Positions 1 through 64,000 of a stretch of DNA of 64,000 nucleotides are shown here, piece by piece. A program made the translations under genes and the position numbers. The stretch is taken from the NCBI GenBank assembly GCA_036405135.1, contig DASWYF010000011.1:1-64000 (forward strand), given 5' to 3'. This DNA is from Verrucomicrobiia bacterium (GTDB lineage Bacteria > Verrucomicrobiota > Verrucomicrobiia > Limisphaerales > JAEYXS01). The notes beneath the pieces were generated by a model. That model made no database searches and was not told the origin of the DNA. It saw only the letters and a list, made by a program, of their open reading frames with translations. How positions within the stretch are numbered: the first letter of the stretch is position 1; every line of letters begins with the position of its first letter.

Positions 1-2
1 TC

Positions 3-71
3 TTCCAAATGCAGGTCATCAAGGAACTGGACCTGCGTGAAAATCAAACCCAACCAGTTCCTAAAACCTGA
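3..71 (+). CDS. C-terminal end of a truncated gene
   Basis: The frame starting at base 3 is open from the window edge to a TGA at 69-71. It encodes 22 residues ending QTQPVPKT. The codons look protein-like (VIKELDLREN), and no start belongs to this piece, so it is probably the 3' end of a gene that begins outside the window. The product cannot be identified from so little sequence. The spacer after it (72-305) contains repeats and no gene. Confidence 0.4.
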   Translation, partial: FQMQVIKELDLRENQTQPVPKT

Positions 72-141
72 TGCACTGGCCAACTCAAAATGTGTCCACC
101 ATGTCCCCGCACACCTGTCCACCATCTCTCCAGTCTTTACA

Positions 142-178
142 TCCCCTCGGAGGGCAGAAGGATTGAGGATGAGGGGTG
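142..178 (+). repeat. Dispersed repeat B, copy 1 (CCCCTCGGAGGG type)
   Basis: About 37 bp built on the palindrome CCCCTCGGAGGG followed by AAGGATTGAGGATGAGGGG. A near-identical copy lies at 57441-57477, and a shorter relative (CCCCTCGGAGGG only) lies near 2549-2560. All are intergenic. They are non-coding mobile or structural repeats by inference. Confidence 0.7.
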
Positions 179-230
179 CTCCCACTTTGACAGCCTATCA
201 GAGCAACCAGCCACAACATCCACACAACGC

Positions 231-302
231 GCCAAATGTTACCTCCCTCTCCCCAATGGGCAGGCCGAGCTTCGGCGAGAGGGCCGGGGTGAGGGGGAAA
301 GC
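231..302 (+). repeat. Dispersed repeat A, copy 1 (72 bp)
   Basis: This 72-bp block is almost identical to 27572-27643, with about three or four differences. It contains the inverted arms CCCTCTCCCC and GGGGTGAGGGGG around CCGAGCTTCGGC, so it can fold as a long hairpin. Its 3' end carries GAGGGGGA, which sits where the ribosome binding site of the next gene should be. Confidence 0.8.
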
Positions 303-305
303 ATC

Positions 306-938
306 GTGCATAAGCAAAAGCAGCCCTCAAGACACCTCGCACTGCTCTGTCTATGGGCCCTCTTGTTTTCCTTCTCCGGTTGCACATCCAGAAGCAACAC
401 CACAGCACCCATCATCTCAGTAGCTAATGAATCGACCTACATGCTTGCCATCTCGAAGAAAAGTGGCAAACGCATCATCCCCGGGTATGACATCTTTGCC
501 GATGGCAAATGCTCACTGCGCTCATCAGAAGGCGATGAATTCACCTTAAAACTGCCTCCCGAAGAAGTGACTGGCTTGGTTTCATTCAGCAAGGAACAAG
601 GTTTTTTCTCAATTTCCAATGAATCACTAGAAAAAGCATCCTACCCCATTACATCCATAGACTTGCAACTCGTAACGAATGAAATATCCGGCGTAGTTTC
701 GGTGGAAGTGATCGGTGCAACCAGCACCTATTCCATGGAGACGCATGCCAACCAAGTGACCGTCTCCATTCAAGATGGCACGGTCAAAAACTCCATCTCC
801 CGCTACAATCTCCACAAAGAGATCAAGCACTACACAAACCTCACTCAATTTCAAATCATCGGACGTTGCGTGGACAAGATCGATGAAACCGTCCTGACCA
901 CTTGGAAAAAGCAGCTCCGCCCCTTAACTGAACCTTAG
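306..938 (+). CDS. Predicted lipoprotein of unknown function
   Basis: I see a lipoprotein signal: a basic start (HKQKQPSRH), a hydrophobic stretch (LALLCLWALLFSF) and a lipobox ending SGC, so the mature protein would be lipidated at that Cys and held in a membrane. The GTG at 306 is chosen because it lies just before the signal and 8 bases after GAGGGGG. Upstream in-frame ATGs (from 90) would force translation through repeat DNA. The roughly 180-residue mature part has no family I recognise; it is rich in Ser, Thr and Ile and probably mostly beta strand. It ends 13 bases from the convergent PP2C gene. Confidence 0.65.
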   Translation: MHKQKQPSRHLALLCLWALLFSFSGCTSRSNTTAPIISVANESTYMLAISKKSGKRIIPGYDIFADGKCSLRSSEGDEFTLKLPPEEVTGLVSFSKEQGFFSISNESLEKASYPITSIDLQLVTNEISGVVSVEVIGATSTYSMETHANQVTVSIQDGTVKNSISRYNLHKEIKHYTNLTQFQIIGRCVDKIDETVLTTWKKQLRPLTEP

Positions 939-951
939 GATGGCCTCACCG

Positions 952-1560
952 TTATGGGAACGAACAGGTGATGACACAAATGTCATCCGGCAAAGCACCC
1001 GATTTCAGCCGCACCAAGTCCACGAGTTTATGCGCCAGCCCAGTAGATTCATGTTCCTTCACTACGGCATGGATCGCTTCGATGCTCGTGTATTTCCACA
1101 AACCATCCGTGGCCACCACCAAGGTTCCTTGTGGCGCTTCCACTGAGAATGTGAATGGCATCACACCTCCTGTCCCCAGGAATGGTTTTCGCCTTTGCCC
1201 GCGGGTAAGTTCTTGCTTGGACTCGCCAGTGAAAAGCCAGGCCGCAGAATCACCCACACTTGCGCCAAAGAGACTGCCTGGCTTTACCACCACTATGATG
1301 GCCGTCGTCTCTCCCGCACGCGGATCATCCCAGATCACAGTATCCAGACTGGTCAATGTGCTCGCACACCCCAGATCACTGGAGACAGATTTGATGACTG
1401 AAGAAACCGTCTGCAGCACCTGATCCGCCGCTTCCGCTCCACCAGATATGCCGCCCGCGCCATCGGCGATGGCGATGCAAACGCCATCAGGCAGGTGGAT
1501 GATATCTCCACGGTCCTCACTAAGATGACGGGAAGAATCCAGCGCGATCGATGTGTTCAT
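952..1560 (-). CDS. PP2C-family protein serine/threonine phosphatase
   Basis: Metal-dependent (PPM/PP2C) phosphatases remove phosphate from Ser/Thr of target proteins in the cytoplasm. The family motifs are in order: SEDRGD near the N-terminus, IADGAGG (the DGxGG metal-binding turn), GDSAAWLF, ATDGLW and a C-terminal PDDICVITC with the paired Asp residues. At 202 residues it is a minimal catalytic domain without a sensor. The start at 1560 fits the family; an ATG at 1575 in the same frame is possible, and the longer frame to 1713 adds nothing conserved. No kinase partner lies next to it, so its target is unknown. Confidence 0.85.
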   Translation of the reverse strand: MNTSIALDSSRHLSEDRGDIIHLPDGVCIAIADGAGGISGGAEAADQVLQTVSSVIKSVSSDLGCASTLTSLDTVIWDDPRAGETTAIIVVVKPGSLFGASVGDSAAWLFTGESKQELTRGQRRKPFLGTGGVMPFTFSVEAPQGTLVVATDGLWKYTSIEAIHAVVKEHESTGLAHKLVDLVRLKSGALPDDICVITCSFP

Positions 1561-1670
1561 GCCACGTGCCAACATAACACAGAATTCAAAAATAAATGCA
1601 TGATGACGTAACACCACTTGTTGAACGGCACGGAATCCGCTAATTACAGAACCAAGAAAGAGCATCGAAA

Positions 1671-1868
1671 ATGAAAAAAGCACTGGGATTGGCACTGGCA
1701 GTCGGCGGAGCATTCATGTTGTTCTATGGCTTCAAAGCCAAAGACTCATTGGAATCCAAGGTGAACGAACTGGTGAAAGGTTCACCTACTGACAAGTCCA
1801 TGCTGATGATCGGCGGCGGAGCCGCCATGTGTGTCGCCGGTGTCGTGTTGGTGATGAGCAAAAAGTAA
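1671..1868 (+). CDS. DUF3185 small membrane protein
   Basis: A 65-residue protein with two hydrophobic helices (about 4-22 and 45-62) joined by a short polar loop. The loop SLESKVNELVKGSPTDKS and the layout match the uncharacterised DUF3185 family of small inner-membrane proteins. The ATG at 1671 follows a purine-rich AAGAAAGAG. It is divergent from the PP2C gene, 110 bases from that start, so the two probably share a promoter region. Function unknown. Confidence 0.8.
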   Translation: MKKALGLALAVGGAFMLFYGFKAKDSLESKVNELVKGSPTDKSMLMIGGGAAMCVAGVVLVMSKK

Positions 1869-1983
1869 GTGACGCCAATACGGCTGAGGCCTGCTATCAA
1901 GACAGAAGCGAGGACTTTAGTCCGCCTAAACATCCCTCAGCAAGCGGTGTAAAGGATGTCTGGAGAGCGAGACGTTCACCCGC

Positions 1984-2436
1984 TCACACATTCTTCCGGT
2001 TCAAATGCGCCAGAAATTCATCTATCGTCAGATTGCAATTCTCTGACTTTAAAAACTCCTGCAGTTCATTCGGCTTGAATTTCAACTCCACCTGCTTCAC
2101 CACCCCGCAATCCACCCGATAGCCCCCCCCCTCCTTCAGCAGATCCTTCTGCTTGGTGTCATTCAACGTGATCGTCGCACTCAGCGGCGAAGACTTTCCA
2201 TCCCGCACCCTGCGGACCACCTGACACTTCAACCCCGGCTCACCGTAATGCCGGTGAAACACGGCGAATTTGATCTCATCTCCCTCATAAGCATACTGCA
2301 CCGTCATCACGAAGAAGCTGGAATCGATGAACTCCGCGCTCTCATACGTCAGTTCAGCGCGAGCACTATTGGTCCCGGTGAAAAAACAAACGCCGGTCCA
2401 AAGCCAAAGCAATGCAGGCAGAATTCTTGCGCGCAT
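1984..2436 (-). CDS. Secreted protein of unknown function
   Basis: The ATG at 2436 begins a clear Sec signal peptide (RARILPALLWLWTGVCFF, cleavage probably after NSARA) and is preceded by AAAGGA at good spacing, so I prefer it to the longer frame reaching 2493. The mature part is about 125 residues with two Cys (KCQVV, RVDCG) that could form a disulfide. The C-terminal third (PNELQEFLKSENCNLTIDEF) looks helical. No known family recognised. It probably acts in the periplasm. Confidence 0.7.
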   Translation of the reverse strand: MRARILPALLWLWTGVCFFTGTNSARAELTYESAEFIDSSFFVMTVQYAYEGDEIKFAVFHRHYGEPGLKCQVVRRVRDGKSSPLSATITLNDTKQKDLLKEGGGYRVDCGVVKQVELKFKPNELQEFLKSENCNLTIDEFLAHLNRKNV

Positions 2437-2766
2437 GTCGCCAGTCCTTTTGAGTGGATGCCTGAAAGTCGCTCTGCGGAGTGGTTCCGTCAAGCGGACG
2501 TTGAAGCCCGGTTTGTAATTTGCTGAGAAAAAGCACTGAGATATTATCCCCCTCGCCCCTCGGAGGGTTGATCATTACCCATAAGTGATCACCAGCGTCC
2601 AGCCAGCGGGAACTTCCTTATTAAGGTGGGGCAAAGCTGCCGCTTTGCCCTAACTTTGGCCTTCACCGTCGTATCCTCAAATGGAACCGGCCTTCGTAAA
2701 ACCCAACCCTCCCTGTTCCTAGCCTCAATAGGGTCAGGGGTGCCGGACTTTCCCTGCGTTTATCCT
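2437..2766. other. Gene-free spacer with one hairpin
   Basis: 330 bases between two minus-strand genes with no credible gene. It holds a copy of the CCCCTCGGAGGG core (near 2549-2560) and a strong hairpin at 2629-2650 (GGGCAAAGC, loop TGCC, GCTTTGCCC). The hairpin has no T-run on either side, so a terminator role is doubtful. Confidence 0.5.
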
Positions 2767-3501
2767 CTAAACCAACTGGATCAACTTCGGCTGCCGGGCA
2801 TCAATCAGCGCATTCAAGCGCTCCTCCAGCCCCTCCACCGCCTCCTCGAAAATCTCGCGCACATCCTCTTCCCCGATCGGCAAAGACTTCGCCGCTGATT
2901 GCACAAACCCGCCCAGACTCTGCCGTGCGTAGCTGATCAGCCCCTGTCGCAACGGCAGCGAGAACTGCTGCAGTGCGAGCCCATACACCAGCACATGCCA
3001 CCCATGCGCCTTGTTCTCCTCCACCGCCTGCAGATAGCGCATCACCACCCGCTGATCACGCAATGGCCGCAGCCGCTTCAGCTTGCTCCGCCCTACACGA
3101 CGGCTCGCCGCCGATAAATCCTTCTCCACCAGCACCACCTCCATCTGCCGATCCAGCTCGATGAGATCGCGCGCGAACCCTTGCTGCGCGAATTGATGCG
3201 CTTTCAAGATCGCGGGAAGCTCCACCGCTTCGAGTATGTGCTGACGATAGTGGGAGAGAAACAGTCGCAGTGTGGCCGCATCCTGCACCTTCGGTAAACG
3301 CCACGCCGAAGCTGCTTTTCCCAAGGCGAGAAAACCCTCCGGCGTGCTGACCTGATCCAGCAAAGGATTGGGATCGCCCAATACTTCGGCGGCTTCACCA
3401 GTCAACTTGGCTGCATCATCAAACACTAGCGGCGAAACTAGCTCGAATCTGACTATTTCGCCAACCGTAAATGCCGAAACCCCTGACAAAAATTGGCACA
3501 A
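2767..3501 (-). CDS. UreF-like protein
   Basis: A soluble, mostly helical protein of about 244 residues. The C-terminal half (QQFSLPLRQGLISYARQ, then SAAKSLPIGEEDV) resembles the helical core of urease accessory protein UreF, which helps load nickel into urease. No urease subunit or other accessory gene is in the window, so a urease role is not supported and this may be a paralogue with another job. The reading frame opens with TTG at 3501; a GTG slightly further in is equally possible. It follows the DUF187 gene by 26 bases and may be cotranscribed with it. Confidence 0.5.
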   Translation of the reverse strand: MCQFLSGVSAFTVGEIVRFELVSPLVFDDAAKLTGEAAEVLGDPNPLLDQVSTPEGFLALGKAASAWRLPKVQDAATLRLFLSHYRQHILEAVELPAILKAHQFAQQGFARDLIELDRQMEVVLVEKDLSAASRRVGRSKLKRLRPLRDQRVVMRYLQAVEENKAHGWHVLVYGLALQQFSLPLRQGLISYARQSLGGFVQSAAKSLPIGEEDVREIFEEAVEGLEERLNALIDARQPKLIQLV

Positions 3502-3527
3502 CCGTCACGGCGTGCAAACGTCGCCCT

Positions 3528-5042
3528 TTATTTCGCAAACACCATCGCCGGACTCGCCTGCCCCGTGCGGTTCACCGCCGTGAGCGCGATCGCATCCGCT
3601 CCCTTGCCGCCAACCGCCTTCACTTTCGCACGCGTCATCTCGCTGCCGTAGACATGTGTTTCCCAGTTGCCTCCGCGCTTCACCTGCAAGACCCAGTTCT
3701 GGATCACATTCCCCGGTTCAATGCTCCACTGTATCTCGATATCGCCATTGCCCCCACTGCTCTGCACCAGCAATTTTGGTTTTGATGGCACGCTTTGACC
3801 AAGCCACGGTGATGCCGGCACCAGTGCATTATCCGTGTAAAAGCGGTCCGTCAGCAGTTCCTGAATCTTTCCCTTGTTCGCCGCGAGCGGTTTGCTGTGC
3901 CAGAACACATTGCCCGTGGAACCCTTCTGCTTGCGCGTGATCTCCAGTTGCTCGCGCATATCTGTGATGGGCCACTTGGTATCGATCTTGTCCAGATTGT
4001 TCCCCGGCCAGACGTGACGCTTGTGCTTGTTCACACTCACCCACCAGTCGAGCAACAGCGGATAGCTCTGCGCCGTTTCGCTCACACCCCAGTAAAGTTG
4101 CGGCACATAATAATCGCACCAGCCTTCCTCCAACCACTTGCGCGAATCCGCATAAAGCTGATCATACGCATCCAAACCTTTGATCTCTTTCGGATAACCC
4201 GGACGCCAGATGCCAAACGGGCTGATGCCGAACTTCACCCAGGGCTTTTCCTCTTTGACCATCTTGTACAGCTTCTCCACGAATATGTTCACGCTCTCAC
4301 GCCGCCAGTCATCGCGCGACAGCTTGCCGCCGCTCTTTTGATAACGCGCCCAGCTCACGTCATCGGGAAACTCCACCAATGCCCCTTTGGCATCTCTGAC
4401 CTTGTAGGGGTAAAAATAATCATCGATATGCGCACCATCGATGTCATAGCGCTTCACCACATCACGGATGACTTTCAGCGAATACTCCTGCACCGCCGGT
4501 TCCGAGGGGTCCATCCACAGATAGGTGCCGTATTTCTTCACCAGTTCCGGGCGCGTCTTGCTGATATGATTGCTGGCGACCACACCGGGCGAAGCCGTAT
4601 TGCGCACCCGATAAGGGTTGAACCACGCGTGCAATTCCAGCCCACGTTTATGCGCTTCTTCCACCGCGAATTCGAGCGGGTCGTAATAAGGATCCGGCGC
4701 TTTGCCCATCTCACCGGTCAGATACTCGGACCACGGCTCCAGCTTGGAGGCGTAGAACGCATCACACATGGGACGCACCTGCAGGATGACGGCGTTCAAG
4801 TTCAGCTTCACCGCCAGATCCAGCAGATCGCGCAATTCCTTTTGTTGTTCCGCAGTGGTCAAACCCTTCTTGGAAGGCCAGTCAATGTTGGATACCGATG
4901 CGATCCAAACGCCACGAAACTCCCGCTCAATCGCTGGCGGTTTGATATCCGAAGGCAGATACGCCGCTGCCATGGCTGCCGTGGAAAAGAGGACAGATGC
5001 CAGGAAGGCGAGCCAATGACCGCATCGGGGGGTTGATTTCAC
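3528..5042 (-). CDS. DUF187 / GHL10 secreted glycoside hydrolase
   Basis: Residues about 1-25 form a Sec signal peptide (LAFLASVLFSTAAMAA). The rest matches the GHL10 (DUF187) TIM-barrel family, which includes E. coli DigH, an enzyme acting on peptidoglycan strands stripped of peptides: REFRGVWIASVSNIDWPS, then LNLNAVILQVRP, HAWFNPYRVR, DGAHIDDYFYPY and KFGISPFGIWRPG. The acidic HIDDYFYP segment sits where the barrel's catalytic acids lie. The C-terminal 90 residues look like a beta-sandwich binding module. At 504 residues it has normal length. The substrate is inferred from the family: peptidoglycan or another polysaccharide in the periplasm. Confidence 0.85.
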   Translation of the reverse strand: MKSTPRCGHWLAFLASVLFSTAAMAAAYLPSDIKPPAIEREFRGVWIASVSNIDWPSKKGLTTAEQQKELRDLLDLAVKLNLNAVILQVRPMCDAFYASKLEPWSEYLTGEMGKAPDPYYDPLEFAVEEAHKRGLELHAWFNPYRVRNTASPGVVASNHISKTRPELVKKYGTYLWMDPSEPAVQEYSLKVIRDVVKRYDIDGAHIDDYFYPYKVRDAKGALVEFPDDVSWARYQKSGGKLSRDDWRRESVNIFVEKLYKMVKEEKPWVKFGISPFGIWRPGYPKEIKGLDAYDQLYADSRKWLEEGWCDYYVPQLYWGVSETAQSYPLLLDWWVSVNKHKRHVWPGNNLDKIDTKWPITDMREQLEITRKQKGSTGNVFWHSKPLAANKGKIQELLTDRFYTDNALVPASPWLGQSVPSKPKLLVQSSGGNGDIEIQWSIEPGNVIQNWVLQVKRGGNWETHVYGSEMTRAKVKAVGGKGADAIALTAVNRTGQASPAMVFAK

Positions 5043-5089
5043 GCGAGTTTTAAATACGGGTGCCCATAGCCAAAGGCAAGCGCCAGTTT

Positions 5090-5243
5090 GATTTACGATT
5101 TAAGAAGTACGATTTACGAGCCAACCGTCAATTCACGTAGAAGACGAAATTTAACGTCCTAAGCCACCCCGCTCGAAACCAAAAACCAGAAACTCGAAAC
5201 CTTCCTGCCGCTCGTAAATCGTAATTCCAAAATCGTAAATCCC
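5090..5243 (+). repeat. Dispersed repeat E, copy 1 (about 155 bp)
   Basis: Shares with 7484-7636 the ordered blocks GATTTACGAGCC, GAAACTCGAAACCTT, CGGCTCGTAAATCGTAA (here CGCTCGTAAATCGTAA) and AAAATCGTAAATCC. Its ends are inverted copies of each other (TTTACGAGCC versus GCTCGTAAA), so it can fold. The two copies are in the same orientation and flank the EboD-like and GH18 genes. Confidence 0.75.
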
Positions 5244-5334
5244 CTGGATTGAACATTTCTCCCCTCAATACTGCCCAAACATTGGCTTCAATAAATTCTG
5301 GCCTGAGTGCGTCAGTAAGGTAAGCTTGAAAAAC

Positions 5335-6546
5335 ATGTCCATCATTGAACGTACAGTCACGGTGAGCTGGCGTTGCCGCGTGCATTTCACGCAGCATGCT
5401 TTTGACTTGGGTAACAAGACCTTGCGCGATGCCATGGCGGAAGCAGAACCGCAGAAAGTTCACAAAGCGTTCGTAGTGGTTGATGAATCGCTCGCCAAGG
5501 CACAACCGGACTTTGTCGGTCGCATAGAAGCCTATTTCCGCGCGAACTCCGATCGCCTCAAGCTGATGGGCACGCCGATGATCCTCGAAGGCGGCGAGCG
5601 CGTGAAAAACTCTTATTTCCACGTCTCGGAGATCCAATCGCACTTGGAGCGTCATCACATTGATCGTCACTCGTACCTCATCGCCATCGGCGGCGGAGCT
5701 ATTCTGGATGTCGTGGGCCTTGCTGCCGCTACGGCGCATCGTGGTGTTCGTCACATCCGTATTCCGACCACCACTCTGGCGCAGGATGATTCCGGCGTGG
5801 GTGTGAAGAACGGCATCAACGCGTTCGGTAAGAAAAATTTCATCGGCACGTTCTGTCCGCCTTACGCCGTCATCAATGATTTCCAATTGCTCTCTTCCTT
5901 GCCTGAGCGTGATAAACGCAATGGTTATGTGGAAGCCGTGAAGGTGGCGCTTATTCGTGATCGCGAGTTTTTTGAACGCATCGAACAGGACGCTCCAGCC
6001 CTCGCCCGCTTCGAGGAAACGGCCATGCGCCATTTGATTTTCCGCAGTGCTGAACTACATTTGAACCACATCGCCACAAGCGGTGATGCGTTCGAGTTCG
6101 GATCCGCCCGGCCGCTGGATTTCGGGCACTGGGCAGCTCATAAGCTGGAGCAGGTTTCCGACTACCGCATCCGCCATGGCGAGGCAGTGGCAGTTGGCAT
6201 CGCGCTGGATACAGTGTATGCGCGGCGCATGGGTTACCTCGATGCGCAATCATGTGAGCGCGTGCTGGTGCTGCTGGAGAAACTGGGCTTTGAATTGTTT
6301 GCCAACGAACTCTTGCTGGCAGACGCCACAGGCAACTTGGTTTTGCTGAACGGACTGGAAGAATTTCGCGAGCACTTGGGCGGTCAATTGACCATCACCC
6401 TGCTGCGCGGCATCGGCCAGGGGTTTGAGACACATGAGATGGTACAGGCCAATATTGTGGCCGCCATCGAAGAATTGCAGGAACGACAAAATCTGCGCGA
6501 GCAACGCATCGTGCCGCTCACGCGACGAAAACAGGAAAGCAGATGA
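5335..6546 (+). CDS. eboD: 3-dehydroquinate synthase-like protein, EboD type
   Basis: A 403-residue member of the dehydroquinate synthase fold. The nucleotide site is intact (AIGGGAILDVVGLAAATAHRG), followed by RIPTTTLAQDDSGVGVKNG and KNFIGTFCPP, and FGHWAAHKLE where AroB has its metal-binding GHTxGH segment. The QDDSGVGVKNGIN version, rather than the QVDSSVGGKTGVN of AroB, is typical of EboD proteins in ebo clusters, which help move biosynthetic precursors to the periplasm (shown for scytonemin in Nostoc). An ATG at 5335 is preferred; a TTG at 5326 has a closer AAGG. The stop overlaps the next start (ATGA), so the two are translationally coupled. It is probably not the housekeeping aroB. Confidence 0.72.
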   Translation: MSIIERTVTVSWRCRVHFTQHAFDLGNKTLRDAMAEAEPQKVHKAFVVVDESLAKAQPDFVGRIEAYFRANSDRLKLMGTPMILEGGERVKNSYFHVSEIQSHLERHHIDRHSYLIAIGGGAILDVVGLAAATAHRGVRHIRIPTTTLAQDDSGVGVKNGINAFGKKNFIGTFCPPYAVINDFQLLSSLPERDKRNGYVEAVKVALIRDREFFERIEQDAPALARFEETAMRHLIFRSAELHLNHIATSGDAFEFGSARPLDFGHWAAHKLEQVSDYRIRHGEAVAVGIALDTVYARRMGYLDAQSCERVLVLLEKLGFELFANELLLADATGNLVLLNGLEEFREHLGGQLTITLLRGIGQGFETHEMVQANIVAAIEELQERQNLREQRIVPLTRRKQESR

Positions 6547-7481
6547 AAATGAACCGCCGCCGTTTTATTGGGGTCACGGCAACGTTGACCGGGGGATTGC
6601 TAACAGGAACGGCGGTGGCAGCGGACAGGAAATCCGGCTTCGTCGTGGCTGGATATCTCCCTGATTACCGCCTCTCTCCGAAAAATCTCGCCCGGGCGAA
6701 AGGTCTTACCGACCTCATCGCCTTCTCCGCCGAACCTCGCGAGACCGGCGAACTCGAACTCCGCTCATGGAATGCTGATGCCATGAAGCAGCTCCGTCAG
6801 GCGCGCACGGATCACGGTTGCCGTATCCTCATCTGTGTCGGTGGCGGTGAACGCTCAGAACATTTCCGCAATCTCCTCGATTCTTCTCTTTCCCGGGACA
6901 AGCTCGTTCAAGCCGTCACGAGCCTGTGTGAACGCGAACAACTGGATGGCATCGATCTCGATTGGGAACATCCTGACACCAATGGCGAGGCACGCAATTA
7001 CTCGATCTTCATGGAGCAGCTAAAAGCAAGTATAGGCTCGAAGCGTATTGTGACGGCCGCTGTCGCGACACATCAGGACTGGTTTGAAGATTCAGCACGT
7101 TATCTCGACCGCGTCCACGTCATGGCCTATGACATGCCCCAGCAGCATTCCACCGTCCAAGGTGCAGAGAATGCCGTTAACTCTTGGCTGAAACGCGGTG
7201 TGCCTGCGGATAAAATTTGCCTGGGCATTCCGCTCTATGGTCGCGGTGTGACTTCACGTGAGCGCACCATGGCTTATGCGGATCTGCTCACACGACCCAA
7301 TTTCAAAGAGGGCACGGATGAGTGGGATGGTCTCTACTACAACGGCCCGAAAACTGTCTCAGCCAAAGTAGCCTTGGCCAAGCGCATGGGTCTAGGTGGT
7401 GTTTTCGTTTGGGAAGTTGGCCAGGACGCTGAGGGAGATAAGTCATTGCTCCAAAGCATCAAGGATGCTGCGAAAGCATAA
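6543..7481 (+). CDS. GH18-family hydrolase with Tat signal
   Basis: The N-terminus (NRRRFIGVTATLTGGLL) is a twin-arginine signal, so the protein should be exported folded. The mature part is a GH18 barrel, the family of chitinases and spore-cortex lytic enzymes. It has ILICVGGG, the catalytic DGIDLDWE (about residues 135-142, with Glu142 as acid/base), VMAYDM, GIPLYGRG and GGVFVWEVGQD. At 312 residues it is a single-domain enzyme without a binding module. The start overlaps the eboD stop by four bases (ATGA), which places an extracytoplasmic glycosidase in the same operon. Substrate unknown; chitin or another N-acetylglucosamine polymer is the family default. Confidence 0.85.
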   Translation: MKMNRRRFIGVTATLTGGLLTGTAVAADRKSGFVVAGYLPDYRLSPKNLARAKGLTDLIAFSAEPRETGELELRSWNADAMKQLRQARTDHGCRILICVGGGERSEHFRNLLDSSLSRDKLVQAVTSLCEREQLDGIDLDWEHPDTNGEARNYSIFMEQLKASIGSKRIVTAAVATHQDWFEDSARYLDRVHVMAYDMPQQHSTVQGAENAVNSWLKRGVPADKICLGIPLYGRGVTSRERTMAYADLLTRPNFKEGTDEWDGLYYNGPKTVSAKVALAKRMGLGGVFVWEVGQDAEGDKSLLQSIKDAAKA

Positions 7482-7483
7482 GG

Positions 7484-7636
7484 CGAATTACGACCTTGGA
7501 AGTAAGGTTTACGAGCCATCGGTAATATAACGCCACGGATATAGTTGAGCGTTCTTAGCTCCTGGCGCGAAACCAGAAACGAGAAACTCGAAACCTTTGA
7601 GCGGCTCGTAAATCGTAAATCAAAAATCGTAAATCC
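7484..7636 (+). repeat. Dispersed repeat E, copy 2 (about 153 bp)
   Basis: Same order and orientation as 5090-5243: GTTTACGAGCC, GAAACTCGAAACCTTTG, GCGGCTCGTAAATCGTAA and AAAAATCGTAAATCC. It begins three bases after the GH18 stop codon and ends about 50 bases before the EboF-like gene, so it interrupts an otherwise continuous gene set. Confidence 0.75.
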
Positions 7637-7687
7637 TGTTTCAGCCTCGCCTTCCGCTCCCGATTCCCTCACCCTGACGTCATTTAC

Positions 7688-9082
7688 ATGACACGCACTG
7701 CCGTCATCAATGTCGTCGGGCTTACGGAAGGTCTCTTGGGCCAGCACACGCCCAAGCTGAACGCCTTCCGCCAGAAGACGGCGTTGCGTCATGTCACTCC
7801 GGCATTCCCTGCGGTCACCTGCACGGCGCAGACGGATTATGTGACGGGCCAGACCGCCAGTGAACACGGCATCGTGGCGAATGGTTGGTTCAATCGCGAG
7901 CTGTCCGAGGTGCAGTTCTGGAAGCAATCCAACCACGTGGTGCAAGCACCGAAGGTGTGGGATCAGCTTCGTAAAGAAGTTCCGGGCTTCACCTGTGCGA
8001 AATTATTCTGGTGGTATAACATGTATGCCACAGCGGATTGGTCCATCACACCGCGCCCCATGTATCCTGCAGATGGCCGCAAATTTTTCGACATCTACAC
8101 GTGGCCTTACTCCATCCGCCCGGAGATCAAACAGGAACTTGGCGAATTTCCTTTCGCCGGTTTCTGGGGACCTGCTGCCGGATTGGACTCACCGCAAGGC
8201 AAGGCCGATTGCGTCTCCCGCTGGATTGCCGAATCCGCCAAGTGGACGGAGAAGAAGTATCAGCCCACGCTCAGCCTCGTTTACTTGCCACACTTGGATT
8301 ACAACCTGCAGCGCATCGGCCCCTCTGATCCACGCATCGCACGTGACCTGACTGAGATCGATAATATCGTCGGCGACCTCATCACCTTCTATGAATCACG
8401 CAGCATCAAGCCTTTGATCGTTTCCGAATACGGCATCACGCAAGTGACCAAGGCGATCCATCTGAACCGCCTGTTCCGTCAGCAAGGCTGGCTCACGGTG
8501 AAAGAGGAACTGGGTTTGGAGTTGCTCGATGCCGGTGCGAGCAAAGTCTTCGCCGTAGCCGATCATCAAATCGCGCATATCTACGTGAACGACCGTTCAC
8601 TGCTGAATACCGTGCGTTCACTTTTGGAGAAACAAGATGGCATCCCGCACGTGCTGGATGACGCGGGCAAGCGCGAACACGGCATCGCTCACACGCGGGC
8701 CGGGGATCTCATCGCTGTTTCGCAAGAAGATGCGTGGTTCACTTATTACTACTGGCAAGACGATGCGAATGCACCGGACTTCGCCCGCACTGTAGATATT
8801 CATCGCAAGCCCGGTTATGATCCGGTGGAACTGTTCCTCGATCCGCAAATCCCCGCTGTGAAGTTGAAGATCATCTGGCGCCTGCTGCAAAAAAAACTCG
8901 GCTTCCGCATGTTGATGGATGTCATACCGCTGGATGCTTCTCTGGTGAAAGGCTCCCACGGCTGCCGCCCGAAATCGAAGATGGATTGGCCGGTGCTTAT
9001 AGGAGGAGACGCATTAGTCGGATCACAAGACCTGCGCTCCACGGATGTTTACCAGACGATTGTTGAAACGGTGCGGAGGTAG
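7688..9082 (+). CDS. eboF: Alkaline phosphatase/phosphodiesterase-fold protein, EboF type
   Basis: A 464-residue protein of the nucleotide pyrophosphatase/phosphodiesterase branch of the alkaline phosphatase superfamily. The nucleophile region is recognisable (FPAVTCTAQTDYVTG, Thr44 or Thr46), as are GPSDPRIARDL and a late GSHG. Several metal ligands are changed: the usual PDxxGHxxGP reads LDYNLQRIGP (His to Gln208) and the usual SDHG reads SEYG (Glu247, Tyr248). This agrees with an ebo-cluster protein rather than a normal phosphodiesterase. No signal peptide, so it is probably cytoplasmic. It lies 206 bases after the GH18 gene on the same strand. Confidence 0.7.
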   Translation: MTRTAVINVVGLTEGLLGQHTPKLNAFRQKTALRHVTPAFPAVTCTAQTDYVTGQTASEHGIVANGWFNRELSEVQFWKQSNHVVQAPKVWDQLRKEVPGFTCAKLFWWYNMYATADWSITPRPMYPADGRKFFDIYTWPYSIRPEIKQELGEFPFAGFWGPAAGLDSPQGKADCVSRWIAESAKWTEKKYQPTLSLVYLPHLDYNLQRIGPSDPRIARDLTEIDNIVGDLITFYESRSIKPLIVSEYGITQVTKAIHLNRLFRQQGWLTVKEELGLELLDAGASKVFAVADHQIAHIYVNDRSLLNTVRSLLEKQDGIPHVLDDAGKREHGIAHTRAGDLIAVSQEDAWFTYYYWQDDANAPDFARTVDIHRKPGYDPVELFLDPQIPAVKLKIIWRLLQKKLGFRMLMDVIPLDASLVKGSHGCRPKSKMDWPVLIGGDALVGSQDLRSTDVYQTIVETVRR

Positions 9083-9113
9083 CTCCCGGCCTAACGGAGC
9101 CAAAGACATTCAA

Positions 9114-12100
9114 TCATTTTCCGCGTTTCTTTGGACGTTCGAGGTAGAGAGTTGGATGCTGGGCGTTTCCCAATAGAGGCCGCAAGGCTCTGCCGGTGTG
9201 GCTTGCTTCCACTAGGGCAACGTCTTCGGGCGTGCCCATGGCGATGATCTGGCCCCCTTGATCGCCAGCATCCGGGCCGAGGTCGATGACCCAGTCGGCG
9301 CATTTGATGACGTCGAGATTGTGCTCGATGACGAAGACGGAGTGGCCTTGATCCACCATGCGCTGGAATACGGCGAGTAACACACGCACATCCTCGAAGT
9401 GCAAACCCGTCGTCGGCTCATCGAAGAGGAAGAGCGTGGGTTTCACGTCCAGCTTGCCGCCGGGAGATTGCACGTTCGTGGTCCACTCCGCGAGGTGACG
9501 CACGAGCTTGAGGCGCTGGCTTTCGCCGCCGGAGAGCGTGTTGATGGGCTGGCCAACGCGCAGGTAGCCGAGGCCGACGTCTTGCAGGAGGCGGAGGCTC
9601 GTGCAGGCGCGTTGGGCGGGGCGGAAGTCCGTGAGCTCGGCGAGGAAGGCCACGGCGTCATCAATGGTGGCTTCGAGGAAATCGCCGATGGACCATTCAG
9701 TGACGATGAGTTCGTTCGAATCCGGTGCGGCACGGCGGGCGCTCTGCAATTTCACTTCGAGGATGTGCGGGCGATAGCGGCGGCCATGGCAATCTGGGCA
9801 GCGGATGAAGACATCGCTGAGGAATTGCATCTCGATCTTCTCAAAGCCAGCACCGCGGCAACGTTCGCACTGGCCTTGGGCGGAATTGAAACTGAACGCG
9901 CTGGAGCCGAGTCCGCGCTGCTTGGCCAAGGGTGCCTGGGCGAAAACTTCGCGGATATCATCGAAGGCACCAATGTATACGGCGGGATTTGAGCGAGGTG
10001 TTTTGCCTAACGTGCCCTGATCCACGAGCACGACACCGCCGAGACCTTCCCAGCCGGTGACCTTGGCAGCGACGAAACCACCTTCTTCTTCGCTCTCGTC
10101 ATCGTCTTCATCCTCGCTCTTTACTTTTACTGCGCCAGCGAACTTCTGGGTCAGTGCGGGTAGGAGCACATCACGCATCAAGGTGGACTTACCGGAGCCG
10201 CTAACGCCGGTGACGCAGACCAGGCGGTTGAGAGGGATATCTACGGAAAGGTTTTGCAGGTTGTGGAGGTTGGCACCGGTCAGGGACAAAGTGCTTCCAA
10301 CTTCGAGTTGAGGGATTGATGATATGCGAAGATCGCGCGTTTCCACTGAGGCAACGGTCCCCTTCCCTACTTTATACTCCACCACTTGATCGTTCAGCGC
10401 GATCTCGGCGGCTTGCATCAGGCCGACCGGGCGACGCGTGGGCAATTCGATTTTCTTACGACCACTGAGATATTGGCCGGTCAGTGAGCGTTCGCTCTTC
10501 AACACATCGGCAAAAGGGCCTTGGAAAACGATCTCGCCGCCACTTTCGCCGTGGCCGGGGCCGATATCGATGATCTGATCGGCAGCACGCATAACACCAG
10601 ATTCATGCTCCACAACGACGACGGTGTTACCGGTATCGCGCAGACGTTCGAGGATTTTCACGAGGCGCTCAGTGTCGCGCGGATGCAGTCCTACGCTGGG
10701 TTCATCCAGGACGAAGAGCGTATTCACCAAGCGGGTGCCAAGGCAGGTAGTTAGATTCACGCGTTCAGTTTCACCACCGGAAAGAGAACGTGTGGGGCGG
10801 TCCAGCGTGAGGTAGCCGAGGCCGACTTCATTCAAGTAACCCAAGCGCGCGCGGACTTCGTTCAGGACGACTTGGATGGGATCGTTCACGGCGACTTTGC
10901 GGCTGGCAGCGAAGCCATCGATCAGAGCCAAAGCATCGCGGATGGGGAGCAGGTAGAAATCGGAGAGAGTCAGTCCTTTGTGACTCTCGCTTTTCGTAAA
11001 TCTGTAGAGTAGTGCTTCGGGCTGAAATCGTTTACCATCGCACGTCCGGCACTTCGTATAGGCGCGGTAGCGGGAGAGGAGCACGCGCACGTGCATCTTG
11101 TAGGACTTGGATTCTAACCAGCGAAAGTAGCCCTTCACGCCATACCAGAGATGCGGCCATTCATGGGCTTCATCGCTGCCGTAACCGGGCTCGCCATCGA
11201 CGACGAAGCTCTGATGCTCCGGCGAAAGCTCCTCAAAAGGAACGTCCATGGGGACTTTGCGTTTGCGGCAGGCTTTCACCAGGTCCGTCTGGCAATCGGC
11301 GGAGACGCCGCCTTGCCAGGGTTTCACGGCACCATCATTCAAAGACTTGGAGCGATCGGGGATGGCGAGGTCGTAGTCGATGGAGATGACGCGACCGAAG
11401 CCACGGCAGGCAGGGCAAGCGCCGACGGGGTTGTTAAAGCTGAATAAGGCCGGAGAGGGATCACGGTATTCGATATCGCAGGTGGCACAATGCAGATGCT
11501 TGGAGTAACGCCCCCATGGCTTGCTCAAATCTTCTATACGATACAATGCCAGCTTCCCTTTCCCGAAATGATACGCCTGCTCACACGCCTCCACAAAACG
11601 CGAGCGATTCGCCTTCGCCAGTTTGACGCGATCTTGGATGACGATGAGATGTGAGGGATGCGGTGTAGGCGAAGATTCCTTCAGCAGATCTTCCAAGCGC
11701 ACGACTTTATCACCCACCACCAGCCGTTGATAGCCCTGCTTCGCGATCAATTTAAGCGACTCCTCCAGCGGCAGCTTCTCAGACAATGCCACATTGAAAG
11801 TCACCAGCACTTCCACCTTCTCCACATCCTCTTTCGCACCTCCCACTTCACCCCTCGCCCCTTCCCAGACGTCTTGCGCGGCGTCTTTACGGACAAGTTG
11901 ATCGCACTGGCGGCAGTGAAGTTGGGCGAGATGCGGCCACAGCACTTTCATGTGGTCGCAGATCTCGGTCATGGTGCCCACCGTCGAGCGGGTGCTCTTC
12001 ACGGAGTTCCGCTGCTCGATGGCGATGGCGGGTGGGATACCCTCGATGCTGTCCACCTGCGGCTTGTCCATTCGGTCGAAGAACTGGCGCGCGTAAGGGG

Positions 12101-12290
12101 AAAAGGTTTCGATGTAGCGGCGCTGGCCTTCGGCGAAGAGGGTATCGAACGCGAGCGAGCTCTTGCCCGACCCGCTGAGGCCGGTGATGACGACGAGCTT
12201 GCCTGTGGGCAGGTCGAGATCGAAATTTTTGAGGTTGTTATGCCGGACCCCGCGCAAGCGGATGACCGGCTGGGACGTCGCCTTCGACAT
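9114..12290 (-). CDS. uvrA: UvrA-family excinuclease ATPase, long paralogue
   Basis: A tandem ABC ATPase of the UvrA family, which recognises DNA damage for nucleotide excision repair. The first half has [25 protein letters not shown], two zinc-finger Cys pairs (CRQC; CATC with CPAC), [12 protein letters not shown] and [15 protein letters not shown]. The second half has [24 protein letters not shown] with [19 protein letters not shown] and [15 protein letters not shown]. At 1058 residues it is about 100 longer than E. coli UvrA, partly from an acidic insert ([13 protein letters not shown]) in the second half. No uvrB or uvrC is nearby. It may be a second UvrA (UvrA2-like) involved in tolerance to toxic molecules. 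Confidence 0.85.
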
Positions 12291-12410
12291 GGTGGGCGGA
12301 ATGTAAGGCGTGGCGGGGGCAAGTCAACGGCTGTAAATGAGATTTCTCAACTCATTGAGCATCTATCCAAAGATGAATTCCGTTGTTCCTCAAATAAAAA
12401 GTCCAGATAT

Positions 12411-13133
12411 TCAATCACCATGGTCTTTTGTGGACTCACCAGCTCTCCTCCAAACCTCCTTAAGGAATCCAAACTCATTGAACTCCGCACTGAACGACCT
12501 CACGGGTTTTTCTGGATTCAAGGCAATCAAAGGGAATGGTGAAGGTGCCGGCATGCTGGCCACAAAAATAAACACGACAAAACCCATCATGACAAACCGG
12601 TAACATCTTCTACCTTCCACACGCGCATATGTGGGCTGGACAAGTAAGTCACGAAAGTGATCGCCATCATAGTTCAACGCAAATATGGCGATTGGGTAAT
12701 GGGTAGATGCCCCAGATTGGCCGCTAACGAGCATTTTTCTGATAAGCTCTTCATGCGGCCCCAAATATACATGCTCAAACAATGGCAGACTACTCACAGA
12801 AGCTCTCCATAAAATCGACAAGAAAAATAGTTTAAGAAGATTGTAATCTAACCTTGGGTGTTCCCTGATTCGAACTGATCCCATGACGAACGCAGGCAAT
12901 GGATCAACAAACAATCGTCTCGAATGCTTCTCAAACTTATTTATCAACGATTCACATCCGCTGCATAATAGACGCTCTCTATGCCCTTTCTGGCCTTTCC
13001 TTATCTCCCCACTCTCAACATCTTCAAGTGCGATAAAATGATGCTTATCGTCATAAAGCGTCGAATAAAGGAATTCCGGGATAATATGCGAGCGGCACAA
13101 ATCAGCTTTCTGCAAACATAACTTGCAAGTCAC
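12411..13133 (-). CDS. HNH-like zinc-finger protein
   Basis: A 240-residue protein starting TCKLCLQKADLCRSHIIPEF. A CxxC pair, then SHIIPEF, then a second pair (LLCSGCESLINKFEKH), is the layout of HNH-like proteins in which the His of SHI is the nuclease His and the four Cys hold a structural zinc. A full nuclease Asn/His is not obvious, so activity is unproven. The middle is helical and hydrophobic (LLKLFFLSILWRASVSSL), and one stretch (CYRFVMMGFVVFIFVAS) could touch a membrane. Base composition is more AT-rich than its neighbours, suggesting transfer. It lies downstream of the DNA methyltransferase on the same strand. Confidence 0.6.
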   Translation of the reverse strand: MTCKLCLQKADLCRSHIIPEFLYSTLYDDKHHFIALEDVESGEIRKGQKGHRERLLCSGCESLINKFEKHSRRLFVDPLPAFVMGSVRIREHPRLDYNLLKLFFLSILWRASVSSLPLFEHVYLGPHEELIRKMLVSGQSGASTHYPIAIFALNYDGDHFRDLLVQPTYARVEGRRCYRFVMMGFVVFIFVASMPAPSPFPLIALNPEKPVRSFSAEFNEFGFLKEVWRRAGESTKDHGD

Positions 13134-13275
13134 GCTTAGACCCTAGCCCATCGTTCGGCTCCGAGCAATCTCCGCAAGACGCGAAGTGTTCTATACCCCC
13201 CGATATCGCATTGTATTAGGAGCCTTTGCCCCTCTTGGACCTAAACTGTGTCCGCTGCATTACACACCGGCAAGA

Positions 13276-13302
13276 GTTTAAGCGGCTTAAATGCCGCGCT
13301 CC
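13276..13302 (-). repeat. GGAGCGC hairpin element (family C)
   Basis: Read on the minus strand: GGAGCGC, then GCGGCAT..AAGCCGC as a hairpin, then TTAAAC. It is continuous with a CTCTTGCCGGTGTGTA block (13258-13275) that recurs near 25873-25890 and 34758-34776. A member of a dispersed family with eight copies in the window. Confidence 0.7.
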
Positions 13303-13368
13303 ATCAAATAACGCCTTGGTCTGCATCCGTGTTGATCTGTGTTTGCCACCGGTACTACCGGTCTGCGG

Positions 13369-14718
13369 TTAAGTCCCTTTCCTAAACACCACAATCCGAT
13401 TCGTATTCGTCCCCTTCGCATTATTATCCACCCCCCAGCAATTCGCAGTCTTGGTGAACTCCTGATCATTGATCATCACCAGCAACGGCTCCAGTCCGGC
13501 AGCAAGACCACAGGTAATCACGGCTTCCTCCAGCTTCACCTTGCCGCGATTCACTTCACCCACTTCAAAGGCGATGTGACCACCAACCTTGAGCAACCGG
13601 TGAAGCTCGCGGAAGACGCTGGTCATGACTTCCTGCCACACTTCCAGTTTCTTCGGAATGGTGATCTTCACCTTCGAGGAATCAATGCCAAGGAACCAGC
13701 AACGCAACCAGTTATCCGTGGCGTAATCCACGACATCAAGAAACGGCGGTGAAGTGACCACGAGGGAGACGCTCCCGGTGGGTAGCTCGTGCGTGGCATC
13801 GGCTGGAGCAGTAGTAAAGCGGGCCTTGTCAGTGACACTGGCCAATCGCGCAAAATCCTGCCGCTTCATCTCCTTCAGCAACTGATTGGATTTTTTCAGA
13901 ATGATCTTCACGACGTCGCGATAAGGCGGCACTTGATTCCGTCGCTCATTGATCTTGCGCTGGGATTTCACGGACACAGCCTGATTCGGTGGCAGGGTGT
14001 AAACAGAGAAGAATCCCGGTGAATGGCCCGTGAGGCGGTTTAGCGCGACCATGGCGATCCATTCGTCTATGCTATCGAGCACACCTTTTTCACGACGGGC
14101 CATGAGGTATTTTCTGAGGGCGCAGATCTCGCGCAAGGTATCGCGGTGGTAGAAAACCAAGAGGTCTTTGGGTAGGCGTCCGCCAGTTTTCAGATCAATG
14201 GTGCTGAGTCTTCCTGAAATTTCTTTGAGGCTAGGCGGCGCAAGGCGGGCACGGGTGAGCACCTGGCTCAAGGGGTTCACGTCATTGCCGAAGGGCACGC
14301 GTCCGAGCAAGGCGGCCTCAATTGGCGTAGTCCCCCGCCCCATGAAAGGATCGTAAACCACTTCGCCTGGCAGCGTAAGACGCTCGATGAAAAAGCGCGG
14401 AAGCTGGGGCTTGAAGCAGGCGCGATAGGAGATCTCGTGAAGATTGCTGGCCTGCCGTTGTTGCGCGGTCCAGAACTCGTTCACAAAAGTGGGCACAGTG
14501 AGCTTCTTCTGACCTGTGACACGCGTGGCCAGACGACGGGTCTTAGTGCCGAACTGGCGGAAGGCGGCGAGTTCCCTGGCAAGCGAGCGGCTCTTCCCAG
14601 CAGGCCTGGCAACGACACGAGGTGTCTTGGTTAAGACAAATTCCGATGTATCGGGCCAAAGCACGGCGGGGATTAAACGGCATCTCATGAAACCGGGGAA
14701 GCGGATAATGAACTTCAA
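13369..14718 (-). CDS. DNA methyltransferase (N4/N6 amino type)
   Basis: An S-adenosylmethionine-dependent DNA methyltransferase. Motif I (VVYDPFMGRGTTPIEAALLGR, about residue 130) binds the cofactor. The catalytic motif IV is TSPPFLDVVDY (about residue 330), which places methyl groups on the amino group of adenine or cytosine. Motif I precedes motif IV by about 200 residues, so the target-recognition region probably lies between them. The first 80 residues are basic. The frame opens with TTG at 14718, overlapping the upstream stop (TTGA); an ATG at 14688 is an alternative. No restriction enzyme is recognised, but an HNH-like gene follows 235 bases downstream, and the upstream gene is an unusual cysteine desulfurase homologue. 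Confidence 0.82.
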   Translation of the reverse strand: MKFIIRFPGFMRCRLIPAVLWPDTSEFVLTKTPRVVARPAGKSRSLARELAAFRQFGTKTRRLATRVTGQKKLTVPTFVNEFWTAQQRQASNLHEISYRACFKPQLPRFFIERLTLPGEVVYDPFMGRGTTPIEAALLGRVPFGNDVNPLSQVLTRARLAPPSLKEISGRLSTIDLKTGGRLPKDLLVFYHRDTLREICALRKYLMARREKGVLDSIDEWIAMVALNRLTGHSPGFFSVYTLPPNQAVSVKSQRKINERRNQVPPYRDVVKIILKKSNQLLKEMKRQDFARLASVTDKARFTTAPADATHELPTGSVSLVVTSPPFLDVVDYATDNWLRCWFLGIDSSKVKITIPKKLEVWQEVMTSVFRELHRLLKVGGHIAFEVGEVNRGKVKLEEAVITCGLAAGLEPLLVMINDQEFTKTANCWGVDNNAKGTNTNRIVVFRKGT

Positions 14719-15872
14719 GGCATCATCGCTCGCAATTCAGCGACGAGGCCGGGAAATATCTCCAGGAAACGCACCACTTCCTCGTCCGTATTCTCCAATC
14801 CCAGGGTCAGCAAAATGGCACCTTTGGCAAGCGAGGGGCTTTGGCCGATGGCAGCGAGCACAGGAGAAGTTTTCAGGGCTTTCGTCACGCATGCGGTACC
14901 ACTGTGAAGAGCGATGCCTTTGAGGTCACAGCGCAGCACGACGGCTTCGCCTTCAAGACCTGCGAGACTGATATGGATGTTCGCCGGGTGACGATGCGGG
15001 CCGGGGACAGGACCATTGAAAGTAAGATCGTGCACGGATCTTTCCAAGCCGTTCCACAGCTTCTGCTGCAAGGCATGCACCTGAGCGGCATGTTTGGAGA
15101 GAGAGGTTTTTGCCAATGTGCAAGCGACACCAGCACCTACGATGGCAGGAATATTTTCCGAACCGGGACGACGTCCGTCTTCTTGCACGCCGCCGTGGAG
15201 TATGTTCTGCAGCGGTGTGCGGCGGTTGCGGTAGAGCATGCCGACACCCTTCGGCCCGTAAAAGCGGGAGGGACTGAGGGCTAGGAGTTGCACGCCGAGA
15301 GATTGCACATCGATGGGCAGCCAGCCTGCGTTGAAGTTGGCATCGACGAAAACAGGGATGCCTCGTTCCGTGGCAACGGCGGCGATCTCTTTCACCGGCT
15401 GTATGGTGCCGATGTCGTGATTGGAGTGATGGAGGCAAATCAGAATCGTTTCATCGGTGATCGCTTCACGGATGGATTCAGGAGCGATGGAGCCGTCTGC
15501 GGCAACACCAACTTTCGTGGCCTTGAATCCTTGAGTTTCCAACCAGGCGATGGAGCCGCTCACGGCGGGATGCTCGGCCGCAGAATAGATGATGTGGTTG
15601 CCGAGACGTTTGCCCGCGAGAGCTGCGCCTTTGATCGCAAGGTTCACTGATTCCGTGCCGCCACTGGTGAAAAGGATGGAATCGGGCGTTTCGGCGTTAA
15701 TGAACTGGGCGACTTGCTCGCGGGATTCATCGAGAGCCTGACGGGCGCGCAATCCCTGCTGATGGAAAGACGAGGTGGAACCGAAGTTTTCAGTGAACCA
15801 CGGGCGCATAGCATCGAAGACCTCAGGGCGCACGGGTGTGCCCGCTTGGTAATCGAAGAAGATGCATCGCAT
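14715..15872 (-). CDS. Cysteine desulfurase homologue lacking the PLP lysine
   Basis: A class V aminotransferase-fold protein of 385 residues, aligned throughout with IscS/NifS. Kept: FDYQAGTPV at the start, GGTESVNLAIKG, EHPAV (His101, PLP stacking), VDA (Asp177) and the sulfur-carrying Cys in HSGTACVTK (Cys328). Changed: the Schiff-base lysine region, SGHKIYGPKG in IscS, is SPSRFYGPKG here, so Lys is Arg203 and the preceding His is Ser. The Gln after VDA is Phe180, and the Asn before the IG pair is His. It therefore probably cannot use PLP as a normal desulfurase. ATG 15872 is chosen by family length. Its stop overlaps the methyltransferase start. Confidence 0.75.
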   Translation of the reverse strand: MRCIFFDYQAGTPVRPEVFDAMRPWFTENFGSTSSFHQQGLRARQALDESREQVAQFINAETPDSILFTSGGTESVNLAIKGAALAGKRLGNHIIYSAAEHPAVSGSIAWLETQGFKATKVGVAADGSIAPESIREAITDETILICLHHSNHDIGTIQPVKEIAAVATERGIPVFVDANFNAGWLPIDVQSLGVQLLALSPSRFYGPKGVGMLYRNRRTPLQNILHGGVQEDGRRPGSENIPAIVGAGVACTLAKTSLSKHAAQVHALQQKLWNGLERSVHDLTFNGPVPGPHRHPANIHISLAGLEGEAVVLRCDLKGIALHSGTACVTKALKTSPVLAAIGQSPSLAKGAILLTLGLENTDEEVVRFLEIFPGLVAELRAMMP

Positions 15873-15995
15873 AGAAATAGGGTAGGTGAAATCCAGCGAG
15901 GGGACAAGGTTGATGCCTTGGTGGAAATCGGTCGCAATGGACGCTCTCACCCCTCCCATTTTGAGGGGAAAGAAGAGACATCTGTAGTCGTGATG

Positions 15996-17504
15996 CTATT
16001 TCGTTGCTGGTTTGCCTTCGAAAGCTTCCAAATAATCGCTCAGGCTTCGCATGTTTTCGATAAACACGCTGGTCTCGATACGGCGACTGGATTTCAGGTC
16101 TTTGGCTTCTTGGGCAGTTTTGCCATCAGTGACCCAGCGGCCCTGGGTGTCGAGATCTTTGATGGCTTTTTCCACTTTGGGAGCGAGCTTGGATTGTACT
16201 TCGGCGCGAGTCTTGTCAGACATCGGTTTGGGGACGCGTTTGGCGGCGGTTTTCTCGCGGCCGTCTTTTTGCAGTTCATCCCATTGAAGGAACGTGCGAC
16301 GCATGTTGAAGTCACTCTCCCAGCCGTATCCGGTCTGGCGTTCCTTGCTGATGTCTTGCAGGCGATAGTAGATCTTGCCATCGCGATCACCATAGATCGG
16401 TTTGTTGCTGGTAAGCTCGTAGTAGCGCGCCCATTTGTTCGGGGCGATCTCGGAGCGCTTATACCAAGCGAGGGCGCGGGGGATTGGCTCGATGTATTTG
16501 GCATCGCCAGTTTCCAGATGCAGACGGATCAAGGCGCGGATGGCACCGCCGCTTTCACCACCAGTGATGGCGGGGGGCTCGAAGGCGCGTGCCCAGGCGG
16601 GTTCCATGTTGGGATTGTATTGCTGGGCCCAGGCTGGTTGTGGCTCGGGCAATTGGGCAAGCAGGAGGAAATCACCGGCACGTTTCGCGGCAGCGAGATA
16701 TTTCGGATCACCGAACTGTTTGTGGGCGGTGAGCATGATGTCGATGCAATCGGAGAGAGTGCCGTCATTCAACGTATAGTAGCCTTTGTAGTCTGTCTTG
16801 GGATGCTCGCGCGGATAAGCCTTGGGGATGCTGGCTTTTTTTATAGGATACTCAGAAGTACTCTTGGGTTTGCCGTCGTAGCGTTGGGGCCAGGCACCGA
16901 TGGGATATTGAGCCTCCAACATTTTCTTCAACCCATAATCCAAGGCGGTGCGAATCTCTTTGTCTTCCGCGCTCGTCGAAGTCTTCGTGACAGCCACGTA
17001 TTCCATCAGGAAACGCAGAGCGTCTTGGGTGTTGTTGTCATCGTAGGTGGAGATGTTCTTGCGCTTGGCAAGCTCTGTTGCTGTTAGCTTGCCAGCATCC
17101 GTGCGACGGTAAGCGAGGGGGAATTTGGCGGGATCAAAATCAATGGAGTAGTCCCAACCACCAGATTCGAGCTGGCCTTTGGCCAGAGCAAGAGCACATC
17201 CGCGGGCAGCATCGAGGTGTATTTTATCGCCGGAAGCGGCATAGGCTTTCAGGAACGTTTCACCCATAGCAGGCGTCCCTGGTGGCTGTATCCAGATTTG
17301 AGTGGCCGTCGCATTCTCTTCGCCAGCGCGAAATTTTAAATCATCCGAATAGCGCCAAAGATAACCACCTTCCGTGGAGATCGATTGCATGAACTTCGTG
17401 GATTTGTTCAGGGCAGCTTTCACTTCTGTGGCCGAAGGCGCAGCAAACAGGGAAGTGGTCATGAAACTCACGGCAACGACCAACAGGATGGCGAAGGTTT
17501 TCAT
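15996..17504 (-). CDS. Secreted PL10-type pectate lyase
   Basis: Starts with a Sec signal peptide (KTFAILLVVAVSFMTTSLFA). The body is the helical pectate lyase fold of family PL10: GGWDYSIDF, STYDDNNTQDALRFLMEYV, a tract rich in WPQRYDG, TLNDGTLSDCIDIM, and FEPPAITGGESGGAIRAL near the C-terminal third. These enzymes cleave polygalacturonate by beta-elimination using an Asp and Arg pair with calcium. ATG 17504 sits directly at the signal peptide; the frame extends to a TTG at 17516. A C-terminal tail of about 80 residues is rich in Lys and Glu. The gene suggests growth on plant pectin. It stands apart from its neighbours. Confidence 0.85.
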   Translation of the reverse strand: MKTFAILLVVAVSFMTTSLFAAPSATEVKAALNKSTKFMQSISTEGGYLWRYSDDLKFRAGEENATATQIWIQPPGTPAMGETFLKAYAASGDKIHLDAARGCALALAKGQLESGGWDYSIDFDPAKFPLAYRRTDAGKLTATELAKRKNISTYDDNNTQDALRFLMEYVAVTKTSTSAEDKEIRTALDYGLKKMLEAQYPIGAWPQRYDGKPKSTSEYPIKKASIPKAYPREHPKTDYKGYYTLNDGTLSDCIDIMLTAHKQFGDPKYLAAAKRAGDFLLLAQLPEPQPAWAQQYNPNMEPAWARAFEPPAITGGESGGAIRALIRLHLETGDAKYIEPIPRALAWYKRSEIAPNKWARYYELTSNKPIYGDRDGKIYYRLQDISKERQTGYGWESDFNMRRTFLQWDELQKDGREKTAAKRVPKPMSDKTRAEVQSKLAPKVEKAIKDLDTQGRWVTDGKTAQEAKDLKSSRRIETSVFIENMRSLSDYLEAFEGKPATK

Positions 17505-17579
17505 GTGTCTGGGCAAATTATTGAGAAGGAGTTTAGCAAAGGGTAAGGCTTTGCCAATCGAAGCTTTGATGCGGCAAAT

Positions 17580-17608
17580 GGAGTGCGGCTTTTAAGCCGC
17601 TTCAATTA
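17580..17608 (+). repeat. GGAGCGC hairpin element (family C), left arm of an inverted pair
   Basis: GGAGTGCGGCTTTTAAGCCG followed by CTTCAAT. An inverted copy lies at 17684-17712, so the two bound a segment of about 130 bp between the pectate lyase and transporter genes. Such a paired arrangement resembles REP/BIME units. Confidence 0.7.
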
Positions 17609-17683
17609 CCAACAGCCAATAGGATGTGAACACCATGAGGTATTTGCCTTCTAAAAGCGTTTTGAAAATCTTTCGATTCGCGA

Positions 17684-17712
17684 ATATTGAAGCGGCTTAA
17701 AAGCCGCGCTCC
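17684..17712 (-). repeat. GGAGCGC hairpin element (family C), right arm
   Basis: On the minus strand: GGAGCGCGGCTTTTAAGCCG followed by CTTCAATA. Inverted with respect to 17580-17608, with about 75 bp of unique sequence between them. Confidence 0.7.
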
Positions 17713-17762
17713 AACGCGGTTCGCGCTCGACACTGGTGCTTCTGCCCCCTACACGAAGGGGC

Positions 17763-18572
17763 GTGGCGGATGCCAGTCTTTCCAGTTGGGTGATCGCGTA
17801 TGCGGCAGTGCTGTTCATCGGCCTGTCGAAGGCAGGCTTTGGTGGCGGGCTTGGCATGCTCACGACGCCTTTGTGCGTGATGGCCTTTGGCTCGAAAGAT
17901 GCCGTGGGGATTTTGCTGCCGCTCTTGTGTGCAGGCGATGCTTTCACCCTGTATCATTACTGGGGCAAATGGGAGAAGCGGAACGTGATCTTGCTCCTGC
18001 CCGGAGTACTTCTGGGTGTGCTGGTGGGTGTGCAATTGATCGGGCACTTTTCTGCACGTCAGTTCAATATCGTCATCGGCATCCTTGCGATTGTGTTCGT
18101 GATTTTCCAACTGACAAAAGAACGCATCTTCGCAGCGGAGAGCACGTTCAAGCCGGATCATAAGATCGCGCTGCCGTTTGGGGTCGGTATCGGCATCACG
18201 TCCACGTTTGCGCACGGAGCCGGGCCGGTGGCGGCACTTTATCTCGTGCCACAGAAACTGGCCAAGGAAGTCTTCGTAGCGACGAACATCCTCATCTTCA
18301 CCTGTGTGAACTGGATCAAGATGCCGTTTTTCATTCTGGACCGCAGCATGATCGATGTGCCGGTCTTGGCGTCGCATGCGTTGATCAACAAGGAGACGCT
18401 GATCAAGAGTGCGATTCTATTGCCGATCTTGCCCGTCGGTGTGTGGCTGGGTGTGTGGCTGAACCGCAAGGTGTCGGAGAAGGTGTTCATGCGGCTCGTC
18501 TACCTCTTCACGTTCCTCACGGGACTCCATCTGATCTTCAATTTTAAATTCAACGCGTTGTTTGGGCGCTGA
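17763..18572 (+). CDS. TSUP family (TauE/SafE) membrane transporter
   Basis: About 269 residues with eight predicted membrane segments. The two internally related halves of the TSUP (DUF81) family are visible: GLSKAGFGGGLGMLTTPL in the first and GITSTFAHGAGPVAALYL in the second, each with the Gly-rich half-helix that lines the anion path. Family members export sulfite or sulfoacetate or move other small organosulfur anions across the inner membrane. The GTG at 17763 precedes ADASLSSWV, the usual N-terminus; a GTG at 17736 in the same frame would add nine residues rich in Pro and Arg. No sulfur-metabolism gene is adjacent, so the substrate is open. Confidence 0.85.
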   Translation: MADASLSSWVIAYAAVLFIGLSKAGFGGGLGMLTTPLCVMAFGSKDAVGILLPLLCAGDAFTLYHYWGKWEKRNVILLLPGVLLGVLVGVQLIGHFSARQFNIVIGILAIVFVIFQLTKERIFAAESTFKPDHKIALPFGVGIGITSTFAHGAGPVAALYLVPQKLAKEVFVATNILIFTCVNWIKMPFFILDRSMIDVPVLASHALINKETLIKSAILLPILPVGVWLGVWLNRKVSEKVFMRLVYLFTFLTGLHLIFNFKFNALFGR

Positions 18573-18656
18573 TTCGTAGCAGCCGAGGTGACGAGGCTCT
18601 GACACCTTTTCAGCTCCTTCACATCAGTTAGAGCCTCCTCACGTCGGCTGCTACGA
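18573..18656. repeat. Dispersed repeat D, inverted pair forming a hairpin
   Basis: The arm TTCGTAGCAGCCGAGGTGAC (from 18573) is repeated in inverse at 18627-18656 (GTTAGAGCCTCCTCACGTCG, then GCTGCTACGA), giving a long imperfect hairpin right after the TSUP stop codon. A single arm occurs at 31419-31448. It might end transcription of the transporter gene, but there is no T-run. Confidence 0.75.
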
Positions 18657-18840
18657 GTTTAGGGACGCTTGCGCTTAGCTTGGAGGCGTGTATCTTCATT
18701 TCAGCCACCGAAGGCATCGATGGCGGGTGTTCTCATCCGTAGATGCCATCACGCAGGTGGCATTTTCTATTTCTGCCGTCTGCCTCGTTTGTTAACCGCC
18801 CGTTTCCAGTCCGGGTTTGGTGCTGACTGGTGGCAAAAAT

Positions 18841-19164
18841 ATGGCGTGGGTATATCTGATCATGGCGGGACTCCTGGAAATCGGCTGGGCGATCGGTCTG
18901 AAATACACGGATGGTTTCACGCGGCTGTGGCCGAGCGTAGCGACGATCGTGGGTATGCTATTCAGCTTCGGACTGTTATCTGTCGCATTAAAGACGATTC
19001 CCGTGGGGACTGGTTATGCAGTGTGGACGGGCATCGGTGCAGCGGGCACGGCGATCATCGGGATGCTTTTCCTTGGTGAGTCGAAAGAACTGGGGCGGAT
19101 ATTGTGCCTGGGGTTGATCGTCGCGGGAGTGATCGGGCTGAAGATGTTCACGAAACCGGCGTAA
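18841..19164 (+). CDS. gdx: SMR-family guanidinium exporter (Gdx/SugE type)
   Basis: A 107-residue small multidrug resistance protein with four helices. It carries the markers of the SugE/Gdx branch: [20 protein letters not shown] with the essential Glu13, [21 protein letters not shown], and [11 protein letters not shown]. Gdx proteins form antiparallel dimers that swap guanidinium for protons across the inner membrane. The ATG at 18841 has GGTGG about 8 bases upstream; the frame also reaches a start at 18817. No guanidine riboswitch motif is visible in the 170 bases before it. It converges with the DUF4184 gene, overlapping it by 17 bases. Confidence 0.9.
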
Positions 19165-19951
19165 GGCCGTTCCTGGAATCTTCTTTCCGCAAGCGCAATC
19201 TCAGACCATGAAAGAGTCCGAGCAGTACGACGAAATCTGTGCTGCAAATGATCCAGAAGCGGAGCAGTTGCATGGAGCGGGATGAGCTGGAGATGTGTCC
19301 GCGCGCTTGCACATAAATCAGGCTGGCGATGGCCCCGGCAGCGGCGGCTATCGCCAGCAATCTCAGAGTGCGAATGAGGAAAGATTTTCGCCATGCTCGG
19401 TCCTGCCAAAGAATGAGTTGATGACTGGCAAGTGTGCGAAGAAAGAACCAAACGACAATGATAGTCCCAAAGATGCCGCTCAGGTATTGCAACACGCGAT
19501 ACAGCGGATAGGAGCGGACAGGCCAGAAGTGTTCATGGAAGATGCTGTAGCGTTCGGGAAACCAGCCAGTGCCATGTGTCAGCGAATCCCAAAAATTATG
19601 TGTGGCAGCGCCGATGATGAGGCTGATTACGATGACGATCAGCGAGGAAAACGTGAAGCCACGCGGCTCACTGAATGCCGGGTTGGCTTGCCAATCGTGC
19701 GGGCTGAAGTGATCGAGCAAGGCAGGGCGCAAAAACCAGTGATAGAGAGCATAAACACAAAGACCTAGGGGAAGGCACCAGAGGAAAATGCCCGAGAGAT
19801 TGTGAGTTTCTTTGCGCGACAGATCGAGGAAGAAGAAATACGGCAGATCGGGCGCCATGCTGCCGATCACCAGTGCTGACGCGCTGAAGATGCGACGCCC
19901 GTAAACGATGAGCGGCAGCACAGCAGCGGGGTGGGCGTGGGTGACGGGCAT
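19148..19951 (-). CDS. DUF4184 membrane protein
   Basis: A 267-residue integral membrane protein. The start [15 protein letters not shown] and the following [17 protein letters not shown] are the signature of DUF4184, in which the early His and the SMAPD Asp resemble a metal site of the YdjM/S1-P1 type. Later conserved parts are [18 protein letters not shown] and EHFWPV. Five or six hydrophobic segments follow. ATG 19951 is chosen because the DUF4184 motif begins there; the frame continues upstream to 20065 without conserved sequence. Function unknown; a membrane-bound hydrolase is possible. Its 3' end overlaps the convergent gdx gene. Confidence 0.82.
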
Positions 19952-20183
19952 GGATTGTTTCGCAACAGCTTGGCGCGACGAGAGGAGCTTAGTGTGTGAG
20001 GCGAGATGCGTCAAATAACGGAAGCTGCACGAGGCAGCTTTAGTGACATAAGCGCTGTGGTACACAGACCACGAATTTAGGGGGATGGAGAATTCCGTTG
20101 AAGGACGGGAGCAGGTCTGTTTCTGTGTTCGGATAATCTGAATCTTGAGGCAACTTTTGCCGTCCGTTCTTTTGACTTACTTT

Positions 20184-21812
20184 ATGAAGCTGAAGAAAAT
20201 CTTGTTCCTTTTCGCGGCGACCGCAGCCGTTGTTTTCGGCCCGCAAACTTATGCGGCTGATAAGCCCAAACTAGTCGTCGCCATCCTCGTGGACCAGCTC
20301 CGTTATGATTATCTCGAGCGCTTCGACCAGCACTTCACCACGAACGGTTTCCGCACCTTCACCAAGGACGGCGCGTTCATGACGTTCGCGCGGTATCCCT
20401 ATTACCCCACGAAAACCGCGCCCGGCCATGCCACGTTCCTGAGCGGCTCGGGCCCGGCCGTGCATGGCATCATTGAGAATGACTGGTTCGACAAGAAAAC
20501 TCGCCGCTCGATGTATTGCGTGGAGGACAAATCCGTGCAAGGCGTGGGGACCAAGACGGCCAAGGGCCAGATGTCGCCGCGCAATTTCATGGGCACGACC
20601 TTTTCGGATGAGATGCGGACGCATTACGGCTCCAAGGTCGTAGGTATCTCGATGAAAGATCGCGGTGCCGTCTTGCCCGCCGGCAAGAAACCAGCGGGAG
20701 CGTATTGGTTTGAATCCGCCAGCGCCCAGTTCGTCAGCAGCACGTACTACATGAACGAGCTGCCGGCTTGGATGCAGGAATTCAATGCCCGCAAGATCCC
20801 CTCCTCCTACATCGGCAAGACGTGGACCCACTTGATCGATTCGAAGCATTACACGATGAAAGATGACGGGATCAGCGAGGGCAAGTTGAGCGGGGAAAAG
20901 ACCAGCACGTTCCCGCACACCATAAATGAATCGAAGGGTGAAGGCGCGGAGACCATCATGCCCACGCCTTACGGCAATCAATTGCTGCTGGAGCTGGCCA
21001 AGGCTGCCATCGAGGGCGAGAAGCTCGGTCAAGGTGCGCAGCCGGATGTGCTCTGCGTGTCGTTCTCATCCATCGACTACTGTGGCCACCTGTTCGGACC
21101 CAATTCACAGGAAGTCATGGATATCACGTTGCGCCTGGACCGGCAGTTGAGCGAACTCTTCACCTATCTGGACCAGAAGATCGGCATGAAAAACGTGACG
21201 ATGGTGTTGACGGCCGATCACGGCGTAGCACCCATCCCCGAGCAGGCCGCGCAAAACGGCTATGACGCCGCCCGCGTGAAGGACACCGAGCTGATGGTGG
21301 ATCTGCTGGGCAAGCTCGACCAGAAGTTCGGCCCAGGCAAATACTTCCTCACCCCGAAACCGGTGGAGGGCAACCTTTACTTCAACCATGAAGTGTTGAA
21401 CGAGAAGAAACTTTCACCGACCGAACTCTGCAACTTCATCCGCGAATGGGCGCTGGATACCGGAAAATTCCAAGCCGTTTACAGCCGTGAACAGTTACTG
21501 GATGGCCGCACACCGGGCCAGCTCGGCCAGATGGTCTTCAACGGCTACAATGCCGAGCGCAGCGGGGATGTAGTGATGGTCACGAAGCCCTTTCTCCTCA
21601 TGAGCGGCTATCCCAGCGGCACCAGCCATGGAACACCTTATTCCTACGATACGCATGTGCCCGTCTGCTTCTACGGCAGCGCTTTCAAACCGGGCAGGTA
21701 TGCGGATGAGTTTTATATCACAGACATCGCTCCGACCTTGGCCGCCGCCTTGCACGTGGAGCAACCGGCTGCTGCTATCGGCAAACCCTTCGTGAAGGCG
21801 TTGGCACCTTAA
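20184..21812 (+). CDS. PafA-type alkaline phosphatase
   Basis: A secreted phosphomonoesterase of the alkaline phosphatase superfamily. After a Sec signal peptide (KLKKILFLFAATAAVVFG, cleaved after TYAA) come VVAILVDQLRYDYLERF (first metal Asp), PTKTAPGHATFLSG (nucleophile Thr78), IIENDWFD (Asn99), MKDRGAVLPAG (Lys158 and Arg160), DYCGHLFGPNS, LTADHGVAP and GTSHGTPY. The Lys-x-Arg pair and the Asn mark PafA-like monoesterases rather than diesterases. ATG 20184 matches the signal peptide; an in-frame start at 20145 is too early. It probably frees phosphate from organic phosphates in the periplasm. A terminator follows 24 bases after the stop. Confidence 0.9.
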   Translation: MKLKKILFLFAATAAVVFGPQTYAADKPKLVVAILVDQLRYDYLERFDQHFTTNGFRTFTKDGAFMTFARYPYYPTKTAPGHATFLSGSGPAVHGIIENDWFDKKTRRSMYCVEDKSVQGVGTKTAKGQMSPRNFMGTTFSDEMRTHYGSKVVGISMKDRGAVLPAGKKPAGAYWFESASAQFVSSTYYMNELPAWMQEFNARKIPSSYIGKTWTHLIDSKHYTMKDDGISEGKLSGEKTSTFPHTINESKGEGAETIMPTPYGNQLLLELAKAAIEGEKLGQGAQPDVLCVSFSSIDYCGHLFGPNSQEVMDITLRLDRQLSELFTYLDQKIGMKNVTMVLTADHGVAPIPEQAAQNGYDAARVKDTELMVDLLGKLDQKFGPGKYFLTPKPVEGNLYFNHEVLNEKKLSPTELCNFIREWALDTGKFQAVYSREQLLDGRTPGQLGQMVFNGYNAERSGDVVMVTKPFLLMSGYPSGTSHGTPYSYDTHVPVCFYGSAFKPGRYADEFYITDIAPTLAAALHVEQPAAAIGKPFVKALAP

Positions 21813-21835
21813 TTTATCGATCATCACGCTTGGCA

Positions 21836-21866
21836 AAGCCCGTTTCCCCCTGGGAACGGGCTTTTT
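21836..21866 (+). terminator. Rho-independent terminator
   Basis: The stem AAGCCCGTT..CCC / GGG AACGGGCTT with one bulged T and a short CCT loop is followed by TTT. It lies directly after the PafA-type phosphatase gene and should end its transcript. Confidence 0.8.
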
Positions 21867-21965
21867 GCATGTGAGTAGATGGTTCAACTTTTTCCGCAAC
21901 CACTTGCCATGAGGCTTGTTTAAGGAAGAGGTTTCGCCTTACATACGGGCTACCGAACTATTTTG

Positions 21966-22868
21966 ATGATACGTCGTAACAAGGTCTGGTTTGCCCTCTG
22001 GGTGATGTTGCTGGCGAATTTATTCGCTGTTGCCCATGCCCTTGCCCAAACGACTTACACAGTCGATGTGAACGGTGCGCAATTCACACCATCTTCTTTG
22101 CCTAACTTGTTAGTTGGCGACTCTGTGTTCATCAAGATCAAGGACAACTACCATACCATCTACAAGGATGGGACACTTTTGCTGGGCAGACCACAGTTCT
22201 CAGGAGATGAGATTCTGCAGACATTCACATCGGACGGCACTTTCACCTACTCGGATACGCGCTTTGGCTCGACACTTACTGTTACCGTGGTGCAACCCGT
22301 TAACGCCGCTCCTTCCGTCAGCGTCACCATCCCCACCAACCATGCCGCCATCGCTGTCACAAACTCCAGCGGTGCTACTAATATTGCCTTGCGCGTCAAC
22401 GCTGAAGATGGTGACGCGAACGGCAGCATCCGACGTGTGCAGTTCTACTATGGTACGGGCACCAACGTAGCCAGCCTTACCAACCTCATCGGCACCTTCA
22501 CCAACAGCGTGAACACGAACAACACCGTCTTCAACTTCACATGGAGCAATGCCGTACCGGGCCGTTACCTTCTGCAAGCCCGCGCGTATGATAATCTCGA
22601 GGTCTTCGCCAATTCACCGCGCATAAACCTCAGCCTCTACACCCCTTTCACCAACTCGCTCCCCGCCATCACGAATATCTCAGGCGTGGATAACCTCGTC
22701 ATCCGCTTCAACGCAAACACCGGCCTGGTCTACGTCGTAGAAGTCAGCACCAACCTCACCAACTGGCAACCAGTGACGACCAATGTGGCCACTAATAGTC
22801 TTATCGAAGTCCTGGACCCGAATCTCGACCTTACCAACCGGTTCTACCGCCTGCGCCTCGTCCCCTAA
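21966..22868 (+). CDS. Secreted protein with degenerate cupredoxin-like and Ig-like domains
   Basis: The signal peptide covers about residues 1-28 (VWFALWVMLLANLFAVAHALAQ). Residues about 30-110 resemble a plastocyanin-type barrel (FTPSSLPNLLVGDSVFIKI, KDNYHTIYKDG), but the second copper loop reads YSDTRFGSTLT, without the Cys and His needed for copper. Residues about 115-225 form a bacterial Ig-like or cadherin-type sandwich (APSVSVTIPTNHAAI, RRVQFYYGTGTNV, RYLLQARAYDN). The last 70 residues (LVYVVEVSTNLTNWQPV .. NRFYRLRLVP) are a beta module seen at the ends of many verrucomicrobial secreted proteins. The first ATG at 21966 is used. It is rich in Asn and Thr, fitting a cell-surface role. 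The stop overlaps the convergent gene by three bases. Confidence 0.65.
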   Translation: MIRRNKVWFALWVMLLANLFAVAHALAQTTYTVDVNGAQFTPSSLPNLLVGDSVFIKIKDNYHTIYKDGTLLLGRPQFSGDEILQTFTSDGTFTYSDTRFGSTLTVTVVQPVNAAPSVSVTIPTNHAAIAVTNSSGATNIALRVNAEDGDANGSIRRVQFYYGTGTNVASLTNLIGTFTNSVNTNNTVFNFTWSNAVPGRYLLQARAYDNLEVFANSPRINLSLYTPFTNSLPAITNISGVDNLVIRFNANTGLVYVVEVSTNLTNWQPVTTNVATNSLIEVLDPNLDLTNRFYRLRLVP

Positions 22869-23458
22869 GCCGCCGTCATTGAACCTTGGATGCCGGGTTT
22901 CACCTCCCCCTCCGTCCCCTTCCCCACCACGATGTGCACCGGCATGTGGGCCAGCTTTTCAAACACCTTCCCCTTGCGCCGGATAGGCCACCATTCATAG
23001 AGATAAATCTCCATCGGCCGCCACATCGCCACCCAACCCGCTATCATCAGACTTTCGCGGATAAACGTCAGCGCCGGTCCCGTCTCATATTGGGCAAGCA
23101 CCTCCACGATCATCAGGCACACGCCAAGAAATAGAAGTCCGATGATGAGACTGATCCGCCCCGTTTTCATCAACCGCTTGAACTCCATCCAGTTCAGCTT
23201 TGCCCGATAGGCAAAGTAGTGGTGTATGGAATCCATCGTGTGTTTGGTCGCTTCTGGCATCTCCGGAGCCTTGTCCAGATGGATCACCAGCTCGATCGGT
23301 TCCTTGCTCGGAAACTCCTGGGCCCAACTCAGGATGAACTCTTCTGCATCTTGATCCAGATCCTTCTCCTGAAACGGCGAAGGGTCCATCGAGTTGAAAA
23401 GCTGGCTCAACTCCTTCAGATGGAGGCGTATTTTGTGATGGTGCACCGGTTTGGACAT
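22865..23458 (-). CDS. Membrane protein of unknown function
   Basis: A 197-residue protein with an N-terminal cytoplasmic part of about 95 residues (HLKELSQLFNSMDPSPFQEKD, then DAEEFILSWA) and two membrane helices (about 102-120 and 135-150). A C-terminal polar tail begins EWWPIRRKGKVFEKL. The pattern MDPSPF..KDLD..AEEFI recurs in uncharacterised proteins of many bacteria, but I know no function for it. The ATG at 23458 starts directly at the conserved part. It is convergent with the secreted Ig-like gene, whose stop it overlaps. Confidence 0.7.
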   Translation of the reverse strand: MSKPVHHHKIRLHLKELSQLFNSMDPSPFQEKDLDQDAEEFILSWAQEFPSKEPIELVIHLDKAPEMPEATKHTMDSIHHYFAYRAKLNWMEFKRLMKTGRISLIIGLLFLGVCLMIVEVLAQYETGPALTFIRESLMIAGWVAMWRPMEIYLYEWWPIRRKGKVFEKLAHMPVHIVVGKGTEGEVKPGIQGSMTAA

Positions 23459-23576
23459 ACCCTAGGGTGCCAGTCTGATATACCTCTCAGCACCCAGACA
23501 ACATTCGCCTCAAAAGTATTTCTGCACTGGACCAAAGTTGCGGAAAACCGCCCTTCTATTAAAGCAGCAAACCGGA

Positions 23577-25796
23577 CTAATTTGCAACTGCCTGCTCCCG
23601 CAAGACTTTGATGACCGCCTCTTCCACGCGATTCAACTGGAACGGCTTGGCGATATGCGGATTGCCCGTGGAGGACAAAAAGTCACGCGTGTCCTCGCTC
23701 ACCACATCACCCGTCAGGAATACAAAGCGACGGGTCAGGGCAGGCTTGATCTTCACTGCCCGCTTGTAGAATTCCTGACCATCCATGATCGGCATACGGA
23801 AGTCGGACAGCACCACATCAAAATCTTCGTGTTCGATCACGTTCAACGCCTGCGGTCCGTTGTGGCACAGTTCGGCCTGATAACCAAGCAAGCCGAGCAT
23901 CTCGCCCAGCAATTCCGCGATAGCACGTTCGTCGTCCAGGATCAGGATTCGGACATTCTCTGCATTCTTCACGGAAAGCTTCGGTTTCTCTTCCTTCACC
24001 GGCTCCACAACCGGCTCCTCCGGCCCCTGACGCAATGGCATCTCCATCACGAAACGCGCGCCGCCTCCCGTCGCTTCCTCGTAATAAATTCTCCCCTGAT
24101 GATCCGCGAGGATGCTGTGTGCGATGGACAGGCCCAAGCCAGTTCCCGTGCCCACTTCCTTCGTCGTGAAAAATGGCTCAAAGATACGTGCGATGTATTC
24201 CGCAGGAACACCCGGACCATTATCCTGCACCGTGAGGATGATGTTCCCGTTCTGCAAACTGCTGCTGATGATCAGACGGCGCGGCATCGGCACTTCCACC
24301 AAGGCATGGATCGCATTCGTCACCAGATTCACCATCACCTGCTGCAACTGGTCCGCATCCACCAAAGTGTTCGGCAAATCCGGATCCAGTTCAAAGATCA
24401 GATCCACACTCGCCACGCGCAGGTCGAACCGGCGCAACTCCGCCACGCGCTGGATCAGCTCGTTCAGATTCGTCATCCGCTGCTGCGCAGGCTGTTCACG
24501 AGCAAACGATAGGAAGTTATTCACCAGCTTGGCGGCGCGATTCGCTTCTGAAGCTACCTTCTCCAAATCCGTGCGCGTCTGGTTGTTGATGTCATGCCGC
24601 GCCAGCACCAGTTCCAGATAACCCTTGATGACCGCCAGCGGGTTGTTCAACTCATGCGCCACGCCGGAGATCAATTGACCAAGCGCGGACAACTTTTCCG
24701 CCTGTCGGAGCTGTTGTTCCAAACGGGTGCGCTCGGTCAGTTCCCGGATGAAAAATTGGTAAGCAGGGCGGCCATCGAATTTGATCACCGCACCATCCAC
24801 TTCCGCCGGAGAACTGCTGCCATCGCGGCGGGTAATCTTTACCTGGCGCGCTTGACGCAATGCCGAAAACCATTCGGGACCATTACCCGGCTTGGGCTTG
24901 CCATCCGCCAGATCAAGAAACGTGGACAACGGTTGCGGCACACTGTCCATCCGTGCCACCCCCAACAACCGCCGCGCCGTCTGGTTCAGTTCCAGCACCC
25001 GCATATCTTCCGTGCCTGCTATAACAATGCCTTCACTCGCCTGGTCGAACAGGCTGCGATACCGCTCTTCCGTCGAGGCGATGCGCGATTGCAGCACTTC
25101 CGTTTCGCTCTTGTGCGCCCGCATCTGTTGCAATGCCAGCTCGTTACGCGTCCGCGCCTCTTCCAGCACCAGCACGATCATGCTTACTGCGATGAACAAC
25201 TGGATCACTGCCGAGATGAAATATCCCGCCGTGATCAGATATTCGGAAGCCTGCAGGAACGGATACGCCGCCATGTAGACCGCCCAGATGAAAAAACCTA
25301 CACTTAACAGGCCGGACCCGATGTAGGGTTGCCGTAATCGGAACTGCAGGAAACAGAACGCCGTGATCAGGCTCGTCAAACTGATCAGGCCGAAAATGGG
25401 CAACTGCGCCTGTAACGAATCATCCAAGTAGAAGGACGTGACAAAACTCCACACCAGCAGGAACCCCATAAAGAGCGCCACCTCGACCTGCCTCACCGTC
25501 TGGTTTAGGAAGCGCGCACTCCCCCATAAGAGAAAGACCGCAGAGATGCATATGCACCAATGCTTGAACATCACCAGCATCGGTCGATCCGGCGCATTTT
25601 GAAGACTCAGGCTGAGCGTCAGCCAGATGGCGTAAAACATCCACGCCACCGTCCACGTCGTGAAATAGCGCCGCTTGGTATACCTGTTCAGATAGTAAAA
25701 GAGCCCCACCAGCACCCACACGCTCAAGAGCGAGATGATGATGGCGGGCTTCAGATACTCCCGCGAAAAATACAGGTCTATGCCAATGTCATTCAC
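23577..25796 (-). CDS. Membrane hybrid sensor histidine kinase
   Basis: A 739-residue signalling protein. Seven hydrophobic helices (about 18-215) form a membrane sensor. They are followed by a short coiled coil, a PAS domain (YRSLFDQASEGIVIAGTEDM, about 245-365), a HisKA domain with phospho-acceptor His381 in GVAHELNNPLAVIKGY, and an HATPase domain (NLVTNAIHAL, DNGPGVP, FFTTKEVGTGTGLGLS). A C-terminal receiver domain carries the phospho-Asp in VVLSDFRMPIMDG and the conserved Lys in HIAKPF. It autophosphorylates on a signal and passes phosphate to its own receiver. A separate receiver gene lies 148 bases upstream on the same strand and is the likely partner. No DNA-binding output is attached. 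Confidence 0.9.
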   Translation of the reverse strand: MNDIGIDLYFSREYLKPAIIISLLSVWVLVGLFYYLNRYTKRRYFTTWTVAWMFYAIWLTLSLSLQNAPDRPMLVMFKHWCICISAVFLLWGSARFLNQTVRQVEVALFMGFLLVWSFVTSFYLDDSLQAQLPIFGLISLTSLITAFCFLQFRLRQPYIGSGLLSVGFFIWAVYMAAYPFLQASEYLITAGYFISAVIQLFIAVSMIVLVLEEARTRNELALQQMRAHKSETEVLQSRIASTEERYRSLFDQASEGIVIAGTEDMRVLELNQTARRLLGVARMDSVPQPLSTFLDLADGKPKPGNGPEWFSALRQARQVKITRRDGSSSPAEVDGAVIKFDGRPAYQFFIRELTERTRLEQQLRQAEKLSALGQLISGVAHELNNPLAVIKGYLELVLARHDINNQTRTDLEKVASEANRAAKLVNNFLSFAREQPAQQRMTNLNELIQRVAELRRFDLRVASVDLIFELDPDLPNTLVDADQLQQVMVNLVTNAIHALVEVPMPRRLIISSSLQNGNIILTVQDNGPGVPAEYIARIFEPFFTTKEVGTGTGLGLSIAHSILADHQGRIYYEEATGGGARFVMEMPLRQGPEEPVVEPVKEEKPKLSVKNAENVRILILDDERAIAELLGEMLGLLGYQAELCHNGPQALNVIEHEDFDVVLSDFRMPIMDGQEFYKRAVKIKPALTRRFVFLTGDVVSEDTRDFLSSTGNPHIAKPFQLNRVEEAVIKVLREQAVAN

Positions 25797-25944
25797 ATTA
25801 TTCGTTCAGCCACCCCTGCGGCAGCGCGGCATGACAGATTCCCCACAATCTTTAACTTACCGGTGCTCTAGGACTTACACACCGGCACGGGGTCTCCGCC
25901 AGCAAATTTTTCCATGTTCCCGTTACAATCTTGCTTTCCACTTG

Positions 25945-26343
25945 TCATTTTTCAGCTACGGCTTTTGTACCGTAGTTCGCCCCTCGCAATATCCTCCGGA
26001 CTTCAGTAGCCAGATGCGGCAAAGCCACCGTCTTGCTCATATAACCATCAGCCTTCAGCCTCATCGCTTCCCTCATCAATTCATTATCGTATCCCATGCC
26101 CGTAAGGATGAGCACTGGAAGCCCGGGTCGAATTTGTTTCAGCATCTCCAGCACCTCCAAGCCGTCGGCCTCGGCCAGCGCCAAATCCAGAATGACCAGA
26201 TCACAGACATCACCGTCCAATTTTTCAACCAGCCCGATGGCGTCAGTGAGTATCGACACCTCGAAATTCTGTGTCTCCAGATACGCCTTCAATGTTTCCC
26301 CGATGACATATTCGTCATCCACCACTATAATTTTATTTTTCAC
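25945..26343 (-). CDS. Single-domain response regulator
   Basis: A 132-residue receiver domain with nothing else attached. The acidic pocket is IIVVDDEY, the phospho-acceptor Asp lies in LVILDLALAEADGLE, the Thr switch is in LILTGMG and the Lys is in GYMSKT. The tail (RRILRGANYGTKAVAEK) is too short for an output domain. Such CheY-like proteins act by protein contact or relay phosphate. The hybrid kinase gene follows on the same strand, so they probably work together. Confidence 0.88.
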   Translation of the reverse strand: MKNKIIVVDDEYVIGETLKAYLETQNFEVSILTDAIGLVEKLDGDVCDLVILDLALAEADGLEVLEMLKQIRPGLPVLILTGMGYDNELMREAMRLKADGYMSKTVALPHLATEVRRILRGANYGTKAVAEK

Positions 26344-26467
26344 GCGTGTTTACCCTAGTTTTGGCGATTCAACCAATCCCGGCCGTTTCACTAACTAGCA
26401 ACCGCCGGGCCATTCTCAGGCAATTTTCCGGGAATGTGTATCACCATAGCGACATTTTGTGACACTT

Positions 26468-27502
26468 TCACTCGCGAGTGACCCCAAAGCCCCACCGGAA
26501 TAACCCCGGTATCTTCGCTACACTTCGCACCAAAATTTTACGTGTCAAAGGATGGAACACTCCCTCCTGCAACCACCCTGCCCAGCGCAAACGCCCGCCA
26601 TATCTGCGGACATAGCTCTGGTGTACAAGTGCTTGTGTAGCTCCCCAATCCCGCTCCGCCATACTATAACCTAAAATCGCTTCCGACGCCAATCGACCCG
26701 ATTCCACCGCCAGTGACATCCCGTTACCGGTAACGGGAGGAATCATCGCGCTAGAATCCCCCACACTCAAAACACCTATGTCATCATTTTGGAAAGATTT
26801 TATCGGCAATCCAGCCACAAAACTTAACGACTCTTTATCAAAAGTGACATTTTTTAACTTTTTCGTTAACGTATAATTTTTACCACCTAGAAGCAAACCT
26901 TCCCACCGAGTTTTCAACTCTCCTATCGGCTCCTTGGTCCGGAACAAACCACAGATATTGGTCCGGTCATTCTCCACCTGACACATCCCCACATAGGCAT
27001 CGGCGCGCAAATGCATCTCCAAATCCGCCTCTAACGTCACCCCCGTTGCATGCGCCTTGATCCCGATCCAACGCCACCCTTCCGCCTCAGTCTGTACCTG
27101 CCTTCCCGTAGCTCGTACCACCCCCTGTCCATAGTCACCCGTATATCGACTCCCTGTAAGCAGATGCCCGCCCATCTTCACAAACATTTCCGCCAAAATC
27201 CCATCCAGCCGGTAACGTGAAATACAGAGCGCCGGCTTTGGCAGAGACATCACCTCCGTCACAGTATCCTCAGCATACCATTTCACCGTCTTCGCCTCCC
27301 TCGCTCCCTCCCTCATCGCCGCATCACCAATCCCCCAACCCCTCAGAATCTCCAACCCCTCACCGCTCAGAAACTCCCCGCACACCCGATGCCGAGGGTA
27401 TTGCCCCGCTTCATATATTGTCACCGGCACACCCTCCTTCCGTAACGCGATACCCAGCGTCAATCCCGCCAACCCACCGCCGATGATGGTAATGGGTTTC
27501 AT
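26468..27502 (-). CDS. FAD-dependent oxidoreductase of a type III PKS cluster
   Basis: A 344-residue flavoprotein of the geranylgeranyl reductase / PHBH-like superfamily. The FAD-binding Rossmann motif is at the very N-terminus (ITIIGGGLAGLTLGIALRKEG), followed by YPRHRVCGEFLSGEGLEIL, and the second FAD motif is VLSVGDSSAMIPPVTGNGMSLAVESG. It lies downstream of a methyltransferase and a type III polyketide synthase on the same strand. That trio is a recurring bacterial cluster making alkylresorcinol or alkylpyrone-type lipids, and this enzyme would oxidise or hydroxylate the polyketide product. The last step and exact product are inferred. Confidence 0.85.
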   Translation of the reverse strand: MKPITIIGGGLAGLTLGIALRKEGVPVTIYEAGQYPRHRVCGEFLSGEGLEILRGWGIGDAAMREGAREAKTVKWYAEDTVTEVMSLPKPALCISRYRLDGILAEMFVKMGGHLLTGSRYTGDYGQGVVRATGRQVQTEAEGWRWIGIKAHATGVTLEADLEMHLRADAYVGMCQVENDRTNICGLFRTKEPIGELKTRWEGLLLGGKNYTLTKKLKNVTFDKESLSFVAGLPIKSFQNDDIGVLSVGDSSAMIPPVTGNGMSLAVESGRLASEAILGYSMAERDWGATQALVHQSYVRRYGGRLRWAGWLQEGVFHPLTRKILVRSVAKIPGLFRWGFGVTRE

Positions 27503-27571
27503 GTTCTGTCACGAGCGGACTTCGAAGGATGACAACCGATAACCCAACTCACTTACCCAAGCCATATACGC

Positions 27572-27643
27572 GGCAAATGTTATCTCCCTCTCCCCAATGG
27601 GCAGGCCGAGCTTCGGCGAGAGGGCCGGGGTGATGGGGAAAGC
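27572..27643 (+). repeat. Dispersed repeat A, copy 2 (72 bp)
   Basis: Nearly identical to 231-302 and in the same orientation; similarity fades after CAAAGCAAAAGCAG at about 27664. It fills most of the spacer between the methyltransferase and FAD oxidoreductase genes. The small reading frames here are products of the repeat, not genes. Confidence 0.8.
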
Positions 27644-27717
27644 GACTCGCCAAAGCAAAAGCAGCGCTCGCTCCACCCAAATCATTTCGATTCCCATTCT
27701 ACATCTCATGGCAAACT

Positions 27718-28422
27718 TTATACTTCAGAAGATATTTTGCGCGCTCCGAAACAATGACTGAACAAACCTTTCGCCTGCTCTTTCTTCACCCAAGTGAACC
27801 CCTTCAGCCAAAGCTGTGAAAGTTCTTCCCCCACAAAACCCGCCTTCACACTCACCGGCGCATCATGCCGCGTCACATGATTGCAGCCGATCAAGCCCAG
27901 CAATTGCGAATTCAATAGCGCAAACTTCGAACGCCTCGGCTCGCATGCGATGAACGCTTCCGTCTTCGCTGCAATCAGCGATAACATCCTACGCAACTGC
28001 TCATCCTCGAAATGATGCAGAAACAGATTCGTCGTGATGAGATCACAGCGTGGTGTCTGTATGGCGCCTAACCACTCGAAAACATCCGCTGTCACCACCT
28101 CCACCTGCTTCGCACGCTCGCGTAGCCTCGCCAGCGTCTCCACGCTCACCACAGGTTGACGATCCAGCAACACCACTCGCTCGGGCCGCCAACCTGTGCG
28201 CTCCAGCAATTGAATCAGTAAAGTCCCATCCCCCGTCGCCAGCTCCACCAACGTTTTCGGCGGCGATAACTTCAACTCCCGTGCCATGCCGTTCAAAAGT
28301 CCCGCATTGCCCATCAACGCATTCAATCGACGTAAATCCCCCCGCGAATGCACCGCCTCCGGCGCACTCGCTGGCAATTCATCCAGCAACTCCGGCCTAA
28401 GTTTTCTCCCTGCTAAGCTCAT
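27718..28422 (-). CDS. SAM-dependent methyltransferase of a type III PKS cluster
   Basis: A class I methyltransferase of 234 residues. Motif I is LVELATGDGTLLIQLLE, followed by the acidic residue of VVLLDRQP, then VVTADVFEWL and LITTNLFLHHFEDEQL. The HHF.D and EP motifs (ACEPRRS) are common in small-molecule O- or C-methyltransferases. ATG 28422 has GAGG about 10 bases upstream; the frame runs on to 28464 without conserved sequence. Between a type III PKS and an FAD enzyme, it probably methylates the polyketide ring. Confidence 0.85.
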   Translation of the reverse strand: MSLAGRKLRPELLDELPASAPEAVHSRGDLRRLNALMGNAGLLNGMARELKLSPPKTLVELATGDGTLLIQLLERTGWRPERVVLLDRQPVVSVETLARLRERAKQVEVVTADVFEWLGAIQTPRCDLITTNLFLHHFEDEQLRRMLSLIAAKTEAFIACEPRRSKFALLNSQLLGLIGCNHVTRHDAPVSVKAGFVGEELSQLWLKGFTWVKKEQAKGLFSHCFGARKISSEV

Positions 28423-28498
28423 ATGTATCAATCCTCGTCCCAAACTGGACTTTGAGGCTTTCAATCACCGCCGTAACAAAGAACCTCACCCAATCCAT

Positions 28499-28556
28499 CT
28501 TCCTCATTCGTCATTGCTCATTCCTTCGTCATTCGGGCTTGGAAATTGGTCATTCC
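28499..28556 (+). repeat. Dispersed repeat F (TCATTCCTTCGTCATTCGG type)
   Basis: Contains TCATTGCTCATTCCTTCGTC followed by ATTCGGGCTTGG and TTGGTCATTCC. Related copies lie at 29672-29812 (an inverted pair) and 58971-59009. It occupies the spacer between the methyltransferase and PKS genes. Confidence 0.7.
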
Positions 28557-28572
28557 GTATCCACCTCGCCCT

Positions 28573-29634
28573 TCACCCCTCAACCTTTACAAGCGCTCCA
28601 TGACAACTAAACCCCGCACCAAATGAACTCAACCACCACCACCCACCATGCTCATTTCCACTCAACGCCCGCTGCATCACGAAATAAAGCGAGGCACTGC
28701 TGATGTTCCCGTAATCATGGAGAACCGAGGCACTCCATTTCAAATCCTCTTCCCGCAACACTAACCGCTCCTGCAACGCGCGTAAGATGTCGCGTCCGCC
28801 CGGATGCAATATCCACGCCGCGATCTGTTCCTTAGAAATCTTATTCCGCGCCAGCACCGTCGTCAGCACTTCCTCCACAAACTTCGCCGCGATGCCCGGC
28901 ACCTGACGCGCCAGAATATTTCGCAACAATCCGTGACGTTGCTCAAAGCGTAGGTAATCCCGGTCCGCTGCACTCAGCACCGTATCCGCATCCAGCCATT
29001 CCACACACCGTTGATGCGCTGGTGCCTCGGCTGAAACCACTGCTGCCCCTGCCCCATCCCCAAAAAGGCAATTACTGATCAGCACACCCGGATCATCATC
29101 CACATACAGCGCCGCACTGCACACCTCCACACAGATCGAAAGCACCTGTTTCGCGCGACCTGATGCCAGTAACGTCTCGCATGTCCGTAAATTCGGAATC
29201 GCCGCGCCACAACCCTGCCCCACCAAATCCAACGCCAATACATTTGCGCGCAATCCTAACCGTTCAGAAACATAACTCGTCAGCCCTGGACACAGATAAC
29301 CCGTGCACGTACTGATCACTACCGCATCGATCTCCTCCACCGTCACCCGCGCATCCTCCGAAGCTTTCAATGCCGCCTCTGTGCACAACGCCGGAGCCGC
29401 CGTGGCAAAGCGTTGATGCAACACATCCGGCGTTATCTCAAACGCACTGCTTAACGGAGAAACTGAAAAATGACGCGTCGCAATTCCGTTCGAACCCGAA
29501 AGCACCTTCCGCAAAATCGCCCGTGAACGATCCGGCAGCCGCGCAAAAGGCTCCGCCGATTGAAAAGCCTGCCAGCACTCTTCTTGAGTGTAGCGATGCG
29601 CAGGAACCGCCGTGCCCAGTCCGGCAATGAACAT
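28573..29634 (-). CDS. Type III polyketide synthase
   Basis: A 353-residue chalcone/stilbene synthase-family enzyme, which extends an acyl starter with malonyl-CoA on one active site and cyclises the chain. The triad is complete: Cys142 in LDLVGQGCGAAIPNL, His277 in WILHPGGRDIL and Asn310 in HDYGNISSAS. Other signatures are VVISTCTGYLCPGLTSYV and LFGDGAGAAVV. Length is normal. The SDRSRAIL-like N-terminal part and the partner genes suggest an alkylresorcinol or alkylpyrone synthase that takes long acyl starters. The cluster runs PKS, methyltransferase, FAD oxidoreductase. Product identity cannot be read from sequence. Confidence 0.92.
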   Translation of the reverse strand: MFIAGLGTAVPAHRYTQEECWQAFQSAEPFARLPDRSRAILRKVLSGSNGIATRHFSVSPLSSAFEITPDVLHQRFATAAPALCTEAALKASEDARVTVEEIDAVVISTCTGYLCPGLTSYVSERLGLRANVLALDLVGQGCGAAIPNLRTCETLLASGRAKQVLSICVEVCSAALYVDDDPGVLISNCLFGDGAGAAVVSAEAPAHQRCVEWLDADTVLSAADRDYLRFEQRHGLLRNILARQVPGIAAKFVEEVLTTVLARNKISKEQIAAWILHPGGRDILRALQERLVLREEDLKWSASVLHDYGNISSASLYFVMQRALSGNEHGGWWWLSSFGAGFSCHGALVKVEG

Positions 29635-29671
29635 AGGCAGGAGCTTAATCTATCTTCACTCTGATAGCCAA

Positions 29672-29812
29672 TACGATGAATGACGAATGCCCAAATCCGA
29701 ATGACCAAGGAATGCCTAATGTCGAATGCTCAATATATTCATATATGCGCTATTTGTCCGCCATTAGTCATTGCTCATTCCTTCGTCATTCGGATTTCGT
29801 CATTGGTCATTT
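29672..29812. repeat. Dispersed repeat F, inverted pair
   Basis: One arm (AATGACGAATGCCCAAATCC, then GAATGACCAAGGAATGC) is matched in inverse by TCATTGCTCATTCCTTCGTC then ATTCGGATTTCGTCATTGG near 29768-29810. The pair spans the divergent promoter region between the PKS and lipid kinase genes. Confidence 0.7.
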
Positions 29813-29872
29813 AGCAAATCACCCAATAAAACTGGACACTTAGCATGTTCCCCCCGACATTCCCCTCACCGT

Positions 29873-30763
29873 ATGCGTACGTGCGTCATCTTCAACCCGG
29901 TGGCGAAAGGCGAGAAGGCCAAACGCCTCCGCCGTCACCTGGATGAAATCGGTTCGCAATGCGCCTTGAAGCTCACTTGGGCCGCAGGCACAGCCAAAAT
30001 CCTCGCGGCTGAAGCCGTTTGTGACGGTTTTGAAACAATCGTCGCCGCTGGTGGAGATGGCACGGTGAATGAAGTCCTCAACGGCATCGCCAGCGTTCCC
30101 GAAGGATTGAAACGCTCCCGCCTCGCTGTGATCCCTTTAGGCACCGTCAACGTCTTCGCCAAAGAATACCGCATCCCCACAAACGTCACCAAAGCCTGGG
30201 CCATCATTCAGCGCGGCCATGAGCGCAACATCGATCTCCCTTGGGTGGAACATGGCGCACCGGATAAACGCGAGCGCCGCTGCTTCGCGCAGCTCGCCGG
30301 GGCTGGACTCGATGCCCGCGCCATCCAGCTCGTGAACTGGCAGATGAAGAAACTCGTGGGCCCCATCGCCTACGTGGTCGCCGGCTTTCAAGCCCTTGCC
30401 GAGAAGCCGCATCAGATCATCGCGAAGAATTGTGTGAACAGTGCGTCAGGCCGCCTCGTGCTCATCGGCAACGGCAAATACTACGGCGGCACCTTTCCCG
30501 TGTTCCCCGACGCCTCGCCCGATGACGGCCTCATCGATGTCTCCGTCTTTCCGAAAGTGGATATCCCCATGCTCGCCCGCCTTGGTAGTGTGCAACTCAC
30601 CGGCGCCCATATCCAGAAAGCCGGTGTGCAATGCTTCCGCACCGACCGCCTCGAACTCAGCGCCTCAAGTGAAACCCCGCTCGAACTCGAAGGCGACACC
30701 ATCGGCTCCCTCCCCGCCACCATCACCGTCCAGCCACGTGCCTTGCGCATCGTCGTTCCTTAA
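29873..30763 (+). CDS. Diacylglycerol kinase-family lipid kinase (YegS/DagK-like)
   Basis: A 296-residue DAG/sphingosine-type lipid kinase. It starts CVIFNPVAKGEKAKRL, followed by the nucleotide-binding AAGGDGTVNEVLNG, PLGTVNVFAKEY (family PLGTxNxFA), GAGLDA and, near the C-terminus, SPDDGLIDVSVF. These enzymes phosphorylate a lipid hydroxyl with ATP at the membrane surface. ATG 29873 fits the family; the longer frame passes through repeat DNA. It is divergent from the type III PKS gene, 238 bases away, so a role on polyketide lipids is conceivable but unproven. Confidence 0.88.
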   Translation: MRTCVIFNPVAKGEKAKRLRRHLDEIGSQCALKLTWAAGTAKILAAEAVCDGFETIVAAGGDGTVNEVLNGIASVPEGLKRSRLAVIPLGTVNVFAKEYRIPTNVTKAWAIIQRGHERNIDLPWVEHGAPDKRERRCFAQLAGAGLDARAIQLVNWQMKKLVGPIAYVVAGFQALAEKPHQIIAKNCVNSASGRLVLIGNGKYYGGTFPVFPDASPDDGLIDVSVFPKVDIPMLARLGSVQLTGAHIQKAGVQCFRTDRLELSASSETPLELEGDTIGSLPATITVQPRALRIVVP

Positions 30764-30764
30764 C

Positions 30765-30807
30765 GGAGCGCGACTCTCCGAGTCGCAGCAATACCCATAA
30801 GCAAAAG
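30765..30807 (+). repeat. GGAGCGC hairpin element (family C), GACTC stem
   Basis: GGAGCGCGACTC, loop TCC, GAGTCGCAGCAA, then CATAAGCAAAA. It lies immediately after the lipid kinase stop codon. The same flanks with a different stem (GGGTT/AACCC) occur at 62442-62485, and the same stem with loop GCC occurs at 51121-51151. Confidence 0.75.
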
Positions 30808-30918
30808 CGGATACCAAGCACTCTGTCTTTGGACCGCGGCTGTACTCTGCGCCAGCAGAATCAGCCGCAGCAGATGAAATACATTGTGGTTATCAATTAC
30901 GAAGAAAACCGCTCTCAA

Positions 30919-31410
30919 CTATTTCCCCTCATCCCTTAACAGTTCTCCCACCCATTTCGTGCACAACCACATCGGTACATACCCGATCACCCCAAACGAA
31001 CAATCAATCAATCGCCAATAAAACGGTATCCCACGCACCTCCCCAAACACCAACGCCCAAGGAATCACCAGCACACACGCGATCTTCCCGAACTCAAAGA
31101 GCCACACATTCCGCACCGGATCACGCCATGCCCCGATGAACGCGATGGCGATCACCACATGCGCGAACGCCAGCCAGTCAAACCCATACGCCAGAAACGG
31201 ATGCTTCGCATTCATCTCCGCCAACCCTTGCGCCACCCGATAAATCCAATGCCCCAAACCCGCTTCTGGTGCGGGTCCGTTCAGATCCACATTCAACCAA
31301 CCCGCCATCAGCTTCAACTCCGTCTCCAGCGGAATCGCCGTCAACCCGCTGAACACGAGCCCCACGATCATCACCGCCACACAGATGCGGATACGTTGTA
31401 ATGTTGTCAT
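30919..31410 (-). CDS. Membrane protein of unknown function
   Basis: A 163-residue integral membrane protein with four hydrophobic helices. Notable stretches are VFSGLTAIPLETELKLM, GLGHWIYRVAQGL, YGFDWLAFAHVVIAIAFIG and GEVRGIPFYWRLIDCSFG. These look conserved-like (polar residues within helices), but I cannot assign a family name. ATG 31410 directly precedes the first helix and follows repeat D; the frame extends to 31464 through the repeat. It is last in a same-strand run of membrane-protein genes. Confidence 0.7.
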   Translation of the reverse strand: MTTLQRIRICVAVMIVGLVFSGLTAIPLETELKLMAGWLNVDLNGPAPEAGLGHWIYRVAQGLAEMNAKHPFLAYGFDWLAFAHVVIAIAFIGAWRDPVRNVWLFEFGKIACVLVIPWALVFGEVRGIPFYWRLIDCSFGVIGYVPMWLCTKWVGELLRDEGK

Positions 31411-31418
31411 AAATTCAA

Positions 31419-31448
31419 TTCGTAGCAGCCGACGTGAGGAGGCTCTAG
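31419..31448 (+). repeat. Dispersed repeat D, single arm
   Basis: TTCGTAGCAGCCGACGTGAG followed by GAGGCTCTAG, matching the arms of the hairpin at 18573-18656. It lies just upstream of the start of the 163-residue membrane protein gene, in what should be its leader. Confidence 0.7.
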
Positions 31449-31490
31449 CTCGTTCGGCGATCATTTATAATACTAGCACTGACAGAATAT

Positions 31491-32408
31491 TCATTTCCTT
31501 CCTCTCGCTACTATGACCTCCGCAATCATTTCAAATGGTTTAAGTAACAGATACACCGCATCAGCCATGAACTTGGATCTGACACCGTTTGCTACCAGCG
31601 GGCCAAATCGATTATAGATGCGCCGAAAGCCATGGTGAGTTCTGGGCGAGCTTTTCTGCCACAATGCTTCGAACTGCCAGAAGATCAGCAACTGTCGGTT
31701 TACCACACGCATGCTGCCTCGTCTTTCAATGCTGGAGAAGGGGCCCACCAGGCTTTCATGCCCTCTCGAAGCCGCTGTGACTATGAAACAACCCTCGGGT
31801 GCAGCATTGGATAAACCCTGATAGGTCGCTTTGCTCCAAATAATACCCCACATCCATAACGGGACAGAACTCAACAAAGTAAGAAGGTGATATCTAAGAG
31901 GAAGACCAGCGGACCATCTGGCTTCCAGAGCCAACTTCGCATACCAAACCGAAACGTAACAGGGCACAAGCCACACCCAGCTTCGAAAGCCTGCCACTAA
32001 AAACTCCACCACTACACATACGCTGCTGACCACAGCACCCATGAACAATCCCAACACCACCCATGCTGGAATCGGTTCCTCCGGCTTGCATCTGTTATAC
32101 TTCACAAAGGCCGCACATGCCCATAACACCAGTGGTGTTAACGCCAGCTTTCCCGCATGAAAACAGTCCAACCAACCAAACCGACACGCCCCTTTCCACT
32201 CAGGCACAAGAAAATAACTGGCCATGAAGACCAGGAAAGGAAGCACCACCCCGGCAAGGCACAGAATCACGGGCCTGAAGGCTCGTTCTGCTTCCTTGCT
32301 TTGAAGTGCAGCCAACAACCACACAATCCCCAACAATGCACTGATCCAAGGCAAGACGGCGAGAGCCAGAAATGCACCCATCGCACAGAAATTGATGATT
32401 TCACCCAT
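31491..32408 (-). CDS. CFI-box membrane protein
   Basis: A 305-residue protein with six or seven membrane helices in the first 200 residues, followed by EGCFIVTAASRGHESLVGPF at about 211-230. That is a CFI-box (consensus CFIATAAYG), a C-terminal module found on unrelated bacterial proteins. The segment after it (LLIFWQFEALW, FRRIYNRFGPLVANG) is the usual continuation. The box Cys suggests lipid attachment or processing, but its function is not established. The upstream DUF4173 gene ends 27 bases away on the same strand, so they are probably cotranscribed. Confidence 0.75.
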   Translation of the reverse strand: MGEIINFCAMGAFLALAVLPWISALLGIVWLLAALQSKEAERAFRPVILCLAGVVLPFLVFMASYFLVPEWKGACRFGWLDCFHAGKLALTPLVLWACAAFVKYNRCKPEEPIPAWVVLGLFMGAVVSSVCVVVEFLVAGFRSWVWLVPCYVSVWYAKLALEARWSAGLPLRYHLLTLLSSVPLWMWGIIWSKATYQGLSNAAPEGCFIVTAASRGHESLVGPFSSIERRGSMRVVNRQLLIFWQFEALWQKSSPRTHHGFRRIYNRFGPLVANGVRSKFMADAVYLLLKPFEMIAEVIVARGRK

Positions 32409-32435
32409 ATCACTTTTCTGTAGTCGGGAGCGCCT

Positions 32436-34025
32436 TTACCGATACGAATCGCCACTAGTCCTGCTGCTCTTCTCTCGTGGCAGAGGAACATCCTTCAGCA
32501 ACACCTGATTATCCTCCCTCCACTTCGCCGCCTGCCAGCGGGACCAATTGCTCGTGCGCCAATCATCCGTCCCATGCGTCCATCGCCCAACCAGTCGCTC
32601 CATCACCCGTTGTTTCTCCGTTGCATCCAACTTATCCAAGCACCTCACCATCACCGGCACTGCATCCGCGCTTAAGAGCAGCAGATAATCAAGATCCCAA
32701 TTTTTCCCCGCCTCTTTACGGCTCAACTGATGCTCGGCGATACGGGCATCAGGATTGTAGATGTTCAACGCAAAGACCATCACGAATGCCGCCATCACAA
32801 TGCCCGGTGCAAAGTAAGGGCGTTTATCGCGCAATACCGTCAGCGCCAGCCAAAGCGCCGCGAACCCCAGCCAGCACAAGACCGCCGCCGCATACAGCCT
32901 TTGCTCCGTCAGTCCGTATGCCTCGAGATACATCGCAAGTCGTTTGAAAGCCGAAGCCATCACCACCCCTAGCTGAATCAACAAGCACACCGCCAATCTG
33001 CGGAATCGGGTTTTGCTTTCACTCCCCTTCCATAACCAATCGCAGACCAGCAACAAAGGCAGCACGAGCGCAGACACTGCGATCAATTCAAAGAAGCCAT
33101 TCCGAAAATATTCCGCGTAAGAAAGATTCGCCGTGCGTTGCACCAGCGCGTTCCCGCCAAAGAGGTATTGCACCTGAAAGATGATGAAGACGAGGAAGAG
33201 CCCGTTCAGTGCCGTCAGCAGCACGCCCACTTCGATACCCCCCAGCAACTCCGGCGAAACTGGCTCATCCGAACTGTCCTTCACTTCACGCGGCCACAAC
33301 CAGTAAAAAATACCCGCGCCCAACCAAGTGAAGACCGCGATAAAAAACGCATGTGCGACAATGTCATTGATATTGAAATCAAACAGGGAACGGACGAAAT
33401 CGCGGAAGATCGTATCCGCCGAAGCGAACAAAGCAGCGAACACTATAAAAATCGGGACGGTGATGATTAGTCCCACAAAGTACCGCAAACCCTTTGTCCA
33501 GAAACCCGTCTCACCCAAGCGACCTGCCAGCGAACTCTTCATCAGCCAGCTGCCGATCACCTGAAACGCACCAATCAACGGCAGAACGATTCCGCCCGCC
33601 ATCCGCACCCCTGTCAGGATAACGCCCCCCAAGTTCACCCGTCCTTTTCCTGCCAGCCAAAACGCGAGCCCCGCTGTGCCCAGCATGGACATCAAGTTCA
33701 GAAACTGCAGTCCTTCCGCATCTCGCCAGCCAAAGAGCACGCTGAACACAAGCGAAACACCAAACCAGAAACCTTGCGCTCGGCTCATGCATCTGCGTTC
33801 TTGGCCGAACAACAACAGCACTGACACCCCTATGAACAGAATCCAGGCGGAGATGTTCAATCCGAATGGTGTCACGCGCAGCAGGGAATCGCCCACCACG
33901 CCCACACTCAGCATGCCGAGCAGCCACCAGTGCAATCCTTGCGGCGCTCTTCCCTTTCCATCCTCCATGGCCTTCGCCGATGAAGCATCAGCGAGAGAGT
34001 GCAATGTTTCGGGTATCGATTTCAT
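32436..34025 (-). CDS. DUF4173 membrane protein
   Basis: A 529-residue protein with about 12 membrane segments. The late pattern NPDARIAEHQLSRKEAGKNWDLDYLLLLSADAVPVM, in the soluble C-terminal part, is typical of the DUF4173 / DUF4153 family (NPDA.IA.yN..R....ldl.YL..L..DavP). ATG 34025 has AAGGAA at good spacing. It starts 25 bases after the DUF1361 stop, so the two are an operon. Function is not known; such proteins often sit with sensor or envelope genes. Confidence 0.85.
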   Translation of the reverse strand: MKSIPETLHSLADASSAKAMEDGKGRAPQGLHWWLLGMLSVGVVGDSLLRVTPFGLNISAWILFIGVSVLLLFGQERRCMSRAQGFWFGVSLVFSVLFGWRDAEGLQFLNLMSMLGTAGLAFWLAGKGRVNLGGVILTGVRMAGGIVLPLIGAFQVIGSWLMKSSLAGRLGETGFWTKGLRYFVGLIITVPIFIVFAALFASADTIFRDFVRSLFDFNINDIVAHAFFIAVFTWLGAGIFYWLWPREVKDSSDEPVSPELLGGIEVGVLLTALNGLFLVFIIFQVQYLFGGNALVQRTANLSYAEYFRNGFFELIAVSALVLPLLLVCDWLWKGSESKTRFRRLAVCLLIQLGVVMASAFKRLAMYLEAYGLTEQRLYAAAVLCWLGFAALWLALTVLRDKRPYFAPGIVMAAFVMVFALNIYNPDARIAEHQLSRKEAGKNWDLDYLLLLSADAVPVMVRCLDKLDATEKQRVMERLVGRWTHGTDDWRTSNWSRWQAAKWREDNQVLLKDVPLPREKSSRTSGDSYR

Positions 34026-34050
34026 ATGTTTCCTTCAGTTTGCCGATGAA

Positions 34051-34797
34051 CTATCGGCGCTCATTCTGGGTGTGGGACGTGGCAGGCACCGGCCAGGACG
34101 ACAGGCCGGAAAGCAGGACATAACAAAGGGTCAAAAAGACAAAGAAGACGCCGGTGAAACGCAGCGTGTAACGAAAACTCTCCATGGAGCCGAACATCAT
34201 CCGCACGTCTGCGATCAAAACGTGTGGCTCCGTGAGCACCGACCAACTGTTCCACCGCTCGATGCGCCCGAGATAGATGCCGAACCCGCATAACGCCAGC
34301 ACACCGAACACGAACAGCCAGCCTTGCATCCATCCACGCCGTTCCGCCACCACATCGTGGATCAACCGCAGTGAAACAAATCCCAGCGCCACACCCGTGA
34401 ACGCAAACGCAGCGAACAAGGCCGCATCAAACCACGTCGGCACCGGCGTGTGATGCCGCAGATGAATGAGATCTGTGACGATGTAGGACGCATTCGGCAA
34501 GAACAACAACCACATCACTCCTACGATCAATGTCCTTGGACACCATCCCCACCAACGAAATGACTGGCGGGTGACAATCGCAAAGACGAGCGGCAACCAC
34601 GCCAGAAAAAGATTCCAGATGAGGTAGCCAAAATGAAACTGCTTCGTCACAAATACCCGTCCACTCCACAACACTCCGCATAAGAACGTCGCTGTGATGA
34701 GTGCTAAACCGATGCGCCACATCGCTGACACCGGCATGAATGCGTTTCGATTCGAATCGCCGGTATACACACCGGCACGAGAGTGCAATGTCTCCAT
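34051..34797 (-). CDS. DUF1361 membrane protein
   Basis: A 248-residue protein with seven hydrophobic helices and the DUF1361 markers: YLIWNLFLAWLPLVFA, WLLFLPNASYIVTDLIHLR and TWFDAALFAAFAFTGV. The start at 34797 is supported by AGGAGG 9 bases upstream, although residues 1-22 are polar and an internal ATG at 34737 is also possible. It is first of a same-strand set with DUF4173 and the CFI-box gene. No biochemical role is known for this family. Confidence 0.88.
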   Translation of the reverse strand: METLHSRAGVYTGDSNRNAFMPVSAMWRIGLALITATFLCGVLWSGRVFVTKQFHFGYLIWNLFLAWLPLVFAIVTRQSFRWWGWCPRTLIVGVMWLLFLPNASYIVTDLIHLRHHTPVPTWFDAALFAAFAFTGVALGFVSLRLIHDVVAERRGWMQGWLFVFGVLALCGFGIYLGRIERWNSWSVLTEPHVLIADVRMMFGSMESFRYTLRFTGVFFVFLTLCYVLLSGLSSWPVPATSHTQNERR

Positions 34798-34837
34798 AGA
34801 GATTATCCTCCTACCTGTTATCTATATCCGCTGCTTG

Positions 34838-35587
34838 TTAAACAGCGACGGTCTTTACGGTGTCACCATCTGGCACTTCCAGAGGCTTGCTCCAGACCGC
34901 ACAGCTCAAGATCGCGGCCGCAACCTCATCAAAAATCAATCCGCTATCCCACCAGAACTGCGACGCCGATACTCCACATGCTCGCAGCACTTTTCCGTGG
35001 CCTAAAATCACCACGGCACACGTCGCCCGGAAAATGACGCGCCATACGATACGGATCAGTCCACGCCGCAACAAAGACGATTGCGCGAACTCGCGTTGCA
35101 GATAATCGATGTGAAATGCCAGATGCCCCTCTTCATCACTCAAGATACGGCTGAATACTGATCGCAATGTCGGGTCTTGCGTGCCATCTCGCAATGCGCG
35201 GAAATACCGTTTAGCGATCATCTCGGCGACCAACAGAATGAGCAACTCATGCTTCAGCCCCAGCAAACGCCGCAATTGGATGAACACGTCGTTGCTCCAA
35301 TGCTGCTGCATCAACGGCACCTGGAGATTTTGCAGAATCTTCCCCATCCAGCGTGAATGCCTCTGCTCCTCGGCAATGAACAGCGCCACATTCCCCGCGT
35401 ACATGGCATCCCCCGTCTTCAGCGCAGACTGCTTGATATGATGCCCCTCCCCGCTCTCTCCCAGTTGAAAATGCCGCAACGATTCGATCAGCGGCTGCCG
35501 CAGATGCGGCTCGATTTGTATCTCACGATCCCACAGCATCTCTTCCGAACGATCACGGTTCCATTCAAAGTAACGTCGCCAGTTCAT
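34838..35587 (-). CDS. Ferritin-like diiron protein
   Basis: A 249-residue, mainly helical protein. Two metal-binding helix pairs are visible: a Glu in GESGEGHHIK with ALFIAEEQRHSRWMG (EExxH), then LLVAEMIAKRYFRAL with RILSDEEGHLAFHIDYL (second EExxH). That is the Glu/His set of a diiron ferritin-like or rubrerythrin-type four-helix bundle. The C-terminal third has a hydrophobic stretch (GLIRIVWRVIFRATCAVVILGHG) that may bind a membrane. ATG 35587 has GGGAGG upstream. Its first 23 bases lie inside the end of ispH, so the two are coupled. Substrate unknown. Confidence 0.75.
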   Translation of the reverse strand: MNWRRYFEWNRDRSEEMLWDREIQIEPHLRQPLIESLRHFQLGESGEGHHIKQSALKTGDAMYAGNVALFIAEEQRHSRWMGKILQNLQVPLMQQHWSNDVFIQLRRLLGLKHELLILLVAEMIAKRYFRALRDGTQDPTLRSVFSRILSDEEGHLAFHIDYLQREFAQSSLLRRGLIRIVWRVIFRATCAVVILGHGKVLRACGVSASQFWWDSGLIFDEVAAAILSCAVWSKPLEVPDGDTVKTVAV

Positions 35588-36464
35588 GTGTTTTCTCCTC
35601 CCTTGGTATTGGTGTGTTTGGTTGAAATTGAGCAGCAATCTCCTTCAGCCGCGCTTCCACGGCATCAATGATTGAATCCGGCGTAGAAGTGCCTGCCGTG
35701 AGGCCGACGACTTCTGCATACGTGAACCACTCGGCCTTCAAATCTGCCGGCGATTGCACGTGATGCACATAGGGGCATTGACGCCAGCAGGTGTTCACGA
35801 GTTCCTTCGTGTTGTTGCTGTTCGCACCACCGATGACGATGACCACATCACTCTGCTGCGCGAGTTCTTCTGCGGCTTGCTGACGTTGCTTCGTGGGCTG
35901 GCAAACTGTATCGACAAACTTCACCTCGCTGTGTGGGAAACGCTCTTTCAATTGCGCGACCAGTTCACGCACGCGAGCAATCGGCTGGGTGGTTTGTGAA
36001 ACGACACCAAACCTTTCATGCGGGGATAGCGCCTCGATGTCCTGCTCAGTCAGCACGACATCACAGGCATCCAAATCACCCGTCAAACCGCGCACCTCCA
36101 CATGATTGCGCTGGCCGATGATGATCGGGTGATAACCCGCACGCACGAGCTTTAACACGGAGTTATGCGCGTGGTGAACCAAAGGGCATGTGGCCTCGAA
36201 CACTTCCAATCCCTGATCGCGAATATGGGCGAGGTGGCGCTGAGACGTGCCATGGGCGGTGATGAGTACACTCGGCGTGGTCACATCATTGACCTGTTCA
36301 GCCATTCTCACGCCGTGTTGTTTGAGATCGTTGAGGACGGTTTCGTTGTGGACGAGTTGACCCAAGATGGTCACGGGTTGCTGGGCGGCGTGGGCTTTCG
36401 CAAGGGCAATGGCATCACGAACGCCGAAGCACATGCCGAGATGTTCTGCGCGGAGAATTTTCAT
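35565..36464 (-). CDS. ispH: 4-hydroxy-3-methylbut-2-enyl diphosphate reductase
   Basis: IspH (LytB) makes isopentenyl and dimethylallyl diphosphate in the last step of the MEP isoprenoid pathway, using a [4Fe-4S] cluster. The three cluster Cys are present: Cys12 in LGMCFGV, Cys93 in EATCPLVHHAH and Cys188 in VDTVCQPTKQRQ. The active-site Glu is in NHVEVRGLTG, with TAHGTS and the family GGANSNNTKELV and GLTAGTSTPDSIIDAV. Length is about 299 residues, normal. ATG 36464 has AGGA at the right distance; the frame to 36641 is non-coding. An operator-like palindrome lies 184 bases upstream. Confidence 0.95.
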   Translation of the reverse strand: MKILRAEHLGMCFGVRDAIALAKAHAAQQPVTILGQLVHNETVLNDLKQHGVRMAEQVNDVTTPSVLITAHGTSQRHLAHIRDQGLEVFEATCPLVHHAHNSVLKLVRAGYHPIIIGQRNHVEVRGLTGDLDACDVVLTEQDIEALSPHERFGVVSQTTQPIARVRELVAQLKERFPHSEVKFVDTVCQPTKQRQQAAEELAQQSDVVIVIGGANSNNTKELVNTCWRQCPYVHHVQSPADLKAEWFTYAEVVGLTAGTSTPDSIIDAVEARLKEIAAQFQPNTPIPREEKTHELATLL

Positions 36465-36647
36465 AGGAGTTCCTGTAAGTTCAGATGATTTAAGTGTTTC
36501 GTTCGCGGACGCCCTGCGCCCGTAGCGGCAAAAGAAATAGCTCCGCAGCCCAGCCATTTGGGACAATGGCGGGCATTGCGGGCTACGACCTTTTCCCACC
36601 TCCCAGATGCGCCTGCTTTCGCTCTTTGTATAGGTGGGCAAAATACT

Positions 36648-36664
36648 ACTTTGTATCGCAAAGT
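36648..36664. promoter_or_regulatory. Operator-like palindrome upstream of ispH
   Basis: ACTTTG TATCG CAAAGT. It matches the perfect palindrome at 37653-37669 in both arms and in total length (17 bp). It lies between the regulator gene (ends 36718) and ispH (starts 36464), so the same regulator could act on ispH transcription. Inferred from the sequence match only. Confidence 0.6.
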
Positions 36665-36717
36665 TACTGTGCAGCAGCGACTTGATGAAGATACGAGTTT
36701 CATAACGGGTTATCGGG

Positions 36718-37023
36718 TCAACCTTTGGTCTGTTTTACGATCCGCTCGAGCAAATCGATGTAATCTTGGAATGCTTTGCGTCCCGCTGGCGTAAGCGAGC
36801 AGGTCGTTAGCGGACGTTTTTCGTGAACGCTCTTCGTCACGGCGATGTATCCAGCCTGTTGCAGCGTACGGATGTGCGTCGTGATGTTGCCATCCGTCAT
36901 ATTGAGCGCATTGCGCAGTTCCGTGAACGACAGCTCGTCCCGCGCCGCGAGCAGGGACATGATCGCCATGCGTCCCTTCTCGTGGATGACACGGTCCAGC
37001 TGTAAAAAAGGTTCTGGATTCAC
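36718..37023 (-). CDS. Winged-helix transcriptional regulator
   Basis: A 101-residue one-domain DNA-binding protein. It reads QLDRVIHEKGRMAIMSLLAA, then LSFTELRNALNMTDGNITTH (the recognition helix), then LQQAGYIAVTKSVHEKRPLTTC (the wing), then SLTPAGRKAF. This is the layout of the short MarR/ArsR-related HTH_34 class. The start is GTG at 37023, overlapping the upstream stop (GTGA), which fixes it better than the long frame to 37275. With its membrane partner it forms a two-gene operon headed by a perfect palindrome, so autoregulation is likely. Confidence 0.85.
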   Translation of the reverse strand: MNPEPFLQLDRVIHEKGRMAIMSLLAARDELSFTELRNALNMTDGNITTHIRTLQQAGYIAVTKSVHEKRPLTTCSLTPAGRKAFQDYIDLLERIVKQTKG

Positions 37024-37646
37024 GGTGCATTTCCACGTTTTTCCGTAAAGTGCAGGTATATCCCATAGGCCAGGTGGACGCCGCCGAATACGGCTCCCAT
37101 TACCAGATGGTTTTCCTGCACGGAAAGTTTGAGCCACTGCGGCCAGAGCACGAATAACATCACCACTGCCAGCAGCAGATAAAGCCACCCGAAGAGTTTG
37201 ATGCCACGTGGCATGAAAAAACCCGCCGCGCACAAGGCACACCCATAAAATAGCATCCAAATGACAATTAGCCACGGAATGACTTCCGCAGAGGTAGCCC
37301 AGCGTAGCACGATAGCGAGTGTCAGCATCGCAGCCGACGCAAATCCAGGAATCGAAGCCAACGTGATCCGGCGCGTGGGAGCAGACCAGAATGCCTCCTT
37401 ATCATTCACTGCCTGTTTCCGCACCAAGATCAAAGCCCCCGCATTGATGATCACTGCCGCTGACACCCAATGCGCGATGAACATCGCGGCTTGGTCTATT
37501 TTGGCAAACCATCCGACCGCCGCCGCCACCAATCCCAACGCCCCCGCCAGAATGGTCATCGGCGCCAGCGCCCGGCGATACATGACCGAGCGCTCCATGA
37601 GCGTTCGTATCACTTGCAGGTTCTCGCTGGCCCAATCGGAGTTCAT
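37020..37646 (-). CDS. Membrane partner of the winged-helix regulator
   Basis: A 208-residue integral membrane protein with six hydrophobic helices (first about 28-48, last about 182-200), starting with a polar segment NSDWASENLQVIRTLMERS. I know no function. Similar membrane genes are commonly found in front of short HTH_34 regulators. Its stop overlaps the regulator's GTG start by four bases, so both are made together. The start at 37646 lies 7 bases from a perfect 17-bp palindrome. Confidence 0.78.
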   Translation of the reverse strand: MNSDWASENLQVIRTLMERSVMYRRALAPMTILAGALGLVAAAVGWFAKIDQAAMFIAHWVSAAVIINAGALILVRKQAVNDKEAFWSAPTRRITLASIPGFASAAMLTLAIVLRWATSAEVIPWLIVIWMLFYGCALCAAGFFMPRGIKLFGWLYLLLAVVMLFVLWPQWLKLSVQENHLVMGAVFGGVHLAYGIYLHFTEKRGNAP

Positions 37647-37652
37647 ACTGAT

Positions 37653-37669
37653 ACTTTGTAATACAAAGT
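37653..37669. promoter_or_regulatory. Perfect operator-like palindrome of the regulator operon
   Basis: ACTTTGTA A TACAAAGT, a perfect 8-bp inverted repeat around one base. It is directly upstream of the membrane protein/regulator operon, where a bound repressor would block the promoter or ribosome site. A half-degenerate copy is at 36648-36664. Confidence 0.7.
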
Positions 37670-37745
37670 CTATATGTCAAGTGTTCAAAAAATTTGTGAA
37701 CAATTTCGCATTGCACCCTGAGCAGCCCTGAACCAAGTTTGGGTT

Positions 37746-38264
37746 GTGGCACGTTCTGTATTAGGTCGCGGGCTTAAACCCTTGATGGAAGAAGCACAGG
37801 TGGTCACCGGCATTCCCAATTTGTCGGCTGATCAGAAAGCGGGTTCGCGCACTGAAGCAGTAACGGTGACGTCAGCGACTATGAGCCAATCAGCGCCCAG
37901 AACAACCGAGACTCGCTCTACCGCTGCTGGCACTACCGAAGCTAAAGGCCCTTCAATCTACCGTAAACGTGCACAATCGCTGCCGGTCGGCAATGGTTTT
38001 GGCGCCATGCCTCGCTGGCCGTTTTGGGTGGCAGACGGCGTTTTGCTGGTCGGCGCTCTAGCCGTCTGGCTGCTCGCCCCTCGCCCTATGTCTCTCGGCT
38101 CAATCATTTTGGCGGCTGTTCTGATTCTCGTGGGTGCCGTCTTAGCCTTGGTGCCGTGGCTGGGTATTCCCACAAACAAAACTCCTGCTACCAAACCTGC
38201 TCCTGATTCTTCTAGTGCTGAACAGGCACCGCCTTTGCAACGGTTGCCGTTCAAATTGCAGTAA
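37746..38264 (+). CDS. Membrane protein with ParB-like N-terminal peptide
   Basis: A 172-residue protein starting with GTG at 37746. The first residues, ARSVLGRGLKPLMEE, look like the N-terminal LGRGLxxL peptide of chromosome partition protein ParB, which is the part that contacts ParA. A Ser/Thr-rich linker follows (about 30-75), then two membrane helices (PFWVADGVLLVGALAVWLLA and SLGSIILAAVLILVGAVLALV), then a Pro-rich tail. No ParB DNA-binding domain is present. Function unknown; the N-terminal resemblance may mean an interaction with a ParA-type ATPase, or chance. A perfect 38-bp palindrome lies 30 bases after the stop. Confidence 0.65.
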   Translation: MARSVLGRGLKPLMEEAQVVTGIPNLSADQKAGSRTEAVTVTSATMSQSAPRTTETRSTAAGTTEAKGPSIYRKRAQSLPVGNGFGAMPRWPFWVADGVLLVGALAVWLLAPRPMSLGSIILAAVLILVGAVLALVPWLGIPTNKTPATKPAPDSSSAEQAPPLQRLPFKLQ

Positions 38265-38293
38265 TTCCTCCCTCCACCGCTTAATTGATTAAT

Positions 38294-38331
38294 TTTAAGT
38301 TAAAACACGAATATTCGTGTTTTAACTTAAA
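38294..38331. promoter_or_regulatory. Perfect 38-bp palindrome
   Basis: The half site TTTAAGTTAAAACACGAAT is followed directly by its exact reverse complement. It is AT-rich, without a loop, and lies 97 bases upstream of a sigma-54-like promoter for azoR. It could be an activator binding site, or act as a cruciform or bidirectional terminator for the gene before it. Confidence 0.75.
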
Positions 38332-38427
38332 TTTCACTCCAGCCAAACACCCTCGAATCACTCAACTAAAAAATCATAATTAACTTATAGTTAACAACTT
38401 AAGACTTAAAATTAAAAACAAACTTAC

Positions 38428-38444
38428 TTGGCACGCTTCGAGCA
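38428..38444 (+). promoter_or_regulatory. Sigma-54-like -24/-12 promoter for azoR operon
   Basis: TTGGCACGCTTCGAGCA. The -24 half (TTGGCACG) matches the sigma-54 consensus perfectly. The -12 half (GAGCA) keeps the GC at the required spacing but lacks TT. It lies 66 bases before the azoR start codon. Sigma-54 promoters need an enhancer-binding activator, and one is encoded at 57524-58888. Confidence 0.45.
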
Positions 38445-38509
38445 ATAGGTGTCTCAGCAGATTGAAACGAAATCGAAACTGAACTGAAAACCTGAACACA
38501 CACTGACCT

Positions 38510-39139
38510 ATGGCCAAAGTACTTTACATCGAAGCCTCGCCCCGCAAGGAACGTTCCGCCTCCATCGAGGTGGCTCAGAACTTCCTGAACGCTTACCGCG
38601 CGGCAAACCCACAAGATACAGTGGAAACACTTGACCTCTGGGCCACGGAGTTGCCGCGGTTCGATCAATCCACCATCGATGCCAAGTATGCCATCATGCA
38701 TGGACAGCCGCACACGGCGGAGCAGAAGGCGGCTTGGGAAGCGGTGGAACGAATCGCGGCGCAGTTCAAGTCGGCGGACAAATATGTGATCTCGCTCCCG
38801 ATGTGGAATTTCGGCGTGCCATATATCCTGAAACACTACATCGACGTGCTGCTGCAACCCGGCCTCACGTTCAGCTTCACGCCGAGTGAAGGCTACAAAG
38901 GCCTGGTGACAGGCAAGCCCGCGCTCGTGATCTACGCCCAAGGCGGCCAATACCCGAAAGGCACGCCGTGGGAGAACTACGATCTCCAGAGCAAATATCT
39001 GGAACTCGTGCTCGGCTTCATCGGCTTCACGGATGTGAAGTCCGTGTATGTGAACGGCACGCTCAACGGTGCGGACGGCAAAGAAAAAGCCGTGACCGCA
39101 GGAACTACCGAAGCCGTGGCTTTGGCCCACCAGTTCTGA
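38510..39139 (+). CDS. azoR: FMN-dependent NADH azoreductase
   Basis: A 209-residue flavodoxin-fold reductase of the AzoR family, which reduces quinones and azo compounds with NADH using FMN. It has VLYIEASPRKERSASIEVA (phosphate-binding loop for FMN), SLPMWNFGVPYILKHYIDV (the PMWNF loop that grips the flavin), GLTFSFTPSEGYKGLVTGK and YAQGGQYPKGTPWENYD. It is cytoplasmic and probably a dimer. It heads an operon with DoxX and pirin genes, a common set for quinone and electrophile stress. Sigma-54-like elements and a 38-bp palindrome lie upstream. Confidence 0.93.
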   Translation: MAKVLYIEASPRKERSASIEVAQNFLNAYRAANPQDTVETLDLWATELPRFDQSTIDAKYAIMHGQPHTAEQKAAWEAVERIAAQFKSADKYVISLPMWNFGVPYILKHYIDVLLQPGLTFSFTPSEGYKGLVTGKPALVIYAQGGQYPKGTPWENYDLQSKYLELVLGFIGFTDVKSVYVNGTLNGADGKEKAVTAGTTEAVALAHQF

Positions 39140-39173
39140 CACTCAACCAGAACACATAACTAAGAACTGATTT

Positions 39174-39638
39174 ATGAAAGCCCTGAAACTCTTTTTCCAA
39201 ACGCGTGAAGACTTCGCTCCCGTGATCATGCGTGTCGGCCTCGCGGTCGTAATGTTTCCGCACGGTGCGCAGAAGGTGCTCGGCTGGTTCGGTGGTTACG
39301 GATTTGAAGGGACGATGAAGTTCTTCACCGAGAACATGAACATCCCTGCGCCGGTCGCTGTGTTGGCCATACTCGCGGAGTTCCTTGGGCCGATCGGACT
39401 GGTGCTAGGACTCGGCTCGCGCCTCGCGGCATTCGGCATCGGTGCGACCATCACCGTCGCCGCGCTCATGGCGCACACGGCCAATGGCTTCTTCATGAAC
39501 TGGAGCGGCAAGCAGGCCGGTGAAGGTTACGAGTATCACATCCTGATGGCCGTGCTCGCACTCGCCGTCGTGATCCAAGGCGCAGGCAAGTGGTCGCTGG
39601 ACGCGCTGGTGGCGAAGAAACTGGAATCAAAGAATTGA
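39174..39638 (+). CDS. DoxX-family membrane protein
   Basis: A 154-residue protein with four helices and the DoxX pattern: IMRVGLAVVMFPHGAQKVLGWFGGYG, FLGPIGLVLGLGSRLAAFGIG and AHTANGFFMNWSGKQAGEGYEYHILM. DoxX proteins are inner-membrane components tied to quinone or thiosulfate redox and to oxidative stress. It starts 34 bases after azoR and 51 before the pirin gene, so it is the middle gene of the operon. The exact reaction is unknown. Confidence 0.9.
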   Translation: MKALKLFFQTREDFAPVIMRVGLAVVMFPHGAQKVLGWFGGYGFEGTMKFFTENMNIPAPVAVLAILAEFLGPIGLVLGLGSRLAAFGIGATITVAALMAHTANGFFMNWSGKQAGEGYEYHILMAVLALAVVIQGAGKWSLDALVAKKLESKN

Positions 39639-39689
39639 ACCAAAAAACAGATTTGTTGCGAAACCTGAAATAAAGAGAAAGCTAAACGT

Positions 39690-40385
39690 ATGATCGTGAA
39701 ACGCCCATCCAATGAACGTGGACATGCCAACTTCGGCTGGTTGGATTCTTATCACACGTTCTCCTTTGCGAACTATTATGATCCTCAGCACATGAGCTTC
39801 CGCTCGTTGCGCGTGATCAATGAGGATCGCGTGGCCGGTGGCGGCGGATTCGATACGCATCCGCACCGCGATATGGAGATCGTCACTTACGTGTTAAGCG
39901 GCGCACTCCAACATCGCGACAGCCTCGGTAACAGCGAGGTCATCAAGGCCGGTGATGTGCAGCGCATGACCGCCGGTGCGGGCATCCAACACAGCGAATT
40001 CAATTACTCGCCCATCGAGCCCGTGCATCTGCTGCAGATCTGGCTGCTGCCGGAGAAAAAGGGCCTGCGCCCTGGCTACGAACAGAAGTCCATCCTCGGC
40101 GTGCAACCGGGCACCTGGTCCACCGTCGCGGCGAAAGAACCGGGCGAAGGCACCTTGAAGATCCATCAAGATGTCACGCTCAGCGCGGGCAAGCTCACGC
40201 CGGATAAGAGCCTGAGCTACACGCTCGCCACCGGTCGCCATGCGTGGGTGCAAGTGGTGGAAGGCCCCGTCACGCTGAACGGTGTGACGCTGGAATCCGG
40301 CGATGGCGCCGCCGTGAGCGATGAGCAACAGCTCTCGTTCAGCACGTCGGATAAAGGGCACCTGTTGCTCTTTGATCTGGCTTAA
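39690..40385 (+). CDS. Pirin-family protein (YhhW-like quercetinase)
   Basis: A 231-residue bicupin. The metal site is intact: His57 and His59 in DTHPHRDMEIVTYV and His101 and Glu103 in GIQHSEFN, the same set as in human pirin and E. coli YhhW. The start RPSNERGHANFGWLDSYHTF is the usual pirin opening. YhhW opens the ring of quercetin with oxygen; related proteins act as redox sensors. It is the last gene of the azoR/doxX operon and is closed by a strong terminator at 40400-40433. Confidence 0.92.
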   Translation: MIVKRPSNERGHANFGWLDSYHTFSFANYYDPQHMSFRSLRVINEDRVAGGGGFDTHPHRDMEIVTYVLSGALQHRDSLGNSEVIKAGDVQRMTAGAGIQHSEFNYSPIEPVHLLQIWLLPEKKGLRPGYEQKSILGVQPGTWSTVAAKEPGEGTLKIHQDVTLSAGKLTPDKSLSYTLATGRHAWVQVVEGPVTLNGVTLESGDGAAVSDEQQLSFSTSDKGHLLLFDLA

Positions 40386-40399
40386 TCACTACAAAAATC

Positions 40400-40433
40400 A
40401 AAGCGGCTTACTCATTAGTAAGCCGCTTTTTCT
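40400..40433 (+). terminator. Rho-independent terminator of the azoR operon
   Basis: A perfect 13-bp stem (AAAGCGGCTTACT / AGTAAGCCGCTTT) with loop CATT is followed by a T-run. It lies 15 bases after the pirin stop codon. Confidence 0.92.
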
Positions 40434-40491
40434 GCTGTCCGATAATCTAAGTGGTGACAAGCAATACGATTCCACCATAATCAACAGGGTA

Positions 40492-41196
40492 ATGGCGAAA
40501 TATTTTTGCCGCACATGCCAAAAGCCGCTTGATCGTCATCCAAAGATCGAGCTTGACGGTTATGTTTTCTGCTACAGATGCGCCAAACAAACAGTCGGGA
40601 ATATCGATGCTCGTAAAAAGATTGAGCTTGAGCCAAAACTAAGGGCTTACGAAGCCAAACGTGCATGTTACGATGAGTGGCATAAGAATTTTGAGGCAGC
40701 AAAACCAGACAAAGAATCTCAAAACATAGTGGTCTTGTGCGTCACGATAGGCACTCTTTTTTTCTTTTCTGATAATTGCAAGAAAGACAGTGATTATCTA
40801 GCAGCGTTATTTCTAGGCTTCGTCATCGGCCAAATCGCCAAGCTATACTATATCAAATGGAAGAAAGACGAATGGGTTCGCCAAAACCCACAACCTGCAT
40901 ACCCAGAGTACCCTGCAAGTGATTTTGCTAGTGAGCGGATAAAACTCATTGGTGGCGGCACGAAAGGCAAACAAATCACTGGCGCATACCGCACTCAAAT
41001 ACTAGAACGCGACGGCTACCAATGTCAGTGCTGCGGCAAAGTCTTTCCCGCAGAAGAACTAGAAGTCCACCATGTCAAAGCTCGTTCGAAACGCGGGAAA
41101 AATTTCTCAACCAACCTAGTGACACTATGCTTTGATTGTCATTTAGACGAAGACTGGTTTGAGCATTCTCATTACATGCGAAGATGGTTTCGATAA
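40492..41196 (+). CDS. Membrane-anchored HNH endonuclease-like protein
   Basis: A 234-residue protein in three parts. The first is an N-terminal zinc ribbon (CRTC, then CYRC). The middle has two hydrophobic stretches (NIVVLCVTIGTLFFF and YLAALFLGFVIGQIAKLYY). The C-terminal HNH domain reads YRTQILERDGYQCQCCGKVF, LEVHHVKARS, then NLVTLCFDCHLDEDW. The HNH set (His-His, Asn, His) and the two zinc CxxC pairs are complete. HNH domains cut DNA, in restriction, mobile-element or repair roles; membrane attachment is unusual. ATG 40492 follows AGGG. The gene is clearly AT-richer than its neighbours, suggesting transfer. Confidence 0.78.
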   Translation: MAKYFCRTCQKPLDRHPKIELDGYVFCYRCAKQTVGNIDARKKIELEPKLRAYEAKRACYDEWHKNFEAAKPDKESQNIVVLCVTIGTLFFFSDNCKKDSDYLAALFLGFVIGQIAKLYYIKWKKDEWVRQNPQPAYPEYPASDFASERIKLIGGGTKGKQITGAYRTQILERDGYQCQCCGKVFPAEELEVHHVKARSKRGKNFSTNLVTLCFDCHLDEDWFEHSHYMRRWFR

Positions 41197-41212
41197 TCAA
41201 ACCTAGAGACCA

Positions 41213-41401
41213 CTACTTCTTACGTTCGGACATGATACGCATCCCCATCTTCTCCAATTCCCCGAATTTGAAAGGGGTATGATTCCCCTCAACGGCTTCC
41301 AATAAAAACTCTCTCAATTCAGGGCTGTCTTGCTCCCAGCCGTTCTGTTGCTGGCCGCATTCAGACTCAGTTTTGTGCTTTTTGTGCCTTTTTGCGGCCA
41401 T
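41213..41401 (-). CDS. Small hypothetical protein
   Basis: A 62-residue, basic protein: an N-terminal Lys/His-rich stretch (AAKRHKKHKTE) and a helical second half (SPELREFLLEAVEGNHTPF, then LEKMGMRIMSERKK). It starts 6 bases after the TatD-family stop on the same strand, with GAGGT directly before the ATG, so it may be translated by coupling. I recognise no family. It could be a real third gene of the TatD operon or a chance frame. Confidence 0.5.
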   Translation of the reverse strand: MAAKRHKKHKTESECGQQQNGWEQDSPELREFLLEAVEGNHTPFKFGELEKMGMRIMSERKK

Positions 41402-41407
41402 ACCTCA

Positions 41408-42214
41408 TCAGCTCGGCAGCTTAAACTTCGGTGATTGGCTCATGAACTGGATGGGGTTCTGATACGCCACTTTGTCCACGACATCCATCGTGTGACCGCG
41501 CTTCTTCATCTCCAGCATGGTGCGCGGGACGGCAAGAGGGACGCTGATGCCCCAATCGCACGCGCTATTCATCCAGATGCGGTCTGTGCCGTAAACCTCG
41601 AGCATATCGATGGCGCGGGCGGGCGTGCATTTGCTCTCCGGGTAGAGCGTCATGCCAGCCCACATGCCGGAATCTTTCACGAGCTTGATTGTGTGTTCTT
41701 CCACATGATCGATGATGACGCGCTCGGGCTTGATGCGTTTGTCACTCTTCAACACATCGAGGATGAGCTTCGTGCCCTTGAGCTTGTCTTCCAAGTGCGG
41801 CGTGTGGACGAGGATGAGCTGGTCATACTTCGCCGCCACTTCCACGTGCATCTCCAGCACTTTCAGTTCATTGCGTGAATTCTTGTTCAACCCGATCTCG
41901 CCAATACCCAGCACACCCGGCTTATCGATGAACTGCGGGATGAGGTCGATGACATCCTTCGCCAACCCGACATCTTCCGATTCCTTGGGGTTGATGCAGA
42001 GCCAGCAGAAGTGGGCGAGGCCGAACTTTGCAGCACGTTTCGGCTCATGCTCGGTGAGCTGGCAGAAGTAATCGTAAAAACCATCCGCGGATTTGCGATC
42101 ATACCCCGCCCAGAAAGCTGGCTCGCAAACCGCTTCGCAACCGGCGGTGACCATCGCCTGATAATCATCCGTCGTGCGGCTGACCATGTGGCCGTGTGGT
42201 TCGATGTAACGCAT
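41408..42214 (-). CDS. TatD-family metal-dependent hydrolase
   Basis: A 268-residue TIM-barrel hydrolase of the amidohydrolase/TatD superfamily. The metal ligands appear in order: EPHGHM (HxH), GIGEIGLNKN (Glu), ILVHTPH (His), IIDHVEE (His) and NSACDWG (Asp). It is longer and more divergent than TatD DNase. Homologues of this type accompany ebo clusters (as EboB), and an eboD/eboF pair is 32 kb away, so a part in the same metabolite-traffic process is possible. It follows a 92-residue gene by 33 bases. Cytoplasmic; substrate unknown. Confidence 0.8.
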   Translation of the reverse strand: MRYIEPHGHMVSRTTDDYQAMVTAGCEAVCEPAFWAGYDRKSADGFYDYFCQLTEHEPKRAAKFGLAHFCWLCINPKESEDVGLAKDVIDLIPQFIDKPGVLGIGEIGLNKNSRNELKVLEMHVEVAAKYDQLILVHTPHLEDKLKGTKLILDVLKSDKRIKPERVIIDHVEEHTIKLVKDSGMWAGMTLYPESKCTPARAIDMLEVYGTDRIWMNSACDWGISVPLAVPRTMLEMKKRGHTMDVVDKVAYQNPIQFMSQSPKFKLPS

Positions 42215-42247
42215 GAATAAAGTGGGCAGGTAAATTGTTACAAATGA

Positions 42248-42526
42248 TCAGCTCTTCACGTTGCCTGCGAATGCCCCTATGGCACCTTTCACCGAAGCCT
42301 TTTCAAGCGGCTCGATTGAAGGATCGCTCAAGGAAAGCAACACGTTTTTGGCCCGTTCAGCATTACCACTATCGAGTTCTTTCAAAGCCTGTCGAAAAGC
42401 CGCCAAACGAAAATCAGCTTCACCTTCCGCTCGGTCCACGCGGTCAAGGAAGGCGGCGATGTCGATGAGCTTCGCGCGCGCGTCCATGAAATAGAGGTCC
42501 AACACCTGTTGTCGGTTCAATGGCAT
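42248..42526 (-). CDS. Small conserved-looking partner of the TatD hydrolase
   Basis: A 92-residue soluble helical protein: PLNRQQVLDLYFMDARAKLI, then AAFLDRVDRAEGEADFRLAA, then LKELDSGNAERAKNVLLSLS, with SVKGAIGAFAG near the end. The regular spacing of Asp, Arg and Leu suggests a compact helical bundle. ATG 42526 is preferred over a TTG at 42541. Only 33 bases separate it from the TatD-family gene, so they form an operon. It may be a short relative of EboA, the small partner in ebo clusters, but I cannot show that from sequence alone. Confidence 0.7.
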   Translation of the reverse strand: MPLNRQQVLDLYFMDARAKLIDIAAFLDRVDRAEGEADFRLAAFRQALKELDSGNAERAKNVLLSLSDPSIEPLEKASVKGAIGAFAGNVKS

Positions 42527-42574
42527 AACGATAGGGAGCAATATACGCCCAGCCGGAAAAGGGACAAAGGGAAA

Positions 42575-42695
42575 ATCTCAAATCCAAAGCTCCAAGCACC
42601 AGTGAAGCACCAAGACTCAAGCTCCAAGTGAACGCGGGCTGCTGATAGAAGTTTGGAATTCCCCTGGAGCTTGGTGTTTGTGATTTGGAGCTTTT
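42575..42695. repeat. Dispersed-type repeat G (AGCTCCAAGCACCA hairpin)
   Basis: The left arm AAATCCAAAGCTCCAAGCAC and the right arm GGAGCTTGGTGTTTGTGATT then TGGAGCTTT are inverted copies, with internal partial copies (CACCAAGACTCAAGCTCCAAG) between. It fills the spacer between the small TatD partner gene and the cytochrome gene. Only one copy is in the window; the style matches repeats of this lineage. Confidence 0.65.
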
Positions 42696-42744
42696 ACACC
42701 CTTGTTTCCCGAACAAACCCTCCTTACCGTTCGTCTGACAATCC

Positions 42745-44124
42745 ATGCGGTCTTTTCGCTTAACGGTTTTGGCCAGTTTGCTGGCTTGGTTCGCGGCTTC
42801 GGTGCCTGCTCAGGCGCAAAAGTCGGGCGAGGTCAGCTTCTCGCGCGACATCGCGCCGATCCTAGTGGCCAAGTGCCAGACGTGTCACGGCGCGGAGAAA
42901 GCCAAGGGCAAGTATCGACTGCATAACTTTGAATGGCTGGTGAAGCCCGGTTCTAGCGGAGAAGCGGCCATCACGCCCGGCGATCCCAAGAAGAGCACGT
43001 TCTATAGTCTGTTAGTGGAGAAAGATCCGGACAGCCGCATGCCGCAGAAGGATGACCCCCTGCCCGCTGCCCAGATCGCCCTCGTGGAACGCTGGATCAA
43101 GAATGGCGCGAAGTTCGATGGAGCCGATCCAAAGCTGGACCTCGTGAGCCTCATGCCACGCAAGCAGCATCCCGCTCCGCCTGAGATTTATCCGCAGCCT
43201 TTGCCAGTGACCGCGCTCGCCTTCAGCACGAATGGGCAGCAGCTCATCACCAGCGGTTACCACGAGATCATCGTGTGGGACATCGCCACGCTGAAGCCAG
43301 TGAAGCGCATCCGCAATGTGGCGGCAGAAGTTTCGGCACTTTCGCTTTCACCTGATGGCACTTTGCTCGCGGCGGCCACCGGTCAATCCGGTAAGTTAGG
43401 CGAAGTGCTATTGATCCCGCTCGATAAGCCGGAGCCGAAGGTATTGGTCACCTTGCCGGATGTAGTGCTGGACGTGAAGTTTAGCCCGGACGGCAAGCTC
43501 CTTGCCTCTGGCGGTTCAGACAATGCCATCCGCATCTTCGATGTCGCCACCGGCAAAGAGGTGCGGAAGATCGAGCAGCATGCGAATTGGGTGATGGCCA
43601 TCGCGTGGAGCCCGGATGGTAAGGGCCTTGCCTCCGCTAGTCGTGATAAGACGACGCGCGCATACGATGCCACTACAGGCGAGATGCACTCCGCCTACAT
43701 GAGCCATGAAGAACCTGTGTTCGGTGTGACTTTTGCAGATGGCACCAACCACATCGCCTCCGTAGGACGCGATCGCAAGTTGCATTTATGGAAAGCTGAG
43801 GACGGCAAGGTGGTGAAAGATTCGCGCCCACTCGGCGGGTTCGGTGGCGAGATCTGGCGCTTGCTCGGAAGCGGCACCAATCTCATCACAGCAGATAAGA
43901 GCAAAGAAATCCGCGTCTACATCGCGCAACCGTTCAAATGGGATCGCACGTTCAATGGGCACAATGACTGGGTCCAAGCCCTCGCGCTCAGCCCGGATGG
44001 TAAGACCCTCGCCAGTGGCGGCCATGATGGCGAAGTGATCTTGTGGAACTTCGAGGATAAGAAAATCCTGCAACGCTTCATCGCGTCACCGGGCTGCAAG
44101 CCGGGCGTGGCTAAGGTGAAGTGA
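42745..44124 (+). CDS. Planctomycete-type cytochrome c fused to WD40 repeats
   Basis: A 459-residue secreted protein. The signal peptide is SFRLTVLASLLAWFAASVPA. Residues about 28-125 are a planctomycete-type cytochrome domain with the heme motif CQTCHG (Cys44, Cys47, His48). Residues about 150-450 form a WD40 beta-propeller with repeats such as LDVKFSPDGKLLASGGSDNAI, MAIAWSPDGKGLASASRD and ALALSPDGKTLASGGHDG. Such fusions are typical of Planctomycetes and Verrucomicrobia, and are thought to link periplasmic electron transfer to protein contacts. It lies alone, and its partner is unknown. Confidence 0.9.
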   Translation: MRSFRLTVLASLLAWFAASVPAQAQKSGEVSFSRDIAPILVAKCQTCHGAEKAKGKYRLHNFEWLVKPGSSGEAAITPGDPKKSTFYSLLVEKDPDSRMPQKDDPLPAAQIALVERWIKNGAKFDGADPKLDLVSLMPRKQHPAPPEIYPQPLPVTALAFSTNGQQLITSGYHEIIVWDIATLKPVKRIRNVAAEVSALSLSPDGTLLAAATGQSGKLGEVLLIPLDKPEPKVLVTLPDVVLDVKFSPDGKLLASGGSDNAIRIFDVATGKEVRKIEQHANWVMAIAWSPDGKGLASASRDKTTRAYDATTGEMHSAYMSHEEPVFGVTFADGTNHIASVGRDRKLHLWKAEDGKVVKDSRPLGGFGGEIWRLLGSGTNLITADKSKEIRVYIAQPFKWDRTFNGHNDWVQALALSPDGKTLASGGHDGEVILWNFEDKKILQRFIASPGCKPGVAKVK

Positions 44125-44129
44125 CCGAA

Positions 44130-44576
44130 TCAGCGGGTCCGGTATTCTTTCGATATCTCGCGCTCTATTTCCCCCAAGATGGATGTATCGAGGAACTTGT
44201 AACGAATAAATACTTTCCCTTTCGTTACTCCATCGGGCAAATACTCTATGAAGTAGTTTGTGGAGTAGCAGTCCAACGAGCCAAGGTGGACATCAAAATC
44301 ACCTGCGACCTCCAACGGGAGAGACCCCGCTGTCATCATTGCATTTCCATCAATTTTCCCCACCAGTCTGATAGTGATAGCTTGAATATTAGAAGCACCC
44401 GGTGTGGCGTGTAACATGATCGTCTGCGGCTTGGTGACATCCGTCACGCTATAATTCTTTGGAGCAATCAGAGCCCAGATAAACAGCATCATCAAAGCAA
44501 CAGTGATAAACGCTATAACCCATCGCTTCCGACAGCTTTTGGAACCAAGCTGTGTTTCATTTGCACATTGAATCAT
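44130..44576 (-). CDS. Membrane-anchored protein of unknown function
   Basis: A 148-residue protein with one N-terminal helix (RWVIAFITVALMMLFIWALIA) followed by an outside domain of about 110 residues, mostly beta (TIMLHATPGASNIQAITIRLVG, DFDVHLGSLDCYSTNYFIEYL). ATG 44576 has AAGG 5 bases before it; a GTG at 44582 is in frame. It lies 7 bases after the stop of the 122-residue gene upstream, so they are cotranscribed. No family recognised. Convergent with the cytochrome gene, 5 bases apart. Confidence 0.65.
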   Translation of the reverse strand: MIQCANETQLGSKSCRKRWVIAFITVALMMLFIWALIAPKNYSVTDVTKPQTIMLHATPGASNIQAITIRLVGKIDGNAMMTAGSLPLEVAGDFDVHLGSLDCYSTNYFIEYLPDGVTKGKVFIRYKFLDTSILGEIEREISKEYRTR

Positions 44577-44583
44577 CAGCACC

Positions 44584-44952
44584 TTAAAATAGCTTCTCTA
44601 TTCCACGGCCCAAAAAACCATATTGCAGATGAACAAGGCGGATATCTGCTCCAGATGCTCGCCCTTGAGAATCGTAATAAATGTTGATGTTCCAGACATA
44701 ATTGCCGGACATCGTCCTGCTGGCTGCGTCAAATCCTTTCATATCTCTCCAATCGTGAAGTGAATCAGGAATAGTCGCCTCAATCTGCACACGGGACATA
44801 CCTGCATAAAGCTGTCGCCAATCAGAGGGCAAGTCCGGTTGTCTTGATCGAAGCGCGGTTCCCGTGATGATGGCGAGAAGCATCAGCCCAATGAAAACAG
44901 CCGTTACTCGAACACTCCATTTACGCAATCGGTAATAGGGATTGGTTTCCAT
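44584..44952 (-). CDS. Membrane-anchored protein with a SmpA/BamE-like motif
   Basis: A 122-residue protein: polar start (ETNPYYRLRKWSVR), one helix (VTAVFIGLMLLAIITGTAL), then an outside domain. The segment LYAGMSRVQIEATIPDSLHD resembles the GMSRxxVxxxLG turn of SmpA/OmlA-type domains, which can bind envelope proteins. The rest (NYVWNINIYYDSQGRASGADIR) looks like beta strands of that fold. An upstream ATG at 44988 is also possible. It is first of two same-strand genes with the next anchored protein. Function unknown. Confidence 0.6.
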   Translation of the reverse strand: METNPYYRLRKWSVRVTAVFIGLMLLAIITGTALRSRQPDLPSDWRQLYAGMSRVQIEATIPDSLHDWRDMKGFDAASRTMSGNYVWNINIYYDSQGRASGADIRLVHLQYGFLGRGIEKLF

Positions 44953-45021
44953 TGACTGTAGAGTAATATAACTCCAATCAGCTGCCATCCAGCAAACTAG
45001 TGTGCATCGACATCCAGCAAC

Positions 45022-46197
45022 TTAAGCACCCAACTTCGTAAGAAAAACTACCTGCTCGATCATCTTATCTTTCACCAGCGTCTCCTTCTTACCATCCGGC
45101 GAGATTTGGAAAATGGAGGAGCCATTCGTATAAACCACAGTTCCGTCCGGGCTGAGATCGAAGGACAGCACATGATCCGCCAGCACTTCGGGTTTGTGGC
45201 CATACTTGATGCGGATGAGTTCCCATGAAGCCGGCACCAGATCGTCGCCTTCCTTGTTCCCATCAGCCTTCTGGGAATCAATGTAATTTCCCCAGACCAC
45301 CATGTAAGAGCGCGGCACTTCTTTCTGGCGCGCACCACCAGGAGTTGTCGTGGTCAGTTTCTTCCCGGCGAAGAACTGGCTGAACACGTTGAAAAACTGG
45401 AAGACGGCGTAGATCATCCGTGCGGGAAATAGCACGACATCCTTTGCCAGTTGCAGAGGCTTCACTTCCGGCCCCGTGCGGTAAGGGCGGCGGATGCAAT
45501 AAAGTGTTTGTTTTGCATCCATCTGCGGCGTGAGGTAGTCCGTATCCTGATGCTGCACGAGCGTGGTCATATCACCCGTTTCCAGATCGAGCAATTCCAC
45601 GCAGAACGGTCCCACGCCAGCCATGTGCCCCTCGCGATCACGCCCGATACCTGCAGATTGGAAAACAATGCGACTGGATGAACCGCCTACCCAGCGCGGA
45701 GCTGTATCCAAAGAATCGCCCTCCGTCACCTGACGCAAACCACCTTCTGTGGACATGATGCCAACATCAGCCGTGCCCAGCTTGTTCTCCAGGCTGCACG
45801 CGATGCGACCATCCGCACCTACATCGAGGAAACGGATGCGTTGATCATGTTTGTTCCAAAGACGTTTTTCCTCCTCACCGTGGTTCTCCACTTTCAAGAT
45901 GCCGCAAAGGGATTCGCTCTGGAGCGAGTAGAGAAATTGTCCCGGCTCCTGTCCGCGGCAGATGCTGGTGATGTTCAACGGCACGGAATTGATATCCCTC
46001 GCATTTCCACCCCAAAGCGCCTCGCCATACAGGAAGGACGTGCTCTGCGCATTCATCTTCCACGCGTGACGTTCGCGCCCCTTCAAGACGCCTTCCTTGA
46101 TCTTCTCGCCGTAGCGGCTCTCCACTGTGCGCGGCTCTCCGTCACTTTGCTTGAGACGCAAGCGCCCATCCGAGATATATGCAATCGTGCTCGTCAT
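45022..46197 (-). CDS. Beta-propeller-like protein of unknown function
   Basis: A 391-residue protein with repeated short strands ending in Asp/Gly turns (IAYISDGRLRLKQSDGEPRT, RFLDVGADGRIACSLENKLG, APRWVGGSSSRIVFQSAG, SFDLSPDGTVVYTNGSSIFQ), resembling TolB/PD40 propeller blades. About 50 residues in the middle (LAKDVVLFPARMIYAVFQFF) are hydrophobic, which is unusual for a propeller and could dip into a membrane. ATG 46197 has GAAGGA at good spacing; the frame upstream to 46296 lacks conserved sequence. No signal peptide. Role unknown. Confidence 0.6.
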   Translation of the reverse strand: MTSTIAYISDGRLRLKQSDGEPRTVESRYGEKIKEGVLKGRERHAWKMNAQSTSFLYGEALWGGNARDINSVPLNITSICRGQEPGQFLYSLQSESLCGILKVENHGEEEKRLWNKHDQRIRFLDVGADGRIACSLENKLGTADVGIMSTEGGLRQVTEGDSLDTAPRWVGGSSSRIVFQSAGIGRDREGHMAGVGPFCVELLDLETGDMTTLVQHQDTDYLTPQMDAKQTLYCIRRPYRTGPEVKPLQLAKDVVLFPARMIYAVFQFFNVFSQFFAGKKLTTTTPGGARQKEVPRSYMVVWGNYIDSQKADGNKEGDDLVPASWELIRIKYGHKPEVLADHVLSFDLSPDGTVVYTNGSSIFQISPDGKKETLVKDKMIEQVVFLTKLGA

Positions 46198-46357
46198 TTG
46201 ATTTCCTTCGACGCCTCGATCTTGCTGGGTTGAACTGGTCGTGAGCATACGCAAAGGACTGGCAGAATCAATTTCGGAAATGGCTCTAGCAGTCAAACCT
46301 GCCAGTTTTGAATGGACGGCCCCGCTCCATCGTCCATAAATACGTCATCAATCAGCC

Positions 46358-47065
46358 ATGGATATGAAACTCCCGATGCTCGCACTCGTCTTGGTCACCC
46401 TTGTCGGTTGCCAAAGCTATCCGATGGGCCTCTCAAAAGTTGAATGGGAAGCACTGCCGCCGGAACAACAGGCAGAATACCGACGTCAGCAAAGTTTGAT
46501 CGATGAAGAGCGGCGACGCGAACAGGCGATCATCAATGAGCAGCGGCGTAAAGAACAGGCAGCACTCGCAGAGAAGCAACGCTTGGAAGCCGCCGAACGC
46601 TCCCGTGTAGAAGAGATGCGGCTGGCAGCTCTTTATGCACACGCACGCTATGGCGATATCGTCACCGTGACAATCGAAGGGGGCTTGGTGAATTTCAGCA
46701 AGCATCGCGCGTATGAGCCGGTGCGTTTTGAGATTCTGCGCGGTCAGCGGAAGGATATCGAATTCGTCCAACTTGGCAGTCCCAGCACCAAGATTCTAGT
46801 GCCAGTGCGCTTAAGCGAAGACGGGCAGACTTTTTATTTCGATGAAGGTGCGCGTGATCGCCTTGTGTTCATCAATGCAGATAACGTGTGGCAGATCGGC
46901 AAGCGTTACGAAGGTTTGGCCATTCACGATACTTCAAGCCGGTCTCTCGCCAGTGCTATCAATATACATTTGCAGTATAAGAGTTTCGGCAACCGTCCGC
47001 AGCCACAGCCCACTACGCCACCACCCCAGCGTCCGGTGCCAGGCAAGCCGCTGCAGAGGCAATAG
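46358..47065 (+). CDS. Predicted lipoprotein with coiled coil
   Basis: A 235-residue protein. It has a lipoprotein signal (KLPMLALVLVTLVGC, lipobox LVGC), then LSKVEWEALPPEQQAEYRRQ and a highly charged helix of about 50 residues (EERRREQ, INEQRRKEQ, LAEKQRLEAAERSR) that should form a coiled coil. A beta-rich domain of about 120 residues and a Pro/Gln-rich tail follow. The WEALPPEQQAEYR phrase recurs in unstudied bacterial lipoproteins. It is divergent from the propeller gene, 160 bases apart. Membrane-anchored; function unknown. Confidence 0.72.
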   Translation: MDMKLPMLALVLVTLVGCQSYPMGLSKVEWEALPPEQQAEYRRQQSLIDEERRREQAIINEQRRKEQAALAEKQRLEAAERSRVEEMRLAALYAHARYGDIVTVTIEGGLVNFSKHRAYEPVRFEILRGQRKDIEFVQLGSPSTKILVPVRLSEDGQTFYFDEGARDRLVFINADNVWQIGKRYEGLAIHDTSSRSLASAINIHLQYKSFGNRPQPQPTTPPPQRPVPGKPLQRQ

Positions 47066-47090
47066 GAGCGCGGCATTCATGCCCGCCTAA
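47065..47090 (+). repeat. GGAGCGC hairpin element (family C), left arm of an inverted pair
   Basis: GGAGCGCGGCATTCATGCCC followed by GCC. It begins within the stop region of the lipoprotein gene. An inverted copy lies at 47175-47214. Confidence 0.7.
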
Positions 47091-47174
47091 ATATTCAGAT
47101 ATCATCAGGCATAGGATGCTCTGCATGTTGACATCCATGTATAAGTTCTTCCCTGTGGTAAACATCCTACCATC

Positions 47175-47214
47175 TTTGCTTATGAGAATTTAAGCGGCAT
47201 GAATGCCGTGCTCC
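47175..47214 (-). repeat. GGAGCGC hairpin element (family C), right arm
   Basis: On the minus strand: GGAGCACGGCATTCATGCCG, then CTTAAATTCT, then CATAAGCAAA. The CATAAGCAAA tail is the same as in the copies at 30765 and 62442. Together with 47065-47090 it bounds a segment of about 150 bp upstream of hrpB. Confidence 0.72.
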
Positions 47215-47264
47215 TGCACAGCAGGCTGGCGTCTATCTCATAACCCGCTAACGTATGCGCCCTC

Positions 47265-49847
47265 ATGGCGAGTGCGCTGCCCATTTATGACATCGAGCAC
47301 GAGCTGATCGCGCGATTGCAGGATCAGCGGCGCATCATTTTATCCGCACCCACTGGCTCCGGCAAATCCACACAGGTGACCCAGATGCTCTTGCGCCATG
47401 ATCTGCTGAAGGACGGGCAGGCAGTCGTTTTGCAGCCACGTCGGCTAGCAACACGATTGCTCGCAGCACGAGTAGCAGAGGAACTGGATGTTCCGCTGGG
47501 CCGCGAGGTGGGTTATCAAATCCGTTTTGAGAATCAGACGAGTGCGGCCACCCGCATCCGCTTTGTCACGGAAGGTATTTTGCTGCGGCAGATGATCGCT
47601 GATCCGCAGCTCAAGGGCATCTCGGTCATTCTCTTCGATGAATTTCATGAGCGGCATCTGTATGGGGATATCACGCTCGCACGCGCGCTGGATCTACAGG
47701 AGACGACGCGGCCTGATCTGCGGGTGGTGGTGATGTCTGCTACACTGAATGTGGAATTGCTCGGAAAGTATTTGAGCCAATGGCGGCAGAATGCGCCGAC
47801 TGGGCCGACCTTCAGCGCTCTGACTTCCGAGGGGCGCACGTATCCGGTGGATATCCGCTATACGGACAAGCCGAGCTATACGAATCGTCAGCCGATCTGG
47901 GAGCAGGCGGCAGAGGTGTTCGCGGATTTCGCCGGGCGCGGTGGTGAAGGTGATGCGCTCATCTTCATGCCGGGTGGGTTCGAGATTTCACAGACGATCG
48001 AGGCCTTACGACGATTGCCGGAAGCGCGTGGTCGGGTGCTCTTGCCTTTGCACGGAGAATTGCCGCCACGTGAACAGGACGCCGCGGTAGCGAAGCATCG
48101 ACAGCCGAAGGTGGTGGTGGCGACCAATGTGGCGGAGACGTCACTCACGATCGATGGCATCCGGTTGGTGATTGATAGCGGGCTGGCACGTATCCCGAAG
48201 TATGATCCGCATCGGGGCATCAACACGCTGCTCATCGAGCGCATCAGTCGCGCGGCGGCGGATCAACGGGCTGGTCGCGCGGGCCGCACAGCACCGGGTG
48301 AATGTGTCCGCCTGTGGACGGAGGACGAACACAAGCATCGTGCGCCGCAAGAATTGCCGGAAATCAAACGGCTCGATCTGGCCGAAGTCATTTTGACTTT
48401 GAAAGCAGCGGGTGTGGATGACCTACGCGCCTTCCGTTGGCTGGAGCCGCCAGATAATGCGGCATTGGAGCACGCGGAGGAATTGTTACTGGACCTTGGC
48501 GCCTTGGAAGCAGTGGAAGGAAACATACTCACGCGCATCACGAGCTTAGGGCGGCGCATGCTCGCTTTCCCGATGCATCCGCGTTATGCGCGATTGCTCT
48601 TGGCGGCTGATGACTTCGGTTGCGTGCCGGAAGCGGCTTTGATTGCGGCCCTCACGCAAGGACGTGATCTGTTGTTGCGCAATCCAGAGCAAGCGGTGGC
48701 GGAAGCGCGTGAGGATTTATTGGGTAATAATCCGGCGAGTGATTTCTTCCTGCTGATGCGGGCGTGGAAGCAGGCTTCGCAACAGGATTTCAGGCCGGAG
48801 ATCTGTCGCAAGTATGGGCTGCACATGGCCACGGGGCGGCAAGTGGGTCCACTGCGCGATAACTTCCTGCGCATCGCCGAACGCGAAGGTTTGAACACGC
48901 AGACGAAGGCGGCGACTGATGAAGTGTTGCAGAAGTGTTTGCTCGTTGCTTTCTCGGATCGCGTAGGGCGTCGTCTCGATACCAGTTCACGGCGGTGCGA
49001 ATTGGTCCATGGTCGACGGGGTGAACTGGCGCGAGAGAGTTTGGTGCAAGGCAGTCCGCTCATCGTGGCGGCCGAAGTTAGTGAAGTGGGCAGCCAAGGT
49101 GGAAACATCAGCACAATTCTTTCGCAGATCACGGCGGTGAATCCGGCGTGGTTACGCGAGCTTTTCCCGCAGGATATCACCGGCAAACTACACGTTTACT
49201 TTGATAACAATTCCAAGCGTGTCGCAGCGGAAGAGCAGTTGCAATTCCGTGGGCTCGCCTTGGAGAAACGGCGCGTAGAACCTCCGCCAGCGGATGAAGC
49301 GGCGCGGCTTTTGGCAGCGGATGTGATGGCGGGGCGGGTGCAGTTCGATGAGTGGGATGAAAGCGTGGATCAGTGGATTTTGCGGTTGAAGCGATTGAGC
49401 GAATGGTGTCCGGAATTTGAATTGCCGGTCATCACAGAGGCAGACAGGAAAGATCTCATCGAGCAACTTTGCTACGGTTGTTTCGGTTACAAAGATGTCC
49501 GGGCGGTAGCAGTCAAAGGCGAGGTGAAGGGCTGGCTCAGCCATTTACAGAACAGCATGTTGGAGAAGCATGCGCCGGAACGGTTGGAATTCGCGAACGG
49601 TCGCAAGCCGAAGGTGACTTACGTGGCGGATGGGCCGCCGTATATCGAGGCGCGTATCCAAGATCTGTATGATGTGGGGCAGACGCCGAAGATCGCAATG
49701 GGGCGCGTGACACTCTCATGCCACATCCTCACGCCGGGACGGAAACCGATCCAAGTCACGCAGGATTTGCCAAATTTCTGGAAGGAGCATTATCCACGGA
49801 TCAAGTCAGAGTTGCAGCGGCGGTATCCGCGTCATGAGTGGAGATGA
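47265..49847 (+). CDS. hrpB: ATP-dependent RNA helicase HrpB
   Basis: An 860-residue DEAH-box helicase. Motif I is LSAPTGSGKSTQVTQML, Ia VLQPRRLATRLLA, II VILFDEFHERHLYGD, III VVMSATLN, V VATNVAETSLTIDGIRLVID and VI QRAGRAGRTAPGECVRLW. The HA2 region follows, then the long HrpB-specific C-terminal domain (GCFGYKDVRAVAVKGEVKGW, VDGPPYIEARIQDLYD-like segment). HrpB proteins unwind RNA or remodel RNP; the exact bacterial role is unclear. Length is slightly above E. coli HrpB (about 810-820). It follows an inverted repeat pair and stands alone. Confidence 0.93.
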   Translation: MASALPIYDIEHELIARLQDQRRIILSAPTGSGKSTQVTQMLLRHDLLKDGQAVVLQPRRLATRLLAARVAEELDVPLGREVGYQIRFENQTSAATRIRFVTEGILLRQMIADPQLKGISVILFDEFHERHLYGDITLARALDLQETTRPDLRVVVMSATLNVELLGKYLSQWRQNAPTGPTFSALTSEGRTYPVDIRYTDKPSYTNRQPIWEQAAEVFADFAGRGGEGDALIFMPGGFEISQTIEALRRLPEARGRVLLPLHGELPPREQDAAVAKHRQPKVVVATNVAETSLTIDGIRLVIDSGLARIPKYDPHRGINTLLIERISRAAADQRAGRAGRTAPGECVRLWTEDEHKHRAPQELPEIKRLDLAEVILTLKAAGVDDLRAFRWLEPPDNAALEHAEELLLDLGALEAVEGNILTRITSLGRRMLAFPMHPRYARLLLAADDFGCVPEAALIAALTQGRDLLLRNPEQAVAEAREDLLGNNPASDFFLLMRAWKQASQQDFRPEICRKYGLHMATGRQVGPLRDNFLRIAEREGLNTQTKAATDEVLQKCLLVAFSDRVGRRLDTSSRRCELVHGRRGELARESLVQGSPLIVAAEVSEVGSQGGNISTILSQITAVNPAWLRELFPQDITGKLHVYFDNNSKRVAAEEQLQFRGLALEKRRVEPPPADEAARLLAADVMAGRVQFDEWDESVDQWILRLKRLSEWCPEFELPVITEADRKDLIEQLCYGCFGYKDVRAVAVKGEVKGWLSHLQNSMLEKHAPERLEFANGRKPKVTYVADGPPYIEARIQDLYDVGQTPKIAMGRVTLSCHILTPGRKPIQVTQDLPNFWKEHYPRIKSELQRRYPRHEWR

Positions 49848-49932
49848 ACCCATCGGTAGGCAGGGGCGCCTGCCTCACTATTATTACTATTCCCTGTTTT
49901 CGAAAAGCATTCTGGAGTAAGCTGTTTCCATA

Positions 49933-51087
49933 ATGGATATCACGACGGTTTTGAATGATGAAGCCCTGCGTCAGCGGGAGTTTCCGGTGACGAAGGACAA
50001 GGCGTTTCTCGCTCATGCAGCGGTGTGTCCGCTGCCTCAGCGCGTGGCGACGGCCATGCAGGAATACACGGCGAACTGCACCAAGGGCGATCAGGAGATG
50101 GCGCAACCGGAAGGATTGATGACGAAGACGCGCGAGGCAGCAGCGACATTGCTTCATGCCAAGCCGGAGGAGATCGCGCTGGTAGGACCGACTTCATTAG
50201 GCTTAAGCCTCATCGCGAATGGGTTGAATTTTCGCAAGCACGACAATGTGGTCGTTTATTTCGATGATTATCCTTCGAATGTTTATCCGTGGATGACGCT
50301 GGCGGATCGTGGCGTGGAGGTTCGTTTCTTGAACATCCGTGAATTGGGCCGCCTGCGCGTGACGGATATCATGGGGCAGATCGATGAGCAGACGCGCATG
50401 GTAGCGATCGCTTCGTGCCATTTCATCACGGGCTGGCGGGTGGAATTGGAGACGCTGGGCAAACAGCTTCGCGCCAAGAATATTCTTTTCTGCGTGGATG
50501 GCATCCAGACGCTGGGGGCATTTCCAACCACTGTTGAATACATCGATTTCCTCGCGGCGGATGCACATAAGTGGCTGCTCGGCCCCTGCTCCGCCGGCAT
50601 TCTCTACGTGCGGAGGGAATTGCAGGATCGTGTGATGCCGACGATCTACGGTTGGCATAATGTGAAGAACCCGAATTTCGTGGCACAGGAACAGATCGCG
50701 TTCCGTAATGATGCGCGACGTTATGAAGCGGGCACGAATAACCTGGTGGGCATCGCCGGTTTGCACGCGGCGCTGCAACTAATCAATGAAACAGGCGTGG
50801 AGAACATCGGGCACGAGTTATTGCGCAAGCGTGCGTATCTGGTGCCGAAGTTGCAGGAGAAGGGTTTCACCGTGATGTATGCGGACGCGGCTCCGCAGAA
50901 CTCCAGCGGCATCGTCACGTTCCAAAAAGCTGGAACCGACCTAACGGCACTGCATCAAAAGCTGATGGAGAGCGGCGTGCAGACGTCACTGCGTGTGGAT
51001 CGTAAGGGGCAGCAGTATCTGCGGGTTTCGCCGCATTTTTATAATACGGATGAGGAATTGGAGCGATTGGTGAAGCTGTTGGGTTGA
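49933..51087 (+). CDS. Class V aminotransferase (isopenicillin N epimerase-like)
   Basis: A 384-residue PLP enzyme of fold type I. The cofactor lysine is Lys213 in FLAADAHKWLLGP, the Asp is in ILFCVDGIQTLGAFP, and the early substrate loop is VGPTSLGLSLIANGL. ASCHFITGWRVELETLG and YEAGTNNLVGIAGLHAAL follow. The family includes isopenicillin N epimerase-like enzymes, selenocysteine lyases and kynureninase relatives, so the reaction could be desulfuration, epimerisation or transamination. It keeps its catalytic residues, unlike the related protein at 14715-15872. No neighbour hints at the substrate. Confidence 0.85.
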   Translation: MDITTVLNDEALRQREFPVTKDKAFLAHAAVCPLPQRVATAMQEYTANCTKGDQEMAQPEGLMTKTREAAATLLHAKPEEIALVGPTSLGLSLIANGLNFRKHDNVVVYFDDYPSNVYPWMTLADRGVEVRFLNIRELGRLRVTDIMGQIDEQTRMVAIASCHFITGWRVELETLGKQLRAKNILFCVDGIQTLGAFPTTVEYIDFLAADAHKWLLGPCSAGILYVRRELQDRVMPTIYGWHNVKNPNFVAQEQIAFRNDARRYEAGTNNLVGIAGLHAALQLINETGVENIGHELLRKRAYLVPKLQEKGFTVMYADAAPQNSSGIVTFQKAGTDLTALHQKLMESGVQTSLRVDRKGQQYLRVSPHFYNTDEELERLVKLLG

Positions 51088-51120
51088 GCACTCAATCAAA
51101 TTAGCACTTCAGACTGATTG

Positions 51121-51151
51121 AGCATTGCTGCGACTCGGCGAGTCGCGCTCC
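51121..51151 (-). repeat. GGAGCGC hairpin element (family C), GACTC stem
   Basis: On the minus strand: GGAGCGCGACTC, loop GCC, GAGTCGCAGCAATGCT. It differs from the 30765 copy mainly in the loop. It lies between the converging aminotransferase and galactokinase-like genes. Confidence 0.75.
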
Positions 51152-52383
51152 TAGAACAGCACTGTGCGTCGTTTGGGCATCTCAGCGCCGTCTACGACTT
51201 TGCAGCGGACCACATTCAGGGCACGGCCGGTCTTTTCTTGAAAACGCGCGCGCATGGTTTTCATGAATTCATCTGTGTGTGACCAGGAGACAAGGTTCAC
51301 AGTCATGGTGCCCCAATGGCCACCCGTTGCACGTGCGCCCATGCAGGTAGGAATGTCTCGCGCGAGTTCCATGAGCAGATTCTGATCGGGCGTGGTGGTT
51401 TGGTAGAAATCACGCGCGCTCTCATGGCTCTGATTGAGATAGAAGCCAAGCTGGCCCAGGTCATCCTCACGTAAGGCACGATCGGTAAAGGCCACGCGCG
51501 TGTTCTCACCCACCACATGATAGGCGCAGGCATGTTCACGCTCAGTGAGCAGCGCTTTGTTTCGTGAGAGGTAACGCGGCTCGATGGAACGAAGTGACTT
51601 CGCGTGCAGTTTCTTGGCAGCGGATTCGCATGACTCGCGCAGTTCCTTCACATCGCCGCGTTTAGCATCGGATGGACCCGCATCACAAAGGATAACGCAG
51701 AATTCGCCGATCAACGGCAATGCCTCGGTGGTCGCGTGCAGGAGATCGACCTGCATGGCGTGAAATTCGCGGCCTTGCAGAGCAGTCAACGCACCGATCA
51801 GCACATCATCCGCTTCTGGTGCAAATGTAGCAACGGCAGCCTGGCACATGCGTGCAGCGTAAAGGCGTTCTTTGGCAGCGAGCGGCGGGAGTTCACCGGC
51901 GCGATCGCGTTGCGGTGGGCGTGCACTGCCGCCTTCTGTCAAACGATAGGGATAGAGCGCACGAACCATCAACGCAGTGGAAACCGCGAGTCCCGCATTC
52001 ACACCGAGGTCGAGTCCCGGAGGAAACGCAGCATGAAAAGCCGCTGTGAAACCGCCGAAGTGGACGTTGCGTTTCCGCAGTTGGGCCAGCACGCCTTTTA
52101 ACGGATTAGCCCAAGGCGTATCAGGATTAGGAGCGAAATCGCTGATCCAAAATTTCTCACGCTTCTCTGGACAAGCGGAGGAAACAACCTCTACACGGCC
52201 GTCCGTACGAGGAGATGCGGCGATCGAGCAATACTGGTCCACCGCAAGGGAAAGGACCATGCCGCGATTGAAGACATCTCCGTTACCCAGCAGTTCTACA
52301 TGGCCAGGGACATTGATGACTCGCGGCGGAGTGTATCCGAAAGCGCGCTTGAAGACCGTTTTGACATCGAACGGGCGGCGCAT
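51151..52383 (-). CDS. Galactokinase-like GHMP protein with altered sugar site
   Basis: A 410-residue protein of the galactokinase/GHMP fold. The usual sugar-binding signature GRVNLIGEHTDYNxG reads GHVELLGNGDVFNRG (residues about 27-41), so the Glu, His and Asp that hold galactose are Asn, Gly and Val. The ATP loop GLSSSAA reads NAGLAVSTAL, with one Ser kept. The third motif is ARATGGHWGTMTVNLV instead of ARMTGGGFGG. The overall order is intact, so it is a family member with another substrate or no kinase activity. It starts 10 bases after the pterin dehydratase stop on the same strand. Confidence 0.75.
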   Translation of the reverse strand: MRRPFDVKTVFKRAFGYTPPRVINVPGHVELLGNGDVFNRGMVLSLAVDQYCSIAASPRTDGRVEVVSSACPEKREKFWISDFAPNPDTPWANPLKGVLAQLRKRNVHFGGFTAAFHAAFPPGLDLGVNAGLAVSTALMVRALYPYRLTEGGSARPPQRDRAGELPPLAAKERLYAARMCQAAVATFAPEADDVLIGALTALQGREFHAMQVDLLHATTEALPLIGEFCVILCDAGPSDAKRGDVKELRESCESAAKKLHAKSLRSIEPRYLSRNKALLTEREHACAYHVVGENTRVAFTDRALREDDLGQLGFYLNQSHESARDFYQTTTPDQNLLMELARDIPTCMGARATGGHWGTMTVNLVSWSHTDEFMKTMRARFQEKTGRALNVVRCKVVDGAEMPKRRTVLF

Positions 52384-52393
52384 GGCGACACCG

Positions 52394-52675
52394 TTATTTG
52401 ACGAGCTTGTCGAGCCGGGCGGCGAGCTCGAAATCTTTCGCCGTCAATCCGCCGCTGGAATGCGTGGTGAGACGAAGACTGACCTTGTCCCACTGGATTT
52501 CGATATCCGGATGGTGATCGGCAGCGTCAGCCACCTTGGCCACGGCATTCACGAACTTGATGGACGCTTTGAAATCCTTGTTCGCGAAAGTCCTGCGGAT
52601 GGCGGGACCATCCCGTTGCCAAGAAGGAACCTTCACCAGCGCTTCTTTGATCTGGTCAGCCGTGAGTTTTGCCAT
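52394..52675 (-). CDS. Pterin-4a-carbinolamine dehydratase
   Basis: A 93-residue protein with the dehydratase signature: ADHHPDIEIQWDKVSLRLTT then HSSGGLTAKDFELA. The paired His and the third His (TTH) form the active site that dehydrates 4a-hydroxy-tetrahydropterin, recycling the pterin cofactor of aromatic amino acid hydroxylases; such proteins also act in molybdopterin or other pterin metabolism. ATG 52675 fits the family; the frame begins at 52693. No hydroxylase is in the window. It is directly upstream of the galactokinase-like gene and probably shares its transcript. Confidence 0.9.
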   Translation of the reverse strand: MAKLTADQIKEALVKVPSWQRDGPAIRRTFANKDFKASIKFVNAVAKVADAADHHPDIEIQWDKVSLRLTTHSSGGLTAKDFELAARLDKLVK

Positions 52676-52726
52676 GGCGAAAAATTGACACAAACCTGCT
52701 GGGAGGTCACTTAAGAAAACGCCTGA

Positions 52727-55405
52727 TCAGGGAGCAGGCCGTTCCAGCATGATAAATCCGCTGTTCGTATTTGCGTAAGGCAGGAACAATTCCGTCACGG
52801 GGAATTTTCCCGTGATGTTCGTCAGCACGGTGGGGGTGAACGCCGTGCCGGTAAACTTCCTGGCGGTGTAGGTCGTGCCGGCCGCACCTTCCCAGCTCAG
52901 GCGCAGCAAGTTCGCGTTCCACGGAGAAACATTGATGGCAAAAGCCTCATCATTCACGGTAGGATCAGTTCCGCGAACCTGTTCACGGGCGTTCTGCCAG
53001 CCATCGCCATCCGTGTCATCCTTGGCCCTTTGAGCCAGGTTGCCGAAGTGCGTCATCTCCCAGCCATCATCCAGGCCATCAGCATCACTGTCAGTGATGG
53101 GAATGCCGTTGATGATGAGTTCCGCATAGGTCAGCAGGCCTGTGTCTTCACTGATTTCATCCGTGATCTGAAGCGTCCAATTCCCCTTGGATGGCTCATA
53201 AAAGTTCTGCACTGTCCGATATGTCCACTCCACCGGCCCGATACTGGAAGAATTGTTCACCGCCTGCAAAACACTGATGGTGCCAGAAGGGGATGTGAGC
53301 GTGATGCGCAAATCAGACCGGCGCAACCGCACAGTTTGGTTCAGGTCATCCATCATGAGTTTGATGGCCACATGTTCGCAGACCAATTGATCAGGCACAG
53401 TGAAGGTCAGCGTTCCCTGCTCAACCTGCAACAAAGCCGTCGCTGACGGATTGTTGAAAAGATAGTTAGTCAAAGCCAAACCTGGCTCACGATTGATATA
53501 AACTGCCGGTATCGGCGAAGTAAACTCCACATCTGCGTAAACTTGTTCCACCACATTTGAATCACTGAAAATAACGGCGAATTTCGCACCAGCCGCAGCA
53601 GCACGGTTTATTTTACTATTAAAGGTCAACGCCGGATTAGCAGAATCGCGGCCAGGACCACGTTGAATCAATGCGATTTTTCCCTGAACATCCTCAGTGA
53701 CAACATTAGTTGCGTAACCGACATAAACTATCGGCAAGGCTGTCATCGGTTTATCCACCCGGGGACCATCATCAGTGGGATATGCTTGTATAGAGGCAAT
53801 CTCAACCGGCACATTTGGCCCCAGTATATTCAGCCGCGTAGCCGTCTCAGGAATGGCCACTCCACCGATGTAGGGAGGACGCGTCACGGTGGTGCGTGGC
53901 GGCTGGTTTGACCATGATTGGGCAAGTTTCACCGCCACACCCGCATCCACAATGCCAAAGCCTACATTATCGCTCGTGGTGAAGCCTGCGCCATTCGTCT
54001 GAATGGCGGGGTCAGCGAAGTTGATGTGCCGCGCAGACTGCACCAGGATGTGCTGAACATCGCGAACTTTAAGCTCTGGATTGGCGGAAAGCATCAACGC
54101 CACGATGCCGCTCACTTGCGGAGTGGCGGCAGAAGTTCCGGAAAAACCGGCACTGCCGAAGGCATAATTGTTCTGATCGGCAGTGAATGAAAACTGGTTA
54201 TACCCTTTGGTCCCGGTGAGATCGGTAGTCATCAGCTTCAGGTCCGTATCTCCACCGGGAGCACTCACCAGAATGCTCGCTCCACGGCTGCCATAGCTGG
54301 CTGCCCGCCCATCAAGACGGACCGCTCCCACGGCGATCGCATCCGGCGAGGAAGCGTAGGCATCATCGTTCACGTTGCCATTTGAAAGGCGATGATTTCC
54401 CGCCGCACGCACCATCACCACACCCTTGCCATCACGCCCGGCGGTGGTCGCATCACTAAGGGCCAGGGCTTCAACAAATGACGGTTCAATCAGCAAGTTG
54501 GCCAACCCGCCCCAGCTATGATTCTGGACATACACCTGATCGGGGACGTAGTTGAACATCGCCGCTAGCTGGCCATCGTCCGCGATGGCACCGCTGCCAT
54601 TGAAGATGACCCAACTCGCGAGCTTTGCCAAAGGTGCGGCACCTGCCACACCGAGGCTGTTATCCGTATCCGCTGAGATCAAACCGGCGACCGCTGTGCC
54701 ATGAAAATTTAAGTTCAGATTCATGGGATCGCCGTTATTCGTATCCACATGAAAGTTCCGGTGTGGTGCCCCGGAGGTGCGCCCGGCCAGATCGGGATGT
54801 GCCGTCTCCACGCCTTCATCCACCACAGATATCGTTACCCCGGCACCTTTGGCCAGTGGCCAGGCAGCACGGATGTTGATATCCGCTCCACCGGAGTCGC
54901 CTTCAGCATCGCGATTCTCCAGATGCCATTGATTCGGCATGAAGGTATCGTTCGAGCGGGCGGCGTAAGGGCCATGCAAGGCCATCGGACGACGGAAGAC
55001 GGGTGCTGCTACCTCCACCTCCGGCAGAGTGGCCAGACGGGCGGCTTCACGGGCAGCGGTCCAGGCATCCGCAGCTTCCAGCACTAAAGTGCGATCATCT
55101 ATCTGGCGAACCCGTACCAAGGAGCTCTTCGTCAGGACTTCGTTGATCTTCCCAGCCTGACGGACGCGCAGGACCACACCCTTGGTCACTTCAATGCGAT
55201 AGGCGGGATTATCCTCCGGATACACTTCCAAAGTAGCCGCGGCCGGCCCTTGCAGTCCCATCGGTGTGGCGTCGCTCACATAACGGGTCTCGCGAGGCTC
55301 GCGGAATTGCCAGTTCTCCGCTGCTTGGGCAACGGTCAGCAAACTGCTGGTGAACAGCAACGTGACGAGGCGGTTTATCGGCCTCCAACCTTTACGACTT
55401 TTCAT
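52727..55405 (-). CDS. Secreted subtilisin-family protease with PA and P domains
   Basis: An 892-residue exported S8 protease. Order: signal peptide (NRLVTLLFTSSLLTVAQA); a prodomain to about 150 (LRVRQAGKINEVLTKSSL); the catalytic domain with Asp196 (SVVDEGVETAHPDL), His235 (NFHGTAVAGLISA), oxyanion Asn337 (RAAGNH) and Ser425 (FSGTSAATPQ); a PA domain (about 545-650, GKIALIQRGPGRDS); a proprotein-convertase P domain (about 665-765, LRITLTSPSGT, GNWTLQITDE); a calcium-binding linker (DSDADGLDDGWEMTHFGNL); and a short beta C-terminus. It would be processed and act outside the cell or at its surface. All catalytic residues are present. Confidence 0.92.
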   Translation of the reverse strand: MKSRKGWRPINRLVTLLFTSSLLTVAQAAENWQFREPRETRYVSDATPMGLQGPAAATLEVYPEDNPAYRIEVTKGVVLRVRQAGKINEVLTKSSLVRVRQIDDRTLVLEAADAWTAAREAARLATLPEVEVAAPVFRRPMALHGPYAARSNDTFMPNQWHLENRDAEGDSGGADINIRAAWPLAKGAGVTISVVDEGVETAHPDLAGRTSGAPHRNFHVDTNNGDPMNLNLNFHGTAVAGLISADTDNSLGVAGAAPLAKLASWVIFNGSGAIADDGQLAAMFNYVPDQVYVQNHSWGGLANLLIEPSFVEALALSDATTAGRDGKGVVMVRAAGNHRLSNGNVNDDAYASSPDAIAVGAVRLDGRAASYGSRGASILVSAPGGDTDLKLMTTDLTGTKGYNQFSFTADQNNYAFGSAGFSGTSAATPQVSGIVALMLSANPELKVRDVQHILVQSARHINFADPAIQTNGAGFTTSDNVGFGIVDAGVAVKLAQSWSNQPPRTTVTRPPYIGGVAIPETATRLNILGPNVPVEIASIQAYPTDDGPRVDKPMTALPIVYVGYATNVVTEDVQGKIALIQRGPGRDSANPALTFNSKINRAAAAGAKFAVIFSDSNVVEQVYADVEFTSPIPAVYINREPGLALTNYLFNNPSATALLQVEQGTLTFTVPDQLVCEHVAIKLMMDDLNQTVRLRRSDLRITLTSPSGTISVLQAVNNSSSIGPVEWTYRTVQNFYEPSKGNWTLQITDEISEDTGLLTYAELIINGIPITDSDADGLDDGWEMTHFGNLAQRAKDDTDGDGWQNAREQVRGTDPTVNDEAFAINVSPWNANLLRLSWEGAAGTTYTARKFTGTAFTPTVLTNITGKFPVTELFLPYANTNSGFIMLERPAP

Positions 55406-55545
55406 TTACGCTAGTTACAACGCCCCATTTTGTGTGCGCAAAAATTTGGGCAGGCAGGACCGTAACCTGTCCCCACGCATTCTGCCAGCGGTATTTCAGA
55501 GCGGTTAATCCCCGCATAAGCGGACCTTTTACCCCGCAAAAAAAA

Positions 55546-57315
55546 TTACCACCTCTGTTTGTCCGACAAATAAAGCTGATACGGGAACCAGTCGGCATAT
55601 GCATGCTTCAGCGGGAAGCCGTCCGGCAGCTCCCCCTTTATCACCGTGTTCAAGCCAAACTCCGACCAAGGTTCCGCCTGTTTACCCGACATCTCCGTCA
55701 ACAACTTGCGATCCAGGGAGATAGACGTGAGATACAGCGCGTTCAGGGGCTTAGCTTGATTGATCGCCGTGAACTCTTCAGTGAAATCCCGCGGAATCAG
55801 CAAACCCGTCCGCTGCCCATACCAAGCCACGGCCGCCGGCATGTCGCTCACCATCCATTCATCCTGCTTCAACCATGCCGACGCCTGCTGGATCACCGGC
55901 GGATGAAACGGCGGGTACACCCATGCGCTGTAACGCGGCGTGAGCAGATTCAACAGCAGCGGCAGACTAAAGATGAAGATGAACCCGCCCGTGATGACAC
56001 CGCGGCCGGGATCGAAGACCGGCTTCAACTGGTCCGCCAGCACATTGAACATCCCCGCGCCAAACATCACGATGAGCGGCACAAGCACCATCAGCAAATT
56101 CTCTCCATTCACCTCCGGAGAAACACTGCTCGCATTCGTACGAGCCAAGGCCTGCACTGCAATCAATGTGACCACACTCAAAACCACCCATAACCGCAGT
56201 TTCACCAAGGCCGGCCGCGTGAAAGGCAGCAACAAACTTGCAAGGAAGAACGCGCTCAACCAGGTGCCGCCCAAGCGTGGCAGATCGGTCACGATCACCT
56301 TCTCCACGTTACCAGTCAGTTTTTCCCAGTGTGCTTCCACACCGTACTTGCCCAAGTCAGCCGCCACACTCACGTCGTCCGGTTTCAAGGCGCGTTCCAG
56401 CTCGTCTCCCGGAAAAAATGATGAAGACGCATACACCGCATAGCTCGCCGTGCCAAAAGGCTTGCCGCAGACAGCCATATTTCGCTGCACCCAAGGTGCC
56501 AGCACACCGGCGAACCCGATCAACAACGCGATCATCAACACCGCCCGCCTCTGCTCAAACGCATGGAACACATACACCATCGCGGGTAATATCAGAAGCA
56601 CCAGACCATACAGTGTCAACCCCGCCAGCCCCAGCACGGCACCGCCGAGGAGCAGCAGGAAAAATGTTTTCCACAACGGCCATTGGCCTTCCCGTGTTCC
56701 CAGTTCCGCCTTCGTGATAAACCACACCGCGATCAATACCAGCAACGCCGCCAGCATGTTCGGCAAACCCGATTGTGAAAACTTCCACAAGAGATCCGTA
56801 GCGCCCAGCACCAAGACAGAAAACCACGCAACCTGCTCATCGAACAATCTTTTCGCCACACGAAAGAGCACGAGTAACAGCACCAATAACAATATCTGGT
56901 TCAGATACGCGATCTGTTGGTCCGGCTGGAAACGATTGAACTCCCCATCCTGGCTGATCTCGTAATTCCATCGCCCCACCTTCATCCACTGCGCGAGCAG
57001 CCACGGATACGCCGGGGCATTGGCCAGATCGGGTTGTGGCAGTGTGACCGCGAGCTTCTCGCTTTTCTGATGCTCTTGCAGCACGAAGAGATCGAGCGGT
57101 CGCACTACATCCGTCACGAAGCCTTTGCCCTGCGCGATATTCCGTGCGAGCTGCGCCTGCTCCATGCCCTCTTGCGTGCCGAGATTTTGGAACTCACGCA
57201 CATTGTAGAGCAGCATCATCGCCACGAACGCCAGCACACCCAGCACCGCCTTGAGCACCTTCGCGCCACCACCTTCTTCCATGCTATGAATCCAGTTTTG
57301 TAATTTTACGACCAT
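55546..57315 (-). CDS. GT-C-fold membrane glycosyltransferase-like protein
   Basis: A 589-residue integral membrane protein with about 11-12 helices and a soluble C-terminal domain of about 140 residues. The first loop after helix 1 (YNVREFQNLGTQEGMEQAQLARN) holds an acidic pattern near the place where PMT/ArnT-type enzymes have their catalytic Asp/Glu. The second loop is KFSQSGLPNMLAALLVLIAV. These enzymes move sugars from polyprenyl-phosphate donors in the envelope, but I see no exact signature, so the call is by fold. ATG 57315 has AGGA 8 bases upstream. It lies downstream of the NtrC-type regulator on the same strand. Confidence 0.6.
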   Translation of the reverse strand: MVVKLQNWIHSMEEGGGAKVLKAVLGVLAFVAMMLLYNVREFQNLGTQEGMEQAQLARNIAQGKGFVTDVVRPLDLFVLQEHQKSEKLAVTLPQPDLANAPAYPWLLAQWMKVGRWNYEISQDGEFNRFQPDQQIAYLNQILLLVLLLVLFRVAKRLFDEQVAWFSVLVLGATDLLWKFSQSGLPNMLAALLVLIAVWFITKAELGTREGQWPLWKTFFLLLLGGAVLGLAGLTLYGLVLLILPAMVYVFHAFEQRRAVLMIALLIGFAGVLAPWVQRNMAVCGKPFGTASYAVYASSSFFPGDELERALKPDDVSVAADLGKYGVEAHWEKLTGNVEKVIVTDLPRLGGTWLSAFFLASLLLPFTRPALVKLRLWVVLSVVTLIAVQALARTNASSVSPEVNGENLLMVLVPLIVMFGAGMFNVLADQLKPVFDPGRGVITGGFIFIFSLPLLLNLLTPRYSAWVYPPFHPPVIQQASAWLKQDEWMVSDMPAAVAWYGQRTGLLIPRDFTEEFTAINQAKPLNALYLTSISLDRKLLTEMSGKQAEPWSEFGLNTVIKGELPDGFPLKHAYADWFPYQLYLSDKQRW

Positions 57316-57398
57316 GAGTAAGTCCTGATGTTAAAATTTAAATACCTCACCCAGTTTTTTGCATTCATATCTCGCGTTATCGAGGCTCAGAATCATAG

Positions 57399-57418
57399 CC
57401 ACGGGTTTTAACCCGTGG
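57399..57418. repeat. Short palindrome CCACGGGTT
   Basis: CCACGGGTT, loop TT, AACCCGTGG. A perfect hairpin in the spacer before the membrane glycosyltransferase-like gene, next to repeat B copy 2. Similar sequences are scattered in genomes of this lineage; this window has one clear copy. Confidence 0.6.
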
Positions 57419-57440
57419 TATACCGCCTTGCTCTTCCTTC

Positions 57441-57477
57441 TCCCCTCGGAGGGGACAAGGATTGAGGATGAGGGGTG
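57441..57477 (+). repeat. Dispersed repeat B, copy 2
   Basis: TCCCCTCGGAGGGGACAAGG then ATTGAGGATGAGGGGTG, matching 142-178 with only a few differences and in the same orientation. Confidence 0.7.
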
Positions 57478-57523
57478 TCCATTCCTCATTCTCGATTTCA
57501 CGCCGCAAAATCTTCTCCTCATC

Positions 57524-58888
57524 TTAGTATCCCTCCAAATGATACTGGTTCAGCTTCCGATGCAGCGTCCTCCGGCTGATGCCCAATTTCTTCGCCGCCT
57601 CGCTGCGATTTCCATCCGCTTCCTTCAACGCGCGCAAGATCGCCTCCTTCTCCGCCTCCTTCACTGAGAGTTTTCCCTCAACTGGCATCGTTCGCGTGTT
57701 TGTCTGTCCGGCTGCCCCCCGGATCGTCGCTGGCAAATCTTTTAATGAGATCGCCTCGCTCCGACACAAAACCACCGCATGTTCCAACGCTGTGCGCAGC
57801 TCACGCACATTCCCCGGCCACTGGTAATGTGTCAGCGCCTCCAACGCATCCGGCTTGATTTCGGCCACCCGCTTCTCGTTCTCCTTCGCGAACTCCCGCA
57901 GAAACGCATTCGCCAGCAACGGCACATCCGCCAGGCGCTCGCGCAAGGGAGGCAGCGTGATGGGCACTACCGTCAGGCGGAAATAAAGGTCCTCGCGGAA
58001 CTTGCCTTCCTTCACCATCTGGTAAAGATCACGATTCGTCGCCGCCACCAGCCGCACATCCGCCGTCTGCGTCTTGTTGGAACCCACGCGCTCGAAGGTG
58101 CGCTCACCGAGAAAACGCAGCAGCTTCACCTGGATCGTGGCATCGATCTCCCCGATCTCATCCAGGAACAACGTGCCACCCTGCGCTTGCTCGAACCGTC
58201 CGATGCGCCGCTCATGTGCGCCCGTGAACGCGCCTTTCTCATGACCGAACAATTCGCTCTCCAAAAGATTCGTCGGCAACGCCGCGCAATGCACCGTGAC
58301 CAAGGGGCCGCGCGCCCGTGTGCTGAGCTGATGGATCGCCTTCGCGATGAGTTCCTTGCCTGTACCGCTCTCGCCCAAGATGAGCACCGTTGCCTTCGAC
58401 GGCGCCACTTGCCGCACCGTCTCAAGGATCTCCTTCATCACCGGCGCTTCACCGATGATATGCTCCAGCTTGTATTTGTGATCCAGTTGCTGCCGCAGCG
58501 AGATATTCTCCGCTTCCAAGTTTTGTTGTCGCAAAGCCCGGGCGATGCGCATCTCCAGCTCATCGATCTGCATGCGCCCCTTCGCGATGTAATCATCTGC
58601 CCCGCGCTTCATCGCCTCCACTGCGACTTCCTCCGAACCATACGCCGTCATCAGGATGCACACCGGCGGCTTGGGCAAAGACTTCGCCCGCGCGATTAGC
58701 TTCATCCCATCCTCCTGTGGCAGGCGCAGATCTGTCAGCAACACATCGAAATGCTCTTCTTCCAATAACCGCATCGCCGCACTGGCATCCTCCGCCACAT
58801 ACACATCGAAACGATCCTCCAACGCGGCGCGCAACCCCTCACGCGTCGGCTTCTCATCATCCACAATTAAAACAGTCGCTTTCACCAT
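57524..58888 (-). CDS. NtrC-family sigma-54-dependent response regulator
   Basis: A 454-residue activator. Receiver domain: VLIVDDEK, phospho-Asp53 in LLTDLRLPQEDG, LMTAYGSEE and a Lys in ADDYIAKGRM. AAA+ domain: Walker A ILGESGTGKELIAKAIH, the sigma-54-contacting GAFTGAHERRIGRF, Walker B GGTLFLDEIGE, and R-finger segments. A Fis-type helix-turn-helix ends the protein (ILRALKEADGNRSEAAKKLG, then ISRRTLHRKL). It would oligomerise after phosphorylation and open sigma-54 promoters. The histidine kinase gene 109 bases upstream is its likely partner. A sigma-54-like promoter is at 38428. Confidence 0.95.
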   Translation of the reverse strand: MVKATVLIVDDEKPTREGLRAALEDRFDVYVAEDASAAMRLLEEEHFDVLLTDLRLPQEDGMKLIARAKSLPKPPVCILMTAYGSEEVAVEAMKRGADDYIAKGRMQIDELEMRIARALRQQNLEAENISLRQQLDHKYKLEHIIGEAPVMKEILETVRQVAPSKATVLILGESGTGKELIAKAIHQLSTRARGPLVTVHCAALPTNLLESELFGHEKGAFTGAHERRIGRFEQAQGGTLFLDEIGEIDATIQVKLLRFLGERTFERVGSNKTQTADVRLVAATNRDLYQMVKEGKFREDLYFRLTVVPITLPPLRERLADVPLLANAFLREFAKENEKRVAEIKPDALEALTHYQWPGNVRELRTALEHAVVLCRSEAISLKDLPATIRGAAGQTNTRTMPVEGKLSVKEAEKEAILRALKEADGNRSEAAKKLGISRRTLHRKLNQYHLEGY

Positions 58889-58970
58889 ACTATCGCCTTC
58901 GTCCTCGATTTCATTTCACCTTACCCACAACTTCTCTTCCCTCTGAAAACTTGAAACTCTTTGAGCATTT

Positions 58971-59009
58971 TTTCATCCCTTCGTCATTCGGATTTAGTCA
59001 TTCGTCATT
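58971..59009 (+). repeat. Dispersed repeat F, third copy
   Basis: CATCCCTTCGTCATTCGGAT then TTAGTCATTCGTCATTTC. It lies in the spacer before the histidine kinase stop codon and extends into the last codons of that gene. Confidence 0.65.
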
Positions 59010-60260
59010 TCCCCGCCCTCCCGCCCCCAACAACAACGGCTCCGGCTCATGCAACGGCAACCACACCCGGAACATTGTCCCTTCACCCAGGTGACTCTCC
59101 AATTCGATCCGCCCGCCATGCTCCCGCACGATCCGCTGCACAATCATCAATCCCAAACCCGTCCCCTTCTCCTTAGTCGTGAAGAACGGTTCAAAAATCT
59201 TGTTCACCTTGTCGGATGGGATGCCCATGCCGTTATCCCCCACACTCACCCATACACCATCTTTCGTGCGACCCGTCTGTAAGATGAGTGTGCCTCCACG
59301 CGTCATCGCCTGCATCGCATTCTTGATCAGATTCACCAGCACCTGCTTGATCTGCGCGGCATCGATCGGTGCTTGCGGCAACGGCTTCAACAATTCCTGC
59401 TCCACTTGGATACCGCGATTCTCCAGTTCCGGCCCCAGCAGGTCCAGTGTTGCCGTCACCACTTCATTCAGTGAATCCGGCTTGATCTTCGGCTCCGTTG
59501 GCCGGATCGCCTGCAGGAATTGAGTGATGATATAATCCAGCCGCGCGATCTCACCCTTCGCCACACCCACGAATGTCTCCAACCGTTCCACATTATCGCT
59601 CAGATCAAATGTGTCATCCTTCGCCGCGCGCCTGCGCAGCAACCCCTTCGGCTTTGTCTGCTTCGCGTGACCATCCTTCATCTTACGCAACTCCCGCTCG
59701 ATGAGCTGCATGTGGATATGCAGTGCGTTCAGCGGATTCCCGATCTCATGCGCCACGCTTGCCGCCAGTAACGTCAACGCCTGCACCCTCTCGCTCTCGA
59801 TCGCTTCAAACGTCTGCTGCCGCGCCTCCGTGGCATCATGCAGGATCAGCGCCATGCCTGAACTGCCCGTCTTTTCCCCATCCAGCGGCGCCACATACAT
59901 GCGCACAAAACGCGCATGCGGATACCGCACCTCGAACTCATGCCGCATCACCTTCGGCCCGCCTGCATTATCCCCTTTGGCGATTAACGACCAATCCACC
60001 TGCGGCAAAATCCGGCTGATCGGCTGCCCTTCCGTCGTATCCGGCAACAAGCCGAGCAAACGCGTCGCTGCATCATTGAAATACAGAATCTGTCCGCTCT
60101 CATCCACCACCAGCACACCGTCCTCGATCGCATTGAACAACGTCTCCAAGAAACTTTGTTCCCGCGCCAATCGTTCAACGACCGTCTGCAAGCCCTGCGC
60201 GTCCAGTCGCCCGAGACGCCCGAGGACCTTGTCAAGAAAGTTGGAATTAGAACCTGCCAT
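58998..60260 (-). CDS. Soluble NtrB-type sensor histidine kinase
   Basis: A 420-residue kinase without membrane helices. It has an N-terminal coiled coil, a PAS domain (about 40-150: FNAIEDGVLVVDESGQILYF), a HisKA domain with His171 in SVAHEIGNPLNALHIHMQL, and an HATPase domain (LVNLIKNAMQAM, VGDNGMGIP, FFTTKEKGTGLGLMIV). A basic insert of about 25 residues (KQTKPKGLLRRRAA) lies between the two HisKA helices. It would phosphorylate the NtrC-type regulator encoded downstream. It starts 12 bases after corA, so the three form one operon. Confidence 0.93.
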   Translation of the reverse strand: MAGSNSNFLDKVLGRLGRLDAQGLQTVVERLAREQSFLETLFNAIEDGVLVVDESGQILYFNDAATRLLGLLPDTTEGQPISRILPQVDWSLIAKGDNAGGPKVMRHEFEVRYPHARFVRMYVAPLDGEKTGSSGMALILHDATEARQQTFEAIESERVQALTLLAASVAHEIGNPLNALHIHMQLIERELRKMKDGHAKQTKPKGLLRRRAAKDDTFDLSDNVERLETFVGVAKGEIARLDYIITQFLQAIRPTEPKIKPDSLNEVVTATLDLLGPELENRGIQVEQELLKPLPQAPIDAAQIKQVLVNLIKNAMQAMTRGGTLILQTGRTKDGVWVSVGDNGMGIPSDKVNKIFEPFFTTKEKGTGLGLMIVQRIVREHGGRIELESHLGEGTMFRVWLPLHEPEPLLLGAGGRGNDE

Positions 60261-60272
60261 TAACGCAATTCC

Positions 60273-61271
60273 TCAAAACCACTTCTTCCGCTTGAAATAC
60301 ACATACGTCGCGATGGTCGAGATGATCGTGATGATGAACGCCATCAAGTATCCGTGCGACCAATGCAACTCCGCCATCCCGTCGAAGTTCATCCCATACC
60401 ACGTCCCGATCATCATCATCGGCGTCGTGATCAGCGTGATCATCGTCAGCAGCTTCACCACCTCACCGGTCTGGTTGGACGACATGTTCAGATACACCTG
60501 CAAGATGCCCGTGAGCGTATCCGTATAGCTCTGCGCCAGTTCCGAGATGTGATACAGCCCGTCATACACATCCCGGTAGTAAGGCACCAAGTGCGCCCGG
60601 ATCAGCTTGAACTCTCCGCGCGCGAACCGCGAAAGCACCTCGCGCTGCGGTCCGATGATCTGTCGCAGATGAAACACTTCCTTTTTGATGTGGATGATCT
60701 TGTTCAACACCTTCTGGCTCGGATGCTGCAACACCTCATCCTCCAATTCCGCGATCTCCAGGGACAGCTCATCGAGTGCCGGCTTGTAATTCTCCACGAT
60801 CGCATCCAGCAACGTATGCGCCACCCGGTCCGGCGCGCGCGCGATATGCACCGTGCTCTTCACACAGCGGTCCACCGTGTTCTGGATGCTCTTGAGCGGC
60901 TGTTCGTGGAAGGTCACCAGATAATTCTTCCCGAGGAAGAAATTCAGCTCCGTGGTATCGAACACCCCGTCCTTCCGGCTGTAATCCACCGCGTGGATCA
61001 CCATGAACAGATAGGGTGAGAACTGATCCCCCTCCTTTGGCGAATACTCATCCACCTTCGGTGAGGAACTGACCATGATGCAGTCCTCCACCGATAGCGG
61101 ATGGAAGTGAAAAATATCCTCCAGCACCAGCTTGCTCTCCTCCGCCGTGGCGTTCTCCAGATCCACCCACAAGAACAGATTGGTATCCGCCAACAGCGTG
61201 GGCATGAGGAACATCTCGATGTCCTTGCTATGCAGGCGGCCTTGTGTTGTGAAGACCAATGAGCGAATCAT
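60273..61271 (-). CDS. corA: CorA-family magnesium/cobalt transporter
   Basis: A 332-residue CorA protein: a large cytoplasmic N-terminal domain (residues 1-265) and two C-terminal helices. The selectivity motif GMN is at residues 293-295 (WYGMNFDGMAELHW), with the YGMNF form typical of the family and a basic end (KRKKWF). CorA pentamers move Mg2+ (and Co2+ or Ni2+) into the cell. ATG 61271 has AAGGGA 7 bases upstream. It is the first gene of an operon with the NtrB/NtrC-type pair, and may be preceded by a short leader ORF at 61295-61468. Confidence 0.93.
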   Translation of the reverse strand: MIRSLVFTTQGRLHSKDIEMFLMPTLLADTNLFLWVDLENATAEESKLVLEDIFHFHPLSVEDCIMVSSSPKVDEYSPKEGDQFSPYLFMVIHAVDYSRKDGVFDTTELNFFLGKNYLVTFHEQPLKSIQNTVDRCVKSTVHIARAPDRVAHTLLDAIVENYKPALDELSLEIAELEDEVLQHPSQKVLNKIIHIKKEVFHLRQIIGPQREVLSRFARGEFKLIRAHLVPYYRDVYDGLYHISELAQSYTDTLTGILQVYLNMSSNQTGEVVKLLTMITLITTPMMMIGTWYGMNFDGMAELHWSHGYLMAFIITIISTIATYVYFKRKKWF

Positions 61272-61294
61272 ATAAATTCCCTTCTCTCAACAAG

Positions 61295-61468
61295 TTACAC
61301 CGGAGAGTGTGCCATTTTGTCCCACAGGATACTCCTTAAAACAGCACACGCAAGCCTGTAACCTTTTGTCCCAGTTACATTGCGGTGACGCGGTTCTCTC
61401 CTCCTCGTTCTCGTCCTCGTCGTCGTCCTCGATTCTTCTCCCTGCACTTTCTCCTGCGTCTCTTCCAT
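61295..61468 (-). CDS. Possible 57-residue leader ORF upstream of corA
   Basis: An open frame from ATG (61468) to TAA, 23 bases before corA. The ATG has an ideal AGGAGG six bases upstream (in ATAGGAGGTTAGT), much stronger than most genes here. The peptide is rich in Arg and Thr in the middle (SRTTTRTRTRRREPRHR), encoded by the trinucleotide tract at 61402-61436, and ends LRSILWDKMAHSPV. It is too short to identify. It could be a regulatory leader, as Salmonella corA has (corL), or a chance frame in repeat DNA. The rest of the 61272-61621 spacer shows nothing clear. Confidence 0.4.
   Translation of the reverse strand: MEETQEKVQGEESRTTTRTRTRRREPRHRNVTGTKGYRLACAVLRSILWDKMAHSPV
61402..61436. repeat. 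Imperfect trinucleotide tract (CTCGTC type)
   Basis: CTCCTCGTTCTCGTCCTCGT then CGTCGTCCTCGATTC: overlapping CTC/GTC units that would read as repeated Arg-Thr on the minus strand. Low-complexity sequence of this kind can change length by slippage. Confidence 0.7.
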
Positions 61469-61621
61469 ACTAACCTCCTATCTCTATTTTTCTGCGGGAA
61501 GTATAACAGAGGGGGGTAGGACATTGGCTGTCCATGTGAATAACTTTTTCAAACAATCTGCGAATGCACTGCCACAAAGCATTTCGGGGAGCATTTCCCC
61601 ACCTTCTCCGTCCAACAACAC

Positions 61622-61957
61622 ATGAAGCCGGTCTTCATCCTCCTACTGTTCGCCACCGTTCTCGCTCAGGCTGATTTCTTTTCACCCTTTGCAGATTCCA
61701 AGCCCGGAGTAACGGTCACAGACTCAGGTCGGTTCATCAAAGCCGCCAGCAAAAACGCCACCACCACGGATTGGTTCATCCGTTGCCGCACTTGCACCGG
61801 CATGCAGGACATTCCCGCCAAAATCCCGCCAAACTTGCTTGGCTCAATCCAAACCAACATCCCCGTCAAAATCACCGTCACCATCCATGAGACCGAAGAC
61901 TTGAAGACCAAAACGAGATCCCGGGTTCTGGAAGTGAAGAAGATTGAAGCCAAATGA
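61622..61957 (+). CDS. Small secreted protein of unknown function
   Basis: A 111-residue protein with a signal peptide (KPVFILLLFATVLAQA) and a beta-rich mature part (PGVTVTDSGRFIKAASKN, then NIPVKITVTIHETEDLKT). A CxxC pair (RCRTCTG) could bind metal or form a disulfide. I recognise no family. It stands just before another small exported protein (19 bases apart), so they may be cotranscribed. Confidence 0.65.
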   Translation: MKPVFILLLFATVLAQADFFSPFADSKPGVTVTDSGRFIKAASKNATTTDWFIRCRTCTGMQDIPAKIPPNLLGSIQTNIPVKITVTIHETEDLKTKTRSRVLEVKKIEAK

Positions 61958-61976
61958 GAAACAGAAACCAAACACC

Positions 61977-62432
61977 ATGAAGAAGACCTTCCTATTTATC
62001 TATTTGTTCACGGTCTCACTCTTCGCCGCTCCACCTTTTCCTCCCACCCCCGCCCAACTCGTCTCCAACGCCCCCATCATCGCTATCGTTACCATCACCA
62101 ACCTGACCACGGAAAACTTCTCCATCCGCACCAACCAAGTCACCCAACAAAAAGCCGATCTCATCGTGGAACAAGTGCTTAAAGGCTCCCTCACCGAACC
62201 CGCCCGCCTCCGCTTCTATGTTTTGGGCAATATCCATTTCGAATCCAGACCGCCCATGCTCTTCGAAGGCCGCTGCATCGCCTTCCTCACCCGCGATGGA
62301 GATTTTTACACTCGCTCAGACGACTGGCATTCCCTCATCCCCATTCGAAACGATCAGGTAGATTGGTATCCCAAACCAGAACCACTCCCCACCGCCCTCA
62401 CCACCCTCAAAAAACTGATCGCGAGCCCATGA
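61977..62432 (+). CDS. Small secreted protein of unknown function
   Basis: A 151-residue protein with a signal peptide (KKTFLFIYLFTVSLFAA). The mature part is IIAIVTITNLTTENFSIRTN, then QKADLIVEQVLKGSLTEPAR, then LFEGRCIAFLTRDGDFYTRS. The order of strands (IAIVTITN..ADLIVEQVLKG..FLTRDGDFY) resembles small beta-barrel proteins found after signal peptides in many bacteria, with no known role. The ATG at 61977 is preferred to the TTG at 61944. It follows another small secreted protein gene. Confidence 0.65.
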   Translation: MKKTFLFIYLFTVSLFAAPPFPPTPAQLVSNAPIIAIVTITNLTTENFSIRTNQVTQQKADLIVEQVLKGSLTEPARLRFYVLGNIHFESRPPMLFEGRCIAFLTRDGDFYTRSDDWHSLIPIRNDQVDWYPKPEPLPTALTTLKKLIASP

Positions 62433-62441
62433 CCACCCCTT

Positions 62442-62485
62442 GGAGCGCGGGTTATCCTCAACCCGCAGCAACTCTCATAAGCAAA
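62442..62485 (+). repeat. GGAGCGC hairpin element (family C), GGGTT stem
   Basis: GGAGCGCGGGTT, loop ATCCTC, AACCCGCAGCAA, then CATAAGCAAA. Same flanks and tail as the copy at 30765, but with a completely different and still complementary stem. It starts 10 bases after the stop of the small secreted protein gene. Confidence 0.75.
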
Positions 62486-62593
62486 TCCAATCCCTATTCG
62501 TTTGCCCCCATTCGGTTGACCACCTCAACCATTCTTCATTTCCCAAATTCGATGTTCAGAGTTCGATGTTCGATGTTCGATGTTTACTCAACC

Positions 62594-62630
62594 GGCCCGT
62601 AAATCGTACTTCCAAAATCGTAAATCACCC
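62594..62630 (+). repeat. Dispersed repeat E, third partial copy
   Basis: CCCGTAAATCGTACTTCCAA then AATCGTAAATC matches the 3' end of the long repeats at 5090-5243 and 7484-7636. It is preceded by short tandem GTTCGATGTTCGATGTTC at about 62560-62582. Confidence 0.65.
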
Positions 62631-64000
62631 CCCAAAGACCGCCTTCCCATGCCCATCCTCCGTCGCATAAAACGGCCGTCCCTCGATATCATACGCCGTC
62701 TTCGGGCTGATCCCCATCGCCGTGAAGATCGTCGCGTGCAGATCCATGATGCTCACCGGATCTTTCACCGCCACGAATGGCCGTTCCGTCGCCGTCGCGC
62801 CATGGATATGCCCCTTCTTCATCCCGCCACCGAACAGCACTACCGATGACCCGCCCGTGAAATGCCGGTGCTGCCCGTAATGCTTCATCTCCGTGATCGT
62901 ATCCACCTTGAACCCCGCCTGATCATTCGCGTTCGAGCCCGGCTTGCCCTCCATGATCATGTCGCGACTGAACTCACTCGCCACCACGATGAGCGTGCGA
63001 TTTAGCAACCCACGCTCCTCCAAATCGCGCACCAGTTGTGCGATCGGCGCATCAATCGCTTCCTTCATCGCCACCAAGCGTGAGTAACCATTCTCATGCG
63101 TATCCCAATTGAAGAACGGGATATACTCCGTGGACACCTCGATAAACCGCGCGCCCGCTTCCGTCAACCGCCGCGCCAGCAAACAGCCCAAGCCAAACTT
63201 CCCGATCGTCCCCGCCTCATAAGTCCCCGCAAAGCGATCCCGTGCCGCATCAAACCGCACACCCGGTTCATAGCCCGGATAATATTTCCGGATGCTCTCG
63301 ATCGGCTCCTGCGTGATGTCGAATGCCTTCGCCGCTGGTGAACTCAACAACCGATGCGCATTATCCATCGAGCGCAGCATCGACGCCTGCTGATAATCGC
63401 TCAGGTAATCACGCTTCGGATTCTTGTCGATGAGCTTGCGGTAAAGGCTGTAGCGATTATCGAACCGTCCCGGCTCCATCCCCTTCGGCGGCCGCACCGA
63501 TTGCACCGCATCTTCCGGGAATGGGATCACCATCGGCCCGAACTCCGTGCCGAAGAAACCCGCCGTGGTGAACGCCTTCAATTCCTCCTGCTCACCCACT
63601 CCCTCCAGCCGTTGCCCGATGTTGATGAACGCCGGCATCACCGGATTACGCGGCCCCAGCACCTTGGACATCCACGCCCCGATATGCGGACAAGCCACCG
63701 TCTGCGGCGGCACATACCCCGTGTGCCAATGATACTGATGCCGCGAATGCAAAATGCTCCCCAGATCCGGCTGAATGTGCGAGCGGATAAGCGTCGCGCG
63801 ATCCATCACCTTCGCGATGTTTTCCAGCCCCTGCGTGATCTTCAGCCCATCCACCACCGTATCGATAGCCGGGAACGTGCTCTCCACCTTCGCCACTGGC
63901 GTGCCGGGTTCGAAAGGCACATAACGCTTCGGATCAAACGTATCCGGCGCCGCCATACCGCCCCCCATCCACAGCAGGATGCACGTATCCGCCGTAGCTT
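62625..64000 (-). CDS. DUF1501 protein, 5' end outside the window
   Basis: The frame is open to the window edge, so the gene is cut at its 5' end; the visible part is about 458 residues. Bases 63969-64000 continue it (ATADTCILLWMGGG). It has the DUF1501 layout of the alkaline phosphatase superfamily: MGGGMAAPDTFDPK at the start, RSHIQPDLGSILHSRHQYHW, FGLGCLLARRLTEAGARFIE, NWDTHENGYSRL, VVASEFSRDM and DLHATIFTAMG near the end. DUF1501 proteins are exported in Planctomycetes and Verrucomicrobia, often paired with DUF1549/1553 cytochrome proteins, which probably lie outside this window. Function unknown; sulfatase-like chemistry is a guess. Confidence 0.9.
   Translation of the reverse strand, partial: ATADTCILLWMGGGMAAPDTFDPKRYVPFEPGTPVAKVESTFPAIDTVVDGLKITQGLENIAKVMDRATLIRSHIQPDLGSILHSRHQYHWHTGYVPPQTVACPHIGAWMSKVLGPRNPVMPAFINIGQRLEGVGEQEELKAFTTAGFFGTEFGPMVIPFPEDAVQSVRPPKGMEPGRFDNRYSLYRKLIDKNPKRDYLSDYQQASMLRSMDNAHRLLSSPAAKAFDITQEPIESIRKYYPGYEPGVRFDAARDRFAGTYEAGTIGKFGLGCLLARRLTEAGARFIEVSTEYIPFFNWDTHENGYSRLVAMKEAIDAPIAQLVRDLEERGLLNRTLIVVASEFSRDMIMEGKPGSNANDQAGFKVDTITEMKHYGQHRHFTGGSSVVLFGGGMKKGHIHGATATERPFVAVKDPVSIMDLHATIFTAMGISPKTAYDIEGRPFYATEDGHGKAVFGG

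Follow-up and report, generated by a model that had tools for sequence, protein, structure and literature searches.

What are the short, tagged hairpins exemplified by the sequence at position 30765, and what, if anything, moves them? The sequence-only reading of the window (the whole stretch of 64 000 nt analysed here) had listed eight such elements, and all eight are present. Each consists of GGAG(C/T), a hairpin with a foot of GC or AC, and a tail, either AGCAA (type A: 30765, 51151 and 62442) or TTCAA/TTAAA/CTAAA (type B: 13302, 17580, 17712, 47065 and 47214). The coordinates first given for the plus-strand copies were right, while those for the minus-strand copies marked the tail end and not the GGAG end; the GGAG ends lie at 13302(-), 17580(+), 17712(-), 30765(+), 47065(+), 47214(-), 51151(-) and 62442(+). 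The elements are arranged as follows.

13264..13302, minus strand: single type-B element, GGAGCGCGGCATTTAAGCCGCTTAAA, with one stem mismatch, about 67 nt behind a predicted stop codon.
17580..17712: two type-B elements (17580 plus, 17712 minus) forming a head-out doublet of 133 bp, stem GCGGCT/AGCCGC.
30765..30808, plus strand: type-A element, stem GCGACTC/GAGTCGC, loop TCC, tail AGCAATACCCATAAGCAAA, 60.7 bits.
47065..47214: head-out doublet of type-B elements (47065 plus, 47214 minus), 150 bp.
51109..51151, minus strand: type-A element, stem GCGACTC/GAGTCGC, loop GCC.
62442..62486, plus strand: type-A element with stem GCGGGTT/AACCCGC and loop ATCCTC; its tail is AGCAACTCTCATAAGCAAA, and a predicted stop codon precedes the element by 10 nt.

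The GGAG at 30765 begins 2 nt past the TAA that ends the upstream ORF. At 47065 the element supplies, with its first G, the last base of the upstream ORF's TAG stop codon, and the element at 51151 does the same for a minus-strand ORF ending in TAG. Both pairs are inverted, as described earlier, and have their heads outward. The claim that the stems vary but stay paired is true of most copies in the window, the exceptions being 13302, where the stem is mismatched at its top, and 47065, with an extra C in the 3' arm. Three copies (30765, 47214 and 62442) do share the tail CATAAGCAAA. The occurrence of this tail in some type-A and some type-B copies suggests that the two types may be one family with exchanged stems.

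The plain word GGAGCGC is at chance level in the window (14 occurrences, 15.5 expected). GGAG[CT][AG]C followed by a 5-bp Watson–Crick stem starting 5 nt in occurs six times; 200 dinucleotide shuffles give 0.45 occurrences on average and never more than 2. An Rfam search of the window gave no match. Complementarity between tag and loop (GGAG and CTCC in type A) was considered as a shared feature and dropped, as the type-B loops (TTTA) lack it. Other, low-complexity dispersed short repeats, such as GTTCGATGTTCGATG and CTCGTCGTCGTCCTCG, lie at 57432–57477, 58973–59010, 61399–61440 and 62549–62586; repeats of this kind have dozens of matching places in the same-genus genomes.

Copies collected from 1.26 Mb of the genome (further stretches plus the window) comprise 19 of type A and seven intact ones of type B, together with copies of a third GGAG subtype, type C (GGAGTGCGGAGG...CTTT). 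The tag is GGAG in all 26 aligned type-A and type-B copies. Compensatory change in the stem, proposed from the window copies, is borne out by the larger set: every one of the 95 cells of the 5-bp stem is paired across the 19 type-A copies (100%), both sides are changed in 18 cells, where shuffles give 5.2, and two-sided changes occur at three of the five stem pairs. When the type-A structure is slid along the sequence as a control, pairing drops to 19–61%. A covariance-model search of the whole genome and of related genomes had been proposed, with many hits as the expected outcome. The model, built from copies in this genome, has at least 94 matches in the 5.8 Mb genome (E <= 0.01), at least 35 and at least four in two same-genus genomes, and at least 44 in one genome of another family; these counts are lower bounds, with up to 150 candidates scored per genome.

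Among the 90 matches listed for this genome, 38 form 19 close pairs, compared with 0.56 pairs expected by chance, and the heads point outward in all 19. Doublet lengths fall into two classes, 110–118 and 139–165 bp (a 4 nt flank on each side included). Inverted doublets are over-represented, as in REPINs, and the likely unit is the head-out doublet, i.e. REPIN-like. Comparison with genomes of the same genus covered the last 18 kb of the window. The doublet at 47065–47214 is missing at the matching junction in both of these genomes (G001 and G002), and the hairpin at 51151 is missing at the matching place in one of them (G001). For the doublet, either gain here or loss there may account for the difference, gain appearing simpler because two relatives lack it. 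Such empty sites are as expected of mobile DNA, though they could in principle be losses.

Strictly, a REP begins with the 5' tetranucleotide GT[AG]G (PMC3686654), and the window elements carry GGAG. They do have a palindrome beside the tag in which pairing is kept, and many copies, almost all intergenic. By the strict definition they are not REPs, yet they appear to work like REPs. The earlier assignment to a REP-like family is thus upheld by the number of copies, by the covariation and by the presence, which it had predicted, of RAYT genes elsewhere in the genome; it departs from the definition in the tag. Published REP tags are GT[AG]G, with degenerate second or third positions in some families (GYAG, GYRG, GTRG, GTMG), or CGTC, and atypical tags such as CnGA (class 3) are known for some RAYT relatives. 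GGAG was not found as a tag in the accessible REP/RAYT literature; subscription papers were mostly outside its scope, and an earlier description is possible. In other respects the family resembles the GTAG REPs and REPtrons (PMC2817692; PMC3733652), which also combine a 5' tetranucleotide with a short hairpin of variable, paired stem, and have many intergenic copies, inverted doublets and related RAYTs flanked by hairpins; it differs in the tag (GGAG, or GGAC in some relatives) and in that no RAYT for types A and B was detected in this genome. The REPINs of Pseudomonas fluorescens are likewise inverted doublets with a spacer that probably act as the unit, and their lengths are similar in magnitude (REPs 71 and 110 bp apart, as against doublets of 110–165 bp here), but they have another tag and belong to another bacterial phylum (PMC3116915).

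The window holds no transposase for these elements, as noted previously, and no RAYT was found in it. The genome as a whole has five RAYT-type matches, one with a stop codon; a sixth match is an IS200-type gene. The RAYT on contig C20 (186 aa, motifs NHYH and YVHQNP) scores 94.6 bits with the REP_Tyr_transpos model (cut-off 80), has an HUH nuclease core with Y...NP and is homologous to E. coli TnpA-REP (PDB 4er8). An inverted type-C GGAG hairpin lies on either side of it, and type-C GGAG hairpins also lie on both sides of a same-genus homologue that is 80% identical to it. The RAYT on contig C10 (C10:96100) is accompanied by GTAG-tagged hairpins, GGTAGGGCTGGCTGTCCTCAGCC. The RAYT at C37:1552 is broken, contains a stop codon and has GTGG-tagged hairpins. 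No RAYT flanked by type-A or type-B hairpins was detected in this genome, and the two types therefore look orphaned here. They look orphaned too in G002, a 76%-complete genome in which one GTAG-type RAYT was found. In other members of the order, RAYTs are flanked by AGCA-tailed hairpins (L106, L172 and L174) or TTCAA-tailed hairpins (L181); a RAYT is thus flanked by type C in this genome, and by types A and B in relatives only. When a relative's RAYT with AGCA-tailed hairpins was used to search this genome, the best match, 41% identical, was a copy embedded in priA, described below.

Very probably, as far as the sequences can tell, the elements are non-autonomous, REP-like mobile DNA whose GGAG tag is read by a RAYT-type HUH nuclease. 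The main competing interpretation, which we regard as improbable, is that the hairpins are functional 3' RNA structures (terminators, protection of mRNA ends or tuning of translation termination) kept by selection behind genes and not mobile DNA. It draws on position relative to genes, assessed for 34 elements in the 1.26 Mb, where genes were called crudely. Thirty of the 34 lie outside predicted genes, compared with 15% of random positions, and 13 of the 34 have their centres within 25 nt of a predicted stop codon, compared with 2.3%; many heads begin 0–3 nt past the stop. In all 14 near-stop copies the head faces the stop, although at most seven of these, all singles (7/7), are informative, since the orientation in doublets follows from geometry, as it would in singles if these are decayed doublets. 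Against an RNA role, copies are missing at matching places in same-genus genomes, a terminator needs neither a fixed tag and tail nor strict head-out doublets, no U-run follows the stems, and tagged hairpins of these kinds are found on the flanks of RAYT genes. The near-stop location is explained by survival at harmless sites, and REP families elsewhere, too, lie for the most part downstream of genes (PMC3733652). Some copies may later have been co-opted as 3' RNA structure.

The genome also encodes six IS200-type TnpA proteins, and movement by one of these instead of a RAYT would accommodate the lack of a visible RAYT for types A and B. One such locus (L013) has a type-A element, more than 1 kb away, but none of the six has GGAG hairpins close on both sides, and in relatives it is RAYTs that such hairpins flank; we consider this still less probable than an RNA role. 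The resemblance of the doublets to short elements with inverted ends might suggest that the elements are the termini of an ordinary (DDE) MITE or insertion sequence. This is extremely unlikely, as every terminus forms a hairpin of its own with a directional tag, single elements are common, the two aligned sites have no evident target-site duplication and hairpins of these kinds flank genes for HUH-type RAYTs.

If the elements are REP-like mobile DNA, a RAYT-type HUH nuclease would read the GGAG guide tag beside a folded, single-stranded hairpin, and two units with their heads outward would form the 110–165 bp doublet (REPIN) that moves; singles would mostly be decayed doublets. The stem would be free to drift as long as pairing is kept, with an unchanging tag and tail, because the enzyme, judging from work on those of E. 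coli, Stenotrophomonas and Marinomonas, is expected to read the tag, the shape and the loop. As no cognate RAYT is visible for types A and B, most copies in this genome are probably relics of past spread, and the survivors would be those just behind genes, where insertion harms least.

The tag itself appears to vary across the order, in which a large share of RAYT/REP systems would use GGAG or GGAC in place of GTAG. RAYT genes occur in 161 of 196 genomes of the order. Repeated hairpins were listed around about 100 RAYT loci, and the tag was read by a mixture of rule and visual inspection. The 93 RAYTs of a tree comprise 45 of GGAG/GGAC type, 36 of GTAG type and 12 with another tag or none read; the GTAG and GGAG/GGAC types form separate clades, with four changes between them. 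In addition, hairpins tagged GGAGT(T/C) were seen at two loci (L086 and L087), and at L161 a RAYT lies amid many GGTGTC-tagged hairpins, possibly a third tag.

A column predicting the tag was sought over the whole alignment, none being picked beforehand. The best column has His in 34 of the 36 GTAG-type proteins and in none of the 45 GGA-type proteins, and is right for 97.5%; the two exceptions (L099 and L145) are both GTAG-type. Runner-up columns reach 82% by a single-residue rule and 96% by majority residue. By alignment to 4er8 the best column corresponds to His101 of E. coli TnpA-REP, a protein with which the Verrucomicrobia RAYTs align in the HUH motif, the catalytic Tyr of Y..xNP and the guide-contacting stretch; unlike the E. 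coli enzyme, the GGA-type proteins have Arg, Thr, Ser or Cys at this position. H101 has been discussed with W94, Q95, E100 and R104 among the residues meeting the GTAG guide, and Arg is occasionally found at position 101 (PMC6006769). The E. coli enzyme needs GTAG, no base of which can be changed (PMC8266576). In Pseudomonas and Stenotrophomonas, related RAYTs are likewise flanked by REPs with differing stems and a conserved tag; there GT[AG]G is constant (PMC3686654), whereas here the tag differs between RAYT clades of one order. The association between residue 101 and the tag is a strong lead, not proof, that this residue may set the specificity, and with only four tag changes on the tree no significance is attainable by independent contrasts.

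Two natural tag codes thus coexist in one bacterial order, and the difference between them tracks one residue of the guide-contact stretch, so that the recognition code is directly testable by point mutation. This bears on how RAYTs read their tag and on how RAYT/REP pairs change partners. A large set of REP families will escape catalogues based on GT[AG]G, for example the RNAMotif search in PMC6006769.

Some RAYTs of the order reside within essential genes. In four genomes from other families of the order (L088, L094, L102 and L159) a RAYT lies in frame inside alaS, with no stop codons, at one of two sites, near positions 254 and 375 of the TIGR00344 model. One genome assembled as a single contig (G098) has an interrupted alaS and no second alaS. 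Four genomes, also from other families (L092, L093, L095 and L180), have a RAYT in frame inside thrS, again with no stop codons. The alaS and thrS RAYTs form one clade, and most of their hairpins start with GGGGAGC; in each of the six cases checked, both the HUH and the Tyr motif are intact. Residence of this kind is intein-like. It is an evenly poised proposal that, in Verrucomicrobia subdivision 3, a large REP/RAYT branch reads GGAG instead of GTAG, mainly through Arg, Thr or Ser in place of His at position 101, and that part of this branch secures its transposase, intein-like, in frame inside essential genes (alaS and thrS). In PMC6006769 unusually long proteins were set aside as fusions or annotation errors, which may explain why RAYTs in essential genes went unreported there.

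The genome that holds the window has a comparable case in priA (L111 352–3282, near 139493 of contig C13), where a RAYT lies in frame within an open frame of at least 977 aa. The domain order in this one frame is PriA_3primeBD, RAYT, DEAD, Helicase_C, and the HUH and Tyr motifs of the embedded RAYT are present. No PriA start domain other than that of the interrupted gene was found in the genome; in both same-genus genomes priA is uninterrupted. The hairpins around this RAYT can be read as GGACT-tagged on one strand, but the other strand carries a more constant GTG, and the protein was left unlabelled for tag in the tree. The hairpin that flanks it, GGACTGCCGGCTGGAATCCGGCAGCAC, is also a further dispersed family in this genome, with copies at L028 2959, L044 10203, L050 8430, L056 5795, L063 19132 and L066 7591, among others.

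Follow-up and report, generated by a model that had tools for sequence, protein, structure and literature searches.

In the SdpR/SdpI pair, the membrane protein SdpI sequesters the regulator SdpR. The sdpRI locus of Bacillus subtilis encodes its own repressor together with an integral membrane protein, according to the part of the account cited here (PMC6818787). A second point of reference is lytB1 of Mycobacterium tuberculosis (Rv3382c), described in the cited portion of its source as an accessory, non-essential second IspH within the isotuberculosinol operon (PMC3470408). The locus reported here lies in a window of 64,000 nucleotides (the whole stretch of DNA analysed) and combines a winged-helix regulator, a membrane protein and an ispH gene around two palindromes, S1 and S2 (Table 1). 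The named genomes closest to that of the window are Verrucomicrobia assembled from metagenomes, most of them carrying the label Limisphaerales, Pedosphaera or “Verrucomicrobia subdivision 3.” From conservation, position, co-occurrence and the movement of the operator with its targets, we infer, and consider likely, a circuit in which the regulator would bind S1 and S2 as a repressor and be relieved by its membrane partner in the manner of SdpR/SdpI.

Table 1. Operators and genes of the regulated locus, in window coordinates
Feature	Position	Strand	Remarks
TTGACA, -35-like element	37675..37680	-	5 nt upstream of S1; composite match G000:C11:37654-37680
Operator S1, ACTTTGTATTACAAAGT on coding strand	37653..37669	-	6 nt ahead of membrane gene start codon
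Membrane protein, 208 aa	37020..37646	-	taken as six-helix membrane protein
Regulator, 101 aa, winged-helix HTH_34 (PF13601)	36718..37023	-	GTG start
Operator S2, ACTTTGCGATACAAAGT on coding strand	36648..36664	-	between regulator and ispH
Short second IspH (LytB), 299 aa	35565..36464	-	aligned Fe-S and active-site residues intact
Ferritin-like diiron protein, 249 aa	34838..35587	-	23-nt overlap with ispH
DUF1361 membrane protein	34051..34797	-	likely same transcript
DUF4153 membrane protein	32436..34025	-	likely same transcript

The first-pass annotation of this DNA had pointed out a perfect palindrome close to the membrane gene start, a near-copy between the regulator and ispH, and a GTGA overlap of regulator and membrane gene, and all three are present. 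S1 (ACTTTGTAATACAAAGT) has perfect 8-bp arms around one central base, and the membrane gene ATG is at 37646. S2 (ACTTTGTATCGCAAAGT) has 6-bp arms and a 5-nt centre, and is located 53 bp past the regulator stop and 183 bp ahead of the ispH ATG at 36464. The regulator GTG and the membrane gene TGA share four nucleotides (37020-37023). With up to two mismatches the motif has four matches in the window against 2.2 expected, which is unremarkable, and the two exact ones are S1 and S2. The genome scan, proposed in that annotation as a check for a randomly frequent motif, found only three exact copies of the 12-base core in the 5.8 Mb genome and none of a reversed control pattern. The third exact core (C10:226536) lies 23 bp upstream of three successive ORFs for small membrane proteins and comes with a TTGAC box spaced as at S1.

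The arrangement is conserved. Among the loci of 30 relatives fetched for site positions, 28 have S1 6-8 nt before the membrane gene start codon and S2 40-57 bp past the regulator stop, with ispH next in the same 28 (in one case cut off by the contig end after 19 residues). At L026 and L029, the two remaining loci, both sites and ispH are missing beside the regulator. We also examined the best 80 of 481 named loci, some of which are from the same genomes as the other set of relatives. All 80 contain a match to the membrane gene. S1 is present in 75 of the 77 scorable loci, always 4-8 nt from the start codon, and S2 in 74 of the 80, 24-54 bp past the regulator stop. The ispH gene was present in 78, and the remaining two loci stop a short way past the regulator. 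Six of the 80 showed no S2; for three of them the search frame began some 90 bp too late, as the regulator frame that was called extends further. With at most one mismatch, sites were detected in 69/80 S2 frames and 74/77 S1 frames of this best-80 set, compared with 7 of 4000 masked control frames matched in size to the S2 frame. Conservation of the core in the sequence logos is partly built in by the site picking, that of the flanking elements is not. The order site 1, membrane gene, regulator, site 2, ispH recurs across Limisphaerales. We rejected a chance match of the palindromes, given the rarity of the core, the absence of the reversed control and the conservation relative to masked frames. 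In one relative (L004:514-780, G007), many imperfect ACTTTG/CAAAGT-like repeats occur just upstream of S1.

Promoter-like elements accompany both sites. In the named loci (best 80 of 481), an exact TTGAC precedes S1 at 39 of 74 sites, compared with 89 of 8000 random 16-mers, and no -10 could be fitted to this box. At S2, a GAAC-N15-19-GTC pair ends 3-6 nt before the palindrome in 52 of 74 loci from the same best 80 (34 of 16000 random frames), with a spacing of 17 in 50 of those 52. This GAAC-N17-GTC pair resembles the E. coli sigmaE consensus, that is, a sigmaE-type ECF promoter; it was not recognisable at S2 in the three genomes of the window's own genus. A search of 116 genomes of the order for composite promoter-operator patterns yielded 56 S2-type matches versus one in the control and 64 S1-type matches versus none. 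SD-like tetramers were detected before 4 of 77 membrane gene starts and before 1 of the 25 ispH starts located no more than 9 nt from S2 (best 80 of 481 named loci). With such tetramers scarce at starts, leaderless or near-leaderless transcripts are possible.

The placement of these elements bears on how the regulator would act. As an activator, it would sit between the -35 and a poor -10 at S1 and just past the S2 promoter, helping polymerase, and the TTGAC box of S1 without a recognisable -10 is what activator-dependent promoters look like. We nevertheless consider activation unlikely, as S2 lies just after GAAC-N17-GTC, over the expected start site, where repressors typically bind, and a site overlapping the start of the regulator operon suits autorepression. 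Because the operator covers the start region of its own operon and follows the S2 promoter so closely, regulation is likely to be repression. Inverted repeats near start codons could also be RNA hairpins in 5′ leaders. However, S1 is probably not transcribed, as it directly follows a -35-like box, the arms are nearly fixed in sequence instead of varying with pairing kept, and a 6-bp A/T-rich stem is weak, which makes hairpins extremely unlikely.

The distance from S2 to the regulator stop hardly varies, while that from S2 to ispH ranges from 3 to 828 bp (best 80 of 481 named loci). This spacing, with the 183 bp between S2 and ispH in the window, would fit a role of S2 in the membrane-regulator operon only, by looping with S1 or as a roadblock or terminator, ispH being simply the next gene. 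We judge this very improbable: the GAAC-N17-GTC pair is oriented towards ispH, 25 of 73 loci in the best-80 set have S2 no more than 9 nt from the ispH start, and ispH or IspH-like genes found away from the regulator in four genomes carry the operator themselves. Such moved genes provide the strongest test, and they support an operator that follows ispH and the diiron gene elsewhere in the genome. In G013 and G038, the regulator operon is without sites (there is no S1 at the membrane gene start), and an unlinked short ispH has the operator upstream, 24 bp away in G013. In G217 and G290, from another family of the same class, an unlinked degenerate IspH-like gene is located just downstream of operators. 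Unlinked diiron genes in G021 and G031 have their own operator at the start, although in G031 the exact start is uncertain and the called frame extends past the operator. In G010, an unlinked pair of membrane genes, c5-c4, has an operator at its start.

The operator also tracks the regulator. Among 40 relatives, 33 have a regulator match (E ≤ 0.001), of which 31 are close (E < 1e-30), and the close regulator co-occurs perfectly with the short ispH (E < 1e-15): 31 genomes have both and 9 have neither. In a sample of 288 genomes from the phylum, 14 of the 16 that encode the regulator (E ≤ 1e-20) contain ACTTTGYNNNRCAAAGT, compared with 24 of the 272 without a regulator, counts for which a Fisher test ignores shared ancestry. 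The 24 genomes could suggest that another transcription factor binds the palindrome and that the HTH_34 protein is one of its targets. Against this, the operator is found at the regulator operon itself, occurs where the regulator occurs, and follows deeply diverged regulators that share one recognition region: the TDGN/SDGN residues are kept from the window to regulators of 36% identity with the same operator adjacent. A different factor is thus very unlikely. The comparative evidence supports the earlier assignment of both sites to the small regulator, which sits on its own operon, and of ispH and the diiron gene as targets, since the operator accompanies both when they are unlinked. We are highly confident that both sites are places of action of the regulator and that ispH is under its control.

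The window IspH scores above the cut-offs of TIGR00216 (263.5 vs 187.85 bits) and LYTB (PF02401; 271.5 vs 24.5 bits). We take it to be an accessory second IspH of E. coli length. Every one of the 40 relatives has one or more LytB matches, and a long-frame form about 30% identical to the window IspH is seen in nearly all. The 31 genomes with the close regulator, and no others of the 40, have the short form; in G025 (83% complete) it is the only one seen. We rejected the idea that this ispH is the housekeeping gene because the longer LytB/IspH is also present. In the window genome the long IspH is on contig C19, where no site was found with up to one mismatch. In that protein (G000:C19:16199-17221, L083), Phe replaces the His found in the ITAHG motif of the short form, as in plant and cyanobacterial IspH. 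Aligned to the solved IspH 3dnf, the three Fe-S cysteines and the substrate-binding His, Glu, Thr, Ser and Asn are present in all 22 short IspH tallied and in 4/4 proteins of family f45, in which the gene order is membrane gene, regulator, ispH, diiron gene. The residues considered important, and their numbering, are those of E. coli IspH.

IspH-fold proteins lacking all or nearly all Fe-S cysteines were encountered at L195, L197, L199, L201 and L203 (genomes G290, G217, G282, G293 and G254). In this family, f40, the first two cysteines are gone in all five members and the third in four, along with other active-site changes. The two tested still score as LYTB (98 and 93 bits vs 24.5), and f40 proteins are nearest the short form (103-130 bits, versus 23-29 bits to the one long form tested). 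In three of five (L199, L201 and L203) they are directly behind the regulator, that of L203 having been placed by a separate regulator search. These proteins are possibly a LytB pseudoenzyme family.

The protein encoded after ispH has the helical-bundle fold and the paired E and ExxH motifs of the ferritin-like superfamily. Its model shares the ferritin-like fold with R2, R2lox, aldehyde deformylating oxygenase (ADO) and AurF (Foldseek probability ~1.00 and TM ~0.5-0.6, the best E being only 7e-3), and it scores below the AurF cut-off (PF11583; 26.9 vs 29.6 bits). E73-E74-H77, E122 and D151-E152-H155 are invariant in an alignment of only 11 sequences. DUF1361 homologues adjoin the operon in at least five loci, the window included. 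Such neighbour-gene counts are minimum counts, as ORF calling was crude, with the regulator overlooked at several loci and some start codons wrongly placed. An operator at the S2 position in G117 is followed, 18 bp on, by the start of a DUF4153 gene. Elsewhere in the window, flavodoxin-fold reductase, DoxX and pirin genes (38510-40385) are divergent from the operon and, among the loci compared, were seen there only in the three genomes of this genus. A type III polyketide synthase-like gene is at 28573-29634, and further same-strand ORFs, one FAD oxidoreductase-like, come after it (27001-29634).

We fetched and inspected 53 of the 120 composite places; many of the other 67 are at known S1/S2 coordinates. 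Of 23 S2-type places, 17 precede ispH, two precede c4/c5 membrane proteins, two a BchE-like B12 radical-SAM protein, one a membrane protein and one another radical-SAM protein. Among the 30 S1-type places, 22 precede the membrane gene and eight something else, including two radical-SAM proteins. No convincing family was found for the extra membrane proteins c4 and c5. In the more distant G163 and G198, regulators of 36-39% identity and operators accompany c5-c4, in stretches where no ispH was seen. The predicted regulon would therefore also take in membrane proteins of no named family and B12 radical-SAM enzymes. BchE-like genes behind S2-type operators are at L274:3090-4814, L294:1372-2964 and L078 (site 4978), in G357, G395 and G018, and the L274 protein is over the TIGR02026 cut-off (492.1 vs 481.35 bits). 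BchH was detected in 0 of 6 genomes, so the BchE name should not be taken as a function, and a link to photosynthesis was rejected. Behind S1-type composites we also observed ORFs that read as ankyrin-repeat-like by their sequence (L324 and L082, on G402:C45 and G033:C214); one of these two genomes, 78% complete, is without a detectable regulator. A DUF2975 membrane protein (L308:1047-1568, G401:C333) starts just after an S1-type site.

In the proposed circuit, the 101-residue HTH_34 protein would bind the palindrome ACTTTGYANTRCAAAGT, presumably as a dimer. From S1, between the TTGAC -35-like box and the membrane gene start codon, it would control its own operon. From S2, which in most relatives is 3-6 nt downstream of the promoter-like pair, it would control the accessory IspH and the downstream diiron, DUF1361 and DUF4153 proteins. 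Because the regulator is paired in one operon with a membrane protein, relief is placed at the membrane: the co-translated protein would most likely hold the regulator on sensing membrane state, as SdpI does SdpR. This protein has no Pfam or NCBIfam family match, and its AlphaFold2 model consists of long helices (pLDDT 92.6) and has no solved-structure match at E ≤ 0.001. That it is the sensor is close to an even call, leaning slightly against. The first-pass annotation took the palindromes to tie isoprenoid synthesis to a membrane signal. Control of ispH is supported by the comparison, and the rest of that reading is too narrow: this ispH is the accessory copy, a long IspH is also present on a contig with no site at up to one mismatch, and the predicted regulon reaches other membrane and radical-SAM proteins, so that a tie of isoprenoid synthesis to the signal is a suggestion only. 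A tentative reading, which we hold to be possible but somewhat doubtful, is that the regulated IspH is part of a membrane-state response, not of bulk isoprenoid supply. The membrane protein, the diiron oxygenase-like protein, other membrane proteins and B12 radical-SAM enzymes would be further parts of that response. In one family a LytB pseudoenzyme would have a structural or regulatory role, with f40-type members retaining the IspH fold without catalytic and cluster-binding residues under the same regulator and operator.

Our searches of the open-licence literature turned up no report of a transcription factor having a dedicated ispH operator in these bacteria, no published copies of the motif letters and nothing on hopanoid-linked radical-SAM enzymes in Verrucomicrobia. 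Nor did they yield the target set, a second IspH in this group of bacteria or its cysteine-poor relative. With the predicted regulon, an HTH_34 regulator, a membrane family without annotation and several DUFs gain a testable function. A further question is why a bacterium with IspH retains a separately controlled second copy whose relatives can lose catalytic residues.

Several known systems share parts of this arrangement. The regulator is over the HTH_34 cut-off (100.4 vs 27 bits, residues 18-96 of 101) and its best solved match is PH1061 (1ub9) of that family. The accession PF13601 is absent from the open-licence literature searched, and the operator and targets described here set the regulator apart. 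GAAC-N17-GTC at S2 is like ECF (sigmaE-type) promoters in sequence. M. tuberculosis lytB1 is, as far as its cited source goes, also a second, accessory IspH within a specialised operon; however, that operon has terpene synthases and the two copies share 50% identity, whereas the window has a dedicated regulator, no terpene synthase noticed beside it, and two IspH forms only about 30% alike. Compared with SdpR/SdpI, the window regulator is far under the SdpR cut-off (NF033789; 21.4 vs 100 bits), its membrane protein is without a Pfam family, and its targets include an isoprenoid enzyme, with no toxin gene seen. Both systems place a tiny winged-helix regulator and a polytopic membrane protein in one operon with an operator positioned for autoregulation, and the pairing of a small regulator with a membrane partner is a known kind of arrangement.
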